A DNA stretch of 64,000 bases from Bradyrhizobium sp. Ash2021 (lineage in GTDB: Bacteria > Pseudomonadota > Alphaproteobacteria > Rhizobiales > Xanthobacteraceae), in the NCBI RefSeq assembly GCF_031202265.1, contig NZ_CP100604.1:992001-1056000 (forward strand), written 5' to 3'. The notes under the pieces are model-generated. The model worked only from the letters and a program-made list of their open reading frames with translations. It did no database searches and was not told where the DNA came from. Both the position numbers and the translations under genes were made by a program. Shown in pieces: positions 1-64,000 of this stretch (within the stretch, counting starts at the first letter, position 1; every line of letters starts with the position of its first letter).

Positions 1-571
1 GCATGGTGCGGGCGCGATGCAGCCGCGTCTTCACGGTTTCCGGCTTCAGCCCGAGGATCTCGGCGGTTTCCTCGACATTCATGCCCTCGATCACGCGGGT
101 GATGAAGACGAGACGAAACGCCTCGGGCAGCTCGTCGATCGCGTGTTCGACGACATGCTGAATTTCACGCTGGGCCATGGATTTTTCCGGATCGGCGGCG
201 GCCGACAAGGGGAACTGGATGATTTGCGCTTCGAGCACGCGTTGCGGCAACGAACTCCACTCCACGCCCGGCCGCTGCCGGCGCAGCCGCCCGAGCGCCT
301 CGTTCATGGCGATACGGGAAAGCCAGGTGGAAAGGCTGGAGTCGGCGCGGAACTGGTCCAGATGCGTGAATGCCCGGACATAGGTTTCCTGGACCACATC
401 CTCGGCTTCGCTGTCGTTGCGCAATATGCCGCGGGCCAGCCGGAACAGCCTGCGATTGTTGGTCTGCATGATCGCGCGAACCGCGGCCTCGTCGCGGGAC
501 CGCGCGCGCCGGACCAGTTCGGCGTCGATGGGGCCGCTCGGAACTGCGCGTGGGGCCTGGGTGTGACGCAT
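1..571 (-). CDS. ECF-type RNA polymerase sigma factor (3' end outside window)
   Basis: The reverse strand encodes 190 codons that run off the left edge of the window. The ATG at 571 opens a protein beginning MRHTQAPRAVPSG. A sigma-70 region 2 follows, with an acidic stretch DSEAEDVVQETYVRAF and the melting-region pattern ADSSLSTWLSRIAMNEAL. A region 4 helix-turn-helix then contains LPEAFRLVFITRVIEGM and AEILGLKPETVKTRLHRAR, which is the usual ECF arrangement. Such factors redirect RNA polymerase to stress or envelope regulons. No anti-sigma gene is visible on the upstream side, and the downstream side is outside the window, so the signal it answers cannot be named. Confidence 0.9.
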   Translation of the reverse strand, partial: MRHTQAPRAVPSGPIDAELVRRARSRDEAAVRAIMQTNNRRLFRLARGILRNDSEAEDVVQETYVRAFTHLDQFRADSSLSTWLSRIAMNEALGRLRRQRPGVEWSSLPQRVLEAQIIQFPLSAAADPEKSMAQREIQHVVEHAIDELPEAFRLVFITRVIEGMNVEETAEILGLKPETVKTRLHRARTM

Positions 572-743
572 GATGGTTTTGCTCGATCTGATAAATGGTT
601 ATCGAGGTATTAGATGCGGCCGTGCCGAACAGGTTCCCTGGTAAACTCCAAAAATTACGAATATCGCCGGAGAGGGGCCCAGACGCCGGCGCGCCTGAGC
701 CCTGTTGTCCGATATTGGACCTAAGCCTGTGCGTTCGCCGGCG

Positions 744-1094
744 TCACTTCGCCGCGACCACCATGATTTCAACGCCATATTGCGGTGCGGCCAGCTTGGC
801 TTCGACGGTGGCGCGCGCCGGCGTGTTTCCGGCCGATACCCAGCCGTCCCACACCGCGTTCATCTCGGCGAAGTTTTTCATGTCGGTGAGGTAGATCGTG
901 GCCGTCAGCAGCTTCGATTTGTCGCTTCCGGCCTTGGCGAGATGGCTGTCGATGATCGAGAGCACCTCCTGCGTCTGCTTGGTCACGCTTTCGCCGGTCG
1001 CCTTGTGGGCCACGACCCCCGCGAGATAAACGGTGTTGCCGTGGACGACGACCTGGCTCATGCGCGGGCCGGTTTCGAAACGCTGGATGGTCAT
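744..1094 (-). CDS. RidA/YjgF family protein
   Basis: This 116-residue protein is the usual length for a single RidA domain. It opens MTIQRFETGPRMSQVV and shows the family features: an early beta-strand block (VVVHGNTVYLAGVVA), the helix with IIDSHLAKAGSDKSKLL, and the conserved arginine in PARATVEA near residue 93, which contacts the substrate carboxylate in enamine/imine deaminases. Known members hydrolyse reactive enamines such as 2-aminoacrylate to ketoacids in the cytosol. This is one of several RidA subgroups, so the exact substrate is not certain. The gene stands alone, and a short dispersed repeat lies just upstream. Confidence 0.88.
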   Translation of the reverse strand: MTIQRFETGPRMSQVVVHGNTVYLAGVVAHKATGESVTKQTQEVLSIIDSHLAKAGSDKSKLLTATIYLTDMKNFAEMNAVWDGWVSAGNTPARATVEAKLAAPQYGVEIMVVAAK

Positions 1095-1128
1095 ACTGCT
1101 CTCCTGATTGGTTGCGGCGACTGCTTAG

Positions 1129-1172
1129 CGCATGATCCGGAAAAGTGGAAACCGGTTTTCCGAAATGATCTA
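1129..1172. repeat. Short dispersed palindromic element (ATGATCC...GGATCAT type)
   Basis: The stretch contains GGAAAACCGGTTTTCC-like arms (GTGGAAACCGGTTTTCC) between two ATGATC ends. A close copy lies at 43012-43058. It is a small repeat scattered through Rhizobiales genomes and is not part of a gene. Confidence 0.7.
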
Positions 1173-1233
1173 GCGCGTTGGCGCGCCATCGGCCACAGCG
1201 TTCGCCATGACGCCTGCCGGGATCACCCATGCA

Positions 1234-2157
1234 TTAGGGAAATTTTTTGAAAAACGCCCAGATCGTCTCGGCACCGTCGATGTCGTGGTTTTGCGGCCCG
1301 AAGAACGCGGTCGCGATGCCTGGAAAGCGCGCATCCGGCAAGTGGCTGGGCATGCGGTGGCCGCCGCCATTGACGCGATAGAGCACGGCATCGCGCCCCG
1401 GCGGGCAGTGCGACGAGATCAGCGTCACCGTGCTCCGGTCCGATTGATCGCGGTCGTCGAGATCGGTCGCGGCGGCATCCTGCGCCTCGCAGCCATTGAC
1501 GCGGCGCCAGAACGCCAGCGTCTTTTCGGCCGACCAAAATCCTTCCACCGCGAAGCGGCTGGCGCCCTTGCCGCCCTGATACGGAATCAGGGGATCGATC
1601 GTTCCGTTCATGATCAGCATCGGCACCGGGCGCGACGGGCGGCAGGCGCTGGCCGATTCGTCGGTGAGATTCATGATGACGCTGGCGGCCGCCGCGAACA
1701 GATCGGCACGCGCGCAAGCGAGCGTCATGGTCATCGCGCCGCCATTTGAGAGGCCGGTGACGTAAATCCGCTTCGGGTCCGCGGTGCCGTCAGCGACATA
1801 TTTCCCGATCAGGGCGACGATGAAGGCTGTGTCGTCGGTACCTTTCGGCGCTACGCGGCCGGCGCGCTTGCCGTGGGGCCGCAGATCGGCCCAGGCGCGA
1901 TTGAGGCCGTCGGGAAAGATCACGCCAAAACGCTCGCGTTTGGCGACCTCCGGCCATGAGGTTCGGGTCATGACGTCGGCGCCGGTCTGGGTATTGCCAT
2001 GGAGCACGATCACCAGCGGCGCGGGCCTGGTGTCGGGGAATTGGGTGATGAACGTGCGCGTCGCACCGCCGATCACGAGCGTCTCGGCAGAAGCAGCGCT
2101 AGCGCCGAGCCCGATCGCCAGGACCGCGAGGAAGCAGCGAATCTGATGCATTTCCAT
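1234..2157 (-). CDS. Secreted PHB-depolymerase/LpqC-like alpha/beta hydrolase
   Basis: The product has 307 residues from the ATG at 2157, which has GGAG about nine bases upstream and gives a clean signal peptide (IRCFLAVLAIGLGASAASA). Catalytic elements of an alpha/beta hydrolase are visible: an HGNTQTG oxyanion loop, nucleophile GLSNGG with the serine near residue 137, an acid in NGTIDPLIPY, and a histidine in GGGHRMP. The layout matches the esterase PHB-depolymerase (LpqC, COG3509) family, which cleaves short polyester or feruloyl-type esters outside the cytoplasm. The substrate is not known here. A longer reading frame begins 39 bases upstream but would bury the signal peptide. LysR lies 71 bases upstream on the same strand. 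Confidence 0.85.
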   Translation of the reverse strand: MEMHQIRCFLAVLAIGLGASAASAETLVIGGATRTFITQFPDTRPAPLVIVLHGNTQTGADVMTRTSWPEVAKRERFGVIFPDGLNRAWADLRPHGKRAGRVAPKGTDDTAFIVALIGKYVADGTADPKRIYVTGLSNGGAMTMTLACARADLFAAAASVIMNLTDESASACRPSRPVPMLIMNGTIDPLIPYQGGKGASRFAVEGFWSAEKTLAFWRRVNGCEAQDAAATDLDDRDQSDRSTVTLISSHCPPGRDAVLYRVNGGGHRMPSHLPDARFPGIATAFFGPQNHDIDGAETIWAFFKKFP

Positions 2158-2228
2158 TCGAGGAGGCTCCGTCAGCCCATGGTTCCATTGCATCACGACG
2201 CCTGAACCGGATCAACCGCGTGCCGTGG

Positions 2229-3137
2229 CTACGCCTCGATCTGCGCCGCCGCGCCGCCGCGTTCCTGGGCCTCCATGGCATCGAGGAAACATCGCACTTT
2301 GGCCGGAACGAACTGCCGCGCCGGCAGCAGCGCGTGCACGTTGAGCGGCTCGCACACGTGATCCGGCAGCAGCCGCCGCAGCAATCCCGCTGCAACGGCG
2401 ACTTTTGTGTAGCTCGCGGTCACCCGCAACACACCGTGCCCGGCCAGCGCCGCCTGCAGCCTTATGTCGGCATTCGAACTGACCAGCCGCGCGTTTGAAA
2501 CCGCAAGCTGCTCGCTCACGCCCGCCGGCGTCGTCAGCGCCCAGGGCGTGTCGCTCGGACCAATGAGCAGAGGAAATTTGGCGAGGTCTTCCAGGGTGCG
2601 GGGCTCGCCGAGCCTTTCCAGCAGCGCCGGCGCCGCGAACAGTCCGCGCTCCAGCGAAGAAACCCGTCGGATCACAATACCCGTCGAGGGCAGCGGGGCC
2701 TCGAGCATCGCGAACACGATGTCATAGTTCTCGGCGACGGGGCTGACGAATTCGTGCTCGACATCGATCCGGATCACCAGATCCGGGTAACGGCCCATCA
2801 ATTCGCAGGCCACCGGGCCTGCATGGTGCGCGCCGAACTCGTAAGGCGCCTTGATGCGCAGCGTGCCGGCGATGGCGCTACTCATGGCCAGCGCCTCGCC
2901 ATGGGTATCGTGCAGCGCTGTGAATAGCGGCCGCACCCGCTGATAGATCGTCTGGCCCGCGTCGGTCAGGCGCAAATGACGGGTGGTGCGTTCGATCAGC
3001 CGGAGCCCGAGATTGCTTTCCAGCCGCTGCACTGCAGCACTCAGGCTCGACTTGGGATGCCCGAGCACGCGTGCGGCGGCGCTAAAGCCGCCATGCTGCA
3101 CGACCTCGCAAAACAGCTCCCAATCCCGCCAATCCAT
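2229..3137 (-). CDS. LysR family transcriptional regulator
   Basis: The protein has 302 residues beginning MDWRDWELFCEVVQHGGFS. The N-terminal winged helix-turn-helix spans about residues 1-60 (AARVLGHPKSSLSAAVQRLE), followed by the linker LIERTTRHLRLTDAG and a periplasmic-binding-like effector domain. Length and layout are standard for the family. It is transcribed away from a Rieske oxygenase that starts 120 bases to the right. That is the classic arrangement in which LysR controls its divergent neighbour, and here it probably responds to an aromatic ligand. The frame stays open far upstream, but only this ATG gives the family N-terminus. Confidence 0.93.
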   Translation of the reverse strand: MDWRDWELFCEVVQHGGFSAAARVLGHPKSSLSAAVQRLESNLGLRLIERTTRHLRLTDAGQTIYQRVRPLFTALHDTHGEALAMSSAIAGTLRIKAPYEFGAHHAGPVACELMGRYPDLVIRIDVEHEFVSPVAENYDIVFAMLEAPLPSTGIVIRRVSSLERGLFAAPALLERLGEPRTLEDLAKFPLLIGPSDTPWALTTPAGVSEQLAVSNARLVSSNADIRLQAALAGHGVLRVTASYTKVAVAAGLLRRLLPDHVCEPLNVHALLPARQFVPAKVRCFLDAMEAQERGGAAAQIEA

Positions 3138-3173
3138 GCCCGCGATTGTCCATGGGCCGGTACAGTGTGTCCA

Positions 3174-3188
3174 GGAAATCCGGATTCC
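3174..3188. promoter_or_regulatory. Possible LysR operator between the LysR and Rieske genes
   Basis: A perfect 10-base palindrome AATCCGGATT (3177-3186) lies in the 120-base divergent gap, with partly symmetric flanks. LysR proteins often bind dyads of this type, but it lacks a clear T-N11-A pattern, so the assignment is tentative. Confidence 0.3.
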
Positions 3189-3257
3189 GGCGCCATCCCC
3201 GATGACATAGAAGAGGTGGCAATAGAAGAGCATTTCCAAAAAACAGGGAGGGGTGTC

Positions 3258-4322
3258 ATGACCGATGACGGAATCTTTCTTCGCAATTCCTGGTACGTCG
3301 CGGCCTGGAATCACGAATTGATCGACGGCACGAAGCTGGCCCGCACGATTCTGGAGCGCCCGGTCGTGATCTATCGCGGCGCAAGCGGCAAGGTCGTGGC
3401 GCTCGACGACCGCTGCTGCCATCGCGCCGCGCCGCTGTCGATGGGCCGGATCGAAGGCGACGACATCCGCTGCATGTACCACGGCATGAAGTTCGAGCCG
3501 GGCGGCAAGTGCATCCAGATCCCCGGCCAGGACATGATCCCGCCAAAACTCGGCGTGCGCAGCTATCCGGTGGTCGAGCGCTACAATCTGATCTGGATCT
3601 GGATGGGCGAAGCCGAAAAGGCCGATCCGAACCTGATCGTGGATTATCCGCCGCTTGCGGATGCCAAATGGCGCGGGCTGCCCGGCTATATGCACTACAA
3701 GGCCAACTGGCTGTTGATCGTCGACAATCTCAGCGATTTTGCGCATCTCGCTTTCGTGCATACCCATACGCTCGGGGGCTCCGAGGAATACGCCTACAAG
3801 ACGAAGCCGGTCGCGATCGAAAAGCTGGACGACGGTTTTCGCGTCGAGCGCTGGCATATGGGCGCCGAACCGCCGCCCTATCATCAGAAGGTGATCTCGA
3901 ACCGGGCCGACAAAATCGACCGCCGCAATATCGGCCGCATGATCGTTCCCGGCATCTTCCTGCTCGATACGATGTTTGCGCCGGCGGGGCAGGGCGCGGA
4001 GAAGGGCGTTCAGGTGCCGGGCACGCGGCAGTATCGCAACGCCCAGTTCATGACGCCGGAGACGCGAAGCTCGACGCATTTCTTCTGGAACTATCTGCAC
4101 GATTTCGAGATCGACAATCCGAACATCTCGCTGTCGCTGCGCAACAGCCTCGAAGAGGCGTTCAACGAGGACAAGGCGATCATTGAGGCGCAGCAGACGG
4201 TGTTCGACGCCGATCCGAACTACCAGCTGCTCGCGATCGGCGCGGATGCGGCGCTGACCTATTTCCGCTGGGTGCTGGCGCGGCGGATCGAGGCGGAAAA
4301 AAGCGCGGCGAAGGCGGCGTGA
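3258..4322 (+). CDS. Rieske non-heme iron oxygenase, alpha subunit (vanillate O-demethylase-like)
   Basis: The protein has 354 residues. Its start has GGGAGGGG immediately upstream. The Rieske [2Fe-2S] ligands are C53-x-H55 (DRCCHRAAP) and C72-x2-H75 (CMYHG). The mononuclear iron site is formed by D160, H163 and H168 in NLSDFAHLAFVHTH. The overall length and the short catalytic half match the VanA/aromatic demethylase group, which oxidatively removes methyl or similar groups using electrons from a separate reductase. No ferredoxin reductase gene is adjacent, so electrons must come from elsewhere. The divergent LysR is the likely regulator. The substrate cannot be read from the sequence. Confidence 0.9.
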   Translation: MTDDGIFLRNSWYVAAWNHELIDGTKLARTILERPVVIYRGASGKVVALDDRCCHRAAPLSMGRIEGDDIRCMYHGMKFEPGGKCIQIPGQDMIPPKLGVRSYPVVERYNLIWIWMGEAEKADPNLIVDYPPLADAKWRGLPGYMHYKANWLLIVDNLSDFAHLAFVHTHTLGGSEEYAYKTKPVAIEKLDDGFRVERWHMGAEPPPYHQKVISNRADKIDRRNIGRMIVPGIFLLDTMFAPAGQGAEKGVQVPGTRQYRNAQFMTPETRSSTHFFWNYLHDFEIDNPNISLSLRNSLEEAFNEDKAIIEAQQTVFDADPNYQLLAIGADAALTYFRWVLARRIEAEKSAAKAA

Positions 4323-4361
4323 GCTGATAGTTCTGAAGCTGGTGCGCGGGGCTCGCCCCGC

Positions 4362-4661
4362 TCACCGCTGGTCGGCAGCCCAGCGCGTGAACAGCGCGAT
4401 CTTCTCGCCGGGCCATGCACCGTCGCAGGGCATGGTGCCGGCGCGAAGCCGTGCCAGTATTTGTTCCCGGTGCGCGGCAACGTCGGCTTCCTTCCACAGG
4501 TCAAACGCAAACAGCATCGAGTTGCGGTCCATCGGACGAAACAGCGGGCGAATGTGATCGTCGAAGCGAACGGCTTCATCCGTCCCCGGTAATCTAGGCC
4601 CGACGTTGACCGCAACCGGTCGATCGCCGGCCGGCGTCCGTTTTCTTGACGCCGAAGCCAA
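4362..4661 (-). CDS. Small protein with PCDGAWP motif, function unknown
   Basis: This 99-residue frame contains a compact conserved-looking block: DDHIRPLFRPMDRNSM, then FAFDLWKEADV, then ARLRAGTMPCDGAWPGEK, ending in a tryptophan-rich helix. From memory, similar small proteins occur widely in soil bacteria, sometimes linked to cytochrome-c-like or redox proteins, but I know of no assigned role. The first ~30 residues are poorly conserved in character, so the true start may be internal (for example at MDRNSM). It is a separate gene 71 bases downstream of the secreted protein at 4733-5413, on the same strand. Confidence 0.65.
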   Translation of the reverse strand: MASASRKRTPAGDRPVAVNVGPRLPGTDEAVRFDDHIRPLFRPMDRNSMLFAFDLWKEADVAAHREQILARLRAGTMPCDGAWPGEKIALFTRWAADQR

Positions 4662-4732
4662 CGAGGCGGCTTTCTAGCCCACGGCGTTCGCCTTCCGGCC
4701 GGCGCGACCGATCTCGCTGCCCTCACGCGAAT

Positions 4733-5413
4733 TTACTTCGGTCGCGTTATGCGTTCGGGAAGAACCACTTTCGTGTTGATGGCGTACAGGAAGCAAGGGC
4801 CATTCTGTTTGTCACGGCCGAAGTTGTTGCATTTGTTCAGAACCGTTTGTTGCGCATCTGCGGTGCCCCATGAGATGAAAAGCTCACCCCAGGGGTGTAT
4901 GGCGATTGCCTTTGGTTCGCTCGCCCGGAAATACCGCTGAAGATCGGCGCGATTTCGAGTGTCGAGTCTGATGGTCGGAATTTGAGAGAGGTCGAAGTCG
5001 CCGGCGTAGTGGAGGCGTGGCATATCCTTGTATTCAAGCTGCCCATCCGTCGCGATCTCGTCGTTTATCGCGACAAGAGCGCATGGCTTTGCGAAGCGCA
5101 TTTGACAAGCCTCCAGCGCCCGGTCGCCGACAGCTTCCTCGTCTTCGTGAAGGACCGAAACAATATATCCGCGGTAGACGTCTTGAACGGCTAGCCCCTT
5201 GTTCGACTTGCCATTCATGTATGCCTCGATGAGGCGATCGCGTTCATCGACCGGCATGTCGGGAGTAACCGCGGAGATGACCAGGCCAAGCGCTCGCTCG
5301 AACTGTGACTTGCGTTGCGCGGTTGTGAGACCCGCAAATGCGATTCCGGGGATCAGGCAGATACAACCCACCCAACCCATAAATTTTAATTTGAAATTCG
5401 CCGTTCCTGACAT
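4733..5413 (-). CDS. Secreted protein of unknown function with a repeated Cys-x-Cys unit
   Basis: The protein has 226 residues with a signal peptide or anchor (FMGWVGCICLIPGIAFAG). Two similar units are visible: ALEACQMRFAKPCALVAIND near residue 102 and VLNKCNNFGRDKQNGPCFLY near residue 190. Each has a cysteine, a second cysteine after about ten residues, then a hydrophobic strand ending AIN. The second ends in VVLPERITRP. This unit recurs, from memory, in several Bradyrhizobium extracytoplasmic proteins, probably with paired disulfides. No catalytic motif is recognisable. The base composition is less GC-rich than its neighbours, and the gene has no clear operon partner. Confidence 0.7.
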   Translation of the reverse strand: MSGTANFKLKFMGWVGCICLIPGIAFAGLTTAQRKSQFERALGLVISAVTPDMPVDERDRLIEAYMNGKSNKGLAVQDVYRGYIVSVLHEDEEAVGDRALEACQMRFAKPCALVAINDEIATDGQLEYKDMPRLHYAGDFDLSQIPTIRLDTRNRADLQRYFRASEPKAIAIHPWGELFISWGTADAQQTVLNKCNNFGRDKQNGPCFLYAINTKVVLPERITRPK

Positions 5414-5533
5414 GCCACTCCTCTCACGGAAACATCATGGATAATGACCAAATTGCTTCAGCCGCGTCGCTATCGTGATTCGCGCCCCGAGGACTACGGC
5501 CGCGACCAGCGGCGAAGCACGCAGCCGCTTCGA

Positions 5534-7192
5534 TCACCCCACCGCCTTCGCCGCCGCGCGCCCCGCATTCCGCCCCGAAAACAGACACCCGCCCAAAAAC
5601 GTCCCTTCCAGCGAACGATAGCCGTGCACGCCGCCGCCACCGAAACCGGCGGCTTCGCCGGCGGCGTATAATCCCCTGATGATCTGGCCGTCATTGCCGA
5701 ACACGCGCGAGTCGAGATCGGTCTCGAAGCCGCCCAGTGTCTTGCGGGTGAGGATGTTCAGCTTCACGGCAATCAGCGGGCCGTGTTCGGGATCGAGAAT
5801 CCGATGCGGCTTTGCGGTGCGGATCAGCCGGTCGCCGATATAGCGGCGCGCGTTGTGGATGTTCATCACCTGCGCGTCCTTGACGTAAGGGTTTGACATC
5901 TCGCGGTCGCGCGCTTCGATCTGCGCCTTGATGTGCTCGGGCTTGAGCAGATTGTCGCCCGAGAGCGCGTTCATCGCGCTCACGAGATCTTCGAGATTGT
6001 CGCGCACGATGAAATCGGCGCCGTGCTGCTTGAATGCTTCCACCGGCGCCGGCGCGCCCTTGTTGGTGGCGCGCTTGATCGTCATGCGCCAGCTTTTGCC
6101 GGTGAGATCGGGGTTTTGCTCGGAGCCGGAGAGCGCGAACTCCTTCTTGATGATGCTCTGCGTCAGCACGAACCAGGAATAATCGTGGCCGGTCGACATG
6201 ATGTAGTGCAGTTGGCCGAGCGTGTCGGAGCCGGGAAACAGCGGCGCCGGCAGCCGCTTGCCCGTGGCGTCGAACCACATCGAGGAGGGTCCCGGCAAAA
6301 TGCGGATGCCGTGGCGCGGCCAGATCGGCGACCAGTTCCGGATGCCCTCGACGTAATGCCACATCCGGTCGCGGTTGATCAGCCGCGCGCCGGCGGCCTC
6401 GGTGATCCCGATCATGCGGCCATCGACATGTTCGGGCACGCCGGAGATCATGTGCTTCGGCGGTTCGCCGAGCCGCTTCGGCCAGTTCTGCCGGACCAGG
6501 TCGTGATTGCCGCCGATGCCGCCGGAGGCGACGATCACGGCCGGCGCGCGCAGCGTAAAGTCGCCGACGATTTTGCGCGAACTGCTCTGGCCGCGCTCGA
6601 CATTCGAGGGTTCAAGGATTGAACCGCTGACGCCATCGACGGCGCCATTGCTGATCGATAGCGCATCGACGCGGTGGCGGAATTTGAAGGTCAGCTGGCC
6701 GTCCTTCTGCGCTTCGCGCGCGCGGCGCTCGAACGGCTCGACGATCCCGGGTCCGGTGCCCCAGGTGACATGAAACCGCGGCACCGAATTGCCGTGGCCC
6801 ATCGCGTCATAGCCGCCGCGTTCGGCCCAGCCGACCACGGGAAAGATGCGATGGCCCATCGCGCGCAGCCAGCCGCGTTTTTCGCCCGCGGCGAACGCGA
6901 CATAGGCTTCCGCCCAGCGCTTTGGCCAAAGATCCTCGTCGCGATCGAAACCGGCGGTGCCCATCCAGTCCTGCAGCGCGAGTTCAAAACTGTCCTTGAT
7001 GCCGAGCCGGCGCTGCTCCGGCGAATCCACCAGGAACAAGCCGCCGAACGACCAGAACGCCTGGCCGCCGAGGCTCTGTTCGCCTTCCTGGTCGACCACG
7101 ATGACACGTTTGCCGGCGTCGGCGATCTCGGTGGCCGCAACCAGCCCCGCCAGCCCGCCGCCGACCACGATTACGTCTGCATCATCAGCCAT
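5534..7192 (-). CDS. FAD-binding dehydrogenase, KsdD/fumarate-reductase-like
   Basis: The protein has 552 residues from the ATG at 7192, with GGGGAGGAA directly upstream. The N-terminal FAD-binding Rossmann motif is VIVVGGGLAGLVAAT (about residues 8-22), with an E/D ribose ligand at the end of the second strand (VIVVDQEGE). The C-terminal FAD-binding part shows GLYAAGEAAGFGGGGVHG and LEGTFLGGCLFSGR. This layout is the flavoprotein group annotated as 3-ketosteroid-1-dehydrogenase-like or FAD-binding dehydrogenase, which removes or adds hydrogen at a C=C bond. No steroid genes are near, so the substrate is open. It stands alone in this region. Confidence 0.9.
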   Translation of the reverse strand: MADDADVIVVGGGLAGLVAATEIADAGKRVIVVDQEGEQSLGGQAFWSFGGLFLVDSPEQRRLGIKDSFELALQDWMGTAGFDRDEDLWPKRWAEAYVAFAAGEKRGWLRAMGHRIFPVVGWAERGGYDAMGHGNSVPRFHVTWGTGPGIVEPFERRAREAQKDGQLTFKFRHRVDALSISNGAVDGVSGSILEPSNVERGQSSSRKIVGDFTLRAPAVIVASGGIGGNHDLVRQNWPKRLGEPPKHMISGVPEHVDGRMIGITEAAGARLINRDRMWHYVEGIRNWSPIWPRHGIRILPGPSSMWFDATGKRLPAPLFPGSDTLGQLHYIMSTGHDYSWFVLTQSIIKKEFALSGSEQNPDLTGKSWRMTIKRATNKGAPAPVEAFKQHGADFIVRDNLEDLVSAMNALSGDNLLKPEHIKAQIEARDREMSNPYVKDAQVMNIHNARRYIGDRLIRTAKPHRILDPEHGPLIAVKLNILTRKTLGGFETDLDSRVFGNDGQIIRGLYAAGEAAGFGGGGVHGYRSLEGTFLGGCLFSGRNAGRAAAKAVG

Positions 7193-7476
7193 CGCGTTCC
7201 TCCCCAGCCCGTTCTGATTCAAGACCGTGTCGACGCAGGCGGTCAACGCCAAATGGCGCTTGCCTGTGGCGGGTGCGCACCAAAAGGAATCGTTAACTTG
7301 TTCCAGTTTGGGACCTTTCGGCCGCAAACTGCAGCGCGGGCGCAACACTTAATTTGAATTTGTTTTGAGCGGCCTCCTCCACCTAGACAAAAATGCCGTC
7401 TCGCAACACGCTGGCGCAGTCTTGCATCACTGAGACGATCAGATTCGGGTTCGACAGGTTTGGACTGGGGCTGGAT

Positions 7477-7950
7477 ATGAAGTTGATGACGGGGTTGCTC
7501 GCGGCGGTCTTGTTGCTGGCGGGGGTGGGGGCAAGTCATGCGGTGGTCCGGATCGCGGACGATCGCGGCGGCCGGATCGGCACCTACGTCGACAAATATC
7601 AGGGCCTGCGTTCTTCCGGCGAAGCGGTCATCATCGACGGCCTGTGCGCCTCGGCCTGCACCATCGTCCTCGGCGCGGTTCCCCATAACAAGATCTGCGT
7701 GACCTCGCACGCCAATCTCGGCTTCCATGCCGCCTGGGATTTCGGCGCCAATGGCCGCGCGGTCACCAACGCCGAAGCGACCCAGATGCTGTATTCGATG
7801 TATCCGTCGGCGGTGCGGCACTGGATCGCCCAGCGCGGCGGCCTGACCCCGCGCATGATCTTCCTGCGCGGCAAGCAATTGCAGCAGCTGTACAAGCCCT
7901 GCTACCTCGACGCCCAAGCGTCCGCGAACCGGCCCCAGTCTTCCCGCTGA
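7477..7950 (+). CDS. Secreted ClpP/crotonase-like protein (COG3904 type)
   Basis: This 157-residue protein starts at the ATG that yields the signal peptide MTGLLAAVLLLAGVGASHAV. The mature part has EAVIIDGLCASACTIVLG and NLGFHAAWDF. These are the short serine-containing and histidine-containing segments seen in periplasmic ClpP-like proteins of Rhizobiales. The pattern CASACT places the candidate nucleophile serine between two cysteines. A longer frame begins at 7393 but lacks a signal sequence at its start. A second member of this broad family lies at 35306-36178. Proteolytic activity has not been shown for such proteins to my knowledge. Confidence 0.75.
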   Translation: MKLMTGLLAAVLLLAGVGASHAVVRIADDRGGRIGTYVDKYQGLRSSGEAVIIDGLCASACTIVLGAVPHNKICVTSHANLGFHAAWDFGANGRAVTNAEATQMLYSMYPSAVRHWIAQRGGLTPRMIFLRGKQLQQLYKPCYLDAQASANRPQSSR

Positions 7951-8084
7951 CAGGGTCTTCGCGCGGATAAAGTCCTCACGCTGAAAAGGCCTCGTGCGAA
8001 ATCAGCGATTTAGCTCCGCATGACGTGATCGGCTGCGCCGACACGGCGCTTGCCCGCATACGGAACTCGCTCTATCTGAAGCCT

Positions 8085-8279
8085 ATGGTTCAGCCGGTTT
8101 CCACCCAGCACGGGATGATGGTGGTAACCCCGCCTCAGGGCAGGGTGGCCTCGGCGATCGTTTGGGGCGCCGCCGGCCTTGGCGCCGTCGCCCTGCTCGG
8201 TGCCGCCGTGCTGTGGTTCCATTACGGGACCGCGGTGTTTTTTGAGATGATCGCCGCCGGCATCTCGGCCTGCTTCTGA
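8085..8279 (+). CDS. Small single-span membrane protein upstream of the SCO gene
   Basis: This protein of 64 residues begins MVQPVSTQHGMMVVTPPQGR and has one transmembrane helix (about residues 24-45), then an aromatic tail. It ends 24 bases before the SCO protein and is probably co-transcribed with it. Small membrane proteins next to copper chaperones are common, but this one has no recognised family. The frame continues upstream to 8025, but the ATG at 8085 is preferred because it starts at the basic, short cytosolic tail. Confidence 0.6.
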   Translation: MVQPVSTQHGMMVVTPPQGRVASAIVWGAAGLGAVALLGAAVLWFHYGTAVFFEMIAAGISACF

Positions 8280-8303
8280 TCCGGAACAAAAGGGAATTTG
8301 ACG

Positions 8304-8894
8304 ATGGACCGGACCACCCGCCCGCTGGTGATTTTTGCAGCCTTCGCCGGCAGCCTGGTGGTGGGCCTCGTGCTGATGCTGTGGGCGATGGGCGGGCTGC
8401 GCACCGTCACGGCGCCCGCCGCGATCGGCGGTCCGTTTCAACTGACCGACCAGGCCGGCCAGGTCGTGACCGACAGGAACCTCAAGGGTAAGCCGACGCT
8501 GATCTTTTTCGGATTCACCCATTGCCCCGACATCTGTCCGACCTCGCTGTTCGAGATTTCGGAAGTGCTCAAGGCGATGGGCAAGGATGCCGACCGGGTC
8601 AACGCCTATTTCGTCTCGGTGGATCCCGAGCGCGACACCGCGGCCGCGATGAAGGATTACCTCTCGAGCTTCGATCCGCATCTGAAGGGGCTGACCGGCG
8701 ATCCCGAGGCGGTGGCCAAGGTGCTGTCGGAGTACCGGGTTTATTCCAAGAAGGTCCCGCTCAAGGACGGCGATTACACCATGGACCATACCGCGCTGAT
8801 CTATTTGATGGATCGCGACGGCCACTTCGTCTCGCCGTTCAACCTGAAACGGACGCCCGAGGAAGCCGCGACCGATTTGAAGCGTTATCTGTAA
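8304..8894 (+). CDS. SCO1/SenC family copper chaperone
   Basis: The protein has 196 residues with an N-terminal anchor (about residues 9-30) and a thioredoxin-like domain. The copper site is visible as C74-x3-C78 in FTHCPDICPTS, with the distal histidine in YTMDHTALIYL near residue 160. SCO proteins deliver copper to, or reduce, the CuA site of cytochrome c oxidase on the periplasmic side of the membrane. The aa3 oxidase genes are 46 kb away in this window. The ATG at 8304 follows AAAAGGGAA. It shares a probable operon with the small membrane protein just upstream. Confidence 0.93.
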   Translation: MDRTTRPLVIFAAFAGSLVVGLVLMLWAMGGLRTVTAPAAIGGPFQLTDQAGQVVTDRNLKGKPTLIFFGFTHCPDICPTSLFEISEVLKAMGKDADRVNAYFVSVDPERDTAAAMKDYLSSFDPHLKGLTGDPEAVAKVLSEYRVYSKKVPLKDGDYTMDHTALIYLMDRDGHFVSPFNLKRTPEEAATDLKRYL

Positions 8895-8988
8895 CCCCAA
8901 TTTGCCGGCCCAAATTAACCCAAACGGCCCTCGCATCGCGTGTCGGATGGTCTATAAGGCCCTCCAATCCCGTAACAATTTGCCCGAT

Positions 8989-9906
8989 ATGCCAAAGACC
9001 GCCTTGTTATCCCGCGTGAGCCTGCCTCATACCGTCCGTGCCGCCTTGGCCGGGTGGTTGATCGCGGCTGCGCTGGCGATCGTTGCATCGGCCGGCGCGG
9101 CGCAGGCCCAAACCCCGCCAAAGCCCGGGGTCGAGGCGGCCCCGCAGGCGGTGCCCGGCTTCTGGGACCCGCGGCGGCGTCCGGACCGGCCCGACCTGTC
9201 GCGCCTGACCGTGATCCGGTTCCTGACCGAGACCGATTACCCGCCGTTCAATTTCACCGGCCCCGACGGCAACCCGGCCGGCTTCAATGTCGATCTGGCG
9301 CGCGCGCTGTGCGACGAGATCAAGGTCACCTGCACCATCCAGATGCGCCGGTTCGAAACCCTGATCGACGCCATCACCAGCAACCGCGGCGACGCCATCA
9401 TCGCCTCCCTGGCGGTGACGCCGCAATTGCGCGCCAAGGTCGATTTCACCGATCCGTATTACCGCGCGCCGGCGCGCTTCGTGTCGCGGCGCGACGCCGT
9501 GATGCCGGAGGTCCGCCCCGAATATCTCGAAGGCAAGAAAGTCGGCGTCATCGCCGGCTCCTCGCACGAGGCCTATCTGAAGGCGATGTTCACCGATGCC
9601 GAGATCCGCTCCTACGCCAATGACGACGCGCTGCGGCTGGCGCTGCGCCGGAGCGAGGTCGATTTCATCTTCGGCGATGCGATCTCGCTGGCGTTCTGGA
9701 TCAACGGCACCGATTCAGGCGAATGCTGCGCGTTCTCGGGCGGGCCGTTCGTCGAGAGCCGTTTTTTCGGCGAGGGCATCGGCATCGCCGTCCGCAAGGG
9801 CAACGATCTGTTGCGGCAGTCGCTGAACTGGGCGCTGTTCCGGCTCTGGGAAAAAGGCCGCTATACCGATCTGTGGCTGCGGTACTTTTCCGTCAGCCCG
9901 TTTTAG
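8989..9906 (+). CDS. Family 3 extracellular solute-binding protein
   Basis: The protein has 305 residues. The ATG at 8989 places a signal peptide at the N-terminus (AALAGWLIAAALAIVASAGAAQA). A proline-rich linker is followed by a type II binding fold: VIRFLTETDYPPFNFTGPDG, GFNVDLARALCDEI and the ligand arginine region SLAVTPQLRAKVDFTDPYYR. Such proteins capture polar amino acids or related compounds in the periplasm for an ABC importer. No permease or ATPase gene is adjacent, so it is either an orphan or serves a distant transporter. It lies 94 bases after the SCO gene on the same strand. Confidence 0.88.
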   Translation: MPKTALLSRVSLPHTVRAALAGWLIAAALAIVASAGAAQAQTPPKPGVEAAPQAVPGFWDPRRRPDRPDLSRLTVIRFLTETDYPPFNFTGPDGNPAGFNVDLARALCDEIKVTCTIQMRRFETLIDAITSNRGDAIIASLAVTPQLRAKVDFTDPYYRAPARFVSRRDAVMPEVRPEYLEGKKVGVIAGSSHEAYLKAMFTDAEIRSYANDDALRLALRRSEVDFIFGDAISLAFWINGTDSGECCAFSGGPFVESRFFGEGIGIAVRKGNDLLRQSLNWALFRLWEKGRYTDLWLRYFSVSPF

Positions 9907-11733
<1,827 letters not shown>

Positions 11734-11743
11734 GCCTTCTTCC

Positions 11744-11873
11744 TTCTCCCCTTGTGGGAGAAGGTGGCTTCGCGAAGCGAAGCCGGATGAGGGGTCTCTA
11801 TCCGCGGAGACAGACCCCTCACCCGTCGCCTCACTTCGTGAGGCGCCACCCTCTCCCACAAGGGGAGAGGGGA
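11744..11873. repeat. Palindromic repeat, family B (CTCTCCC...GGGAGAG type)
   Basis: The outer arms CTCCCCTTGTGGGAGAAGG and CCCTCTCCCACAAGGGGAG are inverted. The inner arms carry GAGGGGTCT and AGACCCCTC. It sits just after lysK and could also act as a transcription stop. Other full copies lie at 17982-18110 and 25844-25979. Confidence 0.85.
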
Positions 11874-12025
11874 AGCAGAGCGTCCCGGGTACGTATCTGC
11901 GAGGCCGCAAACCGAGATAGCAGGCCCGCTGCAATTTCAGCCATCGCCGGCCCGGATTGCGCTACAATATCCTCCATAAACTGTCCAAGCCTCCGTCGAG
12001 GGGCAGACACCATTGGAGGATGCTC

Positions 12026-12808
12026 ATGCAGTTCAGGGTTTCGCCGAAAGCGCTCGATAACTCCAGCGCCGAGCAGTGGCAGGCGCGGGTCGATCTCGCC
12101 GCGGCGCATCGGCTGGCCTTCAACCAGGGTTTTTCCGAAGGCATCTTCAACCATCTGACCTTCGTGGTGCCCGGCAGCACCGACCGCTACTACCAGATTC
12201 CGTTCGGGACCCACTGGTCGGAGGTGACCGCCTCCTGCTTCATGGAAGTCGGCATCGACGATGGCGAGGTCAAGCGCGGCGAGGGCGAAGTCGAGCGCTC
12301 CTGCTATTGCATCCACGCGCCGATCCACAAGGCATTGCCGCAGGCCAAAGCGGTGTTTCACACCCACATGCCCTATGCCAGCGCGCTGACGCGGCTCGAG
12401 GATCCGCGCATCAAGGAGATCGGCCAGACCGAGGTCGGACTGTCAGGCGCCATTGCCTATGACGACGAATATACCGGCCCCGCGCTCGATCCGGCGGAAG
12501 GCGCGCGGCTTGCAAAAGTGATCGGCGACAAGTCGGTGCTGTTCATGGCCAATCACGGCATCTCGACGGTAGGCAGCACCGTCGCCGACGCCTATGACCG
12601 GCTCTATTACGTCGAACGCGCCGCGCAGGTTCAGATCTACGCGATGTGGACCGGGCAGCCGCTGAAGAAGCTCCCGGCGCCCGTGGTCGAAAAGACCATG
12701 CGCGATTTCAGGGACGATCATCTGTACAAGGGGCCGACGCCGGCGCAGCGGCATTTTGATGCCCTGAAGCGGATGCTGGACCGGAAAGAACCTGATTACG
12801 CGACGTAG
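12026..12808 (+). CDS. Class II aldolase/adducin family protein
   Basis: The protein has 260 residues. GGAGG lies seven bases before the ATG at 12026. An in-frame ATG at 12020 overlaps that site and is unlikely to be used. The fold is recognised from EGIFNHLTFVVPG near the start, the zinc histidines in VFHTHMPYASAL, FMANHGISTVG, and the acidic YDDEYTGPALDPAEGAR. Members cleave or isomerise sugar phosphates (fuculose- or ribulose-phosphate type), and many paralogues have unknown substrates. The last ~66 codons recur at 14840-15043 beyond an accessory insert, in a diverged copy. Confidence 0.9.
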   Translation: MQFRVSPKALDNSSAEQWQARVDLAAAHRLAFNQGFSEGIFNHLTFVVPGSTDRYYQIPFGTHWSEVTASCFMEVGIDDGEVKRGEGEVERSCYCIHAPIHKALPQAKAVFHTHMPYASALTRLEDPRIKEIGQTEVGLSGAIAYDDEYTGPALDPAEGARLAKVIGDKSVLFMANHGISTVGSTVADAYDRLYYVERAAQVQIYAMWTGQPLKKLPAPVVEKTMRDFRDDHLYKGPTPAQRHFDALKRMLDRKEPDYAT

Positions 12809-13206
12809 CGGTTCGTCGTCCCCGAAAGCAGGTTGGCTTAAACCGGAACCCTCCTGGCGAACAGCTTCGCCGGGTGTCCGGCGCCACGCTCGAATAGGTT
12901 CCTCATTCGTCCGAATGGCGTCGCGATTGGAACTCGGGAACGATTGCTCCCGTCACGGGTTTATAACTCATGAGACCGCCGCTCGCTGGTAACAATCCGG
13001 CGCATGTCGCGGGATAGCCAAAGGTCGCTACCAAAGACCCGCTGTTGTCAAAGCAAGCGCTCGCGCGGATAGCCAAAAGCGGCGGTCTCCGGTTCCATGC
13101 AGAAATTGCCAGCCGTACTCGCAAGCAGGAAGCTGCGGGAGGGGGAAGTAGGAGCAGGCGCGGGATGTCCGCTGCTGGCGCTTTCTAACCCGAACGAGGC
13201 TTCGTT
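12809..13206. other. Intergenic stretch with short repeats, no gene recognised
   Basis: This ~400-base stretch has no convincing gene. It holds a perfect 12-base inverted repeat (GAGACCGCCGCT at 12972-12983, complement at 13078-13089). Between its arms is a short direct repeat GGATAGCCAAA at about 13012 and 13067. It marks the left side of the accessory insert that follows the aldolase. Confidence 0.5.
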
Positions 13207-13380
13207 ATGCCCAATCGTATTGACATCGACCACACACATAGCGGCGCCATCGTTGAAGAGATCGGCGAGAGAATGCGCGCGTCGCTGAAACCAGAGCCGG
13301 AACTACCAGCGAGATTTAAAAGGCAAATCGACCGGCTCCGCGATTTAGAGCCGTCACCATCAAATCATTCCAGCGGCTGA
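13207..13380 (+). CDS. Small conserved-looking protein, function unknown
   Basis: This is a 57-codon frame opening MPNRIDIDHTHSGAIVEEIG, then ERMRASLKPEPELPARFKR and a C-terminal QIDRLRDLEPS. The amphipathic pattern (IGERMRASL, then P-E-L-P, then a leucine-rich helix) resembles the general shape of small helical alphaproteobacterial proteins such as NepR anti-sigma factors. I cannot claim that identity from the sequence alone. It is too short for routine gene finders with a 60-codon cut. It lies within the accessory segment, 58 bases before another small frame. Confidence 0.55.
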   Translation: MPNRIDIDHTHSGAIVEEIGERMRASLKPEPELPARFKRQIDRLRDLEPSPSNHSSG

Positions 13381-13438
13381 GCGCTGGGACAGACCTCGCC
13401 GTTGAGCCAAAGACGGCGCGGCCGAACATGGACGGGCA

Positions 13439-13660
13439 ATGCCATCGGTGAAGCGCCGTGCGTCAAAAATTCTGAATGAGATTCTGAATGAGTATGGCGA
13501 GGCGCAAGCCGAATTGACCGGCAAAGCCGTCGTCCTTACCGACGGAAAGGCAGGCACGGTCGAGCACGTTTGGCTGGATGAATTGCACGGGCTTCGGATT
13601 TCGATCAAAGGTCATGATGGAAGATGGCCGGTCTCAACCGTCAAGTTCGTGGAGAGCTAG
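13439..13660 (+). CDS. Small basic protein, function unknown
   Basis: The protein has 73 residues: a basic N-terminal helix (VKRRASKILNEILNEYG), then the beta-rich block GKAVVLTDGKAGTVEHVWLD and LRISIKGHDGRWPVSTVKF. The second part looks like a small barrel, similar in feel to PRC-barrel or SH3-like modules. From memory, close relatives occur in Bradyrhizobium genomes as lone hypothetical proteins. It follows the 57-codon frame with 58 bases between, so the two may be expressed together. Confidence 0.55.
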   Translation: MPSVKRRASKILNEILNEYGEAQAELTGKAVVLTDGKAGTVEHVWLDELHGLRISIKGHDGRWPVSTVKFVES

Positions 13661-13765
13661 ACCATTCGCATCGGCCGCGCGCCGCCCAGAGCGCGCGCTC
13701 CTTTTCATTTCAATAAGGATGAAATGCAGCGAACAGTGCAAAGCCACTGGCAAGCAACTCCCGCC

Positions 13766-14740
13766 TCATTGGATCACCTCGTCGGCGGACGCCAATAAAC
13801 CGTCCGGAACCCTTATGTCGAGTGCCCTCGCCGTGTTCAGGTTGATGCCGAGGGTAAACTTGGTAGGCTGTTCAACAGGAAGGTCTTTCGGTCGAGCGCC
13901 GCGCAGGATACGGGAAATGAAATAAGCTGCGTGGTGATAGGAGGCCAGAATATTCGGTCCGTAAGATATAAGTCCCCTGACTTTTGGGAATGTATCCGCA
14001 AAGCTTATGGTCGCCAGCTTGTTCTGCAACGCAAGTTCCGCGATTTGGCTCCCGGCTATATCAAACAGAGGATTGCTGGTGAGTGCGATGGCTTGCGCCC
14101 TGGCCGCAATCGCTGCTGCAAAGGCATTTCTGAAGTCGCTCTCTCCCCGTACGCCTAACGCCTCAATGGTGAGCTGCAGCTTTGTTGCCGCTACTTCTAT
14201 TGGCTTCAGCGAGAGGGCAGCTGTAGGGTCTGCGATATTGAAGAGCGCCGCAACCCGCTCAAGGGTGGGGACGAGCAGCCTTAGCAGCTCAAGGCGTTTT
14301 GCACTCGCCTCTGCCGTCAAAATGCTAATGCCAGTGACGTTGCCGCCGGGACTTGCGAGGCTTTGGACTAATCCCGCCCCTACCAAATCGCCGGTGAGAC
14401 AGACGATTGGGATTGTGCTCGTTGCATCCTTAGCTATTCTTCCGGCGAGTGCCCCGGACGCAAAGATCAAATTGATCTTTTGCGAGATGAGATCGGAGAC
14501 CGTCGTCGAGACTGCCTCCGGCGAAGCCGCACTGGCTGGGCTGCCGACGATGATGATTGTTTCGCCATCGACGAGGCCGAACTCGCGCAAGCCATCTTTG
14601 AGTGCATCGATCGCGTTCTGACCGAGTGATCCGATAATTGCGATCCTCGCTATGGCCTTTGATTGGGCAATCGCTGCAAATGGACGAGCAGCCCAAACGG
14701 AGGTTAGCCCAGCAAGCTCGATGAATTCCCGCCGTCGCAT
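13766..14740 (-). CDS. ABC-type binding protein of the COG2984 family
   Basis: The protein has 324 residues from the ATG at 14740, which follows GGGAGGGGGCAC. An in-frame ATG 36 bases upstream has no such site. The N-terminus MRRREFIELAGLTSVWAARP is Tat-like. The body matches the COG2984 group of uncharacterised ABC binding proteins: GSPASAASPEAVSTTVSDL, IPIVCLTGDLVGAGLVQSL, SPGGNVTGISILTAEASAKR and LISYGPNILASYHHAAYFI. These are often present in many copies in Bradyrhizobium, mostly without permeases. Its codon use is less GC-biased than flanking genes, which fits recent acquisition as part of the insert between the two aldolase segments. Confidence 0.88.
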   Translation of the reverse strand: MRRREFIELAGLTSVWAARPFAAIAQSKAIARIAIIGSLGQNAIDALKDGLREFGLVDGETIIIVGSPASAASPEAVSTTVSDLISQKINLIFASGALAGRIAKDATSTIPIVCLTGDLVGAGLVQSLASPGGNVTGISILTAEASAKRLELLRLLVPTLERVAALFNIADPTAALSLKPIEVAATKLQLTIEALGVRGESDFRNAFAAAIAARAQAIALTSNPLFDIAGSQIAELALQNKLATISFADTFPKVRGLISYGPNILASYHHAAYFISRILRGARPKDLPVEQPTKFTLGINLNTARALDIRVPDGLLASADEVIQ

Positions 14741-14839
14741 GTGCCCCCTCCCTGTAAGGAACATGCCGTGGAACATATTCTAGCAGTTTGCGGAGCGTCT
14801 GGGAGCGGAAATCCAGAGCCCGTCCAGACGCGGGGCGGG

Positions 14840-15043
14840 CAGCTACGTCGAACGCGCCGCGCAAGTTCAGATCTACGCGATGTGGACCGGTCAACCGCTG
14901 AAGAAGCTTCCGGCGCCCGTGGTCGAGAAGACCCAGCGCGATTACCGGGACGATCATCTGTACAAGGGGCCGACCCCGGCGCAGCGGCACTTCGATGCCT
15001 TGAAGCGCATGCTCGACCGCAAGGAGCCGGACTACGCGACGTA
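14840..15043 (+). pseudogene. Truncated 3' remnant of a second class II aldolase gene
   Basis: This stretch encodes YVERAAQVQIYAMWTGQPLK and continues to a DYAT stop. It matches the C-terminal ~66 residues of the aldolase ending at 12808 with only a couple of amino-acid changes (such as TQRDYRD for TMRDFRD). The DNA differences are mainly at third codon positions, so this was once a selected protein-coding copy and not a fresh duplication. No start codon or upstream domain is present. It marks the right edge of the accessory insert. Confidence 0.85.
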
Positions 15044-15082
15044 GAGGGGCGCGTCAGCTCGATATCGGCGTCCAACCCATCT

Positions 15083-15174
15083 CGTCATGCGCGGGCTTGA
15101 CCCGCGCATCCATCTCGCTTCGTAAAAAGCTTCTCATTTTTGATGGATTGCCGGGTCAAGCCCGGCAATGACGA
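15083..15174. repeat. Palindromic repeat, family C (CGCGGGCTTGACCCGCG type)
   Basis: The inner arms GCGCGGGCTTGACCCGCGC and GCCGGGTCAAGCCCGGC each form a hairpin. The outer ends CGTCATGCG and CAATGACGA are inverted. A second, interrupted copy lies at 23331-23455. Confidence 0.85.
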
Positions 15175-15178
15175 ATCA

Positions 15179-15724
15179 CTACGATCTCACCCGATCCGCA
15201 AACTGGTGCCAGATTTCCGGTCGCCAGCTTCCGTTCGCAGCGCCCGATGTCGACGGCAATATCCAGATTTGGGTATCGGCGATGGTTTCCACCTGCTCGC
15301 CGTAATCTCTCTTGCCGCCGAGAAAATTCTGCCCTGCGGCTTTGCTGGTAAACGCCAGCAACCTCGGACGGCACTCCGCGATCGTTGCACGCAGACGAGC
15401 CCGCGCGCTCTCCCTGAGCTCGGGGAGCGGCAATTGATGATCCATTCCCGAATGGGTTTTGACGAAATCGGTGAGACCAATCCGGTAACGGAGCAGGTCG
15501 CGGTATTGGTGCGGCTGCAGCAGCTCCGGCGTCAGTCCGGTCTCGTGCAGGATCCGCCAGAACTTGTTCTGCTTATGCGCGTAATGAACCCCAGCCCGCG
15601 CGGATGCCGTTCCCACCGCCGTGCCACACAGCACGGCGCGAAGCGATTGATCCAGCAGGTCGCCGAGGACGTCCGGCAACGGCGGAAGTCCTACTGGCTC
15701 ACCCACACGATGCGCGCGATCCAC
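15179..15724 (-). CDS. mug: G/U mismatch-specific DNA glycosylase (Mug family)
   Basis: The protein has up to 181 residues. Family features are LPPLPDVLGD near the start and VLCGTAVGTASARAGVHYAH, which replaces the GINPG motif of E. coli Mug. These are followed by NKFWRILHETGLTP and YRIGLTDFVKTHSGMD, plus a C-terminal WILPSTSGAANGSW. Enzymes of this family remove uracil or ethenocytosine opposite guanine. The chosen ATG overlaps the end of the S24 repressor-protease gene by 34 bases. GTG or TTG codons slightly downstream are also possible starts. Coupling to a LexA-like gene suggests a shared stress response, which is an inference. Confidence 0.82.
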   Translation of the reverse strand: MDRAHRVGEPVGLPPLPDVLGDLLDQSLRAVLCGTAVGTASARAGVHYAHKQNKFWRILHETGLTPELLQPHQYRDLLRYRIGLTDFVKTHSGMDHQLPLPELRESARARLRATIAECRPRLLAFTSKAAGQNFLGGKRDYGEQVETIADTQIWILPSTSGAANGSWRPEIWHQFADRVRS

Positions 15725-16344
15725 TCGACCTCATTGGCATCCAGCGTGCGGTCGGCATGCGCCGGATTGACCGACTGCAGTTCGAGCAGTTTTGCGGTCC
15801 GGCGTTTCAGCTCTTTCACCATCACTTCGCCGCCAGTGGTCTTCACCACCACGCGGTCGCCGCGGCGGATCGGCGTGCCCGGCGACACCACGATGACGTC
15901 GCCGTCGCGATAGGTCGGCTTCATCGAATCGCCTGAAATCTCCAGCGCATAGGCGTGCTCGTCGCTGGTCGAGGGCAGCGCCGCCTCGTCCCAGCCTTTG
16001 CCGGCCGGAAAGCCGCTGTCGTCGAAATGGCCGCCAGCGCCGGCTTGCGCGAAGCCGAGTAGCGGCACCGATTGCGACCCCCGCGCGCCGTCGCCGATCA
16101 GCTGCACGAAGGTCTCGATCGAGGAGTTGGTGGCGGCGAGCGCCTTGGAGACCGATTCGGTCGAAGGCCAGCGCTCGCGGCCGTCGCCGGTGATGCGCTT
16201 GGATTTGTTGAAGGTGGTGGGATCGAGCCCGGCGCGCTTGGCGAGGCCCGACGGCGAGAACCCGGCGCGTTCGGCGAGCCGGTCGAGCGCGGTCCAGACC
16301 TGGGCGTGGGTCAGGATGCGCTGTGACTTGGAATGTTTGGCCAT
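15691..16344 (-). CDS. S24 family repressor/peptidase (LexA/CI-like)
   Basis: The protein has 217 residues. The N-terminal helix-turn-helix includes LAERAGFSPSGLAKRAGLDP (about residues 22-41). The C-terminal S24 domain holds the catalytic serine in ISGDSMKPTYRDGD (S140) and the lysine in GGEVMVKELKR (K177). A possible self-cleavage site, FAQAGAGG, lies near residue 101. Such proteins repress genes until activated RecA triggers autoproteolysis. It overlaps the Mug glycosylase gene. No phage structural or integrase genes are nearby, so it is probably a host regulator and not a prophage repressor. Confidence 0.88.
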   Translation of the reverse strand: MAKHSKSQRILTHAQVWTALDRLAERAGFSPSGLAKRAGLDPTTFNKSKRITGDGRERWPSTESVSKALAATNSSIETFVQLIGDGARGSQSVPLLGFAQAGAGGHFDDSGFPAGKGWDEAALPSTSDEHAYALEISGDSMKPTYRDGDVIVVSPGTPIRRGDRVVVKTTGGEVMVKELKRRTAKLLELQSVNPAHADRTLDANEVEWIARIVWVSQ

Positions 16345-16530
16345 CGGGAATCCCTTGGGGCTGATCTAGGAATTATTGCCTTATTCGGGCGGTTTGCGCA
16401 AATCTTCCGCGCGCCGCCCGCCATAGCGGCGCTTGAGTTGAGCGCCCGGCGCCGATACGGTCGGCTTCTCACCCGGCGATTTTCGGGAAAACCCCAAGAG
16501 ACTCAACGACAAGCAGGGAACGCCGGAACC

Positions 16531-16875
16531 GTGCGCACGATCTACAAAATCAGCCCCGCCTCGGCCTGGCGCGAGGCCGAGCGGCAGGGCGTGTACCGCG
16601 GCAGCGCCGACGATGCGCGCGACGGCTTTATTCACTTTTCCACAGCTTCGCAGGTCGCGGAGACCGCGCGGAAGCATTACTTCGGGCAAACCGGCCTGTT
16701 CCTGATCGCGGTCGATGCCGACGCGCTGGGGGATGCGCTGCGCTGGGAACCGTCGCGCAATGACGAGTTGTTCCCGCACCTCTACGGCGAACTCGACCTT
16801 GGCGCGGTCACCGCCATCCTCGACCTGCGCACGCGATCCGACGGTTATCATGAGATCCCGGAGCTTGTGCCGTGA
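16531..16875 (+). CDS. DUF952 family protein
   Basis: The protein has 114 residues from a GTG start at 16531, with AGGGAACGCCGGAACC just upstream. The family shows the sequence order TIYKISPASAWREAE, DGFIHFSTASQVAETARKHY, LFLIAVDADALGD and LFPHLYGELDLGAV, all present here. DUF952 domains are related to ADP-ribosyltransferase-like or tRNA 2'-phosphotransferase-like folds, but the function is not established. The stop codon overlaps the GTG start of pyrD by four bases (GTGA), so the pair is translated together. Confidence 0.88.
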   Translation: MRTIYKISPASAWREAERQGVYRGSADDARDGFIHFSTASQVAETARKHYFGQTGLFLIAVDADALGDALRWEPSRNDELFPHLYGELDLGAVTAILDLRTRSDGYHEIPELVP

Positions 16876-17969
16876 TTCGCGCCTTCGACGCCTTCTCGCT
16901 GCCGCTGCTGCGCTGGTTCGATCCGGAGGACGCCCATCGCATGGCGATCCAGGGCCTGCGGCTGTTGCCGCCGATCCGGCAGCGGGTAGACGATTCGAAA
17001 CTCGCGGTGCGGGCGTTCGGCCTGAATTTTCCGAACCCGATCGGCATGGCCGCTGGCTTCGACAAGAGCGCCGAGGCGCCCGACGCGCTGCTGCGGCTCG
17101 GGTTCGGCTTTGTCGAGATCGGCTCGGTGACCCCCAAGCCGCAGGTGGGCAATCCCAGGCCGCGGCTGTTCCGGCTGGAGCGGGATGAAGCGGTCATCAA
17201 CCGCATGGGTTTTAACAATGACGGCGCGGAAGCGGTGCTGCGGCGGCTTGCCGCGCGCGCGCATCACGGCGGCATCGTCGGCGTCAATGTCGGGGCCAAC
17301 AAGGATTCGCCGGACCGCGTCGCCGACTACGTCAAGCTGATCGAGACCTTTGCGCCGGTCGCGAGCTATTTCACCGTCAACGTCTCCTCGCCGAACACGC
17401 CGGGCCTGCGCAATCTGCAGCAATCGGCCCAGCTCGACGAGCTCCTGGCCAAAGTGATCGATGCCCGCGAGCGCGTCCGCACCAATGCCGGCGATTCGCC
17501 GGTGCTGCTCAAGATCGCGCCGGATCTCAGTCTCGCCGAACTCGATGACGTCGTGCACATCGCACGCTCGCGCCGCGTCGACGGCATGATCGTGGCCAAT
17601 ACCACGCTGGCGCGCCCCTCCACTCTGCGCGAAACCAATCGCGCGCGAGAGCAAGGCGGCCTGTCCGGACGGCCGCTGTTCCGGCTGTCGACCCGGATGG
17701 TGGCGGAGACCTATGTCCGCGCCGAGGGTGCGTTTCCGCTGATCGGGGTCGGCGGCATCGATTCCGGCGGCGCCGCGCTGACAAAAATCCGCGCCGGCGC
17801 CAGCCTGATCCAGCTGTATTCGTCGCTGATCTACAAGGGCCTTGGCTTGGTCGAGGACATCAAGAACGATCTCGCCTCGACGTTATTGCGCACCGGCCGC
17901 GACTCGCTGTCGGAGATCGTCGGCGCCGACGCCGCCACGATCACGGCCGAGGACTGGCCGGTGCAGTAG
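16872..17969 (+). CDS. pyrD: Dihydroorotate dehydrogenase (quinone), class 2
   Basis: The protein has 365 residues. The N-terminal helical extension (LLRWFDPEDAHRMAIQGLR) marks the membrane-associated class 2 enzyme. FMN and substrate motifs follow: NPIGMAAGFDKSAEAP, GSVTPKPQVGNPRPRLFRL, MGFNNDG, and FTVNVSSPNTPGLRNLQ containing the catalytic serine. The phosphate site is PLIGVGGIDSGGAAL. It oxidises dihydroorotate to orotate, passing electrons to quinone, in pyrimidine synthesis. The GTG start overlaps the upstream DUF952 gene by four bases. Confidence 0.97.
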   Translation: MIRAFDAFSLPLLRWFDPEDAHRMAIQGLRLLPPIRQRVDDSKLAVRAFGLNFPNPIGMAAGFDKSAEAPDALLRLGFGFVEIGSVTPKPQVGNPRPRLFRLERDEAVINRMGFNNDGAEAVLRRLAARAHHGGIVGVNVGANKDSPDRVADYVKLIETFAPVASYFTVNVSSPNTPGLRNLQQSAQLDELLAKVIDARERVRTNAGDSPVLLKIAPDLSLAELDDVVHIARSRRVDGMIVANTTLARPSTLRETNRAREQGGLSGRPLFRLSTRMVAETYVRAEGAFPLIGVGGIDSGGAALTKIRAGASLIQLYSSLIYKGLGLVEDIKNDLASTLLRTGRDSLSEIVGADAATITAEDWPVQ

Positions 17970-17981
17970 TTGAATCGGTTC

Positions 17982-18110
17982 ACCTCGCCCCGCGTGCGGG
18001 GAGAGGTCGAATTGCGAAGCAATTCGGGTGAGGGGGACACTCCGCGCATTCGGTGTTCGTTGAGGCAGCCCCTCACCCCAACCCTCTCCCCGCAAGAGCG
18101 GGGCGAGGGA
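17982..18110. repeat. Palindromic repeat, family B
   Basis: The arms CTCGCCCCGCGTGCGGGGAG and CTCTCCCCGCAAGAGCGGGG are inverted, with inner GAATTGCGAAGCAATTC. It lies between the convergent pyrD and MATE genes and could terminate either. Confidence 0.85.
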
Positions 18111-18122
18111 GCTTCAGCCACC

Positions 18123-19448
18123 TTACGTCTTGAACGACTTCTTCAACAGCGCCGGATAGCGCAGCGCTTCCAGGCCGCCGCGGGCGGCGTAGTGCACCAG
18201 CAGCGCGCCCCAGAGGCCGGCATTGCCGAACGATCGCAGCGCCAGCCATGCGGTGAGGAAGATGAGCAGCGACAGCACCATCAGATTGCGCATGTCGCGG
18301 GCCCAGGTCGCGCCGATATAGACGCCGTCATAGGCGAACGCGAACACGCCGAGCATTGGCGCGAAGATCACGAACGGCAGATAGTCGCGGGAAAGACGCC
18401 GGACCTCAGGGTTCGCGGCCATGACATCGATCAGCGTCGGCCCGAACAGTGCGAAGATCGCGGCCACCGCCAGCGCAAAGCCAAAACCCCAGATCACGAC
18501 CAGTTTTACCGCGCCCGAAAATCCGTCTCTGTCGCGGGCGCCATAGGCCCGGCCGCACAGCTGCTCGGCGGCGTTGGCAAGGCCGTCGAGGAAGAAGGCG
18601 CTGATCAGCAGGAAATTGTTCAGCACCGAATTGGCGGCAAGCGGAATGTCGCCGGCGCGGGCGCCTTGCGCGGCGAAGAACAGCCATACCGCGATCAGCG
18701 CCGCGGTGCGGACCATGATGTCGCGGTTGACCGACAGCATGCGCAGCAGTTTTGCGCGGTCGAACAGTGTCGCGCGCGAGATGCCGAACTTTCCCTGGGT
18801 CAGGCGGGCCGCGATCACGATACCGAGCAATAGCCCGGTGGCCTCCGCGATCACGGCGGCGATGGCGGCGCCGGCGATGCCGGCGTCGAACACCAGCACC
18901 AGCAGCGCGGTCGCGACCGCATTGGTGACGTTGATCGTGATCTGGGTCGTCAGCGCCAGCGTGGCGCGGGCCTGACCGATCAGCCAGCTGAGCACGACGT
19001 AATTGGCGAGCACCAGCGGCGCCGACCAGATCCGGATCGTGAAATAGGTTTTGGCGGCGCGGGTCACGCCCTCGCTGCCGCCCATGGCGGTGAGCAGCGC
19101 GGTGGCGAGCGGGATCTGCAGGGCGATCAGCGCCGTGCCGATCAGCGCCGCGACGATGAGCCCGCGCACCAGGATCGCGCGCCATTCCGTCGTCTCGCCG
19201 GCGCCGAGCGATTGCGCGGTGAACGCGACCGTGCTCATGCGCAGGAACGCGAACAGCCAGAACAGGCAGTCGAACAGCACCGACGCCATCGCGACGCCGC
19301 CGAGCAGCGTGGCGTCGCCGAGCCGTCCGATCGCCGTGGTCGAGACGATGCCGATCAGCGGCGTGGTCAGGTTCGCGATCATCGCCGGGCCTGCGATGGC
19401 GAACACCTGCCTGGTCGTTACTTTCGAAGCAGGATTTGGCGCGTGCAT
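18123..19448 (-). CDS. MATE family efflux transporter (DinF-like)
   Basis: The protein has 441 residues with about 12 hydrophobic segments in two homologous halves. The N-terminus shows the MATE pattern QVFAIAGPAMIANLTTPLIG, then TAIGRLGDATLLGGVA. The second half has VLNNFLLISAFFLDGLANAA and AEQLCGRAYGARDRDGF. MATE proteins export cationic drugs or metabolites across the inner membrane using Na+ or H+. The substrate is unknown. It starts one base after the stop of the MBL hydrolase on the same strand (TGATATG), so translation is probably coupled. Confidence 0.92.
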   Translation of the reverse strand: MHAPNPASKVTTRQVFAIAGPAMIANLTTPLIGIVSTTAIGRLGDATLLGGVAMASVLFDCLFWLFAFLRMSTVAFTAQSLGAGETTEWRAILVRGLIVAALIGTALIALQIPLATALLTAMGGSEGVTRAAKTYFTIRIWSAPLVLANYVVLSWLIGQARATLALTTQITINVTNAVATALLVLVFDAGIAGAAIAAVIAEATGLLLGIVIAARLTQGKFGISRATLFDRAKLLRMLSVNRDIMVRTAALIAVWLFFAAQGARAGDIPLAANSVLNNFLLISAFFLDGLANAAEQLCGRAYGARDRDGFSGAVKLVVIWGFGFALAVAAIFALFGPTLIDVMAANPEVRRLSRDYLPFVIFAPMLGVFAFAYDGVYIGATWARDMRNLMVLSLLIFLTAWLALRSFGNAGLWGALLVHYAARGGLEALRYPALLKKSFKT

Positions 19449-19449
19449 A

Positions 19450-20184
19450 TCAGAATATGACTACCATGCCGTCTTCAGCCGCGGTGTAGGGCAGCTCATC
19501 CAGCCGTCCCAGCATGTCGTCGCTCATATGGGTGAGGATCAGCCGTTTGACGTTGATCTCGGGCAGATGCGCTTCCAGCGTTTTCAGGCTGAGATGATTC
19601 TTGACGACCTTGTCGTAATAATAGGCCTCGGCAATGAACAGGTCGGCGTCGCGCGCCGTCGGGATCAGCGTCTCCGTCCATTCGGTATCGGCGCTGTAGG
19701 CGATGACGCGTCCTTCGGCCTCGATCCGGTAGGCGAGATGCGGCCCACCGGATTCGCCGTGCACCACCGGATATGGCGTGACCTTTACCGCGCCGAAGCT
19801 GCGGCTTTGCTCAGGCGTGAGCGCGACGACCGAGAGATCAAAACGCTGCTTGGTCTTGGATGAATGCTCGAACAGCGCTTCCATCAGTTGCGTAAGCCGC
19901 GTCTCGATCCCTTGCGGCCCGGCAATGACCAGCGGGCGGGTGCGGCGCGTGAACTGCGCATCCAGCAACAGAAACGGCAGCCCGGCAAAATGGTCGCCGT
20001 GGAAATGCGTGATCAGGATCAGGTCGATGTCGTCGCGTGCAATCTCCAGCCGCTTCAAGGCCGGCAGCGACGAGGCGCCGCAGTCGATCAGGAAATTGAC
20101 GCTTTTGCCGGTGACATGGAAGCAGGTGTTCGACCTGCCGCCGGAGCCAAGCGCGTCGCCGCAGCCGACAAATCGCAATTGCAT
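19450..20184 (-). CDS. MBL-fold hydrolase, RNase Z-like
   Basis: The protein has 244 residues from the ATG at 20184 (a GTG three codons upstream is possible). The metal-binding motif is ITHFHGDHFAGLPFLL near residue 60. Other ligands are in AYSADTEWTE and ILTHMSDD. The opening MQLRFVGCGDALGSGGRSNT is typical of the ribonuclease Z/arylsulfatase-like branch of the metallo-beta-lactamase family. It lacks the long exosite arm of true tRNase Z, so a small-molecule or cyclic-nucleotide hydrolase is equally possible. It is followed directly by the MATE transporter gene. Confidence 0.85.
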   Translation of the reverse strand: MQLRFVGCGDALGSGGRSNTCFHVTGKSVNFLIDCGASSLPALKRLEIARDDIDLILITHFHGDHFAGLPFLLLDAQFTRRTRPLVIAGPQGIETRLTQLMEALFEHSSKTKQRFDLSVVALTPEQSRSFGAVKVTPYPVVHGESGGPHLAYRIEAEGRVIAYSADTEWTETLIPTARDADLFIAEAYYYDKVVKNHLSLKTLEAHLPEINVKRLILTHMSDDMLGRLDELPYTAAEDGMVVIF

Positions 20185-20209
20185 CGGCTGCACCCGTTTT
20201 GAGGGAAGT

Positions 20210-20512
20210 CTACCGGCCGCGCGGCGTGCCGAACAGCCGCGACAGCAGCCAGATCGGGATCACGATCACGGCGCCGAGCAGGAAGTAGCGCCACAGCCAA
20301 TTCACGGCGTCGAAGCCGAGGTCCCACAGCCGCTGGAACAGCGTGCGGATGCTGTGAATGATGTTCCAGGGATCGAAGCCGATGGCGGCGAGCACCACGC
20401 CAACCAGGATCGACAGCAGGATCAGCCGGAACGCCACCGCCAGCGGCGAGCCGCCGAGAAAGCGGTACAGGCCGTCATTGCTGGCCGGCAAGTCTCTGAC
20501 GTCGTTGGGCAT
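20210..20512 (-). CDS. DUF6460 family membrane protein
   Basis: The protein has 100 residues from the ATG at 20512, with GGAGAGACCG upstream. There are two transmembrane segments: AFRLILLSILVGVVLAAIGF near residues 27-46 and WRYFLLGAVIVIPIWLLSRL near the C-terminus. Between them is the amphipathic stretch DPWNIIHSIRTLFQRLWDLG. This matches the small integrated membrane family DUF6460 of Rhizobiales, with no known function. It lies 26 bases upstream of the MBL hydrolase on the same strand, so it may be in its transcript. Confidence 0.82.
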   Translation of the reverse strand: MPNDVRDLPASNDGLYRFLGGSPLAVAFRLILLSILVGVVLAAIGFDPWNIIHSIRTLFQRLWDLGFDAVNWLWRYFLLGAVIVIPIWLLSRLFGTPRGR

Positions 20513-20613
20513 CGGTCTCTCCTGCGGTGGTGCCCGCACTATAGGTCACGGCAGGGCACATGGGGAACCCGCTTGCGGGGGTCAATGGCTGCCGTCCGGC
20601 GTTGGAACCTTAA

Positions 20614-22260
20614 TTATTGGACAGTCTTCAGCATCCGCTCCAGCGTCTCCAGCCGGTCGGCCTCGCGCGGCGGCTTGTCCCAGCGAAGCCGGCTGATGCG
20701 CGGAAACCGCATCGCGACCCCGGATTTGTGCCGCGGCGAGCGCTGTAGCCCCTCGAAGGCGACTTCCAGCACCAGACCCTGATCCGGCTCATGCACGACA
20801 TGGCGGACGGGGCCGAATTTCTCGGTGGTGTTGCGGCGGACGAAACGGTCGATCTGCAGCAGTTCCTCGTCGGTGAAGCCGAAATAGGCTTTTCCGACCG
20901 GCACCAGTTCGTCGCCGCCGTCGCCTTTGGTCCAGACGCCGAAAGTGTAGTCTGAGTAATAGGACGAACGCTTGCCGTGGCCACGCTGCGCATACATCAG
21001 CACGGCATCTATGATGTGCGGATCGCGCTTCCACTTCCACCACTGGCCTTTTGGGCGGCCCGGCAGATAAGGCGCGTCGCGCCGCTTCAGCATCACGCCC
21101 TCGACCGCCTCGGCATCCTCGCCCGCGCCGGCGCCGGCGGGATCGGCGCGCGCCGCGGTCAGCGCCTCCCAGCTTTCGAAGGGAATCGTCGGCGAGAGAT
21201 CAATGCGTGGGTCGTCGAGCTTTTTGACGAACGCCTCCAGCCGGGCGCGGCGTTCGATGAACGGCAGCTCGCGCAGATCGTTTTCGTCGTCGCCGAGCAG
21301 ATCATAGGCGCGCAGATGGATCGGAAAATCTTTTGTTAGCTTCGGAGAAACGACCTTTCGGTTGAGGCGCTGCTGCAGCACATTGAAGGTCTGCACGCGG
21401 CCGTCGCGCAGCACCAATAGCTCGCCATCGATGGCGCCGGGCAGATGCAGCGACGGCAGCAGGTCCGGAAAGCTCTTGGTGATGTCTTCGCCCGTGCGCG
21501 AATACAGCCGCGCCTGGATGTGGCCGCGCCCGTCGCGGCCGCTCACCGCCTGGACGCGGATGCCGTCCCATTTCCATTCCGCGACGAAATCGGATGCGTC
21601 CAGATTGGCGAAATCCGAATCCTCGATCGCATGCGCCAGCATCACCGGACGGAACGGCGTCGGATCGCGATTGACGGGCTTTTCTGCGCGGCCCTCCAGC
21701 CACGCGAACAGCTCGAGATAGGGTGGCGAAAGGCCCGGCCACATCAGCTCGACGTCGTGCGGATCCTTGTCTCCAAGGGCAGCCGCCGCCGTTTTTGCCA
21801 GCCGCGCCGAAATCCCAATCCGCATCGCGCCGGTGACGAGCTTTAGCAGCGCCCAGCGCCCGGTCTCGTCGAGTTCGTCGAGCCAGCGCGCGAGCTGCTT
21901 TGGCAGTTCAGTCTTGCCGAGCGTGCGCAGCGTGGTGACGACCTCGGTCAGCGTCGGCGGCGGCGGGTTGTTGTGGCCGGGCAGGGCCGCCTTCGGCCAC
22001 ATCAGCGCCACCGTCTCCGAGAGGTCGCCGACATAGTCGTAGGACAATCCGAACAGCACCGGATCGGTGCGGTCGGTGATCAAATCGCGGATCAATCCCG
22101 GTTTTGCATGTTTGAACGACAGCGCGCCGGTCAGCGCCGCCAGCGCGTAGCCGCGATCGGGATCGGCGGTCTCGCGAAAATAGTTGGTGATCAGCCGCAG
22201 CTTGTTGTTGCGGCCGGGCTCATAGGCGAGGCGATCCAAAAGTTCGGCAAAACGGTTCAT
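20614..22260 (-). CDS. ATP-dependent DNA ligase of the cisplatin-damage-response system
   Basis: The protein has 548 residues. An N-terminal DNA-binding domain is followed by the nucleotidyltransferase core with the adenylated lysine in AEWKWDGIRVQAV (near residue 230). Motif III-like and IV/V elements are AIDGELLVLRDG, EAVEGVMLKRRDAPY and GQWWKWKRDP. The C-terminal OB domain ends in MRFPRISRLRWDKPP. From family knowledge, these ligases occur with an MBL exonuclease, a DEXH helicase and a phosphoesterase in a DNA-damage set; all four are present here. Its start overlaps the exonuclease stop by four bases (ATGA). Confidence 0.93.
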   Translation of the reverse strand: MNRFAELLDRLAYEPGRNNKLRLITNYFRETADPDRGYALAALTGALSFKHAKPGLIRDLITDRTDPVLFGLSYDYVGDLSETVALMWPKAALPGHNNPPPPTLTEVVTTLRTLGKTELPKQLARWLDELDETGRWALLKLVTGAMRIGISARLAKTAAAALGDKDPHDVELMWPGLSPPYLELFAWLEGRAEKPVNRDPTPFRPVMLAHAIEDSDFANLDASDFVAEWKWDGIRVQAVSGRDGRGHIQARLYSRTGEDITKSFPDLLPSLHLPGAIDGELLVLRDGRVQTFNVLQQRLNRKVVSPKLTKDFPIHLRAYDLLGDDENDLRELPFIERRARLEAFVKKLDDPRIDLSPTIPFESWEALTAARADPAGAGAGEDAEAVEGVMLKRRDAPYLPGRPKGQWWKWKRDPHIIDAVLMYAQRGHGKRSSYYSDYTFGVWTKGDGGDELVPVGKAYFGFTDEELLQIDRFVRRNTTEKFGPVRHVVHEPDQGLVLEVAFEGLQRSPRHKSGVAMRFPRISRLRWDKPPREADRLETLERMLKTVQ

Positions 22261-23294
22261 GCCTCGGCCTCGTCCACCGACACCGCTTCGCTTTCATCCT
22301 CGTCGCCATAGCCGACCAGATCGAGCGGCCGCGCGGCAAGGCCCTTTGTCTGGCACCAATGCACCAGCGCGTCTTCCTGGCCATGGGTGACCCAGACTTC
22401 GCCCGCGCCGGTGGCTTCGATGGTCGCGGTCAGCCCGTCCCAATCGGCGTGGTCCGAAATCACCAGCGGCAGTTCGACGCCGCGCTGCCGCGCGCGGGCG
22501 CGCACCCGCATCCAGCCGGAGGCAAAGGCGGTGACCGGATCGGGAAACCGCCGCGTCCAGATATCCGCGGTGGCCGACGGCGGCGCCAGCGTGATGGTGC
22601 CGGCGAGATCGGCCTTCTTGATGCCCTTGACGGGACGGAGATCGCCGAGGGCGATGCCGCGGCTTTCGTAGTAGCGCGTGATCTTCTCCATCGCGCCGTG
22701 CAGATAGACCGGCGCGTCGTAGCCGGCCGCGCGCAGCAGCGCGATCACGCGCTGCGCCTTGCCGAGCGAATAGGCGCCGACCAGATGCGCGCGTTCCGGA
22801 AACAGCGCCACCGACGCCAGCAGTTTTTTGACCTCGTCGGCGGCGTTGCCGTGGCGAAACACCGGCAGGCCGAAAGTGGCCTCGGTGATGAAGACGTCGC
22901 ACGGCACCACCTCGAACGGCGCGCAGGTCGGGTCGGTCGCATCCTTGTAATCGCCGGACGCGACGATGCAGGTATCCTTGCAGGTGACTGCGATCTGCGC
23001 CGAGCCCAGCACATGGCCGGCGGGATGGAATTTAATTCTGACGTCGCCGAGCCGGATCTCCTCGCCATAGGCAACGGCCTGTGTGCTGCCCGCAAAATTG
23101 TCGCCATAGCGCAGCCGCATCATGTCGAGCGTCTCTTGCGTCGCCAGCACCGCGCCATGGCCGGGGCGGGCGTGGTCGGAATGGCCGTGGGTGATCACCG
23201 CCCGCTCGACCGGCCGCACCGGATCGATATGAAAGCCGCCGGGCTTGCAGCACAGGCCGGCGGCAACGGGCATCAGGATGTCTTGCGGGCGCAT
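22257..23294 (-). CDS. Ligase-associated DNA exonuclease (MBL/beta-CASP-like)
   Basis: The protein has 345 residues from MRPQDILMPVAAG. The metal motif is VITHGHSDHARPGHG near residue 35. Further ligands are in HPAGHVLGSAQIA, ASGDYKDATDP and VISDHADWDG, the pattern of mRNA/DNA 5'-end nucleases of the SNM1/CPSF type. In this group it works with the adjacent ATP-dependent ligase in repair. Upstream in-frame ATG codons lie inside a palindromic repeat and are unlikely starts, though this ATG has no strong ribosome site. It overlaps the ligase by four bases. Confidence 0.9.
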   Translation of the reverse strand: MRPQDILMPVAAGLCCKPGGFHIDPVRPVERAVITHGHSDHARPGHGAVLATQETLDMMRLRYGDNFAGSTQAVAYGEEIRLGDVRIKFHPAGHVLGSAQIAVTCKDTCIVASGDYKDATDPTCAPFEVVPCDVFITEATFGLPVFRHGNAADEVKKLLASVALFPERAHLVGAYSLGKAQRVIALLRAAGYDAPVYLHGAMEKITRYYESRGIALGDLRPVKGIKKADLAGTITLAPPSATADIWTRRFPDPVTAFASGWMRVRARARQRGVELPLVISDHADWDGLTATIEATGAGEVWVTHGQEDALVHWCQTKGLAARPLDLVGYGDEDESEAVSVDEAEA

Positions 23295-23330
23295 TTTGGA
23301 TATATAGGCCGGCTTGGCCCAATTTTTAGC

Positions 23331-23455
23331 CGTCATGCGCGGGCTTGACCCGCGCATCCATCTTTCGGAAGAATCCTTTGATTGATGGATTGCCGGGCAC
23401 GCAGACAAGTTTACGCAGTCTGCGCAAGGCAGACTACTATGCCCGGCAATGACGA
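23331..23455. repeat. Palindromic repeat, family C, with a nested insertion
   Basis: The left half (GCGCGGGCTTGACCCGCGC) matches the copy at 15083-15174. In the right half, about 40 bases including AAGTTTACGCAGTCTGCGCA are inserted inside the GCCGGG...CCCGGC stem. It sits between the divergent exonuclease and methyltransferase genes. Confidence 0.8.
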
Positions 23456-23479
23456 ACAATGACAAGTGTGGTCCCCGAA

Positions 23480-24406
23480 ATGCCCGCCCGCGTGTTCCTG
23501 TCCTCCGGCGATCTGATGGCCGACCGCCGCTTTGAATTCGCGCGCGATCTGCAATTGAAGGGCGATCTCGTCGCCGCCGCCGATCTGCTGCTGCAGGCCA
23601 CCGAACTGGCGCCGGATTTTGTCTCCGCCTGGTTCACGCTTGGCGACATCCGCGAAGCGCTCGGCGAGCAGGATGCTGCGATCGCGGCGTTCCGCAACGC
23701 CCATGCCGCCGACCGCGGCGACCGCCATGGTGCCAGCCTGCGGCTGATGCGGCTCGGCGCCGAACAAGTGTCCGGCATGCCGCCAGCCTATGTGCAGACG
23801 CTGTTCGACCAATATGCGCCGCGGTTCGAAACCGCCCTGGTGGACGACCTCGGCTATCGCGGCCCGGCAATTCTGTTCAAGGCAGTGCTGTTGGTTCGTG
23901 CCGTCGCCAAAAAACCCGCCTTCTTCAAGCGCGCGATCGATCTCGGCTGCGGCACTGGCCTCGCCGCTGCGGCCTTCGCCAGCAATGTCGATCGCTTCAT
24001 CGGCATCGACCTGTCGCCGCGCATGATCGAAAAGGCGCGCCTGACGGGGCTCTATGCCGAGCTCGAGGTCGACGACATGCTGGAGGGACTGCGCAGCAAG
24101 CCCGAGACGAGCGCCGAACTCATTCTCGCCGCCGACGCGATGGTCTATGTCGCCGATCTCCTGCCTGTGCTGGCGGAGGCGAGACGCGTGCTGGTGTCCG
24201 GCGGCGTACTCGCGTTCACGGCCGAAACCCATGACGGCGAGGGCGTCATCGTCGGCCCGGGGCTGCGCTACGCGCACAGCGCGGACTATGTGCGCGCGTC
24301 GGTGGAGGCCGCTGGACTGAAATTGTCCCGGCTTGAAGACCGTTCCGCCCGCAACGAGGACAATTTTCCGGTGCCGGGCCTGGTCGTGGTCGCGGCGAAA
24401 ACCTGA
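23480..24406 (+). CDS. TPR-containing class I SAM methyltransferase
   Basis: The protein has 308 residues. Residues ~15-75 form TPR-like helices (FEFARDLQLKGDLVAAADLL and FTLGDIREALGEQDAAIAAF). A Rossmann methyltransferase follows, with motif I AIDLGCGTGLAAAAFA, acidic loop FIGIDLSPRMIEKAR and motif IV-like AADAMVYVADLLPVLAEA. Members of this TPR-methyltransferase group resemble BioC/UbiG in the catalytic half. The acceptor is unknown. An in-frame ATG at 23459 falls in the tail of a repeat, so 23480 is preferred. It lies between the two halves of the repair gene set. Confidence 0.85.
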   Translation: MPARVFLSSGDLMADRRFEFARDLQLKGDLVAAADLLLQATELAPDFVSAWFTLGDIREALGEQDAAIAAFRNAHAADRGDRHGASLRLMRLGAEQVSGMPPAYVQTLFDQYAPRFETALVDDLGYRGPAILFKAVLLVRAVAKKPAFFKRAIDLGCGTGLAAAAFASNVDRFIGIDLSPRMIEKARLTGLYAELEVDDMLEGLRSKPETSAELILAADAMVYVADLLPVLAEARRVLVSGGVLAFTAETHDGEGVIVGPGLRYAHSADYVRASVEAAGLKLSRLEDRSARNEDNFPVPGLVVVAAKT

Positions 24407-24410
24407 TCGC

Positions 24411-24441
24411 TCTTCCCTTCTCGCACAAGGGGAGAGGGGGA
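24411..24441. repeat. Fragment of palindromic repeat family B
   Basis: A partial arm (CTTCTCGCACAAGGGGAGAG) of the family B element follows the methyltransferase gene. It could form a short terminator hairpin. Confidence 0.5.
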
Positions 24442-24598
24442 AGAGTCGCTGCCAAAACTTGAGTCTACACGCTGCGATTTCCGCCTCGCGGAAATGTCGT
24501 CGGCTTCTACAAGCGGTATTGTGTCGCGCCACTCCCAGTTCTCTATTGCCGTGCCTGCCGGAATGTAGATCATTGCCCGCAACCAGGGAGAAACAAAA

Positions 24599-25828
24599 AT
24601 GAACAAGAAACAAACAAGGCGCGAATTCGGCGCCACCGCGCTTGCCGCCATCGCCGCATCAGCCATGCCCGCGCCTTATGTCTGGGCGGCCGAGAAGAAA
24701 TACGATCCCGGCGCGACCGACACCGAAATCAAGCTCGGCCAGACCGTGCCGCATTCCGGCCCCGGCTCGATCTACGGCGTGCTGGGGCGCATCGGCGAAG
24801 CCTATTTCCAGATGCTGAACGAGAACGGCGGCATCAACGGGCGCAAGATCAAGTTCTTCACCATGGACGACGCCTACAGCCCGCCGAAATGCGTCGAGGC
24901 GACGCGGCGGCTGGTGGAGCAGGAGGAAGTGCTGGCGCTGTTCGGCTCGCTCGGCACCGCGCCGCAGACCGCCGTGCACAAATATCTCAACTCGAAAGGC
25001 GTGCCGCAGCTATTGCTCAATACCGGCGCCTCGAAGTGGAACGATCCGAAGAACTTCAAATGGACCATGGCGGGCCTGCCGCTCTATCCGACCGAAGCGC
25101 GCATTCTGGCAAGACACGTCGTGAGCGTGAAGCCGAACGCCAAGGTCGGCATCCTCTACCAGAACGACGATTTCGGCCGCGACTTCCTCGGTCCCTTCAA
25201 GAAGGTGCTGGAAGATGCCGGCGGCACCGCCAAGGTGATCATGGAGCAGACCTACGATCTGACCGAGCCGACGGTCGATTCGCAGCTCATCAACCTCTCG
25301 AAGTCGGGCGCGGATGTTTTCTACAACATCTCGACCGGCAAGGCGTCGTCGCAGTCGATCAGGAAAGTGGTTGAACTCGGCTGGAAGCCGCTGCAATTGC
25401 TTTCGGCCGGATCGACCGGACGTTCGATCCTCAACGCCGCGGGCTTCGAGAATGCTGCCGGCATCGTTGCTATCCGCTATTCCAAGGACGCCGGACCGGG
25501 GCGCTGGGAAAAGGATAAGGACGTGATGGCGTTCGAGGCGTTGCGCGCGAAATATCTGCCCAATGTCGATCCCGACAACACCATCGCCTATGCCGGCTAC
25601 GGCCAGGCGGTCTCGATGGGCGAAATCCTGCGCCGCTGCGGCGACGAGCTCACCCGCGCCAACGTGCTGAAGAACGCGAGCACGCTCGCCGGATACCACT
25701 CGCCATTCTTCCTCGACGATATCAATTACAGCTACACCCCCGACGATTACACGCCGATGAAGACGCTGCACATCTCGATCTTCGACGGCAAGGACTGGCA
25801 GATTTCGGAGAAGGCGGTGACGGAGTAG
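24599..25828 (+). CDS. Branched-chain amino acid/urea-type ABC binding protein
   Basis: The protein has 409 residues. AGGGAGAAACAAAA precedes the ATG. A Tat-like leader contains TRREFGATALAAIAASA. The type I binding fold is recognised from IKLGQTVPHSGPGSIYG, FQMLNENGGINGRKI, CVEATRRLVEQEEVLALFGS and VGILYQNDDFGRDFLGPFKK. Such proteins (Peripla_BP_6/LivK) bind branched-chain amino acids, amides or aromatic acids in the periplasm. No permease or ATPase genes are present nearby, so it is an orphan component. It ends before a palindromic repeat that precedes the helicase gene. Confidence 0.9.
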   Translation: MNKKQTRREFGATALAAIAASAMPAPYVWAAEKKYDPGATDTEIKLGQTVPHSGPGSIYGVLGRIGEAYFQMLNENGGINGRKIKFFTMDDAYSPPKCVEATRRLVEQEEVLALFGSLGTAPQTAVHKYLNSKGVPQLLLNTGASKWNDPKNFKWTMAGLPLYPTEARILARHVVSVKPNAKVGILYQNDDFGRDFLGPFKKVLEDAGGTAKVIMEQTYDLTEPTVDSQLINLSKSGADVFYNISTGKASSQSIRKVVELGWKPLQLLSAGSTGRSILNAAGFENAAGIVAIRYSKDAGPGRWEKDKDVMAFEALRAKYLPNVDPDNTIAYAGYGQAVSMGEILRRCGDELTRANVLKNASTLAGYHSPFFLDDINYSYTPDDYTPMKTLHISIFDGKDWQISEKAVTE

Positions 25829-25843
25829 CGGGCGGTCGTCGAT

Positions 25844-25979
25844 CTCCCTCGCCCCGCCCTTCGCGGGGAGAGGGTGGGGTGAGGGGCTCTCTCAACGAAG
25901 TTAGTGTCAATTGATAGACCTGTACCCCCTCACCCGGATTGCTTCGCAATCCGACCTCTCCCCGCAAGCGGGGCGAGGT
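25844..25979. repeat. Palindromic repeat, family B
   Basis: The arms CCTCGCCCCGCCCTTCGCGG and CTCCCCGCAAGCGGGGCGAG are inverted around GGGTGAGGGG/CCCCCTCACCC. It lies between the binding protein and the helicase genes. Confidence 0.85.
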
Positions 25980-26028
25980 AAGCAAGTGCCCCTCGACGAA
26001 GCGCTCCCGACGGCTTAGCTCTTAACCT

Positions 26029-28611
26029 GTGCCGTCCCTTGTCCTGCCCTTGCCATCGGCCGAAGCCGAGCCCCTGCTGCCCGACCGCTTCCTTCAATGG
26101 TTCGCGTCGCGCGGCTGGTTGCCGCGCGAGCATCAGCTCGCGCTACTCGCAAAAGCCCGCGAGGATGCGTCCGCGCTGCTGATCGCGCCGACCGGCGCCG
26201 GCAAGACGCTGGCGGGGTTTCTGCCGACATTGGTGGAGCTTTCCATTCCATCGCCTGCGGAGGGGGCCAAGAAAACCGTCATCTCCACCGGCCGCGCCGT
26301 GCAGCGCAGCGGCGGCCTCCATACGCTCTACATCTCGCCGCTGAAGGCGCTTGCGGTCGATATCGCGCGCAATCTGGAAACGCCGATTGCCCAGATGGGG
26401 CTGCCGATCAAGGTCGAGACCCGCACCGGCGACACGCCGGTGTCGCGGCGGCAGCGGCAGCGGCGCTATCCGCCGGATATTCTGCTGACCACGCCGGAGC
26501 AATTGGCGCTGCTATTGTCGTCCGACGACGCGCCGTTTCTGTTTTCATCGCTGAAACGCATCGTGCTCGACGAGTTGCATGCGCTGGTGACCTCCAAGCG
26601 CGGCGATCTGCTGTCGCTCGGCCTGGCGCGGCTGTGGCGGCTGGCGCCCGAGATGCGCGCGATCGGCCTGTCGGCGACCGTCGCCGAGCCGGAATCGCTG
26701 GCGCGGTTTCTGGTGCCGCAGCGCGACGGCAGACAAGAAGGCGCCGACATCGTGGTCGCCGGCGGCGCCGCGGCGCCTGTTGTCGAAATGCTCGACACCA
26801 GGGAGCGCCTGCCATGGGCCGGCCACAGCGCGCGCCACGCGCTGAACGAGGTCTACGACCTGATCAGGCGCAACAAGACCACGCTGGTGTTCGTCAACAC
26901 CCGCAGCCAGGCCGAGATGCTGTTCCAGGATCTCTGGCGCATGAACGACGATGGCCTTGCGATTGCGCTGCATCACGGCTCGCTCGATGTCGCGCAGCGT
27001 CGCAAGGTCGAGGACGCGATGTCGGCCGGCAGGCTGCGCGGCGTGGTTTGCACCTCCTCGCTCGATCTCGGCGTCGATTGGGGCGACGTCGATCTCGTGA
27101 TCAATATCGGCGCGCCCAAGGGTGCGTCGCGGCTGATGCAGCGAATCGGCCGCGCCAATCACCGCATCGACGAGGCGTCCCGCGCGGTTCTGGTGCCGGC
27201 CAACCGGTTCGAGGTGCTGGAATGCGCGGTGGCGATCGACGCGGTCGCGGAGAATGCGCAGGACACTCCGCCGTTGCGCATCGGCGCGCTCGACGTGCTG
27301 GCGCAGCACGTGCTCGGCTGCGCCTGCGGCGAGCCGTTTCTGTCCGACCAACTCTATTCGGAAGTGCTGACGGCGGCGCCTTATTCCGGCCTGACGCGAA
27401 CCGATTTCGACGACGTGGTCGATTTCGTCGCCACCGGCGGCTACGCGCTGAAGAGCTATGAGCGTTTTGCGCGCATCAAGCTGGACAAGCAGGGGCGCTG
27501 GCGCGTCACCAATCCGCGGGTGCGGCAGAGCTACCGGATGAACGTCGGCACCATCGTCGAAGAGTCGATGCTGAAAGTTCGCCTGGTGCGTTCGCGCGGC
27601 GGCGGCTCGGGCTCGACCGGCGCGCTCGGGCGCGGCGGCCGGATGCTGGGCGAGATCGAGGAATATTTCATCGAAGGGCTCGTGGTCGGCGACACCTTTG
27701 TGTTCGGCGGCGAGGTGGTGCGGTATGAGGCCCTCGTCGAGGACCAGGTCTACGTCTCCCGCGCCAACGACAGCGATGCAAAGGTACCGTCCTATATGGG
27801 CGGCAAATTTCCGCTTTCGACCTATCTCGCCGAACGTGTGCGAAAACTGCTCGACGACAAGCGGGCCTGGAACGCGTTGCCGGATCAGGTGCGCGACTGG
27901 CTGTCGCTGCAGCAGGGATTTTCGCGCGTGCCGGGAGTGCGCGAGCTGCTGGTGGAAACCTTTCCCCGCGGCAGCAAGCATTACCTCATCTGTTATCCCT
28001 TCGAGGGGCGGCTGGCGCACCAGACGCTAGGCATGCTGCTGACGCGGCGGATGGAGCGCGCGCGGGTGCGGCCGCTCGGCTTCGTCGCCAATGAATATGC
28101 GGTGGCGGTGTGGGGCCTCGGCGACATGTCGTTCATGGTCCGGCACGGCCAGCTCGATCTCAACGCGCTGTTCGATCCGGACATGCTCGGCGACGATCTC
28201 GAGGCGTGGCTCGCCGAATCCGCGCTGATGAAGCGCACCTTTCGCAATTGCGCGATCATTTCCGGCCTGATCGCGCGGCGCTTCACCGGCGAGGAAAAAT
28301 CCCGCCGCCAGGTGCTGTTCTCGACTGATTTGATCTACGACGTGCTGCGCAAGCACCAGGCCGACCACGTGCTGTTGCGCGCGGCGCGCGCCGATGCCGC
28401 GTCGGGATTGCTCGATCTTCGCCGGCTGGGTGATATGCTGTCGCGTATTCATGGGCGAATCACCCATCGGGAACTCGACCGCGTTTCGCCGCTCGCGGTC
28501 CCGGTGATGCTGGAAATCGGCCGCGAGTCAGTCTATGGCGAAGCGTCCGACGAATTGCTGGCGGAAGCCGCCAATGAACTCGTCAAAGAGGCGATAGGTA
28601 AGACAGGATAA
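26029..28611 (+). CDS. Ligase-associated DEXH-box DNA helicase (Lhr-like)
   Basis: The protein has 860 residues from a GTG start. Superfamily 2 motifs are clear: Walker A IAPTGAGKT (residues 52-60), Ia YISPLKALAVDIARN, TTPEQLALLL, the DEXH box RIVLDELHAL near 180, SAT at GLSATVAEPESLARF, CTSSLDLGVDWGDVD and the arginine finger motif LMQRIGRANHR. A long Lhr-type C-terminal half follows with TYLAERVRKLL and LARRFTGEEKSRRQ-like segments. It translocates 3'-5' on DNA in the repair set shared with the ligase and exonuclease upstream. The stop is three bases from the start of the phosphoesterase gene. Confidence 0.93.
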   Translation: MPSLVLPLPSAEAEPLLPDRFLQWFASRGWLPREHQLALLAKAREDASALLIAPTGAGKTLAGFLPTLVELSIPSPAEGAKKTVISTGRAVQRSGGLHTLYISPLKALAVDIARNLETPIAQMGLPIKVETRTGDTPVSRRQRQRRYPPDILLTTPEQLALLLSSDDAPFLFSSLKRIVLDELHALVTSKRGDLLSLGLARLWRLAPEMRAIGLSATVAEPESLARFLVPQRDGRQEGADIVVAGGAAAPVVEMLDTRERLPWAGHSARHALNEVYDLIRRNKTTLVFVNTRSQAEMLFQDLWRMNDDGLAIALHHGSLDVAQRRKVEDAMSAGRLRGVVCTSSLDLGVDWGDVDLVINIGAPKGASRLMQRIGRANHRIDEASRAVLVPANRFEVLECAVAIDAVAENAQDTPPLRIGALDVLAQHVLGCACGEPFLSDQLYSEVLTAAPYSGLTRTDFDDVVDFVATGGYALKSYERFARIKLDKQGRWRVTNPRVRQSYRMNVGTIVEESMLKVRLVRSRGGGSGSTGALGRGGRMLGEIEEYFIEGLVVGDTFVFGGEVVRYEALVEDQVYVSRANDSDAKVPSYMGGKFPLSTYLAERVRKLLDDKRAWNALPDQVRDWLSLQQGFSRVPGVRELLVETFPRGSKHYLICYPFEGRLAHQTLGMLLTRRMERARVRPLGFVANEYAVAVWGLGDMSFMVRHGQLDLNALFDPDMLGDDLEAWLAESALMKRTFRNCAIISGLIARRFTGEEKSRRQVLFSTDLIYDVLRKHQADHVLLRAARADAASGLLDLRRLGDMLSRIHGRITHRELDRVSPLAVPVMLEIGRESVYGEASDELLAEAANELVKEAIGKTG

Positions 28612-28614
28612 AAC

Positions 28615-29325
28615 GTGACGGCAGCCGCGCAATCTTCAGAGGATGATCAAACCGTGCGCGCTTCGACTGTTACGATTGCAGATGTAGCGCTACTCGCCGA
28701 TCTCTCCGGCGCGCTGTTCTGGGAAGAGCAGCGCCTGCTCGTCGTCTCCGACCTGCACCTCGAAAAGGGTTCCAGCTTTGCCGCGCGCGGCGTGCTGCTG
28801 CCGCCCTACGATACGGTGGCGACGCTCGGCCGGCTTGCCGCCGTCATTGCCCGCCACGACCCGCGCATGGTGATCGCGCTCGGCGACAGTTTTCACGATC
28901 GAACCGCGCATGAACGTCTCGCGGATTCGAATCGCGAGGCGCTGACTGCGCTGCAGGCGCGGCGAGACTGGATCTGGATATCGGGCAATCACGATCCGGC
29001 ACTGCCGTCCGATCTCGGCGGCGTGGTCGCCAGCGAAGTCGCCATCGGGCCCATCGTGTTCCGCCACGAGCCGACCGGCGCGTTCGGCGAAATCGCCGGC
29101 CATCTGCATCCCAAGGCGCGGGTGCCGACGCGCGGGCGCACCATGGAGCGGCGCTGTTTTGCCAGCGACGGCGAGCGCGCGGTGATGCCGGCGTTCGGCG
29201 CCTACACCGGGGGGCTAAGCATCCGCGACGCGGCATTCGCCAAAATCTTCGGCACGCCGGGCTTCATGGCGCATGTGCTCGGCGACCGCAAACTGCACGC
29301 GATCGCCGCCTCGCGGTGTTATTGA
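28615..29325 (+). CDS. pdeM: Ligase-associated endonuclease/phosphoesterase PdeM
   Basis: The protein has 236 residues from a GTG start three bases after the helicase stop. Calcineurin-like metallophosphoesterase motifs appear in order: VVSDLHLEKGSSFA, ALGDSFHDRTAHE, ISGNHDPALPSD and AGHLHPKARVPTRG. PdeM is the fourth part of the ligase-exonuclease-helicase repair set and is thought to act as a nuclease on damaged DNA. Tight spacing indicates co-transcription and probably translational coupling with the helicase. Confidence 0.92.
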   Translation: MTAAAQSSEDDQTVRASTVTIADVALLADLSGALFWEEQRLLVVSDLHLEKGSSFAARGVLLPPYDTVATLGRLAAVIARHDPRMVIALGDSFHDRTAHERLADSNREALTALQARRDWIWISGNHDPALPSDLGGVVASEVAIGPIVFRHEPTGAFGEIAGHLHPKARVPTRGRTMERRCFASDGERAVMPAFGAYTGGLSIRDAAFAKIFGTPGFMAHVLGDRKLHAIAASRCY

Positions 29326-29337
29326 GTATCCCTCACT

Positions 29338-29440
29338 GTCATTCCGGGGCGCGCCTCTTGGCGCGAGCCCGGAATCCATAACCCTCGATCGTGGTTATGG
29401 ATTCCGGGCCTGCGCCTTGCGGCGCATCCCGGAATGACGG
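29338..29440. repeat. Palindromic repeat, family D (GTCATTCCGGGGCGC type)
   Basis: The outer arms GTCATTCCGGGGCG and CATCCCGGAATGAC and inner arms GGAATCCATAACC and GGTTATGGATTCC are inverted. It follows pdeM directly and may end its transcript. A shorter family member is at 46671-46756. Confidence 0.85.
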
Positions 29441-29472
29441 CGGTGAATTTTTGCGCGAGACGCGTTGGAAAG

Positions 29473-29639
29473 TGCCCGACGGGCAAATCAGTAAAAACCT
29501 GTCCAGCCCTTCCCATAAAATATTTCGCTTCCGCCGTTGGGCAAATCAGTAGTTTGACTCCGCGCGTCTCACCCGAGCAAGGGGCGTTTCTCGAGTCGTC
29601 ACGAACGCGCGGTGGGATGCGATGGACGCGACAACGTCG
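29473..29639 (+). repeat. Direct repeat copy 1 flanking the leader-peptide genes
   Basis: About 167 bases beginning TGCCCGACGGGCAAATCAGT and ending GGACGCGACAACGTCG. It matches 30368-30535 nearly base for base in the same orientation. It corresponds to the middle part of the large dispersed repeat at 30240-31020, so it is a partial copy. Together with the palindrome before it, it fills the gap between pdeM and the first leader-peptide gene. Confidence 0.85.
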
Positions 29640-29716
29640 CATGGGCAGCGTGATTTGCGTCACAGTCTCGGCGACGCGGATTGAGCATGGTCACACCTTC
29701 ATCAAAGGAGCAGACC

Positions 29717-29914
29717 ATGAGCAGCCTCAACACCGAGCCTAAGCTTTCGAAATACGAATTGAACGAGGAACAACTCGAGAAGGCCACTGGTGGATCATCT
29801 CTGTCGCTTAGTTACGCACGTGTAAAATTTGAGTACACCGAGCAGAAGCCGGATGGCACCGCTGCGGGTAACGTGGCCGCCAAATGGAGCCTCGCTCAAG
29901 GTGCCGTAGCGTGA
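29717..29914 (+). CDS. Double-glycine leader peptide with a core like the Hcp C-terminus
   Basis: The gene has 65 codons. AAAGGAG lies ten bases before the ATG. The N-terminal half (about residues 1-26) is a leader ending NEEQLEKATGGS, the form recognised by C39 peptidase/ABC exporters of bacteriocins and related peptides. The following core, SLSLSYARVKFEYTEQKPDG and VAAKWSL, resembles by eye the last strands of T6SS tube protein Hcp (pattern L-x-F-A-x-V-x-x-x-Y-x-x-Q-K-x-D-G ... W). An Hcp fold cannot form from 39 residues. It is followed, 79 bases later, by a second gene with the same leader ending. No exporter is nearby. Confidence 0.75.
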   Translation: MSSLNTEPKLSKYELNEEQLEKATGGSSLSLSYARVKFEYTEQKPDGTAAGNVAAKWSLAQGAVA

Positions 29915-29993
29915 TGGTCAGGCACAACATGTCAATCACCCGCGCTATGACTCTGAGTTGTGCGCGGGTGTTCGCAAGCAAAGGAGCGCGATC

Positions 29994-30173
29994 ATGACAC
30001 GACAGCGCGATGACGAGGACCTCGAAGCCCACGTTCCCCTGGCAGAACTGAGCGAATGCGACCTTGAGAAAGCGACCGGCGGTTCACAGTCTTCTGGAAG
30101 CGGGTCAGGCAAAGTCCAGCACGGTGACCTGCAAGTTCAGAAATATCTTGATAAGGCATCCATCATTCTCTGA
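29994..30173 (+). CDS. Double-glycine leader peptide with a core like the Hcp middle segment
   Basis: The gene has 59 codons. AAAGGAG lies eleven bases before the ATG, the same arrangement as the first gene. The leader ends LSECDLEKATGGS; the block LEKATGGS is identical to the first peptide but is encoded with different synonymous codons. The core begins SQSSGSGSGKVQHGDLQVQK and continues YLDKAS. It resembles the Hcp loop and strand in which S-Q-S-G, a glycine-rich stretch, G-K-V, a D-L and K-Y-x-D-K-S follow one another. The segment is distinct from the one copied in the first gene. The stop directly follows, so nothing beyond this piece of Hcp is present. Confidence 0.72.
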   Translation: MTRQRDDEDLEAHVPLAELSECDLEKATGGSQSSGSGSGKVQHGDLQVQKYLDKASIIL

Positions 30174-30239
30174 CGGGAGCTTTCTCCTGATGGCGGAAGC
30201 ACGGTTGTCGCGTTCTCGGCCGTGGGCGTGGTCGTCGGG

Positions 30240-31020
30240 TTAGCTGCTCGCGGAGTTGACCGGCGGGCGTGCGCGGCGTGGCGGCATGCCCCCCAGCGCA
30301 TCAGCACCGTCTCGCTCCCGGCGTCCGCGTTTCGGACGACCCAGGGGAGGGTGACGGTCACAAAAATTGCCCGACGGGCAAATCAGTAAAAACCTGTCCA
30401 GCCCTTCCGATAAAAATATTTCGCTTCCGCCGTCGGGCAAATCAGTGGTTTCTCTCCGCGCGTCTCACCCGAGCAAGGGGCGTTTCTCGAGTCGTCACGA
30501 ACGCGCGGTGGGATGCGATGGACGCGACAGCGTCGGGCGCGCAGTGGGATCGCAGGGCGGGTCTTCCCGTGAGCGATCGGCCGGCGCGCGGACGAACGGC
30601 GCTGCTAACCGTTTTCGCCAGAACTCGCCGGGCGGCACGAGGCCCGGCAAGACCTTTGGCGCTGATGGTCGCGGACGGTGAAGTCGTGTGGTCCTGGCGC
30701 CCCGATGCTGGCGTCAAGTTTTGCGCAAGATGCATTTCACCCGACCGGGTTTGAGATGGATCTGTCATCCGCAAGGCGACGGTGGCAAACAAGCCGGTCA
30801 CCGGGGAGAGCACGAAGTAAGCCGTAACCCTTCGCGCGGGGAAAGCCGGGGTGACCCGGTTGAACCTGTGGTCCACTCGTGCGCTTGTTGTGCGCACGAC
30901 CGCGGGTGCAATCGGCGCCCGGCTTTCCCTGCGCCCTCTGTTCTCGAGAGGGTCGAAATCGACGCAAGCCTCGGGCGCAATGCGCCGCGAGAACGCGGAT
31001 GCATATCCCTTGCTGTTTGA
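30240..31020. repeat. Large dispersed repeat of the Bradyrhizobium type, no gene
   Basis: This ~780-base stretch has no convincing gene. It contains the landmark blocks TTTCGGACGACCCAGGGGAG, TGCCCGACGGGCAAATCAGT, GAACGCGCGGTGGGATGCGA, GAAGTCGTGTGGTCCTGGCG, AACAAGCCGGTCACC, GGAAAGCCGGGGTGACCCGG and TTTCCCTGCGCCCTC. From memory these occur together in many intergenic copies in Bradyrhizobium and Rhodopseudomonas. Several open frames cross it on both strands, but none has family resemblance. It contains the second direct-repeat copy at 30368-30535. Confidence 0.75.
30368..30535 (+). repeat. Direct repeat copy 2 flanking the leader-peptide genes
   Basis: This 168-base stretch nearly matches 29473-29639 in the same orientation, differing at a handful of positions (for example CCGATAAAAATATTTC for CCCATAAAATATTTC). 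The two copies are about 895 bases apart and bracket both leader-peptide genes. Confidence 0.85.
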
Positions 31021-31041
31021 AATTTGAATCAGACGCTTCAA

Positions 31042-31163
31042 CCCGTCATTGCGAGGAGCGATAGCGACGAAGCAATCCATGCCTCCACAAGCTGAGAGAT
31101 GGATTGCTTCGCGGAGCCTGTCATCGGGCGCGCATTCGCGCGACCCGTTGGCTCGCAATGACG
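31042..31163. repeat. Palindromic repeat, family A, with nested insertion
   Basis: The outer arms CCCGTCATTGCGAGGAGCG and CTCGCAATGACG match the copy at 9925-10014. On the right arm about 35 extra bases carry CATCGGGCGCGCATTCGCGC, an inserted inner hairpin. The copy at 51427-51550 has a related insert on its left arm. Confidence 0.8.
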
Positions 31164-31185
31164 AAGCGGGGAGATCTCGGCTTTA

Positions 31186-31213
31186 TCTTCACCTCTCCCA
31201 TAGGGAGAGGTCG
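31186..31213. repeat. Truncated palindromic repeat family B next to the IS remnant
   Basis: CACCTCTCCCATAGGGAGAG and the following GTCGGATCG are one arm of the family B element. The rest is missing where IS481-like sequence begins, so the insertion sequence probably landed inside this repeat. Confidence 0.55.
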
Positions 31214-31461
31214 GATCGTGGTCCAAACCGGCTACATAGGTAACACAATAGACCGGCGACATGGGTAACAGGTCAAATACTCGGCGAGGAGGGCCTTGCC
31301 GATGGGTTGGATGGAGACCTGTGCCGTGGATGAACGGATGCGGTTTGTGATGTCGGTTGTTCAGCGAGAGGAGGCGTTTGCTGTGACATGCCGCCGCTTC
31401 GGAGTGAGCCGGAAGACGGGTTACAAATGGCTTGAACGCTATCGAGAGGCAGGCGTCGAGG
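31214..31461 (+). mobile_element. Left-end remnant of an IS481-like insertion sequence
   Basis: A terminal-repeat-like stretch (GCTACATAGGTAACAC then GACATGGGTAACAGG) precedes an ATG at 31302. That ATG opens a transposase N-terminus with MRFVMSVVQREEAFAVTCRR and FGVSRKTGYKWLERYREAGV, the helix-turn-helix of IS481 transposases. Homology stops at about codon 53 (31461). The catalytic DDE domain and the right end are absent, so the element is dead. Confidence 0.75.
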
Positions 31462-31739
31462 TCGCAAAACGCTTCAAGGCGGGCGTGGTGCTGCCATTCG
31501 CGGGCGCGGCGCAGACCCGCGGACCGTTCCATCTGACCATCGACACCAATGACACCATCGAGACGGCGCGCGCGTTTCCGGACGCCGTGATCGTGCCCGT
31601 TCATACCGATGGATGGGCGCATTTCCGCCAGAGCGCGAGCGATCTGCGCGCGTCCTTTGATACACTCGGCTTTGGGGCGCGGTTGCGGATTCTGGAGCCC
31701 GGCGTCGCAACGGTCATCGAGCCGTCGTCTCGCGCTTGA
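31462..31739 (+). pseudogene. C-terminal remnant of an MBL-fold (UlaG-like) hydrolase fused to the IS481 fragment
   Basis: In the same reading frame as the truncated transposase, the sequence continues into FHLTIDTNDTIETARAFPDA, then VIVPVHTDGWAHFRQS and RLRILEPGV. This is the C-terminal segment of beta-lactamase-superfamily hydrolases, including the last metal histidine in VPVHTDGW. The N-terminal metal motif HxHxDH is missing. The resulting chimeric frame (31302-31739) may be read as one protein but would have neither function. The Nramp-type gene starts 90 bases later. Confidence 0.7.
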
Positions 31740-31829
31740 TACTGCGCAATGAAATAGCCCGCGCCTTCGGTTAAGATGCTGCAGGAACCGGAGCTTGCCC
31801 GGTTCGTTATCGCGGCGACTGGACCGGGT

Positions 31830-33182
31830 ATGACGCAACTCAGGAAGATCACCGCGAAGAACCACAAGAAGCCCGGCGACAAGCCGGCCCCGAAGGCCGA
31901 GCCGCATCAGCCGTTTCGCTTTCGCGACGTCGTCAAGGCGCTCGGGCCGGGATTAATCACCGGTGCATCCGACGACGATCCTTCGGGGATCGGCACCTAC
32001 AGCCAGGCCGGCGCGCAGCTCGGCTACGGCATCGGCTGGACCATGCTGCTGACCTTTCCGCTGATGGTGGCGATCCAGGAAATTTCCGCACGGGTCGGCC
32101 GCGTCACCGGGCACGGCATCTCGGGCAATGTGTGCCGCTACTATTCGGCGTGGCTGCTCAATGTCGTGGTGGCGCTGCTGTTCATCGCCAACACCGTCAA
32201 CATCGCGGCCGATCTCGCGGCCATGGCGGATGCGACCAAATTGCTGATCGGTGGACATGGCATCATCTATGTCGTGGTTTTCGGCGTGATATCGGTCGTG
32301 GCGCAGATTTTTCTCGACTACAAACGCTACGTGTCGGTGCTGAAATGGCTGACGCTCAGCCTGTTCGCCTATGTCGCCGCACTCGCGTTCGCGCATGTCT
32401 CGTGGGGCGAGGCGCTGGCCGGCGTGCTGGTTCCACGGCTGACCTGGAGCGCGGACTATTTCACCACCATCGTTGCGATCTTCGGCACCACCATCTCGCC
32501 CTATCTGTTTTTCTGGCAGGCCTCGCAGGAAGCCGAGGACCAGCGCGTCGATGTGCACAAGCAGCCATTGATCGACAAGCATTACGGCGCGCAAAGGGAA
32601 TTCAATCGCATCCGCGCCGACACCGTGGTCGGAATGGCGTTCTCCAATCTAATCGCGCTGTCGATCATCGTCACTGCCGCCGCGACGCTGCATGCGGCGG
32701 GCAAGACCGATATCCAGACCTCGGCGCAAGCCGCAGAGGCGCTGCGTCCAATCGCCGGCGCATTCGCCGAAGTGATCTTTGCGCTCGGCATCATCGGCAC
32801 TGGCCTGCTGGCGATCCCGGTGCTCGGCGGCGCCACCGCCTATGCCGTCGGCGAGGGCCGGCGATGGCCGGTCGGGCTCGCACGCAAGCCCAAGGAAGCG
32901 GTGGCGTTCTACGCGGTGCTGGCGCTGTCGGCGGGAATAGGGATCGCGCTCAATTTCAGCCCGATCAATCCGATCTCGGCGCTGTACTGGAGCGCGGTCG
33001 TCAACGGCGTGCTCGCCGTTCCCGTGATGGTGCTGTTGATGATCATGTCCCGCCGCAAGGACGTGATGGGCCATTTCGTCATCGCTGGTCCGCTCTATTG
33101 GCTCGGATGGCTGTCGACTGCGGCGATGCTGCTCAGCGTGCTGGCGATGGGGGTCGGGGTTTTTGTCGGAGGTAATACGTAG
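31830..33182 (+). CDS. Nramp-family divalent metal transporter
   Basis: The protein has 450 residues with a basic cytosolic tail of about 35 residues and 11 predicted membrane segments. The first helix carries ITGASDDDPSGIGTYSQAGA at the position of the Nramp metal motif (DPGN in classic members). The sixth has IFGTTISPYLFFWQASQEAE where classic members have MPH. These changed metal-site residues place it in a divergent branch, so manganese or iron transport should not be assumed. A start at 31776 is possible. It lies just downstream of the IS481/MBL remnant. Confidence 0.85.
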   Translation: MTQLRKITAKNHKKPGDKPAPKAEPHQPFRFRDVVKALGPGLITGASDDDPSGIGTYSQAGAQLGYGIGWTMLLTFPLMVAIQEISARVGRVTGHGISGNVCRYYSAWLLNVVVALLFIANTVNIAADLAAMADATKLLIGGHGIIYVVVFGVISVVAQIFLDYKRYVSVLKWLTLSLFAYVAALAFAHVSWGEALAGVLVPRLTWSADYFTTIVAIFGTTISPYLFFWQASQEAEDQRVDVHKQPLIDKHYGAQREFNRIRADTVVGMAFSNLIALSIIVTAAATLHAAGKTDIQTSAQAAEALRPIAGAFAEVIFALGIIGTGLLAIPVLGGATAYAVGEGRRWPVGLARKPKEAVAFYAVLALSAGIGIALNFSPINPISALYWSAVVNGVLAVPVMVLLMIMSRRKDVMGHFVIAGPLYWLGWLSTAAMLLSVLAMGVGVFVGGNT

Positions 33183-33199
33183 CTGAGCCACATACGCGA

Positions 33200-33333
33200 A
33201 CGTCATCCTGAGGTGCTCGCCGTCTTCGGCGAGCCTCGAAGGATGGCAGCAGGCACCGAGCTAGTCATCCTTCGAGGCTCGCAAGAGCTCGCACCTCCAG
33301 CGATGAGCGCAATTGCGCTCACGCAGGGATGAC
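33200..33333. repeat. Palindromic repeat, family E (GTCATCCTGAGGTGC type)
   Basis: The outer ends CGTCATCCTGAGGTGC and GCAGGGATGACG are inverted. Inner arms GCCTCGAAGGATG and CATCCTTCGAGGC form a second hairpin. It lies between two convergent genes. Confidence 0.8.
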
Positions 33334-33335
33334 GT

Positions 33336-34121
33336 CTAATCCTTCCGGAACACAATGGACGCCATCCAGCCCGTCATCAGCGCCATGAACGCGGTCACCA
33401 GCCCGTAGATAAAACCGTTCTGGCGCGCGGTGGTGGCGACGAACTGTTCGAAGCCGACCTTGACGATTTCGAACGCGGTCTCGGTCTTGGTCACCAGCGC
33501 GCCGTCGGCAAACAGTTTGATCTCGACGTCATAGGTGCCGATCGGCACCGCGGCCGGCAGCGGAATGCCGGTGCGAAACAGCGTCGGCGTCAGGAACGTC
33601 ACCGCCGAGGTCGCCTCGCGATAGAGCCCGTGTTCGCTGCGCAGCCGCACGAAGGCGCTGCGGAACGCGTCGTTCGGTACCACGTCGGCATAGTCGGGGC
33701 CGACACGTTGGGTCAGCAGCACATTGTTGAGGCCGAGCTGTTGGCGCCGCTGCACCTCGGGCGAGGCGATGGCGTCGAAGGGGCGGTTAGAAAACAGTGC
33801 GAGATAGGTCGGCACCTGCAGGAACTGCCGCGAGTCGGTGTTGATCCAGATGCCGAATTTGCGTTCCTTGCGGCGCGTCACCATGTCGGCCCGCGGGCCG
33901 GCAACGGTGACCACGAGATCGTAATTGTTGCGGCTGGCCGGGGTCGTGGCGTCTTTTTCGACCGAACCGAACAGCACCAGTTCCTCGCCGGAATAGTTCG
34001 GCGTCACGGTCACGCGATGGTTCGACACCGACACGATCAGCCGTTCGGCGCGCACAGGCGTTGCCGCCAGCGCCGCAGCCAGTGCCAGGCCCGCGAGCGT
34101 GAGGCGGACGCGCGCGGTCAT
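33336..34121 (-). CDS. TIGR02186 family periplasmic/membrane protein
   Basis: The protein has 261 residues. A signal peptide (LTLAGLALAAALAATPVRA) is followed by a beta-rich domain, ERLIVSVSNHRVTVTPNYSG and LVLFGSVEKDA, and a single C-terminal membrane helix, GLVTAFMALMTGWMASIVF. This is the family TIGR02186, which in alphaproteobacteria sits next to a TauE/SafE transporter, as here. The shared pairing suggests a joint role in sulfite or organosulfonate handling, but the role is not established. Its start overlaps the TauE stop by four bases. Confidence 0.9.
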   Translation of the reverse strand: MTARVRLTLAGLALAAALAATPVRAERLIVSVSNHRVTVTPNYSGEELVLFGSVEKDATTPASRNNYDLVVTVAGPRADMVTRRKERKFGIWINTDSRQFLQVPTYLALFSNRPFDAIASPEVQRRQQLGLNNVLLTQRVGPDYADVVPNDAFRSAFVRLRSEHGLYREATSAVTFLTPTLFRTGIPLPAAVPIGTYDVEIKLFADGALVTKTETAFEIVKVGFEQFVATTARQNGFIYGLVTAFMALMTGWMASIVFRKD

Positions 34122-35044
34122 CCGGTGCCTCCGGTTTCCCGGATGGTGAAGAGATCCTCGGGCCGGATCACGAGTTCAATAGCGAAGCGGACGCCGACGG
34201 CGAGAACCAAAAGCCCGAGCAGCAGGCGCAGATGTTCGCCGCGGATTTTTTGCCCGGCACGGGCGCCGAACTGCGCGCCGGTGACGCCGCCGACCATCAG
34301 GATCAGCGCCAGCACGGCGTCGACCAGATGATTGGTGACCGCATGCAGCAGGGTGGCAAACACCATGGTGACCAGCGTGAGCACCATCGAGGTGCCGATC
34401 ACGGTCGAGGTCGGCACCCGCAACAGATAGATCATCAGCGGCACCAGGATGAAGCCGCCGCCGATGCCCATCACCGCGCCGATGAAGCCGATCACCAGGC
34501 CGACCACGATGATGGGAATGACCGACAGATAGATCTTCGAGCGCTTGAAGCGCATCTTCAGCGGCAAGCCATGAACCCAGCCATGGCTGCCGGAGCGGCG
34601 CGCCGGTGCCGCGCCGCCGCGCCTGGCCCGCAGCAGCGCGCGCAGGCCTTCCCAGAACATCAGCCCGCCGACGGCGGTCAGCAGGATCACATAGGACAGC
34701 GCGATCAGCAGATCGAGCTGGCCGAGCGCGCGCAGCTGCGTGAAGGTCCACACCCCGAGCGCGGTGCCGATACTGCCGCCACTCAGAAGCACCAGCGCCA
34801 GCATCGGATCGATGGCGCGCCGCCGCCAATAGGATATCGCGCCGGAGAACGAGGAGGCCGCGATATGGCTCGCGACCGAGGCGACCGCGACCGCGGGCGC
34901 GATGCCGACGAAGATCAGGAGCGGCGTCATCAGAAAACCGCCGCCGATGCCGAACATGCCGGAAACGAAACCAACCGCCGCGCCCATCGCCAGGATGAGG
35001 AAAACATTGACCGGAATGTCGGCGATCGGGAGATACAGCTGCAC
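34118..35044 (-). CDS. TauE/SafE family sulfite exporter-like permease
   Basis: The protein has 308 residues with about eight hydrophobic segments and two repeated motifs typical of the family: GFVSGMFGIGGGFLMTPLLI near residue 25 and IGFIGAVMGIGGGFILVPLM near residue 185. A central basic loop (RARRGGAAPARRSGSHG) lies between the halves. TauE/SafE proteins export sulfite, sulfoacetate or related anions. The downstream TIGR02186 gene overlaps by four bases and is probably translated with it. Confidence 0.92.
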   Translation of the reverse strand: MQLYLPIADIPVNVFLILAMGAAVGFVSGMFGIGGGFLMTPLLIFVGIAPAVAVASVASHIAASSFSGAISYWRRRAIDPMLALVLLSGGSIGTALGVWTFTQLRALGQLDLLIALSYVILLTAVGGLMFWEGLRALLRARRGGAAPARRSGSHGWVHGLPLKMRFKRSKIYLSVIPIIVVGLVIGFIGAVMGIGGGFILVPLMIYLLRVPTSTVIGTSMVLTLVTMVFATLLHAVTNHLVDAVLALILMVGGVTGAQFGARAGQKIRGEHLRLLLGLLVLAVGVRFAIELVIRPEDLFTIRETGGTG

Positions 35045-35228
35045 GCGGGTCGCTTTTATGATTGCGCCGCGAGCCGGCCGAGGGCCGCTTCACGGCATGG
35101 ATTCTTGATCGGGCATTTGCCGGCGGCGAAATCCGCATCTCGCGCGCGCAAAACGGGCGAGCGCGGATCGGGCGCCGCATCTTTGCATAACCGAAATCTG
35201 AGGTCGGAGGGACTAAAGAATCCGCCCG

Positions 35229-35255
35229 CGGGGCTTTTTTTGCCGCAAAGCCCCA
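35229..35255. other. Stem-loop between the TauE and ClpP-like genes
   Basis: GGGGCTTT (35230-35237) and AAAGCCCC (35247-35254) pair around a nine-base loop. There is no U-tract after the stem on either strand, so a terminator role is weakly supported. The rest of 35045-35305 shows no gene. Confidence 0.4.
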
Positions 35256-35305
35256 CGCGCCTTCGGGTGTGGTGAATAATCAGGATTAATGCGTGGGTGG
35301 AGGAC

Positions 35306-36178
35306 TCACGGCGCCCGAAGCGGATCGGTGATGAGGTTCATCGCGGAAGCTTCCTTTGTGCCGAGCCAGCGGACGTCCCTGGTCTCCGACATGGCTTCCA
35401 CGATGGCCGAGGAGACGCCCATCTTGGTCACATAGCTCAAGACCATCCCCGCGGTCCGCTGGGTGTCGGCGACGGGGTCGCGCCCGGGCGTCGAGGTCAC
35501 AAAGCGGTGGACTCCCAGGGCCGAGCCATCGAGGCCGTAGCGGGTTTTCCCGCCAGCATAGACGAATACGCAGGCGCTGGCGCAATAGGACGGCTTGATG
35601 CGGCCCGAAGCGTCGGCGACGCCAACGGCGGTGACCAGCCCGCGCGATCGAACGACCTCGCCCATGATGATGGCCTGGTTCAAATCGCCGCCTGGAGACG
35701 ACAGCAGGATGACATCGCCGGCCGCGAGATGGGCCTCGTCGAGCCGGTCGCGGAACCAGCTCGCGGCGGCTGGGCCGATCCTGCCGCTGATGGCGAGGGC
35801 GGGCCGGCCATCGATATTGGGTTTGACGTTGACTTGGGCGATCAGGGCGGAAGTCAGGCTCGGAGCGTAGTATTGATCTTTCCAGTAGGCCCAGGCCTCC
35901 GGCCGCGAAAGGTCCCGGTAGGCGCGGACGCCGACGCCGGAAAGCAGCAGCATCAAGATCAGAACCGACCCAAGACGCCGCAGGTTGCCGGCGGCGCGAA
36001 GCGGCCGCGCCACAGGCCGGTCGATCGGCTTGCGTGGTGGGGCCACCGAAGGGCCTGTCGGCGACCTTCGAAAGTGGCTTGCGTCGTCCTGAGGGTCATC
36101 GGCAGACAACTCACTACTCCAATTCGATCCTCGGAGTTCAAGGCTGCGCGCGACAGCGTTCGGCAAGATCGCGCGCAC
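35306..36178 (-). CDS. Membrane-anchored ClpP-like protein (COG3904 type)
   Basis: The protein has 290 residues. A proline/arginine-rich cytosolic tail of ~65 residues precedes one membrane helix (LGSVLILMLLLSGVGVRAY). The outer domain has VILLSSPGGDLNQAIIMGE, then SYCASACVFVYAGGKTRYG and GVHRF, giving a glycine oxyanion turn, a serine between cysteines and a histidine in the order of ClpP/crotonase-like periplasmic proteins. It belongs to the same loose family as 7477-7950 but is longer. The start could be internal, since the first 40 residues are low complexity. Confidence 0.78.
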   Translation of the reverse strand: MRAILPNAVARSLELRGSNWSSELSADDPQDDASHFRRSPTGPSVAPPRKPIDRPVARPLRAAGNLRRLGSVLILMLLLSGVGVRAYRDLSRPEAWAYWKDQYYAPSLTSALIAQVNVKPNIDGRPALAISGRIGPAAASWFRDRLDEAHLAAGDVILLSSPGGDLNQAIIMGEVVRSRGLVTAVGVADASGRIKPSYCASACVFVYAGGKTRYGLDGSALGVHRFVTSTPGRDPVADTQRTAGMVLSYVTKMGVSSAIVEAMSETRDVRWLGTKEASAMNLITDPLRAP

Positions 36179-36257
36179 ACCCTTGGTGGCGCGCTTATCT
36201 ACACGGGTTCATCGCTGAGGTACATCCGGCGGCGCCTGGGCGGCGTCGCTCAACGCC

Positions 36258-39200
36258 TTAATGCGCGGCGGCGGTGCGCTTGGCCGGAGCCGGCCTGGCG
36301 GCGGGCTTGGTCACATTGGCCTGTGCGGGAGCACTGTCCCAGCCGCCGTGCGGGGTCGCCACATTGACGGCGTCGTCGGGCTGCGGCTCGGCCGTAAAGG
36401 TCTGGATCGCGAGCTTTGCCGCGGCGAGCGACTGGGCGTCGAGCCGCTTGGCGATATCGTCGCGCTTGCGGCCGGCGTCGGCATCGCCCTGGCTTGCGGC
36501 CAGGCTGAACCACTTGAAGGACTCGGCGAGGTTCTGTTCGACTCCGATGCCGCGGGCATAGAGGATGCCGAGGTTGAACTGGCTGTCGGCGACGCCGCGA
36601 TCGGCCGCCTTGCGGAACCATTGCGACGCGCCCTTGTAATTGGCGCCCTGGCCGCCGCCGTCGGCGTCGAGCACGGCCAGATTATGCATCGCCTTGGCGT
36701 TGCCGCGCTCGGCCGCCTGCAGATAGTAGCGCCGCGCGGTATCAACGTCCTTTTTCACGCTCATGCCCTTCTCGTAGAAGGTCCCGAGCCGGAAGATCGC
36801 GGGCACCACGCCGGCCTGCGCCGCGCGGTCATACCATTTCGCTGCTTCGTCCAGATTCGGCGCAATGCCCTTGCCCTCGGCAAAGCGCACGCCGATCTCG
36901 TAGGCCGCGGTCGGATCGCCCTTCAGCGCCGCGGCGCGCAAGTTCGGTCCGCCGATGCCGTCAGGCAGCCGCTCGGTCGGCGGCACCTGCACGGTGGCCA
37001 GTTTGCCGGGGGTCGGCGTCGTCGGGATCGCGCCGGTGATGTCGCTGGCCGCGAGCGGCGAGGCCGTTGCTTGCGGGATCGCAACCTGCGCGCTGTCCAG
37101 CGTGTTGGGTGCGGAACTGTTGTTGGATTGCCGGCCGATCGGGGTCGGCGAGGTGATCGACGGCGCCGCGGGCGCCGGCATCGCGGGCTGCGCGCTAGTG
37201 TCGGCGGGCGGCGGCGGCGGGGCGGTCTGCTCGCTCGAATTTTCCATCGCCGGCATCGGCGGCGCGCTGCCGGTGTCGAGCAGGCTCATCGCCATCTTGA
37301 AGGTGCCGAGCACGATCACGACCACGCTCGCGCCAACCAGCAGCGAACGGATCTTCGAGGTGACGGTCGAGGGCGCCTGGCCCTCAACCGCGATTTTGAC
37401 CTTGGATTTCTCCTTGGATTTGTCCTTGGCGGCGGCCTTCGACGCCGCGCGCGCGGCCTTCTCATTGACGGGCTGAGCCGCGGCGGCCTGGGCGGCGCGG
37501 CGTGCGGCGGCAATGAAGCTCGAGGTGCTGACGGGCTCTTTCTTGGCGGCCGGAATTTCGCTGATCGCGCTTTCCGAGGCTGCGATGCGCTCGGAGGGCG
37601 AAGACATCCGCGCCGTCGGCCGGGTACCCGGCTCCAGCGGATGGTCCGGCGGCAATTCCGGCTCGATCGCAACGCGCTGAGGTGCTGCGTGCGGCTCCAG
37701 GATTTCGCTGATCGCGCGCGGCGTCGCGGGGGCGGCGGCGGGTATGGCCGGCGGCTGCACGGCATGGAATTCGCGCGGCGCGGCCGCAAAATGCTCCTGC
37801 GCGGCGGCGGGATTCGGCAATTCGGGTTTGGGCTGCGGCACGAAGGCCTGCGGCGGCATCGCGACCCGGGGCGTTTCGGTCCGCGCTTCCACGCGTGGCT
37901 CGATCCATTCGGGCGCTGGCGCCGGCGGCGCCATCATCGGCTGCGGCGCCACCGGCGGCGCGGCGCGGACCGCGCGCAGATCGCCTTCGATCATCGCCAG
38001 GCGATCGACCACATGGCCGAGTGTGTTGTGAACCGTCTCCAGCGAATCCTGGGTGCGGCGGTCGGTTTCCGACTGGCTGAAACGGATGTCGGACAATTCG
38101 CGCTTGACGATATCGACGAGGTCCGGGTCCATCGACAGCGGTGCCGGCGCGCTGACGTTGCGGGTGTTATCGGCGAGCGCAACTAGGTTCGCGTGCTGGC
38201 GTTCGAGGCTGCGCAGGATGTCCTGCAGCCCGTCCTCGACCCGCCCGAGATTGCCGGAGCCATCGCCGGTGGAGGACTCGATCCGCTCCAGCAAATACGA
38301 CACGCGTTGTTCGAGATGGGCAAACGCCGAAGCGTTGTCGTTGCCGACCGGCATCCGGTCGAGCCGTTCGGTCAGTGCCCGCAGCGCGGCTTCGATCTGT
38401 TCCGAATTATCGCTCGCGGCCGGTCGCTCACGGCTTTCCAGCGTCGAGCTCAGCGCGGCGATGCGCTGTTCGAGGACTGCAAAGGAATCGCTGTTGTTGT
38501 TGGAACGGGACAGCTGATCGACCTTGGACGCCAGCGTGTGCACGTCTTCGGAAAGCCGCGCCAGCGCGTCGTTGGAAGCGACGTTGGAGACGATGGCGCG
38601 CAATGCGGCGATCGCGCCCTCGAGCTGCTGGACGGTCGACGGATCGTCATTGGCGCGCAGAATCAGATCGAGCTTGGCGCCGAGATTGCGGATCGCCTCG
38701 TCATAGCCGGCGAGTTGCTCGGCCGGGGTCAGCGAGCCCAGCACCTCGCGGATTTCGGAGAGCGCGCGCTCGATGCCGGAAAGCGCCTGGCCGTCGGTGC
38801 CGTTCTGCCGGTTTTCGTCGATGCGGCGCGACAGCGAGCGGATTTCGTTCTCGATCGATTCGATCGCGCGGCGCGGCATCGCTTCGGTGATGGCGGCGCG
38901 GATTTCGGCGAGTTCGCTGCGGAACGTGGCGATCGACTGCTCGACATGGTCGGGGCGCTGCAGCGCCTCGATCTGGCTGGTGATCTTGATCAGATGACGT
39001 TCGAGCGAGGAGAAATCCGGGCCCGAAGGCGCAGGCTGCGGCGCCGGCGGGGGAGCGTAAGCCGCCAACGGCGGCGCAACCGGGGCGATCGGCGGAGGGT
39101 TGCGCGGCGGCATCTGCCGGGGCAGCGGACCATCGAGTTCGTTCTGGCGCGCCGCGATTTCTGCGATCGCCGAATCGAACGAGGCCGGGCTCAGCGGCGG

Positions 39201-39683
39201 CGAGGGACGATAGACCTGGGCGGCCGCGCGCTCGACCGCCTCGGACTGGCGCTGCCTGTCCTGGGTCTGGGTCTGGCGCACCGGGGCCGGGTTTGAAATC
39301 TGCGACAGCCGCGCGTCGAGACGTGAGATGGCGTCGTTCAGCTGCCGGGCGACGGACGGCTCGCTGCGGGGCGCCTCATTGCGCGGCGCATTTTCGCTGC
39401 GCGGGGCCGTTTCGCTCCGCGGTCTCGGCTGCGAAATCTGTTCGATCTGCCGCGTGATCGAATCCAGCCGCTGGTGAATGTCGGCGACGTCGCGGCTTTC
39501 CTGGCTCGGCATCGCCGGCCGTTGATCGTAGGGCGCGCTGCGGAACACGGGAGGGGCTGATTCGCCGATGGTGGAATTGAGCCAGTCGCTCAAGGTCATG
39601 CCGGCGCGGCGCGCGGCTGCCTCGGCCCTTTCGCGGACGGATGGATCGATGCCGTCAACACTCCACGATACGCGCGAATTCAT
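36258..39683 (-). CDS. PodJ-like polar localisation protein with coiled coils and Sel1 repeats
   Basis: The protein has 1,141 residues. The N-terminus SWSVDGIDPSVRERAEAAAR, then RRAGMTLSDWLNSTI, resembles the start of Caulobacter PodJ-type polarity proteins. Residues ~50-620 are long coiled coils with many LERxxxIxxRLD heptads, then a proline/alanine-rich region. A single membrane helix (SLLVGASVVVIVLGTFKM) lies near 780-800. Four Sel1 repeats follow from ~918, such as EIGVRFAEGKGIAPNLDEAA and NLGILYARGIGVEQNLAESF, inferred to be periplasmic. In relatives these act as scaffolds for pole or cell-cycle organisation. Start chosen at the ATG giving this N-terminus. Confidence 0.85.
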   Translation of the reverse strand: MNSRVSWSVDGIDPSVRERAEAAARRAGMTLSDWLNSTIGESAPPVFRSAPYDQRPAMPSQESRDVADIHQRLDSITRQIEQISQPRPRSETAPRSENAPRNEAPRSEPSVARQLNDAISRLDARLSQISNPAPVRQTQTQDRQRQSEAVERAAAQVYRPSPPLSPASFDSAIAEIAARQNELDGPLPRQMPPRNPPPIAPVAPPLAAYAPPPAPQPAPSGPDFSSLERHLIKITSQIEALQRPDHVEQSIATFRSELAEIRAAITEAMPRRAIESIENEIRSLSRRIDENRQNGTDGQALSGIERALSEIREVLGSLTPAEQLAGYDEAIRNLGAKLDLILRANDDPSTVQQLEGAIAALRAIVSNVASNDALARLSEDVHTLASKVDQLSRSNNNSDSFAVLEQRIAALSSTLESRERPAASDNSEQIEAALRALTERLDRMPVGNDNASAFAHLEQRVSYLLERIESSTGDGSGNLGRVEDGLQDILRSLERQHANLVALADNTRNVSAPAPLSMDPDLVDIVKRELSDIRFSQSETDRRTQDSLETVHNTLGHVVDRLAMIEGDLRAVRAAPPVAPQPMMAPPAPAPEWIEPRVEARTETPRVAMPPQAFVPQPKPELPNPAAAQEHFAAAPREFHAVQPPAIPAAAPATPRAISEILEPHAAPQRVAIEPELPPDHPLEPGTRPTARMSSPSERIAASESAISEIPAAKKEPVSTSSFIAAARRAAQAAAAQPVNEKAARAASKAAAKDKSKEKSKVKIAVEGQAPSTVTSKIRSLLVGASVVVIVLGTFKMAMSLLDTGSAPPMPAMENSSEQTAPPPPPADTSAQPAMPAPAAPSITSPTPIGRQSNNSSAPNTLDSAQVAIPQATASPLAASDITGAIPTTPTPGKLATVQVPPTERLPDGIGGPNLRAAALKGDPTAAYEIGVRFAEGKGIAPNLDEAAKWYDRAAQAGVVPAIFRLGTFYEKGMSVKKDVDTARRYYLQAAERGNAKAMHNLAVLDADGGGQGANYKGASQWFRKAADRGVADSQFNLGILYARGIGVEQNLAESFKWFSLAASQGDADAGRKRDDIAKRLDAQSLAAAKLAIQTFTAEPQPDDAVNVATPHGGWDSAPAQANVTKPAARPAPAKRTAAAH

Positions 39684-39941
39684 GCTCAGATCCGGTTCCG
39701 CTCCGGCGCCCACACCCTGCGCCTGCAGCCTCCCCGCGCGTCCCAACGAAGAGACAATCGAATTCCGCGCAGGTCGTCTGCCTCAGATCCTGACTTTTTC
39801 GCGTTACGGTAAATAACGGGTTAAGGTTTGGGCATTTGGGCCAGTAAAGTTGCCGCTGGCGGAACAATCGAGGGGCGTGCCGAGGCGTTGCGGCCAAAGC
39901 CGGGTTCCAGGCGCCGTCCCGATCAGCCCGGTCGCGGCAGC

Positions 39942-40529
39942 TCAGCCGTTGCTGTCGTGTTGGCTGTCCGCGAGCGGCACCAAGTTCGCCCGGCTGGAAA
40001 TGGCAGACAAGGCGTCGATGGCCTCTTCGCACCACTCGGCCACGCTACGCTCATGACGAAGTCCCATGTGCAGCAGCAGCAGCTTGCCGGTATCCGCCGC
40101 GGACGCGGTTCCTTGCGGGAAGCGCTTGGTGAGAAGGCGTTCGTAGCGGGCGAGGCGGTCGCGGTGGTGCTCCAGCCGTGCCATCAGATCGTCGCGCAAC
40201 GGCTCGACGTCGACACTGTCGAGCGCGTAAAGCCGCACCAGCAGGTCGTCCTTCATCGAAGCCGGACTGCTCGGCCGGGCGGCCCAATGCCTCAGCGCGG
40301 CTCTGCCCTCTGGCGTGAGGGTGTAGACCAGCTTGTTCGGCTTGCCCGACTGCACGACCTCGCGGCCCTGCACGTGGCCACGGTCGCGCAGCCGCGAGAG
40401 CTCGCGATAGATCTGCTGATGGTCGGCCTTCCAGAAGAAACCGATCGAGGCATCGAACGTCTTGGCGAGTTCATAGCCCGTCATCGGACGTTCGGTCAGG
40501 CATGCGAGGATCGCGTCGCCAAGCGCCAT
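39942..40529 (-). CDS. PadR family transcriptional regulator
   Basis: The protein has 195 residues from the ATG at 40529, with AAAAGGAG upstream. Further ATG codons at 40553 and 40556 are possible. The PadR winged helix is recognised in LGDAILACLTERPMTGYELA, FWKADHQQIYRELSRLRDRG and LVYTLTPEGRAALRHW. A C-terminal PadR/Vir dimerisation domain (DDLLVRLYALDSVDVEPLRD) follows. Such repressors sense phenolics or other small molecules. A nested palindrome in the gap to the divergent NTF2-like gene is the probable operator, and it would cover both promoters. Confidence 0.9.
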   Translation of the reverse strand: MALGDAILACLTERPMTGYELAKTFDASIGFFWKADHQQIYRELSRLRDRGHVQGREVVQSGKPNKLVYTLTPEGRAALRHWAARPSSPASMKDDLLVRLYALDSVDVEPLRDDLMARLEHHRDRLARYERLLTKRFPQGTASAADTGKLLLLHMGLRHERSVAEWCEEAIDALSAISSRANLVPLADSQHDSNG

Positions 40530-40566
40530 CGGCCGCCACTCCTTTTCGACCATCATCCTTGACTTT

Positions 40567-40598
40567 ATGCACATAGGCGCATATGCGTCAATGTGCAT
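40567..40598. promoter_or_regulatory. Nested palindromic operator of the PadR regulator
   Basis: ATGCACAT (40567-40574) and its complement ATGTGCAT (40591-40598) flank a perfect ten-base palindrome CGCATATGCG (40578-40587). All three share one centre between 40582 and 40583. PadR proteins typically bind ATGxxAT-type inverted sites. Position between the divergent PadR and NTF2-like starts supports autoregulation. Confidence 0.75.
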
Positions 40599-40664
40599 AT
40601 CAACGGTCAGACTGAACCCACCCCAAAGCCGGGCACCGCACGTTCGCCCAGAGGAGATGTCCCA

Positions 40665-41090
40665 ATGACCGGGCTCGACAATTGGTACAGCTATATGAAG
40701 TCCCACGACACCGCGGCGCTGTGGGATCTGCTCCACCCCGATGCAGTGTTCGAGAGTCCCGTCGTGCATACGCCGCAACGCGGCCGCGACATCACGTTCA
40801 AATATCTCGCGAGTGCTGAAAAGGTGCTGGGCGGTCCGGGCTTCGCCTATGTCGGCGAATGGCGCAACGCCAATGGCGCGGTGCTCGAGTTCGAAAAAGA
40901 AATCGAAGGCATCAGGATCAACGGCGTCGATATCATCACCTTCGACGCCGACGGCAAGATCACGCATTTCAAGGTGATGGTGCGCCCGCTCAAGGCGATC
41001 AACCTGCTGCACCGGCTGATGGGAGAACAGCTCATGAAGCAGGGAAACGATGCCGGCGTCGCAAAGTCGCAACCACTGTCTCGATCGTAA
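40665..41090 (+). CDS. NTF2-like/SnoaL-fold protein
   Basis: The protein has 141 residues with GAGGAGA before the ATG. The cone-shaped NTF2 fold is suggested by LDNWYSYMKSHDTAALWDLL, HPDAVFESPVVHTPQRGRD, VLEFEKEIEGIRINGVDIIT and FDADGKITHFKVMVRPLKA. Members include polyketide cyclases and limonene epoxide hydrolases as well as binding proteins, so the reaction is undetermined. It is the divergent partner of the PadR repressor and therefore probably induced by that regulator's ligand. Confidence 0.85.
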   Translation: MTGLDNWYSYMKSHDTAALWDLLHPDAVFESPVVHTPQRGRDITFKYLASAEKVLGGPGFAYVGEWRNANGAVLEFEKEIEGIRINGVDIITFDADGKITHFKVMVRPLKAINLLHRLMGEQLMKQGNDAGVAKSQPLSRS

Positions 41091-41189
41091 CTGCCTTTAA
41101 TAGTGCCTTGAATCGACGGAACCGGTTAAGGTCCATTTTGGGAACGCAAACGTTGCTGCGCTGCATGAACAGCGAGCCGGGAGAAAACC

Positions 41190-42980
41190 ATGCCGATCTA
41201 TAAAGCCCCCGTTGAGGACGTGAATTTTCTGCTGAACGACGTGTTCCAGATCGATCGCTACGACAATCTTCCCGGCTTTACCGACGCCTCCGCCGATGTA
41301 CGCGAGGCCATCTTGGGCGAGGCCGCCAAGCTCAGTGAGGAAGTGCTGCAGCCGCTCAACCGGGTCGGCGATCTCGAAGGCTGTGTCCGCCACGACGACG
41401 GCAGCGTCACCACCCCGAAGGGGTTCAAGGAAGCCTTCAGGCAGGTCACCGAGGGCGGCTGGCTGGGCTTGTCCGCGCCGACGGAATATGGCGGGCAGGG
41501 GCTGCCGGTCACGCTCAGCCAGGCCGTCACCGAATTCCAGAGTTCGGCGAACATGGCGTTCTCGATGTATGGCGGCCTGACCATGGGCGCGACCGCGGCG
41601 CTGATTGTGCATGGCAAGCCCGAGCAGAAGAAAATGTTCGTGCCGAAGATGGTGGCCGGCGAATGGACCGGCACCATGAATCTCACCGAGCCGCAGTGCG
41701 GCACGGATTTGGGCCTGCTGCGCACCAAGGCCGTCAAGCAGGCCGATGGCAGCTACAAGATCACGGGCACCAAGATCTTCATCTCCGCCGGCGAGCACGA
41801 TCTCGCCGACAACATCATCCATCTGGTGCTGGCGCGCATCGAGGGCGCACCCGCCGGCATCAAGGGCGTGTCGCTGTTCGTGGTGCCCAAAATCCTGGTC
41901 AATGCCGACGGCTCGCTGGGGCAGCGCAACGGCGTTTCCTGCGGCTCGATCGAGCACAAGATGGGCATCCACGGCAATTCGACCTGCGTGATGAACTACG
42001 ACAGCGCCACCGGCTGGCTGATCGGCGAAGAGAACAAGGGCATGCAGGGCATGTTCGTGATGATGAACGAGGCCCGCCTCGGCGTCGCCGTGCAGGGGCT
42101 CGCGCAATCCGAAGTCGCCTATCAGAATGCGGTGGCCTATGCCCGCGAGCGCCTGCAGGGCCGTTCGCTGACGGGCGCCAAGGCGGCCGACAAGCCGGCC
42201 GATCCGATCATCGTGCATCCCGACGTGCGGCGCACGCTGCTCACCATCCGCGCCTTCAACGAGGCCGCGCGCGCCATGGTGATCTGGACCGCGCTGAAGA
42301 GCGACGTGGCCCACCGCTCCAGCGATCCCAAGGATCGCCAGGAGGCGGACGACCACATGGGGCTGATGACGCCTGTCATGAAGGGCGTGATGACCGACGT
42401 CGGGTTTTCCAACGCGGTGCTGGCGCAGCAGATGTATGGCGGCCACGGCTATATCGCCGAGCATGGCATGGAGCAGTTCGTGCGCGATGCCCGCATCGCC
42501 ATGATCTATGAGGGCGCCAACGGGATTCAGGCCCTCGACCTGGTCGGCCGCAAATTGCCGCGCGACGGCGGCCGCGCCGCGATGGCGTTCTTTGGCGAGG
42601 TTGCCGCGTTCGCCAAGGACCACGGTGGTGACGAGGCGATGAAGCCCTACGTGACGCCGCTCTCGACCGCGCTCGGCCATCTGCAGCAGGCCACCGGCTG
42701 GCTGATGCAGAATGCGCTGGCGAAACCCGACAATGCCGGCGCCGCCGCCACCGATTACATGCAATTGTTCGGCCTCGTCACCTTTGGCTATATGTGGGCG
42801 CGAATGGCGAAAGTGGCTCTGGACAAGATTGCGGCCGGCAGCGCCACATCCTATCTGACCACCAAGCTCGTGACCGGCCGCTTCTTCATGGAACGGATGC
42901 TGCCGGAAACCACCGTACATCTTGCGCGCATCCAGACCGGAAGCGCGACCACCATGGAACTGGCGGCGGAAGCGTTCTGA
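41190..42980 (+). CDS. Acyl-CoA dehydrogenase (long FadE/DmdC-like form)
   Basis: The protein has 596 residues, the length of the bacterial form with an extra C-terminal domain. GGGAGAAAACC precedes the ATG. Features include NLTEPQCGTDLGLLRTKAVK and the flavin-region ITGTKIFISAGEHD. MYGGHGYIAEHGMEQFVRD follows, and a catalytic glutamate lies in IYEGANGIQALDLVG. It oxidises an acyl-CoA thioester to the trans-2-enoyl-CoA, passing electrons to ETF. It heads a beta-oxidation set with the thiolase and the hydratase/dehydrogenase that follow on the same strand. Confidence 0.94.
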   Translation: MPIYKAPVEDVNFLLNDVFQIDRYDNLPGFTDASADVREAILGEAAKLSEEVLQPLNRVGDLEGCVRHDDGSVTTPKGFKEAFRQVTEGGWLGLSAPTEYGGQGLPVTLSQAVTEFQSSANMAFSMYGGLTMGATAALIVHGKPEQKKMFVPKMVAGEWTGTMNLTEPQCGTDLGLLRTKAVKQADGSYKITGTKIFISAGEHDLADNIIHLVLARIEGAPAGIKGVSLFVVPKILVNADGSLGQRNGVSCGSIEHKMGIHGNSTCVMNYDSATGWLIGEENKGMQGMFVMMNEARLGVAVQGLAQSEVAYQNAVAYARERLQGRSLTGAKAADKPADPIIVHPDVRRTLLTIRAFNEAARAMVIWTALKSDVAHRSSDPKDRQEADDHMGLMTPVMKGVMTDVGFSNAVLAQQMYGGHGYIAEHGMEQFVRDARIAMIYEGANGIQALDLVGRKLPRDGGRAAMAFFGEVAAFAKDHGGDEAMKPYVTPLSTALGHLQQATGWLMQNALAKPDNAGAAATDYMQLFGLVTFGYMWARMAKVALDKIAAGSATSYLTTKLVTGRFFMERMLPETTVHLARIQTGSATTMELAAEAF

Positions 42981-43011
42981 GTTTCTTTCGCCGTTTCCCC
43001 GCGGCTTCGCG

Positions 43012-43058
43012 AGCATGATCCGGAGAAGTGGATACCGGTTTTCCGAAAAGATCATGCT
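43012..43058. repeat. Short dispersed palindromic element
   Basis: GCATGATCCGGAGAAGTGGA and TTTTCCGAAAAGATCATGC are inverted around ACCGG. A close copy lies at 1129-1172. It occupies the gap before the thiolase gene. Confidence 0.75.
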
Positions 43059-43106
43059 CAAACAAAAGATAGCTATATATTATGATCCTCATATCAGGAG
43101 GGCGTC

Positions 43107-44315
43107 ATGCCTGAGGCATATATCTACGATCACGTTCGCACCCCGCGCGGCCGCGGCAAGTCCGATGGCGCGCTCCACGAGGTGACCGCGCTGGCGCTGG
43201 CGACGGTGCCGCTGCAGGCGTTGAAGGAGCGCAACAACCTTGGCGAAGACGTCGTCGACGACGTCATCCTCGGCGTGGTCGATCCGGTCGGCGAAGCCGG
43301 CTCCGACATTGCGCGCTTCGCGGCGCTGAAGGCCGGTCTCGGCGAGGCGGTGCCGGGCGTCCAGATCAGCCGCTTCTGCGCTTCCGGCCTCGATGCCGTG
43401 AATTTCGCCGCGGCCCAGATCATGAGCGGCCAGCATGACCTCGTGATCGGCGGCGGCGCCGAATCCATGAGCCGCGTCGGCATCGGCGCCTCCGGCGGCG
43501 CCTGGCCGATGGACCCCTCGATCGCGGTGCCGGCCTATTTCATGCCGCAAGGCGTCTCGGCCGATTTGATCGCGACCAAATACGGTTTCTCCCGCGACGA
43601 CGTCGACGCCTATGCGGTGCAGAGCCAGCAGCGCGCGGCCAAGGCCTGGGACGAGGGCCGCTTCAAGAATTCGGTGGTGCCGGTGAAGGACATCAACGGC
43701 CTCACCCTCCTCGCCAAGGACGAACACATGCGCCCGACCACGACGATGCAGTCGCTCGGCCAGTTGCAGGCTTCGTTCGCGGCGGTCGGCGCGATGGGCG
43801 GTTTCGATGCGGTGGCGATCCAGTCGCATCCGGAAGTCGAAAAGATCAACTACGTGCACCACGCCGGCAACTCTTCCGGCATCGTCGATGGCGCCGGCGC
43901 GGTGCTGCTCGGCAGCAAGGAAGCAGGTAGCAAGCACGGCCTGAAGCCGCGCGCGAAAATCCGGGCGTTTGCCAATATCGGCTCGGAGCCCGCGATGATG
44001 CTGACCGGTCCGGTCGACGTCACCGAAAAGCTGTTCGAGCGTTCCGGCATGAAGAAGTCGGACATCGACCTGTTCGAGTTGAACGAGGCCTTTGCGTCCG
44101 TGGTGCTGCGCTACATCCAGGCCTTCGACATCGATCCTTCGAAGATCAACGTCAATGGCGGCGCGATCGCGCTTGGCCATCCGCTCGGCGCGACCGGGGC
44201 GATGATTTTGGGCACCGTGCTCGACGAGCTCGAGCGCACCAATAAATCAACCGCGCTGGTGACGCTGTGCATCGGCGGCGGCATGGGTACGGCGACGATT
44301 ATCGAGCGGGTCTAG
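43107..44315 (+). CDS. fadA: Acetyl-CoA acetyltransferase / thiolase
   Basis: The protein has 402 residues. The acylated cysteine is C91 in [17 protein letters not shown]. The active-site histidine is in [16 protein letters not shown] and the second cysteine in [15 protein letters not shown]. Thiolases release acetyl-CoA from 3-ketoacyl-CoA in the last step of beta-oxidation. The neighbours on both sides cover the other three steps, so the degradative role is favoured over polyhydroxybutyrate synthesis. TCAGGAGG lies before the ATG. Confidence 0.95.
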
Positions 44316-44318
44316 AAC

Positions 44319-44407
44319 GTAGGGTGGGCAAAGCGTAGCGTGCCCACCAGGACAGACACCGATCAAAATGGTGGGCACGGCGCGAAGCGCGCCTTTGCCC
44401 ACCCTAC
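44319..44407. repeat. Palindromic repeat, family F (GTAGGGTGGGCAAAGCG type)
   Basis: The arms GTAGGGTGGGCAAAGCG and CGCCTTTGCCCACCCTAC, with inner GTGCCCACC and GGTGGGCAC, are inverted. It fills the gap between the thiolase and the hydratase/dehydrogenase genes. Confidence 0.9.
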
Positions 44408-44442
44408 GGTCAGAATACGATTTCGCATTGGGAGCGACCAAC

Positions 44443-46659
44443 ATGGCCTTCAACAATTTCAAGATCGAAACCGACGCCGACGGCATTGCGTTGGTGACAT
44501 GGGATACGCCCGGCCGTTCGATGAACGTGCTGGACGAGACCTCGGTCAACGAACTCGAGGAGATCGTGAAGCAGACCTCGGCCGATGCCGCCGTGAAGGG
44601 CGTCGTCATCACCTCGGGCAAGGAGGCGTTGTCCGCCGGCGCCGATCTATCGATGCTGGAGGGCATGAGCCGCAGCTATGCCGAAATGCTCCAGGCCAAG
44701 GGTGAAGTTGCCGCCAACCAGATGCTGTTCGACCAGAGCCGCCGGTTCTCGCTGGTGTTCCGCTCCATCGAAACCTCGGGCAAGCCGTGGGTCGCAGCGA
44801 TCAACGGCCTGGCGCTCGGCGGCGGTTTCGAACTAACGCTGTCCTGTCACTACCGCGTCGCCGCCGAAAATCCCAAAACCCGCCTCGGACTGCCCGAAAT
44901 CAAGGTCGGCCTGTTCCCCGGCGCCGGCGGCACCCAGCGCGTGCCGCGCATCGTCTCGCCGCAGGATGCGATGCAGTTGCTGCTCAAGGGCGAAGCGATC
45001 AATCTCGACAAGGCCAAGGCGCTCAATCTGATTCACGCCATCGTTCCCCAGGCCGACCTGATCAAGGCGGCAAAAGACTGGATCAAGGGCGGCGGCAAGG
45101 CCATCGCACCCTGGGACGAGAAGGGTTTCAAGCTGCCCGGCGGCCCGGTGTTCTCCAAGGCCGGCATGCAGATGTTCCCGGCCGGCAACGCCATCTTCCG
45201 CCGCGAAACCTTTGACAATTATCCAGCCGCGCGCGCCATCATGAGTTGCGTCTATGAAGGCCTGCAGTTGCCGATCGACGCCGCATTACGCGTCGAGTCG
45301 CGCTACTTCACGCAGATCCTGCGCTCCAAGGAAGCCGCAGCGATGATCCGCAGCCTGTTCCTGTCGATGCAGGAATTGAACAAAGGCGCGCGGCGTCCGC
45401 CAAACGTGCCGCCGACCAAAGTCAAGAAGCTCGCCGTGATCGGCGCCGGTTTCATGGGCGCCAGCGTCGGCTATGTCTCGGCGCGCGCCGGCATCGACGT
45501 GGTCTTGATCGACCGCGACCAGGAGAGCGCCGACAAGGGCAAGGGCCACGCGCAATCGGTTATCGACGATCTGATCAAGAAGGGCCGCGCCAAGGAAAGC
45601 GACCGCGACGCCATTCTGGGCCGCATCAGCGCCACCGCCGACTATAATGTCCTGAAAGATTGCGATCTCGTCATCGAAGCGGTGTTCGAGGACCGCAAGG
45701 TGAAGGCGGAAACCTACGCCAAGGCGCAGCCGCTGTTGAAGGACGGCGCGATCTTCGCCTCCAACACCTCGACCTTGCCGATCACCTCGCTGGCCGAGGA
45801 GTTCAAGGACCAGGGCAAATTCGTCGGCATCCACTTCTTCTCGCCGGTCGAGAAGATGATGCTGGTCGAGATCATCGTCGGCAAGAACACCGGCGACGTC
45901 GCGCTCGCCACCGCGCTGGATTATGTCCGCGTGATCGGCAAGACGCCGATCGTCGTCAACGACTCACGCGGCTTCTTCGCCAACCGCTGCGTGATGCGCT
46001 ACATCGCCGAAGGCAGCGAGATGCTGCTCGAAGGCGTGCCGGCGGCGATGATCGAGAACACCGCCAGGATGGCGGGCATGCCGGTCGGGCCGCTGTCGCT
46101 GTCGGATGAGGTAGCCCTCGATCTCGGCCTCAAGATCATGAAGGCGACCGAGGCCGATCTCGGTCCGAACGCCATCGACCAGGCGCAGAAGAAGCTGATG
46201 GTCGAGATGGTGGAGAAGCAGGGCCGCTTCGGCCGCAAGAACGGCAAGGGCTTTTACGACTATCCCGAAAAGGGCAAGGGCCAGAAGAGCCTGTGGGCTG
46301 GACTGGCGGGCCTGCAGCCCAAGCATCTCGATCCCGACACGCTCGAGGTCGAGGAATTGAAGCAGCGCTTCCTGGTGGTGCAGGCGGTGGAGGCCGCGCG
46401 CACGGTGGAGGATCACGTGATCGTCGATCCGCGCGAAGCCGACGTCGGCTCGATCCTAGGCTTCGGCTTTGCCCCGTTCACTGGCGGTGCGCTGTCCTAT
46501 ATCGACTTCATGGGCACGAAAAAATTCGTCGAATTGTGCCACAAGTTGGAGGCCAAATATGGCTCCCGCTTCACCCCGCCGAAACTCCTGGTCGAGATGG
46601 CAGCGAAGGGCGAGACCTTCTACGGCCGCTTCCCGCCGAAGAAGCAGGCCGCGGCGTAA
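44443..46659 (+). CDS. fadB: Bifunctional enoyl-CoA hydratase / 3-hydroxyacyl-CoA dehydrogenase
   Basis: The protein has 738 residues. The N-terminal crotonase half has the oxyanion and substrate motifs LSAGADLSMLEGMSR and INGLALGGGFELTLSCHYRV. A NAD-binding domain then starts near residue 326 with KLAVIGAGFMGASVGYVSA. Its dehydrogenase motifs are SNTSTLPITSLAEEF and VGIHFFSPVEKMMLVEI, followed by the C-terminal helical pair. It hydrates enoyl-CoA and oxidises the L-3-hydroxyacyl-CoA. GGGAG precedes the ATG. With the two genes upstream it forms a complete beta-oxidation spiral. Confidence 0.95.
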   Translation: MAFNNFKIETDADGIALVTWDTPGRSMNVLDETSVNELEEIVKQTSADAAVKGVVITSGKEALSAGADLSMLEGMSRSYAEMLQAKGEVAANQMLFDQSRRFSLVFRSIETSGKPWVAAINGLALGGGFELTLSCHYRVAAENPKTRLGLPEIKVGLFPGAGGTQRVPRIVSPQDAMQLLLKGEAINLDKAKALNLIHAIVPQADLIKAAKDWIKGGGKAIAPWDEKGFKLPGGPVFSKAGMQMFPAGNAIFRRETFDNYPAARAIMSCVYEGLQLPIDAALRVESRYFTQILRSKEAAAMIRSLFLSMQELNKGARRPPNVPPTKVKKLAVIGAGFMGASVGYVSARAGIDVVLIDRDQESADKGKGHAQSVIDDLIKKGRAKESDRDAILGRISATADYNVLKDCDLVIEAVFEDRKVKAETYAKAQPLLKDGAIFASNTSTLPITSLAEEFKDQGKFVGIHFFSPVEKMMLVEIIVGKNTGDVALATALDYVRVIGKTPIVVNDSRGFFANRCVMRYIAEGSEMLLEGVPAAMIENTARMAGMPVGPLSLSDEVALDLGLKIMKATEADLGPNAIDQAQKKLMVEMVEKQGRFGRKNGKGFYDYPEKGKGQKSLWAGLAGLQPKHLDPDTLEVEELKQRFLVVQAVEAARTVEDHVIVDPREADVGSILGFGFAPFTGGALSYIDFMGTKKFVELCHKLEAKYGSRFTPPKLLVEMAAKGETFYGRFPPKKQAAA

Positions 46660-46670
46660 CGCAATCGGGT

Positions 46671-46756
46671 CCCGTCATTCCGGGATGGTGCGTCAGCACC
46701 AGACCCGGAATCTCGAGATTCCGGGTTCGATGCTGCGCATCGCCCCGGAATGACGG
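46671..46756. repeat. Palindromic repeat, family D
   Basis: The outer arms CCCGTCATTCCGGGATGGTG and CATCGCCCCGGAATGACGG and inner GGAATCTCGAGATTCC are inverted. It follows the hydratase/dehydrogenase gene. Confidence 0.85.
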
Positions 46757-46771
46757 CAACGATGGATCAAC

Positions 46772-46800
46772 AAAAAGGGGCCGGATCATCGATCCGGCCC
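46772..46800 (-). terminator. Rho-independent terminator of the GST gene
   Basis: GGGCCGGATC (46778-46787) pairs perfectly with GATCCGGCCC (46791-46800) over a three-base loop. On the minus strand the stem is followed by CCTTTTTG, giving the U-tract expected at the end of the GST transcript, whose stop codon is 28 bases upstream. It may also stop plus-strand readthrough. Confidence 0.85.
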
Positions 46801-46827
46801 TTCGCATATTTTATTGTCGCTGAAAGC

Positions 46828-47442
46828 TCACGCCGCCTTCATCAGGCCTTCCTTGGTGAGCGCTTCCTGGACCATCGGGCGGGCGCCGACGCGGGCCTTG
46901 TAGGCCAAAAGATTCGGCAAGCCCGAGAGGTCGAATTTCATCCGGTCGGCCCAGGACAGCATGGTGAACAGGTAGCCGTCGGCAACGGTGAAGTGCTTGC
47001 CCATCAGATACTCGCCGCCGCCAAGCTGGCTGTCGACATACTTGAACTTGCCCATCACCCGGTCCTTGAAGAAGGCCTTGGCGTCGTCGGCCAGCACCGG
47101 CGAGAACATCGGACCGAAATTCTTGTGCAATTCGGTGGTGATGAAGTTGAGCCACTCCAGCAGCTTGTAGCGCTCGGTGCTGTCGCGGGCCGGCGCGAGG
47201 TTCTTGTCCCTGGCCTTGTCGGCGATCATCTGCACGATGACCGGGCCTTCGGTCACCAGTTCGCCGCTGTCGAGCGCCAGCGCCGGCACCTGGCCCTTCG
47301 GATTGATCTTCAGAAAATCGTCACCGTTTTCCAGCTTCTTGGCCCGCAGGTCGACTTTGACCAGATCGTAGGAGAGACCGGCCTCCAGCAGCGCGATATG
47401 GGGGGAGAGCGAACAGGCACCGGGTGAATAATACAATTTCAT
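46828..47442 (-). CDS. gstA: Glutathione S-transferase, beta class
   Basis: The protein has 204 residues, opening MKLYYSPGACSLSPHIALLE with the active-site cysteine at position 10, which is diagnostic of the bacterial beta class. The glutathione site includes NPKGQVPALALDSG and the N-cap region TEGPVIVQMIADK. The C-terminal helical domain has FTVADGYLFTMLSW. It conjugates glutathione to electrophiles. GGAAGGAAAATCCT precedes the ATG. It diverges from a MarR gene with a shared inverted repeat between, and it ends at a strong terminator. The glutathione synthesis gene gshA is nearby. Confidence 0.93.
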   Translation of the reverse strand: MKLYYSPGACSLSPHIALLEAGLSYDLVKVDLRAKKLENGDDFLKINPKGQVPALALDSGELVTEGPVIVQMIADKARDKNLAPARDSTERYKLLEWLNFITTELHKNFGPMFSPVLADDAKAFFKDRVMGKFKYVDSQLGGGEYLMGKHFTVADGYLFTMLSWADRMKFDLSGLPNLLAYKARVGARPMVQEALTKEGLMKAA

Positions 47443-47478
47443 AGGATTTTCCTTCCCTCGGATTATTGGCTAAGGCCC

Positions 47479-47575
47479 TTGAGCCTGGTCGGTTCTGATC
47501 GGATCAGAACCGACCAGGCTCAAAATCGTCATTTTGACGCGTTTTCTTCACGCGAACCGGACCTACTTCGCTTGA
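47479..47575. repeat. Dispersed element with a perfect 22-bp palindrome
   Basis: Bases 47479-47500 are exactly complementary to 47502-47523 (first ten bases TTGAGCCTGG), with a single G as spacer. CACGCGAACCGG and CTTCGCTTGAAAACGC follow, blocks shared with the element at 49632-49754. Rhizobiales genomes carry many such copies. Confidence 0.75.
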
Positions 47576-47590
47576 AAACGCTGCGGAATG

Positions 47591-47640
47591 ACTAAATGCA
47601 TATGCATGAAATAGTCAAGATTGATGCAGCTGCATTTAGT
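47591..47640. promoter_or_regulatory. Inverted-repeat operator of the MarR regulator
   Basis: ACTAAATGCATATGCAT (47591-47607) and ATGCAGCTGCATTTAGT (47624-47640) form an inverted repeat matching at 15 of 17 positions. Each arm itself contains a palindrome (TGCATATGCA, TGCAGCTGCA). The pair lies in the divergent gap, 37 bases from the MarR start. Confidence 0.75.
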
Positions 47641-47676
47641 GCGGTACACTTGCCTGTGACAGGTATGGACTAGACC

Positions 47677-48168
47677 ATGAAACGCAAACCATCGACCGAG
47701 GTGACCGCCGCCTGGATCCGCCTGATGCGGGTGCAGAGTCGGGTGCTGGACTGCGTCGAACAGGATTTGAAGAAGGCCGGCTTTCCGCCGCTGGCCTGGT
47801 ATGATGCGCTGCTCGAATTGTCGCGCGCGCCGTCCGGCGAAATGCGCCCGGTCGAACTGGAAAAGCAAATGCTGCTGCCGCAATACTCGACCTCGCGGCT
47901 GATCGACCGTCTGGTCGACGAGGGGCTGGCGGCGCGGCGCGAATGCAAGATCGACAAGCGCGGCCTGTTCGTCGAGATCACGGAAGCCGGGCGCGAACTG
48001 CAGAAGAAAATGTGGAACGCCTATTCCGCCGCGATCGAAAAATACGTCGGCTCCAAATTGTCCGATGCCGATGCCGTCAAACTCTGCGGTCTGCTCGACC
48101 GGCTGGGTTGCTCCTGCAGCGAGGCCAAGCCGGCCGCCGCCGCAAGAGACGGCGTACCGGCCCGATGA
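47677..48168 (+). CDS. MarR family transcriptional regulator
   Basis: The protein has 163 residues. The winged helix-turn-helix is evident in MRPVELEKQMLLPQYSTSRL, IDRLVDEGLAARRECK and the wing KRGLFVEITEAGRELQKKMW. MarR proteins usually repress a divergent gene and themselves until an oxidant or phenolic ligand binds. A cysteine pair near the C-terminus (GCSCSEAK) could sense oxidation, which is an inference. The adjacent inverted repeat is the probable operator and the divergent gstA the probable target. Confidence 0.92.
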   Translation: MKRKPSTEVTAAWIRLMRVQSRVLDCVEQDLKKAGFPPLAWYDALLELSRAPSGEMRPVELEKQMLLPQYSTSRLIDRLVDEGLAARRECKIDKRGLFVEITEAGRELQKKMWNAYSAAIEKYVGSKLSDADAVKLCGLLDRLGCSCSEAKPAAAARDGVPAR

Positions 48169-48264
48169 TATCGTTTTTACCATCTGCATCCGCGAGCCCC
48201 GGGGTTCGTGGATGCCCCTGCCACACGGCGCGTTCGGTCGAATCGCCCCACATCCGGATTTTTT

Positions 48265-49635
48265 ATGGCGCGTGACCAGATCGATATGACGCCGCTGCAA
48301 TCGCGCGACGAATTAGTTGCGTGGCTGGAAGCGGGCGTGAAGCCGCCGTCCGAGTTCCGGATCGGCACCGAGCACGAGAAAACCCCCTTCACGCTGCAGG
48401 GCCGCGAACCCGTGCCTTACGAGGGTGCGCGCGGCATCGGCGCGCTGCTGGAGGGCATGAAGCTGCTGCTCGGCTGGGAGCCGATCATGGAGCGCGGCAG
48501 CATCATCGGGCTTTACGACGTCACCGGCGGCGGCGCGATTTCGCTGGAGCCCGGCGGTCAGTTCGAACTGTCGGGTGCGCCGGTCGAGACCGTGCATCAG
48601 ACCCAGTCGGAACTGATGGCGCATCTGGCGCAGGTGCGCGAGATCGCAACGCCGTTGGGGATCGGCTTCCTCGGCCTCGGCATGACGCCGTCATGGTCGC
48701 GGGCGCAGATTCCGGTGATGCCCAAGGGCCGCTACAAGATCATGACCAATTACATGCCGAAGGTCGGCAAATACGGCCTCGACATGATGTACCGGACCTG
48801 CACGGTGCAGACCAATCTCGACTTCTCCTCCGAAGCCGACATGGTCAAGAAATTGCGGGTGTCGGTGGCGTTGCAGCCGATCGCGACCGCGCTGTTCGCC
48901 AATTCGCCGTTCACGGAAGGCAAGCCCAACGGTTTTCTGTCGTTCCGTTCCGAGATCTGGCGCGACACCGACAATGCGCGTTCCGGCATGATCCCCTGGG
49001 CGTTCGAGGACGGCATGGGGTTCGAGCGCTGGGTCGACTACGCGCTGGATGTGCCGATGTATTTCGTCAAGCGCGGCGACGACTATATCGACGTCGCGGG
49101 CTCATCGTTCCGCGACTTCTTCGACGGCAGGAATTGCGCATTCCCCGGCGAGCGCCCGACGCTGTCGGACTGGGCCAACCATCTCTCGACGATTTTCCCG
49201 GAAGTGCGGCTGAAGCGCTATCTGGAAATGCGCGGCGCCGACGGCGTGCCGTGGGGACGGCTGCCGGCGCTGCCGGCGTTCTGGGTCGGATTGCTGTACG
49301 ACGATACCAGCCTGAACGCGGCATGGGACATCGTAAAGCACTGGAATGCGCATGAACGTCAGGCGTTGCGCGACGACGTGCCGCGTTTCGGTTTCAAGTC
49401 CAGGATCAGGGATCGCTATTTGTTCGAGATAGCCAAGGAATGCCTGGCGCTGGCCCATGCGGGACTGCGCCGCCGCGGCCATGTCGATCATCTCGGCCGC
49501 GACGAGGGCCGCCATCTCGAGCCGCTCGACCAGATCGTCGACTCCGGCCGCACGCCGGCGGAGGAGATGCTGGAGAAATTCAACGGCGCCTGGCACGGCT
49601 GCGTGGAGCCGGCCTATCAGGAATATGCGTTCTAG
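48265..49635 (+). CDS. gshA: Glutamate--cysteine ligase (proteobacterial/plant-type)
   Basis: The protein has 456 residues from MARDQIDMTPLQSRDELVAW. Conserved blocks are FRIGTEHEKTPFTL, ARGIGALLEGMKLLLGWEP, ISLEPGGQFELSGAPVETVH, IGFLGLGMTPSW, MPKGRYKIMTNYMPKVG and MMYRTCTVQTNLDFSSE. The enzyme makes gamma-glutamylcysteine, the first step of glutathione synthesis, in the cytosol. Longer starts upstream are less likely, as homologues begin near this residue. The gene is 96 bases after MarR, and its product supplies the co-substrate of the neighbouring GST. Confidence 0.95.
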   Translation: MARDQIDMTPLQSRDELVAWLEAGVKPPSEFRIGTEHEKTPFTLQGREPVPYEGARGIGALLEGMKLLLGWEPIMERGSIIGLYDVTGGGAISLEPGGQFELSGAPVETVHQTQSELMAHLAQVREIATPLGIGFLGLGMTPSWSRAQIPVMPKGRYKIMTNYMPKVGKYGLDMMYRTCTVQTNLDFSSEADMVKKLRVSVALQPIATALFANSPFTEGKPNGFLSFRSEIWRDTDNARSGMIPWAFEDGMGFERWVDYALDVPMYFVKRGDDYIDVAGSSFRDFFDGRNCAFPGERPTLSDWANHLSTIFPEVRLKRYLEMRGADGVPWGRLPALPAFWVGLLYDDTSLNAAWDIVKHWNAHERQALRDDVPRFGFKSRIRDRYLFEIAKECLALAHAGLRRRGHVDHLGRDEGRHLEPLDQIVDSGRTPAEEMLEKFNGAWHGCVEPAYQEYAF

Positions 49636-49754
49636 AGCGAAAGCCTGCCCCGCACTTGATGCGGGATGGATACCGGTTCGCATAGCAATCAAGTTTACGC
49701 AGATTGCGCAGACTTATCTGCGGTAGAAAACGCGTCAAAACAAGGAGCTAGAGC
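49632..49754. repeat. Dispersed element after gshA
   Basis: The stretch begins at the gshA stop (CTAGAGCG) and ends GGAGCTAGAG. It includes GATGGATACCGGTTCGC, AAGTTTACGCAGATTGCGCA and GAAAACGCGTCAAAACA. Parts match the palindrome at 47479-47575 and the insert within the repeat at 23331-23455. Confidence 0.65.
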
Positions 49755-49857
49755 TATCAGCCCATTGCATCATTTTTGGGCCGTTCATCAGCCGTACAGG
49801 TTGATGGCGGTCAAATGACGGCTCGCGGGACAGACGCGCAGTCGAAAGCAACAGGAT

Positions 49858-50412
49858 ATGGGGATAGGTCGCCTGCTCAGGGCGTGTGTGGTGACGCTCG
49901 CCTTTCTGGCGACCGTCATTGTTGCGCGCGAGGGGCTGGCGCAGGCCAATTTCGACCGTCCCGGTGGCGATTATCTGAGTTCCCCGGTCACCTCGGGCGA
50001 TCCCGCTGATTGCGCGCTGGTCTGCGAGCGCGACAAGCGCTGCCGGGCGTGGAGTTTCAACTATCCGACGGACATCAGCGCCAGCGCGGTTTGCTGGCTC
50101 AAGAGCAACGTGCCGGCCCGCATCCAGGACAATTGCTGCGTCTCCGGCGTGCGCGGCGCCGGCGTGGTCGAACCCCGCAACAGCACGGTCGAAACCTCGA
50201 TCGACCGGTTCGGGGGCGATTACCGGAATTTTGGACTCAAAAGCGATGAGGGCGACGAGGCCTGCAAGGCGGCTTGCACCGAAGACAACAAATGCCGGGC
50301 CTGGACCTATGCGCGGCCGGGCTACGCCGGCCGGGGTGCGCATTGCTATCTAAAGAAAGAGATCAAGCCGCCGCGGCGCAAGGCGGGATTCAGTTCGGGC
50401 GTGGTGCGGTAA
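49858..50412 (+). CDS. Secreted protein with two PAN/Apple domains
   Basis: The protein has 184 residues with a signal peptide (VVTLAFLATVIVAREGLAQA). Two homologous units follow: NFDRPGGDYLSSPVTSGDPA near residue 31 and SIDRFGGDYRNFGLKSDEGD near residue 113. Each is followed by cysteine-rich C-x3-C and KCRAWTY/RCRAWSF patterns and a CYLK or CWLK end. This is the PAN/Apple module, which mediates protein or carbohydrate binding outside the cell. No enzyme domain is attached, so a binding role is most likely. It stands alone. Confidence 0.85.
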   Translation: MGIGRLLRACVVTLAFLATVIVAREGLAQANFDRPGGDYLSSPVTSGDPADCALVCERDKRCRAWSFNYPTDISASAVCWLKSNVPARIQDNCCVSGVRGAGVVEPRNSTVETSIDRFGGDYRNFGLKSDEGDEACKAACTEDNKCRAWTYARPGYAGRGAHCYLKKEIKPPRRKAGFSSGVVR

Positions 50413-50556
50413 ATTCTCCGTGCGCCGGCGCGCAATTCCGCTGCCCGCGCCGAAACAATCGGGCTCAACATTGCGTATTTCGTATCGAGGCCGTTATGGT
50501 CCAGGCGTTGCCGCAATGGCTCACCGAACTAACGACGTCGTTTTAGCGGGTGCGCA

Positions 50557-50766
50557 ATGCAACTCGAATCGACCCTGACTTGCCCACAGTGCAGCTTCCA
50601 GGCGACGGAGCAAATGCCGACGGATGCTTGCCAGTTCTTTTACGTCTGCAAGGGCTGCGGTGAGAAACTGAAGCCGCTGCCGGGCGATTGTTGCGTGTTC
50701 TGTTCCTATGGATCGGTGCCGTGCCCGCCGATCCAGGAGCGCGGCAAAGACGCGTGCTGTAAATAG
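50557..50766 (+). CDS. Small cysteine-rich protein with GDCCVFC motif
   Basis: The protein has 69 residues and ten cysteines. It opens MQLESTLTCPQCSFQATEQM, then CQFFYVCKGCGEKLKPLPGD and CCVFCSYGSVPCPPIQ. This is the GDCCVxC...CPPxQ family, a short zinc-ribbon-like protein often found beside heavy-metal (mercury) resistance genes. Such resistance genes are not seen here. Likely zinc or other thiophilic metal binding, function unknown. The stop follows a C-terminal CCK. Confidence 0.82.
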   Translation: MQLESTLTCPQCSFQATEQMPTDACQFFYVCKGCGEKLKPLPGDCCVFCSYGSVPCPPIQERGKDACCK

Positions 50767-50817
50767 TCAAAGGACTTGTCCACCGGCTCGAAGCGCGACG
50801 GCCGAAGCGGACTTGCC

Positions 50818-51390
50818 TTACGGTGCTGCATCGGCCGGTAGCACACGGATCTCCGGCCACAGCTTTTTCCAGCGCGCCGCCTTCGCCTCGTAATTCACAG
50901 GCGAAAAATTCGCAGCCCGGTTGGGCCGCACGATCATGCCGGCGACATCGTCAAATCCATCGGGCGCGTAGACGTCGTAGCTATCAGGCGTTCGCCGGAT
51001 TCCAATGTTATTTCTGGTGAGAAAGCGCTCGATACCGTCGGTCGAACAAGCGAGCGGCGGGTAGGGCAGGCCGTGCTTTTCGGGATACCAGAGATGAACG
51101 CGGGCCTGATTGCGTGCTTCGACGGTGACGTTGAGCCTGGCAAATATGCCCTGCAGGTGCCGAATGATCCTGTCTTCGGCTTCCCACGAGGTGTCGGGAT
51201 CGAAGTAGAAGATGTCATAGTCATTGATGCCGTAATCGATCGCGCGGTTCGTCAGCGCGTTCCACACCGTTTGCACCAGGCAGCCGGAAACGATCCACGC
51301 GTCCGGCAGCGCCAGGCGAAACAGTTCATCGGCGATGATTTCGTTGACGGGATTGCGCAGCGCTGCGGCGAGGAATTCGTCCTGGTTCAT
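50818..51390 (-). CDS. DUF925-type nucleotidyltransferase family protein
   Basis: The protein has 190 residues. The family pattern is WIVSGCLVQTVWNALTNR, then the acidic metal motif INDYDIFYFDPDTSWEAED, VEARNQARVHLWYPEKHG and FLTRNNIGIRRT. This group (DUF925, nucleotidyltransferase fold) is found in many alphaproteobacteria with no proven substrate. The DYDIFYFD motif would bind the divalent metal. It lies alone between the GDCC-motif gene and a palindromic repeat. Confidence 0.85.
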   Translation of the reverse strand: MNQDEFLAAALRNPVNEIIADELFRLALPDAWIVSGCLVQTVWNALTNRAIDYGINDYDIFYFDPDTSWEAEDRIIRHLQGIFARLNVTVEARNQARVHLWYPEKHGLPYPPLACSTDGIERFLTRNNIGIRRTPDSYDVYAPDGFDDVAGMIVRPNRAANFSPVNYEAKAARWKKLWPEIRVLPADAAP

Positions 51391-51426
51391 GGCCGTTCGC
51401 AGGGTTGGCTCACGCGAATGCTCCTA

Positions 51427-51550
51427 CCGTCATTGCGAGGAGCCAGCGGGTCCCGCCTCTGGCGGGCCCGATGATAAACTCCGCGACGAAGCAATCCATT
51501 CTTTCTTTCCGCGGCAGAGATGGATTGCTTCGCTTCGCTCGCAATGACGG
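51427..51550. repeat. Palindromic repeat, family A, with nested insertion
   Basis: Outer arms CCGTCATTGCGAGGAGC and CTCGCAATGACGG match the other copies. About 35 extra bases in the left arm carry GCGGGTCCCGCCTCTGGCGG and then CCCGATGATAAACTCCGCG, similar to the insert in the copy at 31042-31163. Confidence 0.8.
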
Positions 51551-51556
51551 AAGAAC

Positions 51557-51891
51557 CTACGAATCCATCGACGCAATCGCCTTCTTCGAGGCCAGCGTCC
51601 GCCAATGCCGGCGCAGCAGCGGTTCGACCGCCGCGCGCTTGGCCTTCGACAGGTGGATCAGCACCATCGGGTAATCGCGGTAGTGATCGGTGAAGTAAAA
51701 TACTTTTGGCTGGCTCTCCACCAGCATTCGCGCTCATCCTGGGGAACGCCCGGCATCACCAGGCTGTCGCCGTCTTCCTTCAAGCGCGCCAGCATCTTCT
51801 TGCGCACTTTCAGCGCCGGCGTGCCGTAGGAGGTGCCGTCCTCGACCTCCGGCCACGCCAGTGCGATTTTCCTGACGTCGTCGAAGGTCAT
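51557..51891 (-). pseudogene. MmcQ/YjbR family protein, disrupted by a one-base frameshift
   Basis: The first 50 codons read MTFDDVRKIALAWPEVEDGT, KVRKKMLARLKED and VMPGVPQDERE, the start of a MmcQ/YjbR protein. After this, near position 51740, the frame breaks. The expected continuation (ESQPKVFYFTDHYRDYPMVL, then SKAKRAAVEPLLRRHWR, ending ASMDS) is intact in another frame up to the stop at 51557. The total of 335 bases is one short of whole codons. Restoring one A in the GAATG at the break would give a normal ~111-residue protein. This could be a real mutation or a sequencing error. Confidence 0.85.
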
Positions 51892-51902
51892 TTGGACTTG
51901 GC

Positions 51903-52676
51903 TCAATTCACTGCGGTGAAGAACCGCGCGAGGCGAAAACCCGAAAGCCAGGTCCATACCGGCTGGCTGCGTATGCCCATGTCCCAGGATCCGACCACCG
52001 CGTCGGCGCGGCCGACCAGATTGTCGATCGGCAACAGGCCGACGCCGCCATCGCGCACGGCAACGCGGCTGTCGGCCGAGTTGTCGCGGTTATCGCCGAG
52101 CACGAACAGTTTTCCGGCCGGCACGGTGATTTCCGGCGTGTTGTCGAGCTGGCCGTTGTCGCGCATCTTGAAGATCGCGTGGGTGACGCCGTTCGGCAGC
52201 GTCTCGATATAGCGATAGGCCCGCTCGCTGCTGCCGGAATCGTCTTCCGCCTCGCCAAGGCCGTCGGGCTTCAGCGTCGCGGCATGGTCGTTGATGAAGA
52301 GCTGGCCCTGCCGCATCTGGATGCGATCGCCGGGCAGTCCGACCACGCGCTTGACCCAGGCCTGCGAACGGTCGCCGGGCCAGCGGAACACCACGACGTC
52401 GCCGCGCTTCGGCGTCTCGCCGAACACGCGGCCGGTTTCCGGCAGCGTGATCTGGATCGGCAACGACGCCGCACCGTAGCCGTACGGATATTTCGACGCC
52501 AGCAGCGCGTCGCCGATCAAGAGCGTCGGCTCCATCGAGCCGGACGGCACGTAAAACGGCTCGGCCAGTGCGCCCTTGGCGACGAACACGGCCATGACGA
52601 TGGCGACGAGCTGGACCGCCTGGGCGCGCCAGCTCGTAGGTTTTGCTGCGGCTGATGGTTCGCTATCGGTGCTCAC
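51903..52676 (-). CDS. lepB: Signal peptidase I
   Basis: The protein has 257 residues from a GTG start whose first base overlaps the last base of the tldD stop (TAGTG). One N-terminal membrane helix (AQAVQLVAIVMAVFVAKGAL) precedes the catalytic serine in FYVPSGSMEPTL (S47) and lysine in AWVKRVVGLPGDRI (K109). Box E is VLGDNRDNSADSR. It cleaves signal peptides at the periplasmic face of the inner membrane. Overlap with tldD shows the two genes are translated in series. Confidence 0.95.
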   Translation of the reverse strand: MSTDSEPSAAAKPTSWRAQAVQLVAIVMAVFVAKGALAEPFYVPSGSMEPTLLIGDALLASKYPYGYGAASLPIQITLPETGRVFGETPKRGDVVVFRWPGDRSQAWVKRVVGLPGDRIQMRQGQLFINDHAATLKPDGLGEAEDDSGSSERAYRYIETLPNGVTHAIFKMRDNGQLDNTPEITVPAGKLFVLGDNRDNSADSRVAVRDGGVGLLPIDNLVGRADAVVGSWDMGIRSQPVWTWLSGFRLARFFTAVN

Positions 52677-54100
52677 TAGCCCGTTCCTCCAACCGTAATC
52701 CGTTCCATCCGCAGCGTCGGCTGGCCGACGCCGACCGGCACGCCCTGGCCGTTCTTGCCGCAGGTGCCGATTCCGGTATCCAGCGCAAGATCGTTGCCGA
52801 TCATGGTTATTCTGTGCAGGTCGGTCGGCCCGTTGCCGATCAGCATTGCGCCTTTCAGGGGCGCGCCGAGCTTGCCGTTCTCTATTCTGTAGGCCTCGGT
52901 GCACTGGAACACGTATTTGCCCGAGGTGATGTCGACCTGGCCGCCGCCGAAATTGGCGGCGTAGATACCGTTCTTCACCGAGGCCAGGATTTCCGCGGGG
53001 TCGCGTTGGCCTGACAGCATGTAGGTGTTGGTCATGCGCGGCATCGGCACATGCGCGTAGCTCTGGCGGCGGCCGTTGCCGGTCGGCTTCATGTTCATCA
53101 GCCGCGCGTTCTGGCGGTCCTGCATGTAGCCGACCAGAATGCCGTCCTCGATCAGCACGGTGCGGTTGGTCGGCGTGCCCTCGTCGTCGATCGACAGCGA
53201 GCCGCGTCTGGAAGCCATCGTGCCGTCGTCGACTACGGTGACGCCCTTGGCCGCGACCTGCTTGCCCATCAGGCCGGCGAAAGCCGAGGTCTGCTTGCGG
53301 TTGAAATCGCCTTCAAGCCCATGGCCGACCGCCTCATGCAGCATCACGCCGGGCCAGCCGGCGCCAAGCACCACGTCCATTTCGCCTGCGGGTGCGGGAA
53401 CCGATTCCAGATTGACCAGCGCCTCGCGGATCGCGCCGTCGGCCGCTTCCCGCCACGCCTTGGTTTCGATGAAGCGCGCATAGCCTTCGCGGCCGCCATA
53501 GCCCTTGCTGCCGCTTTCCTGGCGGTCGCCCTGGCCCGCGACCACGGAAATATTGACCCGCACCAGGGGGCGGATGTCGCGATAGCTCTCGCCGTCCGGG
53601 CGCACGATCTCGACCACCTGCCAGGTGGCGCTGAGGCTGGCGGAGACCTGCCGCACCCGCGGATCCTTGTCGCGGACATAGGCGTCGATCTCGGCGAGCA
53701 GCTTGACCTTGCTCTCGAAGCCCGGTCCATCCAGCGGGTTGTCGTCGCTATAGAGTTTGACGTTGGTGTGCGCGGGGGCAGCTGCCAACGAGCCCGAATA
53801 GCCGCCGCGGACGGCTGACACTGCGTCCGCCGCGCGCATCAGCGCCGGCAAGGACACGTCGGACGAATGCGCATAGCCGACCGCGTCGTCCTTGACCGCG
53901 CGCAAGCCAAATCCCTGCGAGGTGTCATAGGTTGCCTGCTTCAGCCGGCCATTGTCGAACATCAAGGCTTCGGTCTGGCCATATTCCAGGAACAATTCGC
54001 CGTCGTCGGCCCCCTCGAGCCCCCGCGCGATCTCGCGGCGGACGGCATCGCGGTCGAGATTGGCGCGGTCGACGAGGGAGGTTGTGGCGAGATTGGTCAT
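52676..54100 (-). CDS. tldD: Metalloprotease TldD
   Basis: The protein has 474 residues from the ATG at 54100, with GGAGACGTC upstream. The zinc motif is VMLHEAVGHGLEGDFN (HExxxH) near residue 250, with a following region VTVVDDGTMASRRGSLSIDD. The C-terminal part has ALDTGIGTCGKNGQGVPVGV, the third-ligand cysteine region. TldD with TldE degrades unfolded or leader peptides and processes some RiPPs such as microcin B17. No tldE is in this window. It overlaps lepB by one base. Confidence 0.94.
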   Translation of the reverse strand: MTNLATTSLVDRANLDRDAVRREIARGLEGADDGELFLEYGQTEALMFDNGRLKQATYDTSQGFGLRAVKDDAVGYAHSSDVSLPALMRAADAVSAVRGGYSGSLAAAPAHTNVKLYSDDNPLDGPGFESKVKLLAEIDAYVRDKDPRVRQVSASLSATWQVVEIVRPDGESYRDIRPLVRVNISVVAGQGDRQESGSKGYGGREGYARFIETKAWREAADGAIREALVNLESVPAPAGEMDVVLGAGWPGVMLHEAVGHGLEGDFNRKQTSAFAGLMGKQVAAKGVTVVDDGTMASRRGSLSIDDEGTPTNRTVLIEDGILVGYMQDRQNARLMNMKPTGNGRRQSYAHVPMPRMTNTYMLSGQRDPAEILASVKNGIYAANFGGGQVDITSGKYVFQCTEAYRIENGKLGAPLKGAMLIGNGPTDLHRITMIGNDLALDTGIGTCGKNGQGVPVGVGQPTLRMERITVGGTG

Positions 54101-54125
54101 GACGTCTCCAACACGATTGTTCCAG

Positions 54126-54258
54126 TCGTCCCGGCGAATGCGGGGACCCATAACCACAGGTTCCAGTGTTTAAGCATAGACTCGCGGCGGGCTCATCTTA
54201 CAACACGGCAACCTGTGGCTATGACTCCCGGCTCGCGCTTCGCTTCGCCGGGGCGACG
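54126..54258. repeat. Palindromic repeat, family G (GTCGTCCCGGCGAATGCGG type)
   Basis: The outer ends GTCGTCCCGGCGAATGCGGG and GCTTCGCCGGGGCGAC and inner AACCACAGGTT and AACCTGTGG are inverted. It lies upstream of tldD. Confidence 0.8.
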
Positions 54259-54319
54259 AATGTTGAAGATAGGCACTGTGGCCACAAATAGGGAGGGTCC
54301 TGGCGGCTGAAGAATACCC

Positions 54320-54868
54320 CTAGGGCAACTTGTCATACCCCTCGCCGAGCCCGTTCAGGCTTAGCGGAAACCCGATCCCCTCTTCCGGGGTCTCGAAGAT
54401 GATGAATGTCGCGGTCTTGGCGGTTCGCAGCTGCCCGAGCAATTTCTCGTCCATCACGACTTCGGCAACGCAGCCGTTCGGCAGGCAGCGGACGAAACCG
54501 GCGCGGCCGACGTCGACATTGTCGAGTTTCAGGCCGAGGCCCGAGGGCAGCAACACGCCGAGCGGGGCGACCACCCGCATCAGCTTGCTCTTCTGGTCGG
54601 CGGTTTTCAGCACGATCACGGTGAGGCCGGCGTTGGAGCGGTCTTCGGCTACCACGCTCTGGATCAGGGCGCATTGCTCGCCCTGCGCGCCCGGCGGGGT
54701 GTCGCAGCGGATCTGCCAGTCGCCATGGACCGACCGCACCGCGCCTTGCGCGCTGGCCGCCTGGGTCATGCCGAGCAGCAAGGCTATGGCCAGCAAGCTG
54801 TCCAGCCAGCGGGTGGGCGCCCATCCTGACCGCGCTTTCAGTCTCGCCTGATGTTTCGAACGCCCCAT
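54320..54868 (-). CDS. Invasion-associated locus B (IalB) family protein
   Basis: The protein has 182 residues with a signal peptide (WLDSLLAIALLLGMTQAASA). The family pattern is VHGDWQIRCDTPPGAQGEQC, ALIQSVVAEDRSNAGLTVIV, APLGVLLPSGLGLKLD and GFVRCLPNGCVAEVVMDEKL. IalB-like proteins are periplasmic, named from Bartonella invasion, but common in free-living alphaproteobacteria, where their role is unclear. The two disulfide-forming cysteine pairs are conserved here. The ATG at 54868 is preferred because longer starts lack the signal sequence at the N-terminus. Confidence 0.88.
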   Translation of the reverse strand: MGRSKHQARLKARSGWAPTRWLDSLLAIALLLGMTQAASAQGAVRSVHGDWQIRCDTPPGAQGEQCALIQSVVAEDRSNAGLTVIVLKTADQKSKLMRVVAPLGVLLPSGLGLKLDNVDVGRAGFVRCLPNGCVAEVVMDEKLLGQLRTAKTATFIIFETPEEGIGFPLSLNGLGEGYDKLP

Positions 54869-55414
54869 CCGGGTCGATCCTCTGATATTTTCCAAGGCCC
54901 CTGGTTTCCAAAGGCCGGTATTTCCAAGGGCCAAGCCGGCGATATTCCCGTTGGGCCCGGCCGGACAGCACGCGAACCGACTGATACCGTAATGACGGCG
55001 CCTTGAAGGCATCCTTCCAGCATTGCCGCGCCCGGCGGGGCCGCTCAGGACCTGCGAATCAGGTTCCTGTGAAGCACCCCATCTGTGCCTACATCCGGCA
55101 ATCCGGCTGTCAAGCGGCGCTATCCGCCAAAAGTGCGGCTTTGGCCTGATTTACCGGGAAAATGTGACATCCGGAGATTAGCCCGTGACGCATGGCTTTG
55201 CGTCCCACTACTGCATTGCGAGAGCCTGCGAATTATGGTTTGAGAGGCTGGATTTCGACGCGTTCTAGCGATCTGGCTCGAGTGCTCCTAAAGTGTGCTT
55301 ACAAGGTGCACTCATAGAGTACGTCGTAAGGCCGTTTGTCAGGGCGGATCGTGCGGCATTTCCGGCCATTCGGCCGGGGATGCTTTGGGGATTTATCAAG
55401 GGAGCGCGAGCGGC
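54869..55414. other. Intergenic region before the cox cluster
   Basis: This is about 545 bases between the divergent IalB and coxB genes. No gene is seen. The first 150 bases look like the former upstream part of the IalB frame. The rest must hold the promoter of the cox cluster. A short dyad GACGCA...TGCGTC sits at 55187-55204, but its role is unknown. Confidence 0.5.
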
Positions 55415-56254
55415 ATGAAGATGTCGAAGGGCCAGATGGGCCGGCATTTGCTGGGATTAGCGGTGGCAGGCATGACGCTCGCCGCCAGCGGGACGGCATT
55501 CGCCGAATTGGGGCAGCCTGCGCCGTGGGAATACAAGCTGCAGGAAGCCGGCTCGCCGGTGATGGAGAACATCACCTGGTTCCATAACTTCCTGTTCGTG
55601 TTGATCACGGTCATCACCTTGTTCGTGCTCGCGCTGCTCATCATCGTGGTGGTGAAGTTCAACGCCAAGGCCAATCCGGTCCCCTCCAGGACCACCCACA
55701 ACACGCTGATCGAAGTGGCCTGGACGCTGATTCCGGTGCTGATCCTGGTCGGCATCGCGGTGCCGTCGTTCCGCCTGCTGTTCCAGGAACTCGATATCCC
55801 GAAGGCCGACCTGACTATCAAGGCGACCGGCAAGCAGTGGTACTGGAGCTACGCCTATCCCGATAACGGCAAGTTCGAGTTCGATTCGCTCTTGGCGCAG
55901 GACAAGCAGCCGCGGCTGCTCGGCGTCGACAACGAGATGGTGGTGCCGATCAACAAGATCATCCGGATCCAGACCACCGGCGCCGACGTGATCCACTCCT
56001 TCGCGGTGCCGGCCTTCGGCATCAAGATCGACTCGGTGCCCGGCCGTCTCAACGAGACCTGGTTCAAGGCCACCAAGCTCGGCATGTATTACGGCCAGTG
56101 CTCGGAACTGTGCGGCAAGGATCACGCCTTCATGCCGATCGCGGTACGGGTCGTGAACGATCAGGAATTCGCGAGCTGGGCTGAGGCTGCGAAGAAGAAG
56201 TTTGCGACCAATCCGGCGAATTCGTTCGCCTCGGCTGGTCAGGCCGCGCAGTAA
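55415..56254 (+). CDS. coxB: Cytochrome c oxidase subunit II
   Basis: The protein has 279 residues. AAGGGAG precedes the ATG. A signal sequence (LAVAGMTLAASGTAFA), then two membrane helices (FLFVLITVITLFVLALLIIV and IEVAWTLIPVLILVGIAVPS) and the cupredoxin domain. CuA ligands are the histidine in DVIHSFAVPAFG and the set YYGQCSELCGKDHAFM (two Cys, His, Met). The tryptophan-rich segment TGKQWYWSYAYPD docks cytochrome c. This defines an aa3-type oxidase. It heads the cox cluster with coxA 81 bases downstream. Confidence 0.97.
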   Translation: MKMSKGQMGRHLLGLAVAGMTLAASGTAFAELGQPAPWEYKLQEAGSPVMENITWFHNFLFVLITVITLFVLALLIIVVVKFNAKANPVPSRTTHNTLIEVAWTLIPVLILVGIAVPSFRLLFQELDIPKADLTIKATGKQWYWSYAYPDNGKFEFDSLLAQDKQPRLLGVDNEMVVPINKIIRIQTTGADVIHSFAVPAFGIKIDSVPGRLNETWFKATKLGMYYGQCSELCGKDHAFMPIAVRVVNDQEFASWAEAAKKKFATNPANSFASAGQAAQ

Positions 56255-57955
<1,701 letters not shown>

Positions 57956-57965
57956 CCCAAAAAAT

Positions 57966-57996
57966 GCACGGCGCGCCGCTCTAGGGCGCGCCGTGC
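57966..57996 (+). other. Stem-loop between coxA and ctaB
   Basis: GCACGGCGCGCC (57966-57977) and its exact complement (57985-57996) form a 12-bp stem with a seven-base loop. There is no long U-tract, so it is more likely a partial terminator or mRNA-stabilising element that lowers ctaB relative to coxBA. The possible GTG start at 57993 for ctaB lies within it. Confidence 0.6.
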
Positions 57997-58019
57997 TTCT
58001 AACCAAAGCGAGATCTGTT

Positions 58020-58958
58020 TTGTCGGTTGTCGATCACAACGCCATCGAGCTGAGCCCTCGGATTTCCGAGGCCGAGGTCGGCGACTACATCGCGCTATTG
58101 AAGCCGCGGGTGATGTCGCTGGTGGTCTTTACCGCACTGGTCGGCCTCATCATCGCGCCGGGCCATTTCCATCCCGTCCTCGCCTTCACCTCGATCCTCT
58201 GCATCGCGGTCGGCGCCGGCGCTTCCGGCGCGCTGAATATGGCCTATGAGGGCGATATCGACGCGTTGATGTCGCGCACCGCCAACCGGCCGATCCCGCG
58301 CGGGCGCATCACGCAAGCCGAAGCGACGGCGTTCGGAATGACGCTGGCGTTCTTCTCGGTGATGACGCTCGGCATTCTCGTCAACTGGGTCGCGGGCGGG
58401 CTGCTCGCGTTCACGATCTTCTTCTACGTCGTGATCTACACCATGCTGCTGAAGCGCTGGACCGCGCAGAACATCGTGATCGGCGGCGCCGCGGGCGCGC
58501 TGCCGCCGGTGGTGGCATGGGCGGCGGCGACCGGCTCGCTGTCGATGGAGCCGATTCTGCTGTTCCTGATCATCTTCTTCTGGACCCCGCCGCATTTCTG
58601 GGCGCTGGCGCTGTTCCGCAGCGACGATTATGCCCGCGCCGGCGTGCCGATGCTGCCGGTCGTCGCCGGTCCCGACGCGACGCGGCTGCAGATCCTGCTC
58701 TACACCGTCGTGCTGGTGGCCGTCGCCGTCGCGCCCTGGCCGCTCGGCTATTTCGACGCGGTCTATGGCGTGACCTCGCTGGTGCTCGGCGCCGGCATGC
58801 TGGCGCTCACCATCAACGTCTATCGCCGCCGCGAGGGCGTTGTGGCCACGCGCGCGACGCGAAAACTGTTTGCCTTCTCGATCCTTTATCTGTTCGCGCT
58901 GTTCGCGACCCTGTTGCTCGAGGTCGTTGTTCGCGCCGCCGCATCGGCGATCGGGTAG
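58020..58958 (+). CDS. ctaB: Protoheme IX farnesyltransferase (haem O synthase)
   Basis: The protein has 312 residues with nine membrane helices. UbiA-type substrate motifs are [19 protein letters not shown] (D-x3-D region) and the second acidic loop [19 protein letters not shown], preceded by [12 protein letters not shown]. It attaches a farnesyl chain to haem B, the first step to haem A for the oxidase. The TTG at 58020 ([10 protein letters not shown] next) is chosen because relatives begin there and the upstream GTG at 57993 lies in a hairpin. It sits between coxA and the small coxF gene. Confidence 0.9.
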
Positions 58959-58976
58959 GGGGCGCATGGGACGCGA

Positions 58977-59141
58977 ATGGACGACAAGCGGATGCCAGAT
59001 GGAATCGTCCTCACCGAGGCGCAGAAAAGAAGCCGCCGTCACCGCTCGATCGCGATCGCGCTCGCGCTCGGCGTGCTGGTCCTGTTGTTTTTCGCGGTCA
59101 CCCTGGTCAAGGGGCCGGCCGTTCTCGTGCGGCCGATGTAG
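58977..59141 (+). CDS. coxF: Small CoxF-like oxidase assembly protein
   Basis: The product has 54 residues, below the usual cut-off of gene callers. It reads [20 protein letters not shown], then a basic hinge and one membrane helix ([20 protein letters not shown]), ending [12 protein letters not shown] short single-span protein at this place between ctaB and ctaG occurs in other alphaproteobacterial cox clusters, where it is called CoxF. Function is unknown, probably assembly. It starts 18 bases after ctaB and stops five bases before the ctaG start. Confidence 0.75.
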
Positions 59142-59146
59142 TTGAT

Positions 59147-59791
59147 ATGACAGAGCAACCCACTCAACGCGAAGCGCCTGCCGCAAGCCACAAAATGGTC
59201 TCGCGCCGCGGCCTGACGCGCGATGCGGTCGTGGCCTCGATCTGCGGTTTCGTCGTGGTGCTGATGGTCGGCGCGTCCTACGCCGCCGTTCCCTTCTACA
59301 ACTGGTTCTGCCGCGCCACCGGCTTCAACGGTACCACCCAGGTGGCGACCTCGGCGCCCTCGGGCGCGCCGCTGGCGCGCAAGGTGACAGTGCGTTTCGA
59401 CGCCAATGTCGCACCCGGTTTGCCGTGGAAGTTCGTGCCGGAGCAGAACGAGATCGAGGTCAAGATCGGCGAAGTCGTCACGATATTCTATTCGGTGACC
59501 AACCAGGCGGCGCGGACCACCGCCGGCCAGGCCGCCTATAACGTCACCCCGCTGACGGTGGGATCGTATTTCGAGAAGATCAACTGCTTCTGCTTCACCG
59601 AACAGACCATGGCGCCGGGCGAGAAGCGCGACATGCCCGTGGTGTTCTATGTCGATCCGGCGCTCGCCGCCGACAGCGAGAACGACGGCCTGAACACCAT
59701 CACGCTGTCCTACACCTTCTATCCCGTGCGCGATCCCTTGCCGAAGCCGCTGGCTGCGAGCGAGCCGGACAAGCGCAAGGGAAACCTCTGA
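59147..59791 (+). CDS. ctaG: Cytochrome c oxidase assembly protein CtaG (Cox11)
   Basis: The protein has 214 residues. One N-terminal membrane helix ([20 protein letters not shown]) is followed by the Cox11 beta domain: [37 protein letters not shown] and the copper-binding pair in [20 protein letters not shown]. Cox11 inserts copper into the CuB site of subunit I. The order between ctaB and coxC is that of alphaproteobacterial aa3 clusters. It overlaps nothing; the next gene starts 92 bases downstream. Confidence 0.95.
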
Positions 59792-59883
59792 CACCGGGAA
59801 TTCCGGGCTACTGGAATTTTTCGATTTGATTTTTGAGACGAATACGTGCCGAAGGATACGGCACCGCTAACGGAGAGACCGCA

Positions 59884-60780
59884 ATGGCTGAGGCGCAAGT
59901 CAAGCACCACGATTATCATCTCGTCGATCCGAGCCCGTGGCCGGTCGTCGGGTCGATCTCGGCGTTCATCATGGCCGTCGGTGCGATCGGCTGGATGCAT
60001 CATATGTATGCGGCGGCCCCGATCGTGTTCGGCATCGGCACCATCGGCGTGCTCTACACCATGGCGAGTTGGTGGGGCGACGTGATCCGCGAAGCCCAGT
60101 ACAAGGGCGACCACACCCGCGTGGTGCAGATCAGCCATCGCTATGGCATGATCCTGTTCATCGCCTCCGAGGTGATGTTCTTCGTCGCCTGGTTCTGGGC
60201 CTTCTTCAACTCCGCGCTGTTCCCCGCCGACGCGGTCCACGCCACGCGCGACGCGGTGTTCGGCTGCGGCGCCGGAACGGCGATGGGCGCCTGCAGCGTG
60301 CCGGGCACCTGGCCGCCGCATGGCATCGAGACCTTCGATCCCTGGCATCTGCCGCTGCTCAACACGCTGCTGCTGTTGACCTCGGGCACCACGGTGACCT
60401 GGGCGCATCACGCGCTCTTGGAGAACGACCGCCAGGGACTGAAATACGGCTTGATCCTGACCATCGTGCTCGGCGCCACCTTCACCTGCGTGCAGGCCTA
60501 TGAATACGCCCACGCCGCGTTCGGCTTCTCCGGCAACATCTATGGCGCGACTTTCTTCATGGCGACCGGCTTTCACGGTTTCCACGTGCTGGTCGGCACC
60601 ATCTTCCTGACCGTCTGCCTGATCCGCGCCTATGCCGGCCATTTCACGCCGACCCAGCATCTCGGCTTCGAATTCGCCGCCTGGTACTGGCACTTCGTCG
60701 ACGTGGTGTGGCTGTTCCTGTTCATCTGCATCTATGTCTGGTTCCATGGCGCGGAAACCGTCGCGCACGGCGCGCATTAG
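59884..60780 (+). CDS. coxC: Cytochrome c oxidase subunit III
   Basis: The protein has 298 residues with seven membrane helices. Family elements are HDYHLVDPSPWPVVGSISAF near the start, SEVMFFVAWFWAFFNSALFP, TFDPWHLPLLNTLLLLTSGT, VTWAHHALLENDRQG and FHGFHVLVGTIFL, then WYWHFVDVVWLFLFICIYVW. It is non-catalytic and stabilises the oxidase core and proton uptake. A strong terminator lies 24 bases after its stop. Confidence 0.97.
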   Translation: MAEAQVKHHDYHLVDPSPWPVVGSISAFIMAVGAIGWMHHMYAAAPIVFGIGTIGVLYTMASWWGDVIREAQYKGDHTRVVQISHRYGMILFIASEVMFFVAWFWAFFNSALFPADAVHATRDAVFGCGAGTAMGACSVPGTWPPHGIETFDPWHLPLLNTLLLLTSGTTVTWAHHALLENDRQGLKYGLILTIVLGATFTCVQAYEYAHAAFGFSGNIYGATFFMATGFHGFHVLVGTIFLTVCLIRAYAGHFTPTQHLGFEFAAWYWHFVDVVWLFLFICIYVWFHGAETVAHGAH

Positions 60781-60803
60781 CCAGAAGCCATTGTGATACA
60801 AGG

Positions 60804-60830
60804 GGGCGGCCGCAGGGCCGCCCTTTTTGT
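60804..60830 (+). terminator. Rho-independent terminator after coxC
   Basis: GGGCGGCC (60804-60811) pairs with GGCCGCCC (60816-60823) over a four-base loop, followed by TTTTTGT. This is a textbook terminator in the plus direction and separates coxC from the DUF983/surf1 genes. Confidence 0.9.
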
Positions 60831-60854
60831 TTCAAAACAACGAAAGACCAGAGC

Positions 60855-61244
60855 ATGCCGGATCAGACGCTGCCCCCATTGGCGCAAAGCGCAATGCGCG
60901 GCATCGCCTGCAAATGCCCGCGCTGCGGCAAGGGCAAGCTTTACGCGGGCTTTCTCACGCTGGCGCCGCGCTGTGAATCCTGCGGGCTCGACTACGCCTT
61001 TATCGACGCCGGCGACGGCCCTGCGATTTTCATCATCATGCTGGCCGGCGCGATCGTGGTCGGCGCCGCGCTGATCGTGGAAGTGAAATACCAGCCGCCG
61101 TTCTGGCTGCACGCCGTGCTCTGGCTGCCGCTGATTCTGGCGACCACGCTGCTGCCGTTGCGCTCGATGAAGTCGCTGCTGATCGCGCTGCAATTCCATC
61201 ACAAGGCCGCCCCCGGCCGGCTGATCGACCGCGAGCCGAAATGA
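60855..61244 (+). CDS. DUF983 family membrane protein
   Basis: The protein has 129 residues. A zinc-ribbon-like N-terminus (CKCPRCGKGKLYAGFL, then CESCGLDYAF) is followed by two membrane helices (AIFIIMLAGAIVVGAALIVE and LHAVLWLPLILATTLLPL). This is DUF983, a regular member of alphaproteobacterial cox clusters, probably involved in oxidase assembly although its biochemical role is unknown. Its stop overlaps the SURF1 start by four bases (ATGA). Because a terminator precedes it, it may need its own promoter or rely on readthrough. Confidence 0.92.
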   Translation: MPDQTLPPLAQSAMRGIACKCPRCGKGKLYAGFLTLAPRCESCGLDYAFIDAGDGPAIFIIMLAGAIVVGAALIVEVKYQPPFWLHAVLWLPLILATTLLPLRSMKSLLIALQFHHKAAPGRLIDREPK

Positions 61245-62008
61245 CCGGATCGGTTTCGCGGCGCCGCGGCATCGCCGGTTTTGGCGCTTTCACGCTGGTG
61301 ATGGTGGCGGTGTTTGCCGGCCTCGGGATCTGGCAATTGCAGCGCCGGGTCGAGAAGCACGTTCTGATCGCGGCGCTGAACGAACGGCTCGCCGCCGCGC
61401 CCGAGGCGCTGCCGGCGCCTTCGCAATGGAGCGCGCTGACGCAGGCACACGACGAATTCCGCCGCGTCAGCTTTGCCGCGACCTACGCAAAGCTTGCCGA
61501 CGCCATGGTCTACTCTTCCGGCTCGGCCGTGCGCGAGGATGTCTCCGGTCCGGGCACCTGGGCGTTTTTGCCCGCGCGGCTGCCGGATGGAGCGATCGTC
61601 GTGGTCAATGCCGGCTTCGTGCAGAACACGATGCAGGATCGCGCCCAGCAGGATCGCGCGGTGAGCCGGCTCGTCACCGATGCGCCGGTGAACCTGACCG
61701 GCTATATCCGCTTTCCCGAAAGCGCGGGCACGCTGACGCCGGCTGAAAATGCCGCCAGGCGGCTGTGGTTCACGCGCGATCATCTTGCGATGGCGCGCGC
61801 GCTCGGCTGGAGCGAGGGCGGCAAACAAATCGCGCCGTTCTACATCGATCTGGAAAGTCCGGTGCCCGCCAGCGGCATTCCAAAACCCGGGCCGCTCGAA
61901 GTTCACCTCAAGGATGATCACCTGCAATACGCCGTCACCTGGTTTGCGCTGGCGGGCGCGGTGGTGATCGCGTTCGGCGTGTGGTGGCGAGCGCAGCGGC
62001 GAGGTTGA
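61241..62008 (+). CDS. surf1: SURF1 family cytochrome oxidase biogenesis protein
   Basis: The protein has 255 residues. Two membrane helices bracket the soluble part: FTLVMVAVFAGLGIWQLQRR near the N-terminus and YAVTWFALAGAVVIAFGVWW at the C-terminus. Between them are FRRVSFAATYAKLADAMVYS and TWAFLPARLPDGAIVVVNAG, the typical SURF1 pattern. Bacterial SURF1 binds haem a and helps its insertion into subunit I. It overlaps the DUF983 gene by four bases, so the two are translated together. Confidence 0.93.
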   Translation: MTGSVSRRRGIAGFGAFTLVMVAVFAGLGIWQLQRRVEKHVLIAALNERLAAAPEALPAPSQWSALTQAHDEFRRVSFAATYAKLADAMVYSSGSAVREDVSGPGTWAFLPARLPDGAIVVVNAGFVQNTMQDRAQQDRAVSRLVTDAPVNLTGYIRFPESAGTLTPAENAARRLWFTRDHLAMARALGWSEGGKQIAPFYIDLESPVPASGIPKPGPLEVHLKDDHLQYAVTWFALAGAVVIAFGVWWRAQRRG

Positions 62009-62291
62009 CCCGACGCGTCTCGCTTCGACAAGCGGGCCGAAAGCGCCTTGTTTAGAATGCTTTGATCGATCAGTCAGTCAGAGATACGTGCCACAACCAA
62101 AGCGGGTGCGACGTTATGGAGGATCCCTGCGACAAAATGCTGCATTGCGGCAGTACTCATGTACCTTTTTTGCGACACTTTGCATATTTGTCACGCTAAG
62201 GACCCCCAGCTCTTTCCTATGGCATTTGGTATACATTACGCTCCCCACGCTCGTAAGTTGAATCGACTACGAACGCGGGGAAAAAAACGTC

Positions 62292-63950
62292 ATGAGGAAT
62301 ACGCTTCTATCGGGGACGGCTTGCGCCGCTCTTTGCTTGGTCTCGTTCAGCGGTGCGGCACGATCTGCGACACTCGATGACGTGATAGCTCGGCTCGACA
62401 AAATCGAAAAAGAAAACGCCGAGCTGCGCGCAAAAGTGCGCAGCCTGTCCGCGGCAAAGCCGGTAGCAGCGGCGCCGGCGGCCGCGCCGGCCGTTACCGA
62501 CCCCAGCAAATTCAAGGGCAATCCGGTTCTGCACGCCGGCGTCGCGACCTCACCGGCACCCAAGCCCGGCGGCATGACGATTGGCGGCATTCCGGTCAAG
62601 GCGGGTCCGTTGGGACCGCTGATCGACAACACGACGGTTACGCTCTACGGCTCGATCGATCTTTCAGGGGACGTCTTCAATCCCTCGGTTTACGATCAGG
62701 GAACGAAATTCGGCGTCGCGAGCAACATTTCCAGCTTCGGTATTCGCGTCAGGCATAACCTCGCGCCGTATGGCTGGGACGGCATGGCCGTCGTGGCCCA
62801 GATCGAATCTCAAGTCGATTTCGCGTCGGCGCCAACCGAGCGCGCGGCGTTCGGAACGCGCGACAGCTTCGTCGGGATGGAGGGGCCGTGGGGCTCCATC
62901 AAGGCCGGTAAAACCGATACGCCGTACAAGAAATCCACCGCGGCGATGGATCCGTTCACTCGAACGCTTGGCGATTATAATTCGATCATGGGCAATACCG
63001 GCGGCGACAACCGCGCCGAGTTCGATTGGCGCATGAACCACGCGGTCTGGTATGAATCGCCGATCTTCAATGGCTTCCAGTTCAGCGCGCTGGCCTCGCC
63101 CGGCCAGAACGAGGCCAAGGACAACAGCGACTATGCATACGGCGATATCTTTCAATGCAACGGCGCGTCGGCCCGCGGCAGCGGCAGCAACTTCCCGAAC
63201 ACCGGTGGCGCGCTTCCCGGCAACATCGGCGGCAACGGTTGTACCGACGGCTCCTTCGGCAACGCCTATAGTGCTTCTTTGACCTACAAGAACGGGCCGT
63301 TCTCGGCGATCGCCGCCTATGAGCTCCACGAGCACGTCAATCGTCATGGCGACGACGGGCTCGAACCCGCCCTGGCCGGTACGCCCGCGTTCGCACCGGT
63401 CTTCCTGGCGGATGGTTCGCAAGTCTTGACCGGCACGCACAACGAATGGGCTGCGAAGGTGGGCGGCGGCTATCACTTCAACGATGGTCTCGGCGACCTG
63501 CAGCTGAATGCCTATTACGAGTGGATCCGGCGCGAGGTGACCCCTGCCGAACAACCGTTCAACGAGCGCTCGCGCGATGCCGTATTCGCCAGCGCCACGC
63601 AGCGGATCGGCATGTGGGCACTGAGCGCGTCTTACGCCCACGCTTTCAAGAGCCCAGGCAACCCGGCGATGCTGAGCGTCAACGATCCGGTGCTGGCACC
63701 GTTGGCAACGTTGCAAGGAAACCTGTTCAGCAATGACGCCAGCCAGTATGCGATCGGCGCCCGCTACTACTTCAGCGATTGGGCCAGCTGGTACATTGTC
63801 GGCTCCCAGCTCAATCAAGGTCCGGGCGCGCACTACTGCCTTGGTGCGAGTGGCCATGGCTACCAGGTCTGCTCTCGCGATCAGTTCAACAACACGATCG
63901 GTGGCGCAACCATCAGAGCTGCGACCACGGGTATGACGTTCAACTTCTGA
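62292..63950 (+). CDS. Outer-membrane porin
   Basis: The protein has 552 residues. A signal peptide is followed by a short coiled coil (LDDVIARLDKIEKENAELRA), then a linker rich in Pro/Ala, and a 16-strand-type barrel region beginning VTLYGSIDLSGDV. Strand pairs with aromatic girdles are visible, such as WDGMAVVAQIESQVDFASAP and NHAVWYESPIFNGFQFSALA. It ends in ATTGMTFNF, the C-terminal phenylalanine needed for barrel assembly. This is the Gram-negative porin family common in Burkholderiales and Rhizobiales. It follows SURF1 after a 283-base gap. A terminator lies 21 bases after its stop. Confidence 0.88.
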   Translation: MRNTLLSGTACAALCLVSFSGAARSATLDDVIARLDKIEKENAELRAKVRSLSAAKPVAAAPAAAPAVTDPSKFKGNPVLHAGVATSPAPKPGGMTIGGIPVKAGPLGPLIDNTTVTLYGSIDLSGDVFNPSVYDQGTKFGVASNISSFGIRVRHNLAPYGWDGMAVVAQIESQVDFASAPTERAAFGTRDSFVGMEGPWGSIKAGKTDTPYKKSTAAMDPFTRTLGDYNSIMGNTGGDNRAEFDWRMNHAVWYESPIFNGFQFSALASPGQNEAKDNSDYAYGDIFQCNGASARGSGSNFPNTGGALPGNIGGNGCTDGSFGNAYSASLTYKNGPFSAIAAYELHEHVNRHGDDGLEPALAGTPAFAPVFLADGSQVLTGTHNEWAAKVGGGYHFNDGLGDLQLNAYYEWIRREVTPAEQPFNERSRDAVFASATQRIGMWALSASYAHAFKSPGNPAMLSVNDPVLAPLATLQGNLFSNDASQYAIGARYYFSDWASWYIVGSQLNQGPGAHYCLGASGHGYQVCSRDQFNNTIGGATIRAATTGMTFNF

Positions 63951-63970
63951 GCGCCAGCGAACAGGGGATG

Positions 63971-63998
63971 AAGGGGGACTTGGCGACGGGTCCCCCTT
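63971..63998 (+). terminator. Hairpin after the porin gene
   Basis: AAGGGGGAC (63971-63979) pairs with GTCCCCCTT (63990-63998) around a ten-base loop. The window ends directly after, so any U-tract cannot be seen, but the position fits a terminator for the porin transcript. Confidence 0.65.
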
Positions 63999-64000
63999 CG

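Follow-up and report, generated by a model that had tools for sequence, protein, structure and literature searches.

Double-glycine peptides with Hcp-like core segments: a dispersed family of Bradyrhizobium

Among the closest described systems to the genes reported here are the NHLP/NHLM systems, which are hallmarked by precursors with a conserved leader and a Gly-Gly cleavage motif and of which a single genome can hold up to 12 (Haft et al. 2010, PMC2887384); Hcp, type VI secretion, and Bradyrhizobium are not mentioned in the main text of that paper. A designed peptide that copies an interface of the type VI secretion system (T6SS) is reported to block this machine (PMC8406304), which may serve as a precedent for the principle of T6SS-mimicking blockers. 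Here, we describe a pair of small genes in a window of 64,000 nucleotides from Bradyrhizobium sp. Ash2021 (contig NZ_CP100604.1, positions 992,001 to 1,056,000) that encode precursors with double-glycine leaders and with cores resembling two segments of Hcp. The finding goes beyond this pair, which is part of a dispersed family whose members in the window's genome cover most of Hcp.

Anatomy of the gene pair and Hcp likeness of its cores

The original prediction had described two small tandem genes, each with an AAAGGAG ribosome binding site and a leader ending in LEKATGGS, and our own reading agrees with its coordinates, lengths, and sites:

28615-29325: metallophosphatase-like frame (named by eye) on one side of the pair
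29469..29639, forward strand: left one of two direct repeats (about 172 bp) flanking the pair, sharing 95% identity with the right one
29704..29710, forward strand: AAAGGAG ribosome binding site of gene 1, read directly, 6/6 match to AAGGAG
29717..29914 (stop included), forward strand: gene 1, precursor peptide of 65 aa
29717..29794, forward strand: double-glycine leader of gene 1, MSSLNTEPKLSKYELNEEQLEKATGG, matched by leader-only profile A6 at E 0.0053 in the window's genome
29795..29911, forward strand: core of gene 1, Hcp-like C-terminal segment (class E), corresponding to residues 121-152 of the genome's own Hcp
29980..29986, forward strand: AAAGGAG ribosome binding site of gene 2, read directly, 6/6 match to AAGGAG
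29994..30173 (stop included), forward strand: gene 2, precursor peptide of 59 aa
29994..30083, forward strand: double-glycine leader of gene 2, MTRQRDDEDLEAHVPLAELSECDLEKATGG, aligned with the leaders of other members
30084..30170, forward strand: core of gene 2, Hcp-like loop-strand segment (class B), corresponding to residues 44-68 of the genome's own Hcp
30364..30535, forward strand: right copy of the direct repeat of about 172 bp, 95% identical to the left copy
31296-31739: 147-aa frame resembling an IS element (by eye) in the stretch on the pair's other side

The AAAGGAG sites lie six or seven bases ahead of the ATG, and each leader closes with LEKATGG, to which an S is joined. Six of the eight LEKATGGS codons differ synonymously between the two genes, in line with the synonymous coding described in the original prediction. 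Gene 1 and its sister genes are found by the leader-only profile (20 columns, consensus ELxxxELxxVSGG), which was built from 70 leaders with those of genes 1 and 2 included, and they show a conserved hydrophobic spacing, the GG end, and a ribosome site; the gene 2 leader is absent among the matches listed for this search (to an E-value of about 0.05). The flanking repeat has at least 40 copies in the window's genome, and among the matches listed, the two copies around the pair are nearest to each other, with the next best at 87%. We considered these repeats as marks of a dedicated cassette and dropped the idea because the repeat is so unspecific. One copy also adjoins an orphan full-length Hcp gene (L001).

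This full-length and intact gene (L001 1423-1899, C1:2885433), from a genome with no VipB match, provided our mapping reference. We take it to encode a true Hcp because a Foldseek search with its AlphaFold model (mean pLDDT 79) has the P. aeruginosa Hcp, 1y12, as its top match (E 1.5e-17). Another genome of the genus, G161, carries a near-identical full-length Hcp (L099), likewise with no VipB match.

Core 2 matches the Pfam family T6SS_HCP over positions 35-64 of 129 (E 9.1e-5; 23.2 bits against a curated cut-off of 23.5), and the place of gene 2 also came up with T6SS_HCP in a whole-genome Pfam search (E 8.9e-4). Its weaker Hcp matches are NCBIfam TIGR03344 (E 0.092; 12.6 bits, cut-off 58.9) and PDB entry 1y12 (E 0.71). 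Core 1 has no Pfam match at E<=10 and no Hcp match in NCBIfam; its PDB matches at this threshold number nine, each of them an Hcp or Hcp-type protein aligned near the C-terminus (residues 109-175), with 9qpe as the best (E 5e-5) and with 7fcf being labelled "Fimbrial protein" in one listing and "T6SS Hcp protein" in another. Core 1 further matches phrog_27303 at positions 126-156 of 164 (E 8.9e-4), a family that we regard as Hcp-like because the full-length Hcp of the window's genome matches it at 2.4e-29. Both cores reach the floor of a shuffling test against Hcp (p 0.002 with 500 shuffles), and their resemblance to Hcp at the level of sequence is greater than chance would give. A whole Hcp domain is absent from both peptides, and what they hold is homology to the corresponding part of Hcp. 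The proposal that the cores represent two different pieces of this protein is thus borne out, through T6SS_HCP for gene 2 and through PDB and PHROG rather than Pfam for gene 1, and the two segments indeed do not overlap (Hcp residues 121-152 and 44-68) and follow each other in an order that is the reverse of Hcp.

Relatives in the window's genome and across the genus

The window pair almost certainly belongs to a dispersed family, recognized by its sequence pattern of a double-glycine leader followed by one short Hcp segment as the core. Family members were found by a genome-wide Hcp search and by leader scans of the matching regions, and relatives were drawn solely from whole-genome and contig searches. 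Beyond the window, where gene 1 is of class E and gene 2 of class B, the same genome has the following peptides:

C1 680441-680632: class C (helix and next strand)
C1 1411007-1411171: class D
C1 5444744-5444938: class A (Hcp N-terminus)
C1 5445219-5445413: class E (C-terminal strands)
C1 5445494-5445652: class E (C-terminal strands)
C1 5445748-5445930: class B
C1 6208816-6208983: class C (helix and next strand)
C1 about 6208985: uncertain class E peptide (shuffle p 0.041 with nine Hcps, 0.186 with eight)

This makes ten Hcp-segment peptides at five loci, nine of which are significant by shuffling. Hcp-segment cores have 15-43 residues and no whole fold, each behind an export leader of its own, and every listed piece has its own start codon and a ribosome-site-like sequence, which was a condition for being listed. 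One further core that looks by eye like the C-terminal end of Hcp (L045, RSQPGWNLAKNLRAA) was not significant (p 0.44) and is not counted. Jointly, the ten peptides span Hcp residues 2-31, 44-107, and 113-152 (134 of 158) and include 88 of the 101 that are predicted to lie in strands or helices of the modelled own Hcp, a coverage much of which ten random pieces would also achieve by rough reckoning. Residues that are invariant among eight Hcps are retained in 99 of 122 aligned cells versus 259 of 598 at other columns, a figure that is inflated by the selection of these alignments for similarity.

Our first set of 104 double-glycine peptides was biased toward Hcp, with loci that came partly from Hcp queries, and we therefore drew a sample by leader alone. 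Across eight genomes, the leader-only search gave 8 to 87 matches per genome at E<=5. Four carrier genomes (G000, G161, G083, and G168) had 53 rows listed to an E-value of about 0.05, of which 51 were scored (all except L172 and L181 of G168), resulting in 47 distinct cores. Of these, 18 are Hcp-like at p<0.01 and 20 at p<0.05 (1000 shuffles, nine full-length Hcps) compared to zero and three in a reversed-Hcp control, a fraction that holds for these four class B carriers and not for the whole genus, and for a leader profile that itself contains leaders of Hcp-segment peptides. Within the window's genome, seven of 12 listed leader rows fall below p 0.01, one more has p 0.041, and the other four are not Hcp-like. 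Among the 104 peptides of the first set, T6SS_HCP is matched by 22 at E<=0.1 in Pfam and several leader families by 3 to 22 each, while every other family matches one peptide at most, which argues against a random capture of gene pieces. Searching in the opposite direction, with the core columns of the class D profile as query, gave matches to Hcp genes in 26 genomes (E 8e-6 to 9e-5; frames of 102 to 183 aa), and those of the class B profile likewise match Hcp genes.

Several other peptides came to light in these scans. G012 and G085, in which 87 and 65 leaders match at E<=5, apparently have very large double-glycine repertoires, and many of the cores that were read in them are unlike Hcp. In G161, one double-glycine peptide (core NRSQVNDPWYRGPKLGAP...) is present in four near-identical, distant copies (L184, L185, L186, and L187). 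Related peptides of two genomes (L044 6396-6563 and L094 2042-2209) share a core of the type RxDPYxxFNFRVT, which we had guessed to be a piece of another tail tube protein, gp19. We dropped this assignment, as these cores have no Pfam or PHROG match and L094 also matches no PDB sequence; a second captured protein family may possibly lie behind them.

For the idea that the same gene pair recurs in Bradyrhizobium, the outcome differs between family and pair. Among the 265 Bradyrhizobium genomes searched, 17 have members of classes B, C, or D with both leader and core (G000, G001, G012, G054, G083, G085, G090, G114, G132, G161, G168, G196, G205, G213, G214, G215, and G258), and no close ortholog of the window pair was found in whole-genome and contig searches. 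This survey covered classes B, C, and D, of which 12 of the 17 carriers have no more than two. The peptides of G168, G054, and G205, whose rows miss part of the leader, were read individually, and a weak class C match in G041 was dropped, its core not being Hcp-like. A class C row on a 1147-aa frame in G161 was left uncounted; the open frame of this length at L190 (G161:C3:451410) combines a double-glycine leader of the same type with repeats that resemble cadherin/RTX-type adhesins by eye, and from this leader, the NHLP-type exporter described below may also serve large proteins.

In the contig search, profile A7 matches four named Bradyrhizobium strains. The gene 2 peptide as query found no confirmed relative in genome contigs, and the class B peptide L092 found no match in plasmids. 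Among 397 genomes of the order outside the genus, there was one leader and core match at E<=1e-4 in a member of another family (G350), a peptide with a class B core that is adjoined by two further double-glycine peptides, while 382 genomes of the phylum gave none at E<=1e-5 besides the window's own. We note a peptide of G137 (L142 2062-2259) with a double-glycine leader of the LNPQPLPP type that by eye runs into a class B-like Hcp piece and lies about 1 kb from an NHLP-type HlyD gene (78% over 130 residues); its relative in G041 (L141) ends before the Hcp-like piece. The sheath gene VipB/TssC has no match in the window's genome, with E. coli as a positive control. Across the genus, it has a match in 56 of the 265 genomes, comprising one of the 17 carriers (G012) and 55 of the 248 non-carriers. 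The low share in carriers is not significant (p 0.13), and no association between T6SS absence and carriage is claimed.

Ortholog sets of other family members enabled the dN/dS comparison that had been proposed for the pair. In eight such sets (Nei-Gojobori), leaders had a pooled dN/dS of 0.44 and cores one of 0.37, from pairs that are not independent. Single values range from 0.03 to 1.55, and those that exceed one, on few changes, belong to the class C2 core (1.12) and to two leaders of class D1 (1.23 and 1.55). For ten non-overlapping pairs, which were chosen by hand and are all other family members than the window pair, we obtained pS 0.160 and pN 0.081 in cores (pN/pS 0.50, Fisher p 0.007) and pS 0.175 and pN 0.092 in leaders (Fisher p 0.0008). 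Leader and core are thus under purifying selection in family members with orthologs, and constraint on the window pair itself is suggested by the behavior of this family together with the synonymous differences in the shared block.

How leaders and cores came together can be glimpsed from several members. Behind the KSPAKP leader type, G000 and G161 have cores of class E and G083 has a class B-C core, a pattern that would fit either an exchange of cores behind the leader or different deletions of a longer ancestor; a full-length Hcp with a double-glycine leader was not seen by eye in 28 loci plus L001, L099, L072, and L058. The class B core of the RDAASG type scores 90 against a panel of Hcps and 38 against the own Hcp used for mapping, from which we derive that it came from another Hcp subfamily, and the class B segment was likely captured at least twice.

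Export and possible roles

The original prediction had envisaged that a C39-type ABC exporter secretes Hcp mimics. Such an exporter indeed exists in the genome, with one family member adjoining it, and it is unlinked to the window pair, which lies more than 300 kb away. It forms part of an NHLP-type export set at C1 681293-688240, in which three of four proteins score above their curated cut-offs (TIGR03796 with 1061.8 bits against 853.3, TIGR03797 with 866.9 against 709.4, and TIGR03794 with 296.9 against 156.2) and the bacteriocin-transport-associated protein stays below (132.6 bits against 161.05). Downstream on the same strand follow two double-glycine peptides, the last of them with a class C core. 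The same order is found in G161, while the exporter of G258 ends less than 400 bp from a class C peptide on the opposite strand and that of G054 lies about 9 kb from an Hcp-segment peptide. These are the three of 11 other carrier genomes with an exporter (more than 55% identity to all three main proteins) near the member, as judged for one member per genome within about 10 kb on either side, or within a shorter stretch where the contig ended sooner. Three other C39 matches lie at two places of the window's genome (L010 and L011). Export by a C39 exporter is probable, and the window pair may be served by it in trans.

The proposed course of events would begin with the double-glycine leader being read by the NHLP-type C39 exporter, probably the one encoded elsewhere on the chromosome, upon which the leader would be cut after GG and the core released from the producer. 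The mature core, one or two strands or a helix with a strand resembling Hcp, might then pair with Hcp or an Hcp partner of neighboring bacteria and interfere with recognition or with the building of the tube. In this way, producers, most of which have no type VI machine, would weaken rivals equipped with one. What makes these pieces look like new secreted mimics is that they are kept by selection in carriers that mostly have no such machine. We tentatively favor that the cores could be exported mimics that disturb Hcp assembly or recognition in a way that depends on their likeness to Hcp. Somewhat more doubtful is the broader notion of a dispersed modular arsenal of exported Hcp pieces that would act as mimics to counter type VI secretion in rivals, or of an Hcp-like assembly rebuilt outside of the cell. 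Hcp assembles in the cytoplasm of the rival, and the exported peptides would have to reach it there. Counting against mimicry are also that one carrier (G012) itself has a T6SS sheath gene, that most members examined have no adjoining exporter (8/11 other carriers), and that constraint is not seen in every single ortholog pair.

The most serious competitor, itself a doubtful but possible explanation, is that these peptides are two- or many-peptide bacteriocins that would target membranes or receptors and that have recruited strands and the helix of Hcp as amphipathic elements, with their likeness to Hcp being a matter of ancestry. Their leaders and exporter are of the type known from bacteriocin systems, different segments stand side by side not only in the window but also at L008 and its G161 counterpart L092, and many sister peptides have cores unrelated to Hcp. 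The two-protein bacteriocin of Caulobacter, as reported, kills on contact via a type I system (PMC5380434). Against plain bacteriocins speak Hcp's standing as the sole recurring non-leader Pfam family among the 104 peptides and the retention of Hcp-invariant residues, which ancestry alone would not demand.

We consider it unlikely that the peptides are relics, i.e., pieces of Hcp genes accidentally joined to leaders, or chance resemblances. The members are scattered, short, and limited to 17 of 265 genomes by the class B, C, and D searches, and some single ortholog pairs lack constraint; yet the Hcp likeness withstands shuffle and reversed-Hcp controls and is reciprocated by matches to Hcp genes, every listed piece has the start codon and ribosome-site-like sequence required for listing, and the ten non-overlapping pairs are under purifying selection (core p 0.007, leader p 0.0008). 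The original alternative of eroded Hcp paralogues is equally disfavored by this constraint in other family members.

Even less probable is a split Hcp of which an exporter limited to short chains would send the pieces separately so that Hcp-like rings, tubes, or fibers could assemble on the cell surface. One genome does hold pieces for residues 2-31, 44-107, and 113-152 of 158, including the 88 of 101 structured residues, but high coverage would also result from ten random pieces by the rough reckoning given above. The expectation that pieces end at Hcp loops was not borne out, with 30 of 34 ends and 20 of 34 starts inside a predicted strand or helix, and this disregard for the Hcp fold lowers the split-Hcp explanation and shifts its weight mainly to plain bacteriocins. 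In addition, the pieces lie at five loci with some classes in several copies, members elsewhere (L043 and L104) cross the boundary between classes B and C, and no more than two of the three surveyed classes occur in 12 of 17 carriers. That the peptides would use Hcp epitopes for recognition or signalling (of kin, the host plant, or in their own regulation) is similarly improbable, with the many variable double-glycine peptides per genome (8 to 87 at E<=5 in eight genomes) as the point in its favor.

Should the cores act through their likeness to Hcp, they would arm bacteria that have no type VI machine with a peptide counter-weapon, and each natural core would indicate a site at which the tube is open to blocking. 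As plain bacteriocins, they would still be cores taken piecewise from one secretion protein and would give a clue to the origins of bacteriocin cores. Were the mimicry true, we would know of no earlier case of a natural, secreted molecule that mimics the tube of a contractile injection machine.

Comparison with known systems

As the original prediction had it, no system of this kind seems to be described: our search of the open-licence literature by titles and abstract openings found no description of exported Hcp-segment peptides. The family resembles NHLP/NHLM systems in the exporter of the window's genome, with TIGR03794, TIGR03796, and TIGR03797 above cut-off, and differs from them by leaders that are not nitrile-hydratase-like and by cores that are Hcp pieces. 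Neither window peptide matches the nitrile hydratase leader TIGR03793 at E<=10, and this model matches six of the 104 double-glycine peptides, with a best E-value of 0.013. With class II bacteriocins and microcins, the family shares short precursors, the ELxxxELxxVSGG leader, a C39 exporter, and some tandem pairs, and weak matches at E<=0.1 link 22 of the 104 peptides to Bacteriocin_IIc of Pfam (best 0.0017) and 30 to TIGR01847 (best 0.0047). Unlike in these bacteriocins, the core sequence derives from a structural secretion protein.

Like the Cdz proteins of Caulobacter, a pair exported by a type I system, these are small proteins of Alphaproteobacteria, but Cdz are reported as glycine-zipper aggregators, and the Hcp-segment cores are no glycine zippers by eye (PMC5380434). 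The designed anti-T6SS peptide is likewise a short copy of a T6SS component, but it is described as man-made and cyclic and targets the contact of TssK and TssG, not Hcp (PMC8406304). To Hcp itself (TssD, T6SS_HCP PF05638), each core aligns with one segment and keeps most of the invariant residues, whereas the cores have a mere 15-43 residues behind export leaders and 16 of the 17 carriers have no VipB match. As precursors, the peptides are a variant of double-glycine peptides, and proof that they mimic an injection tube would make them a new kind of molecule.
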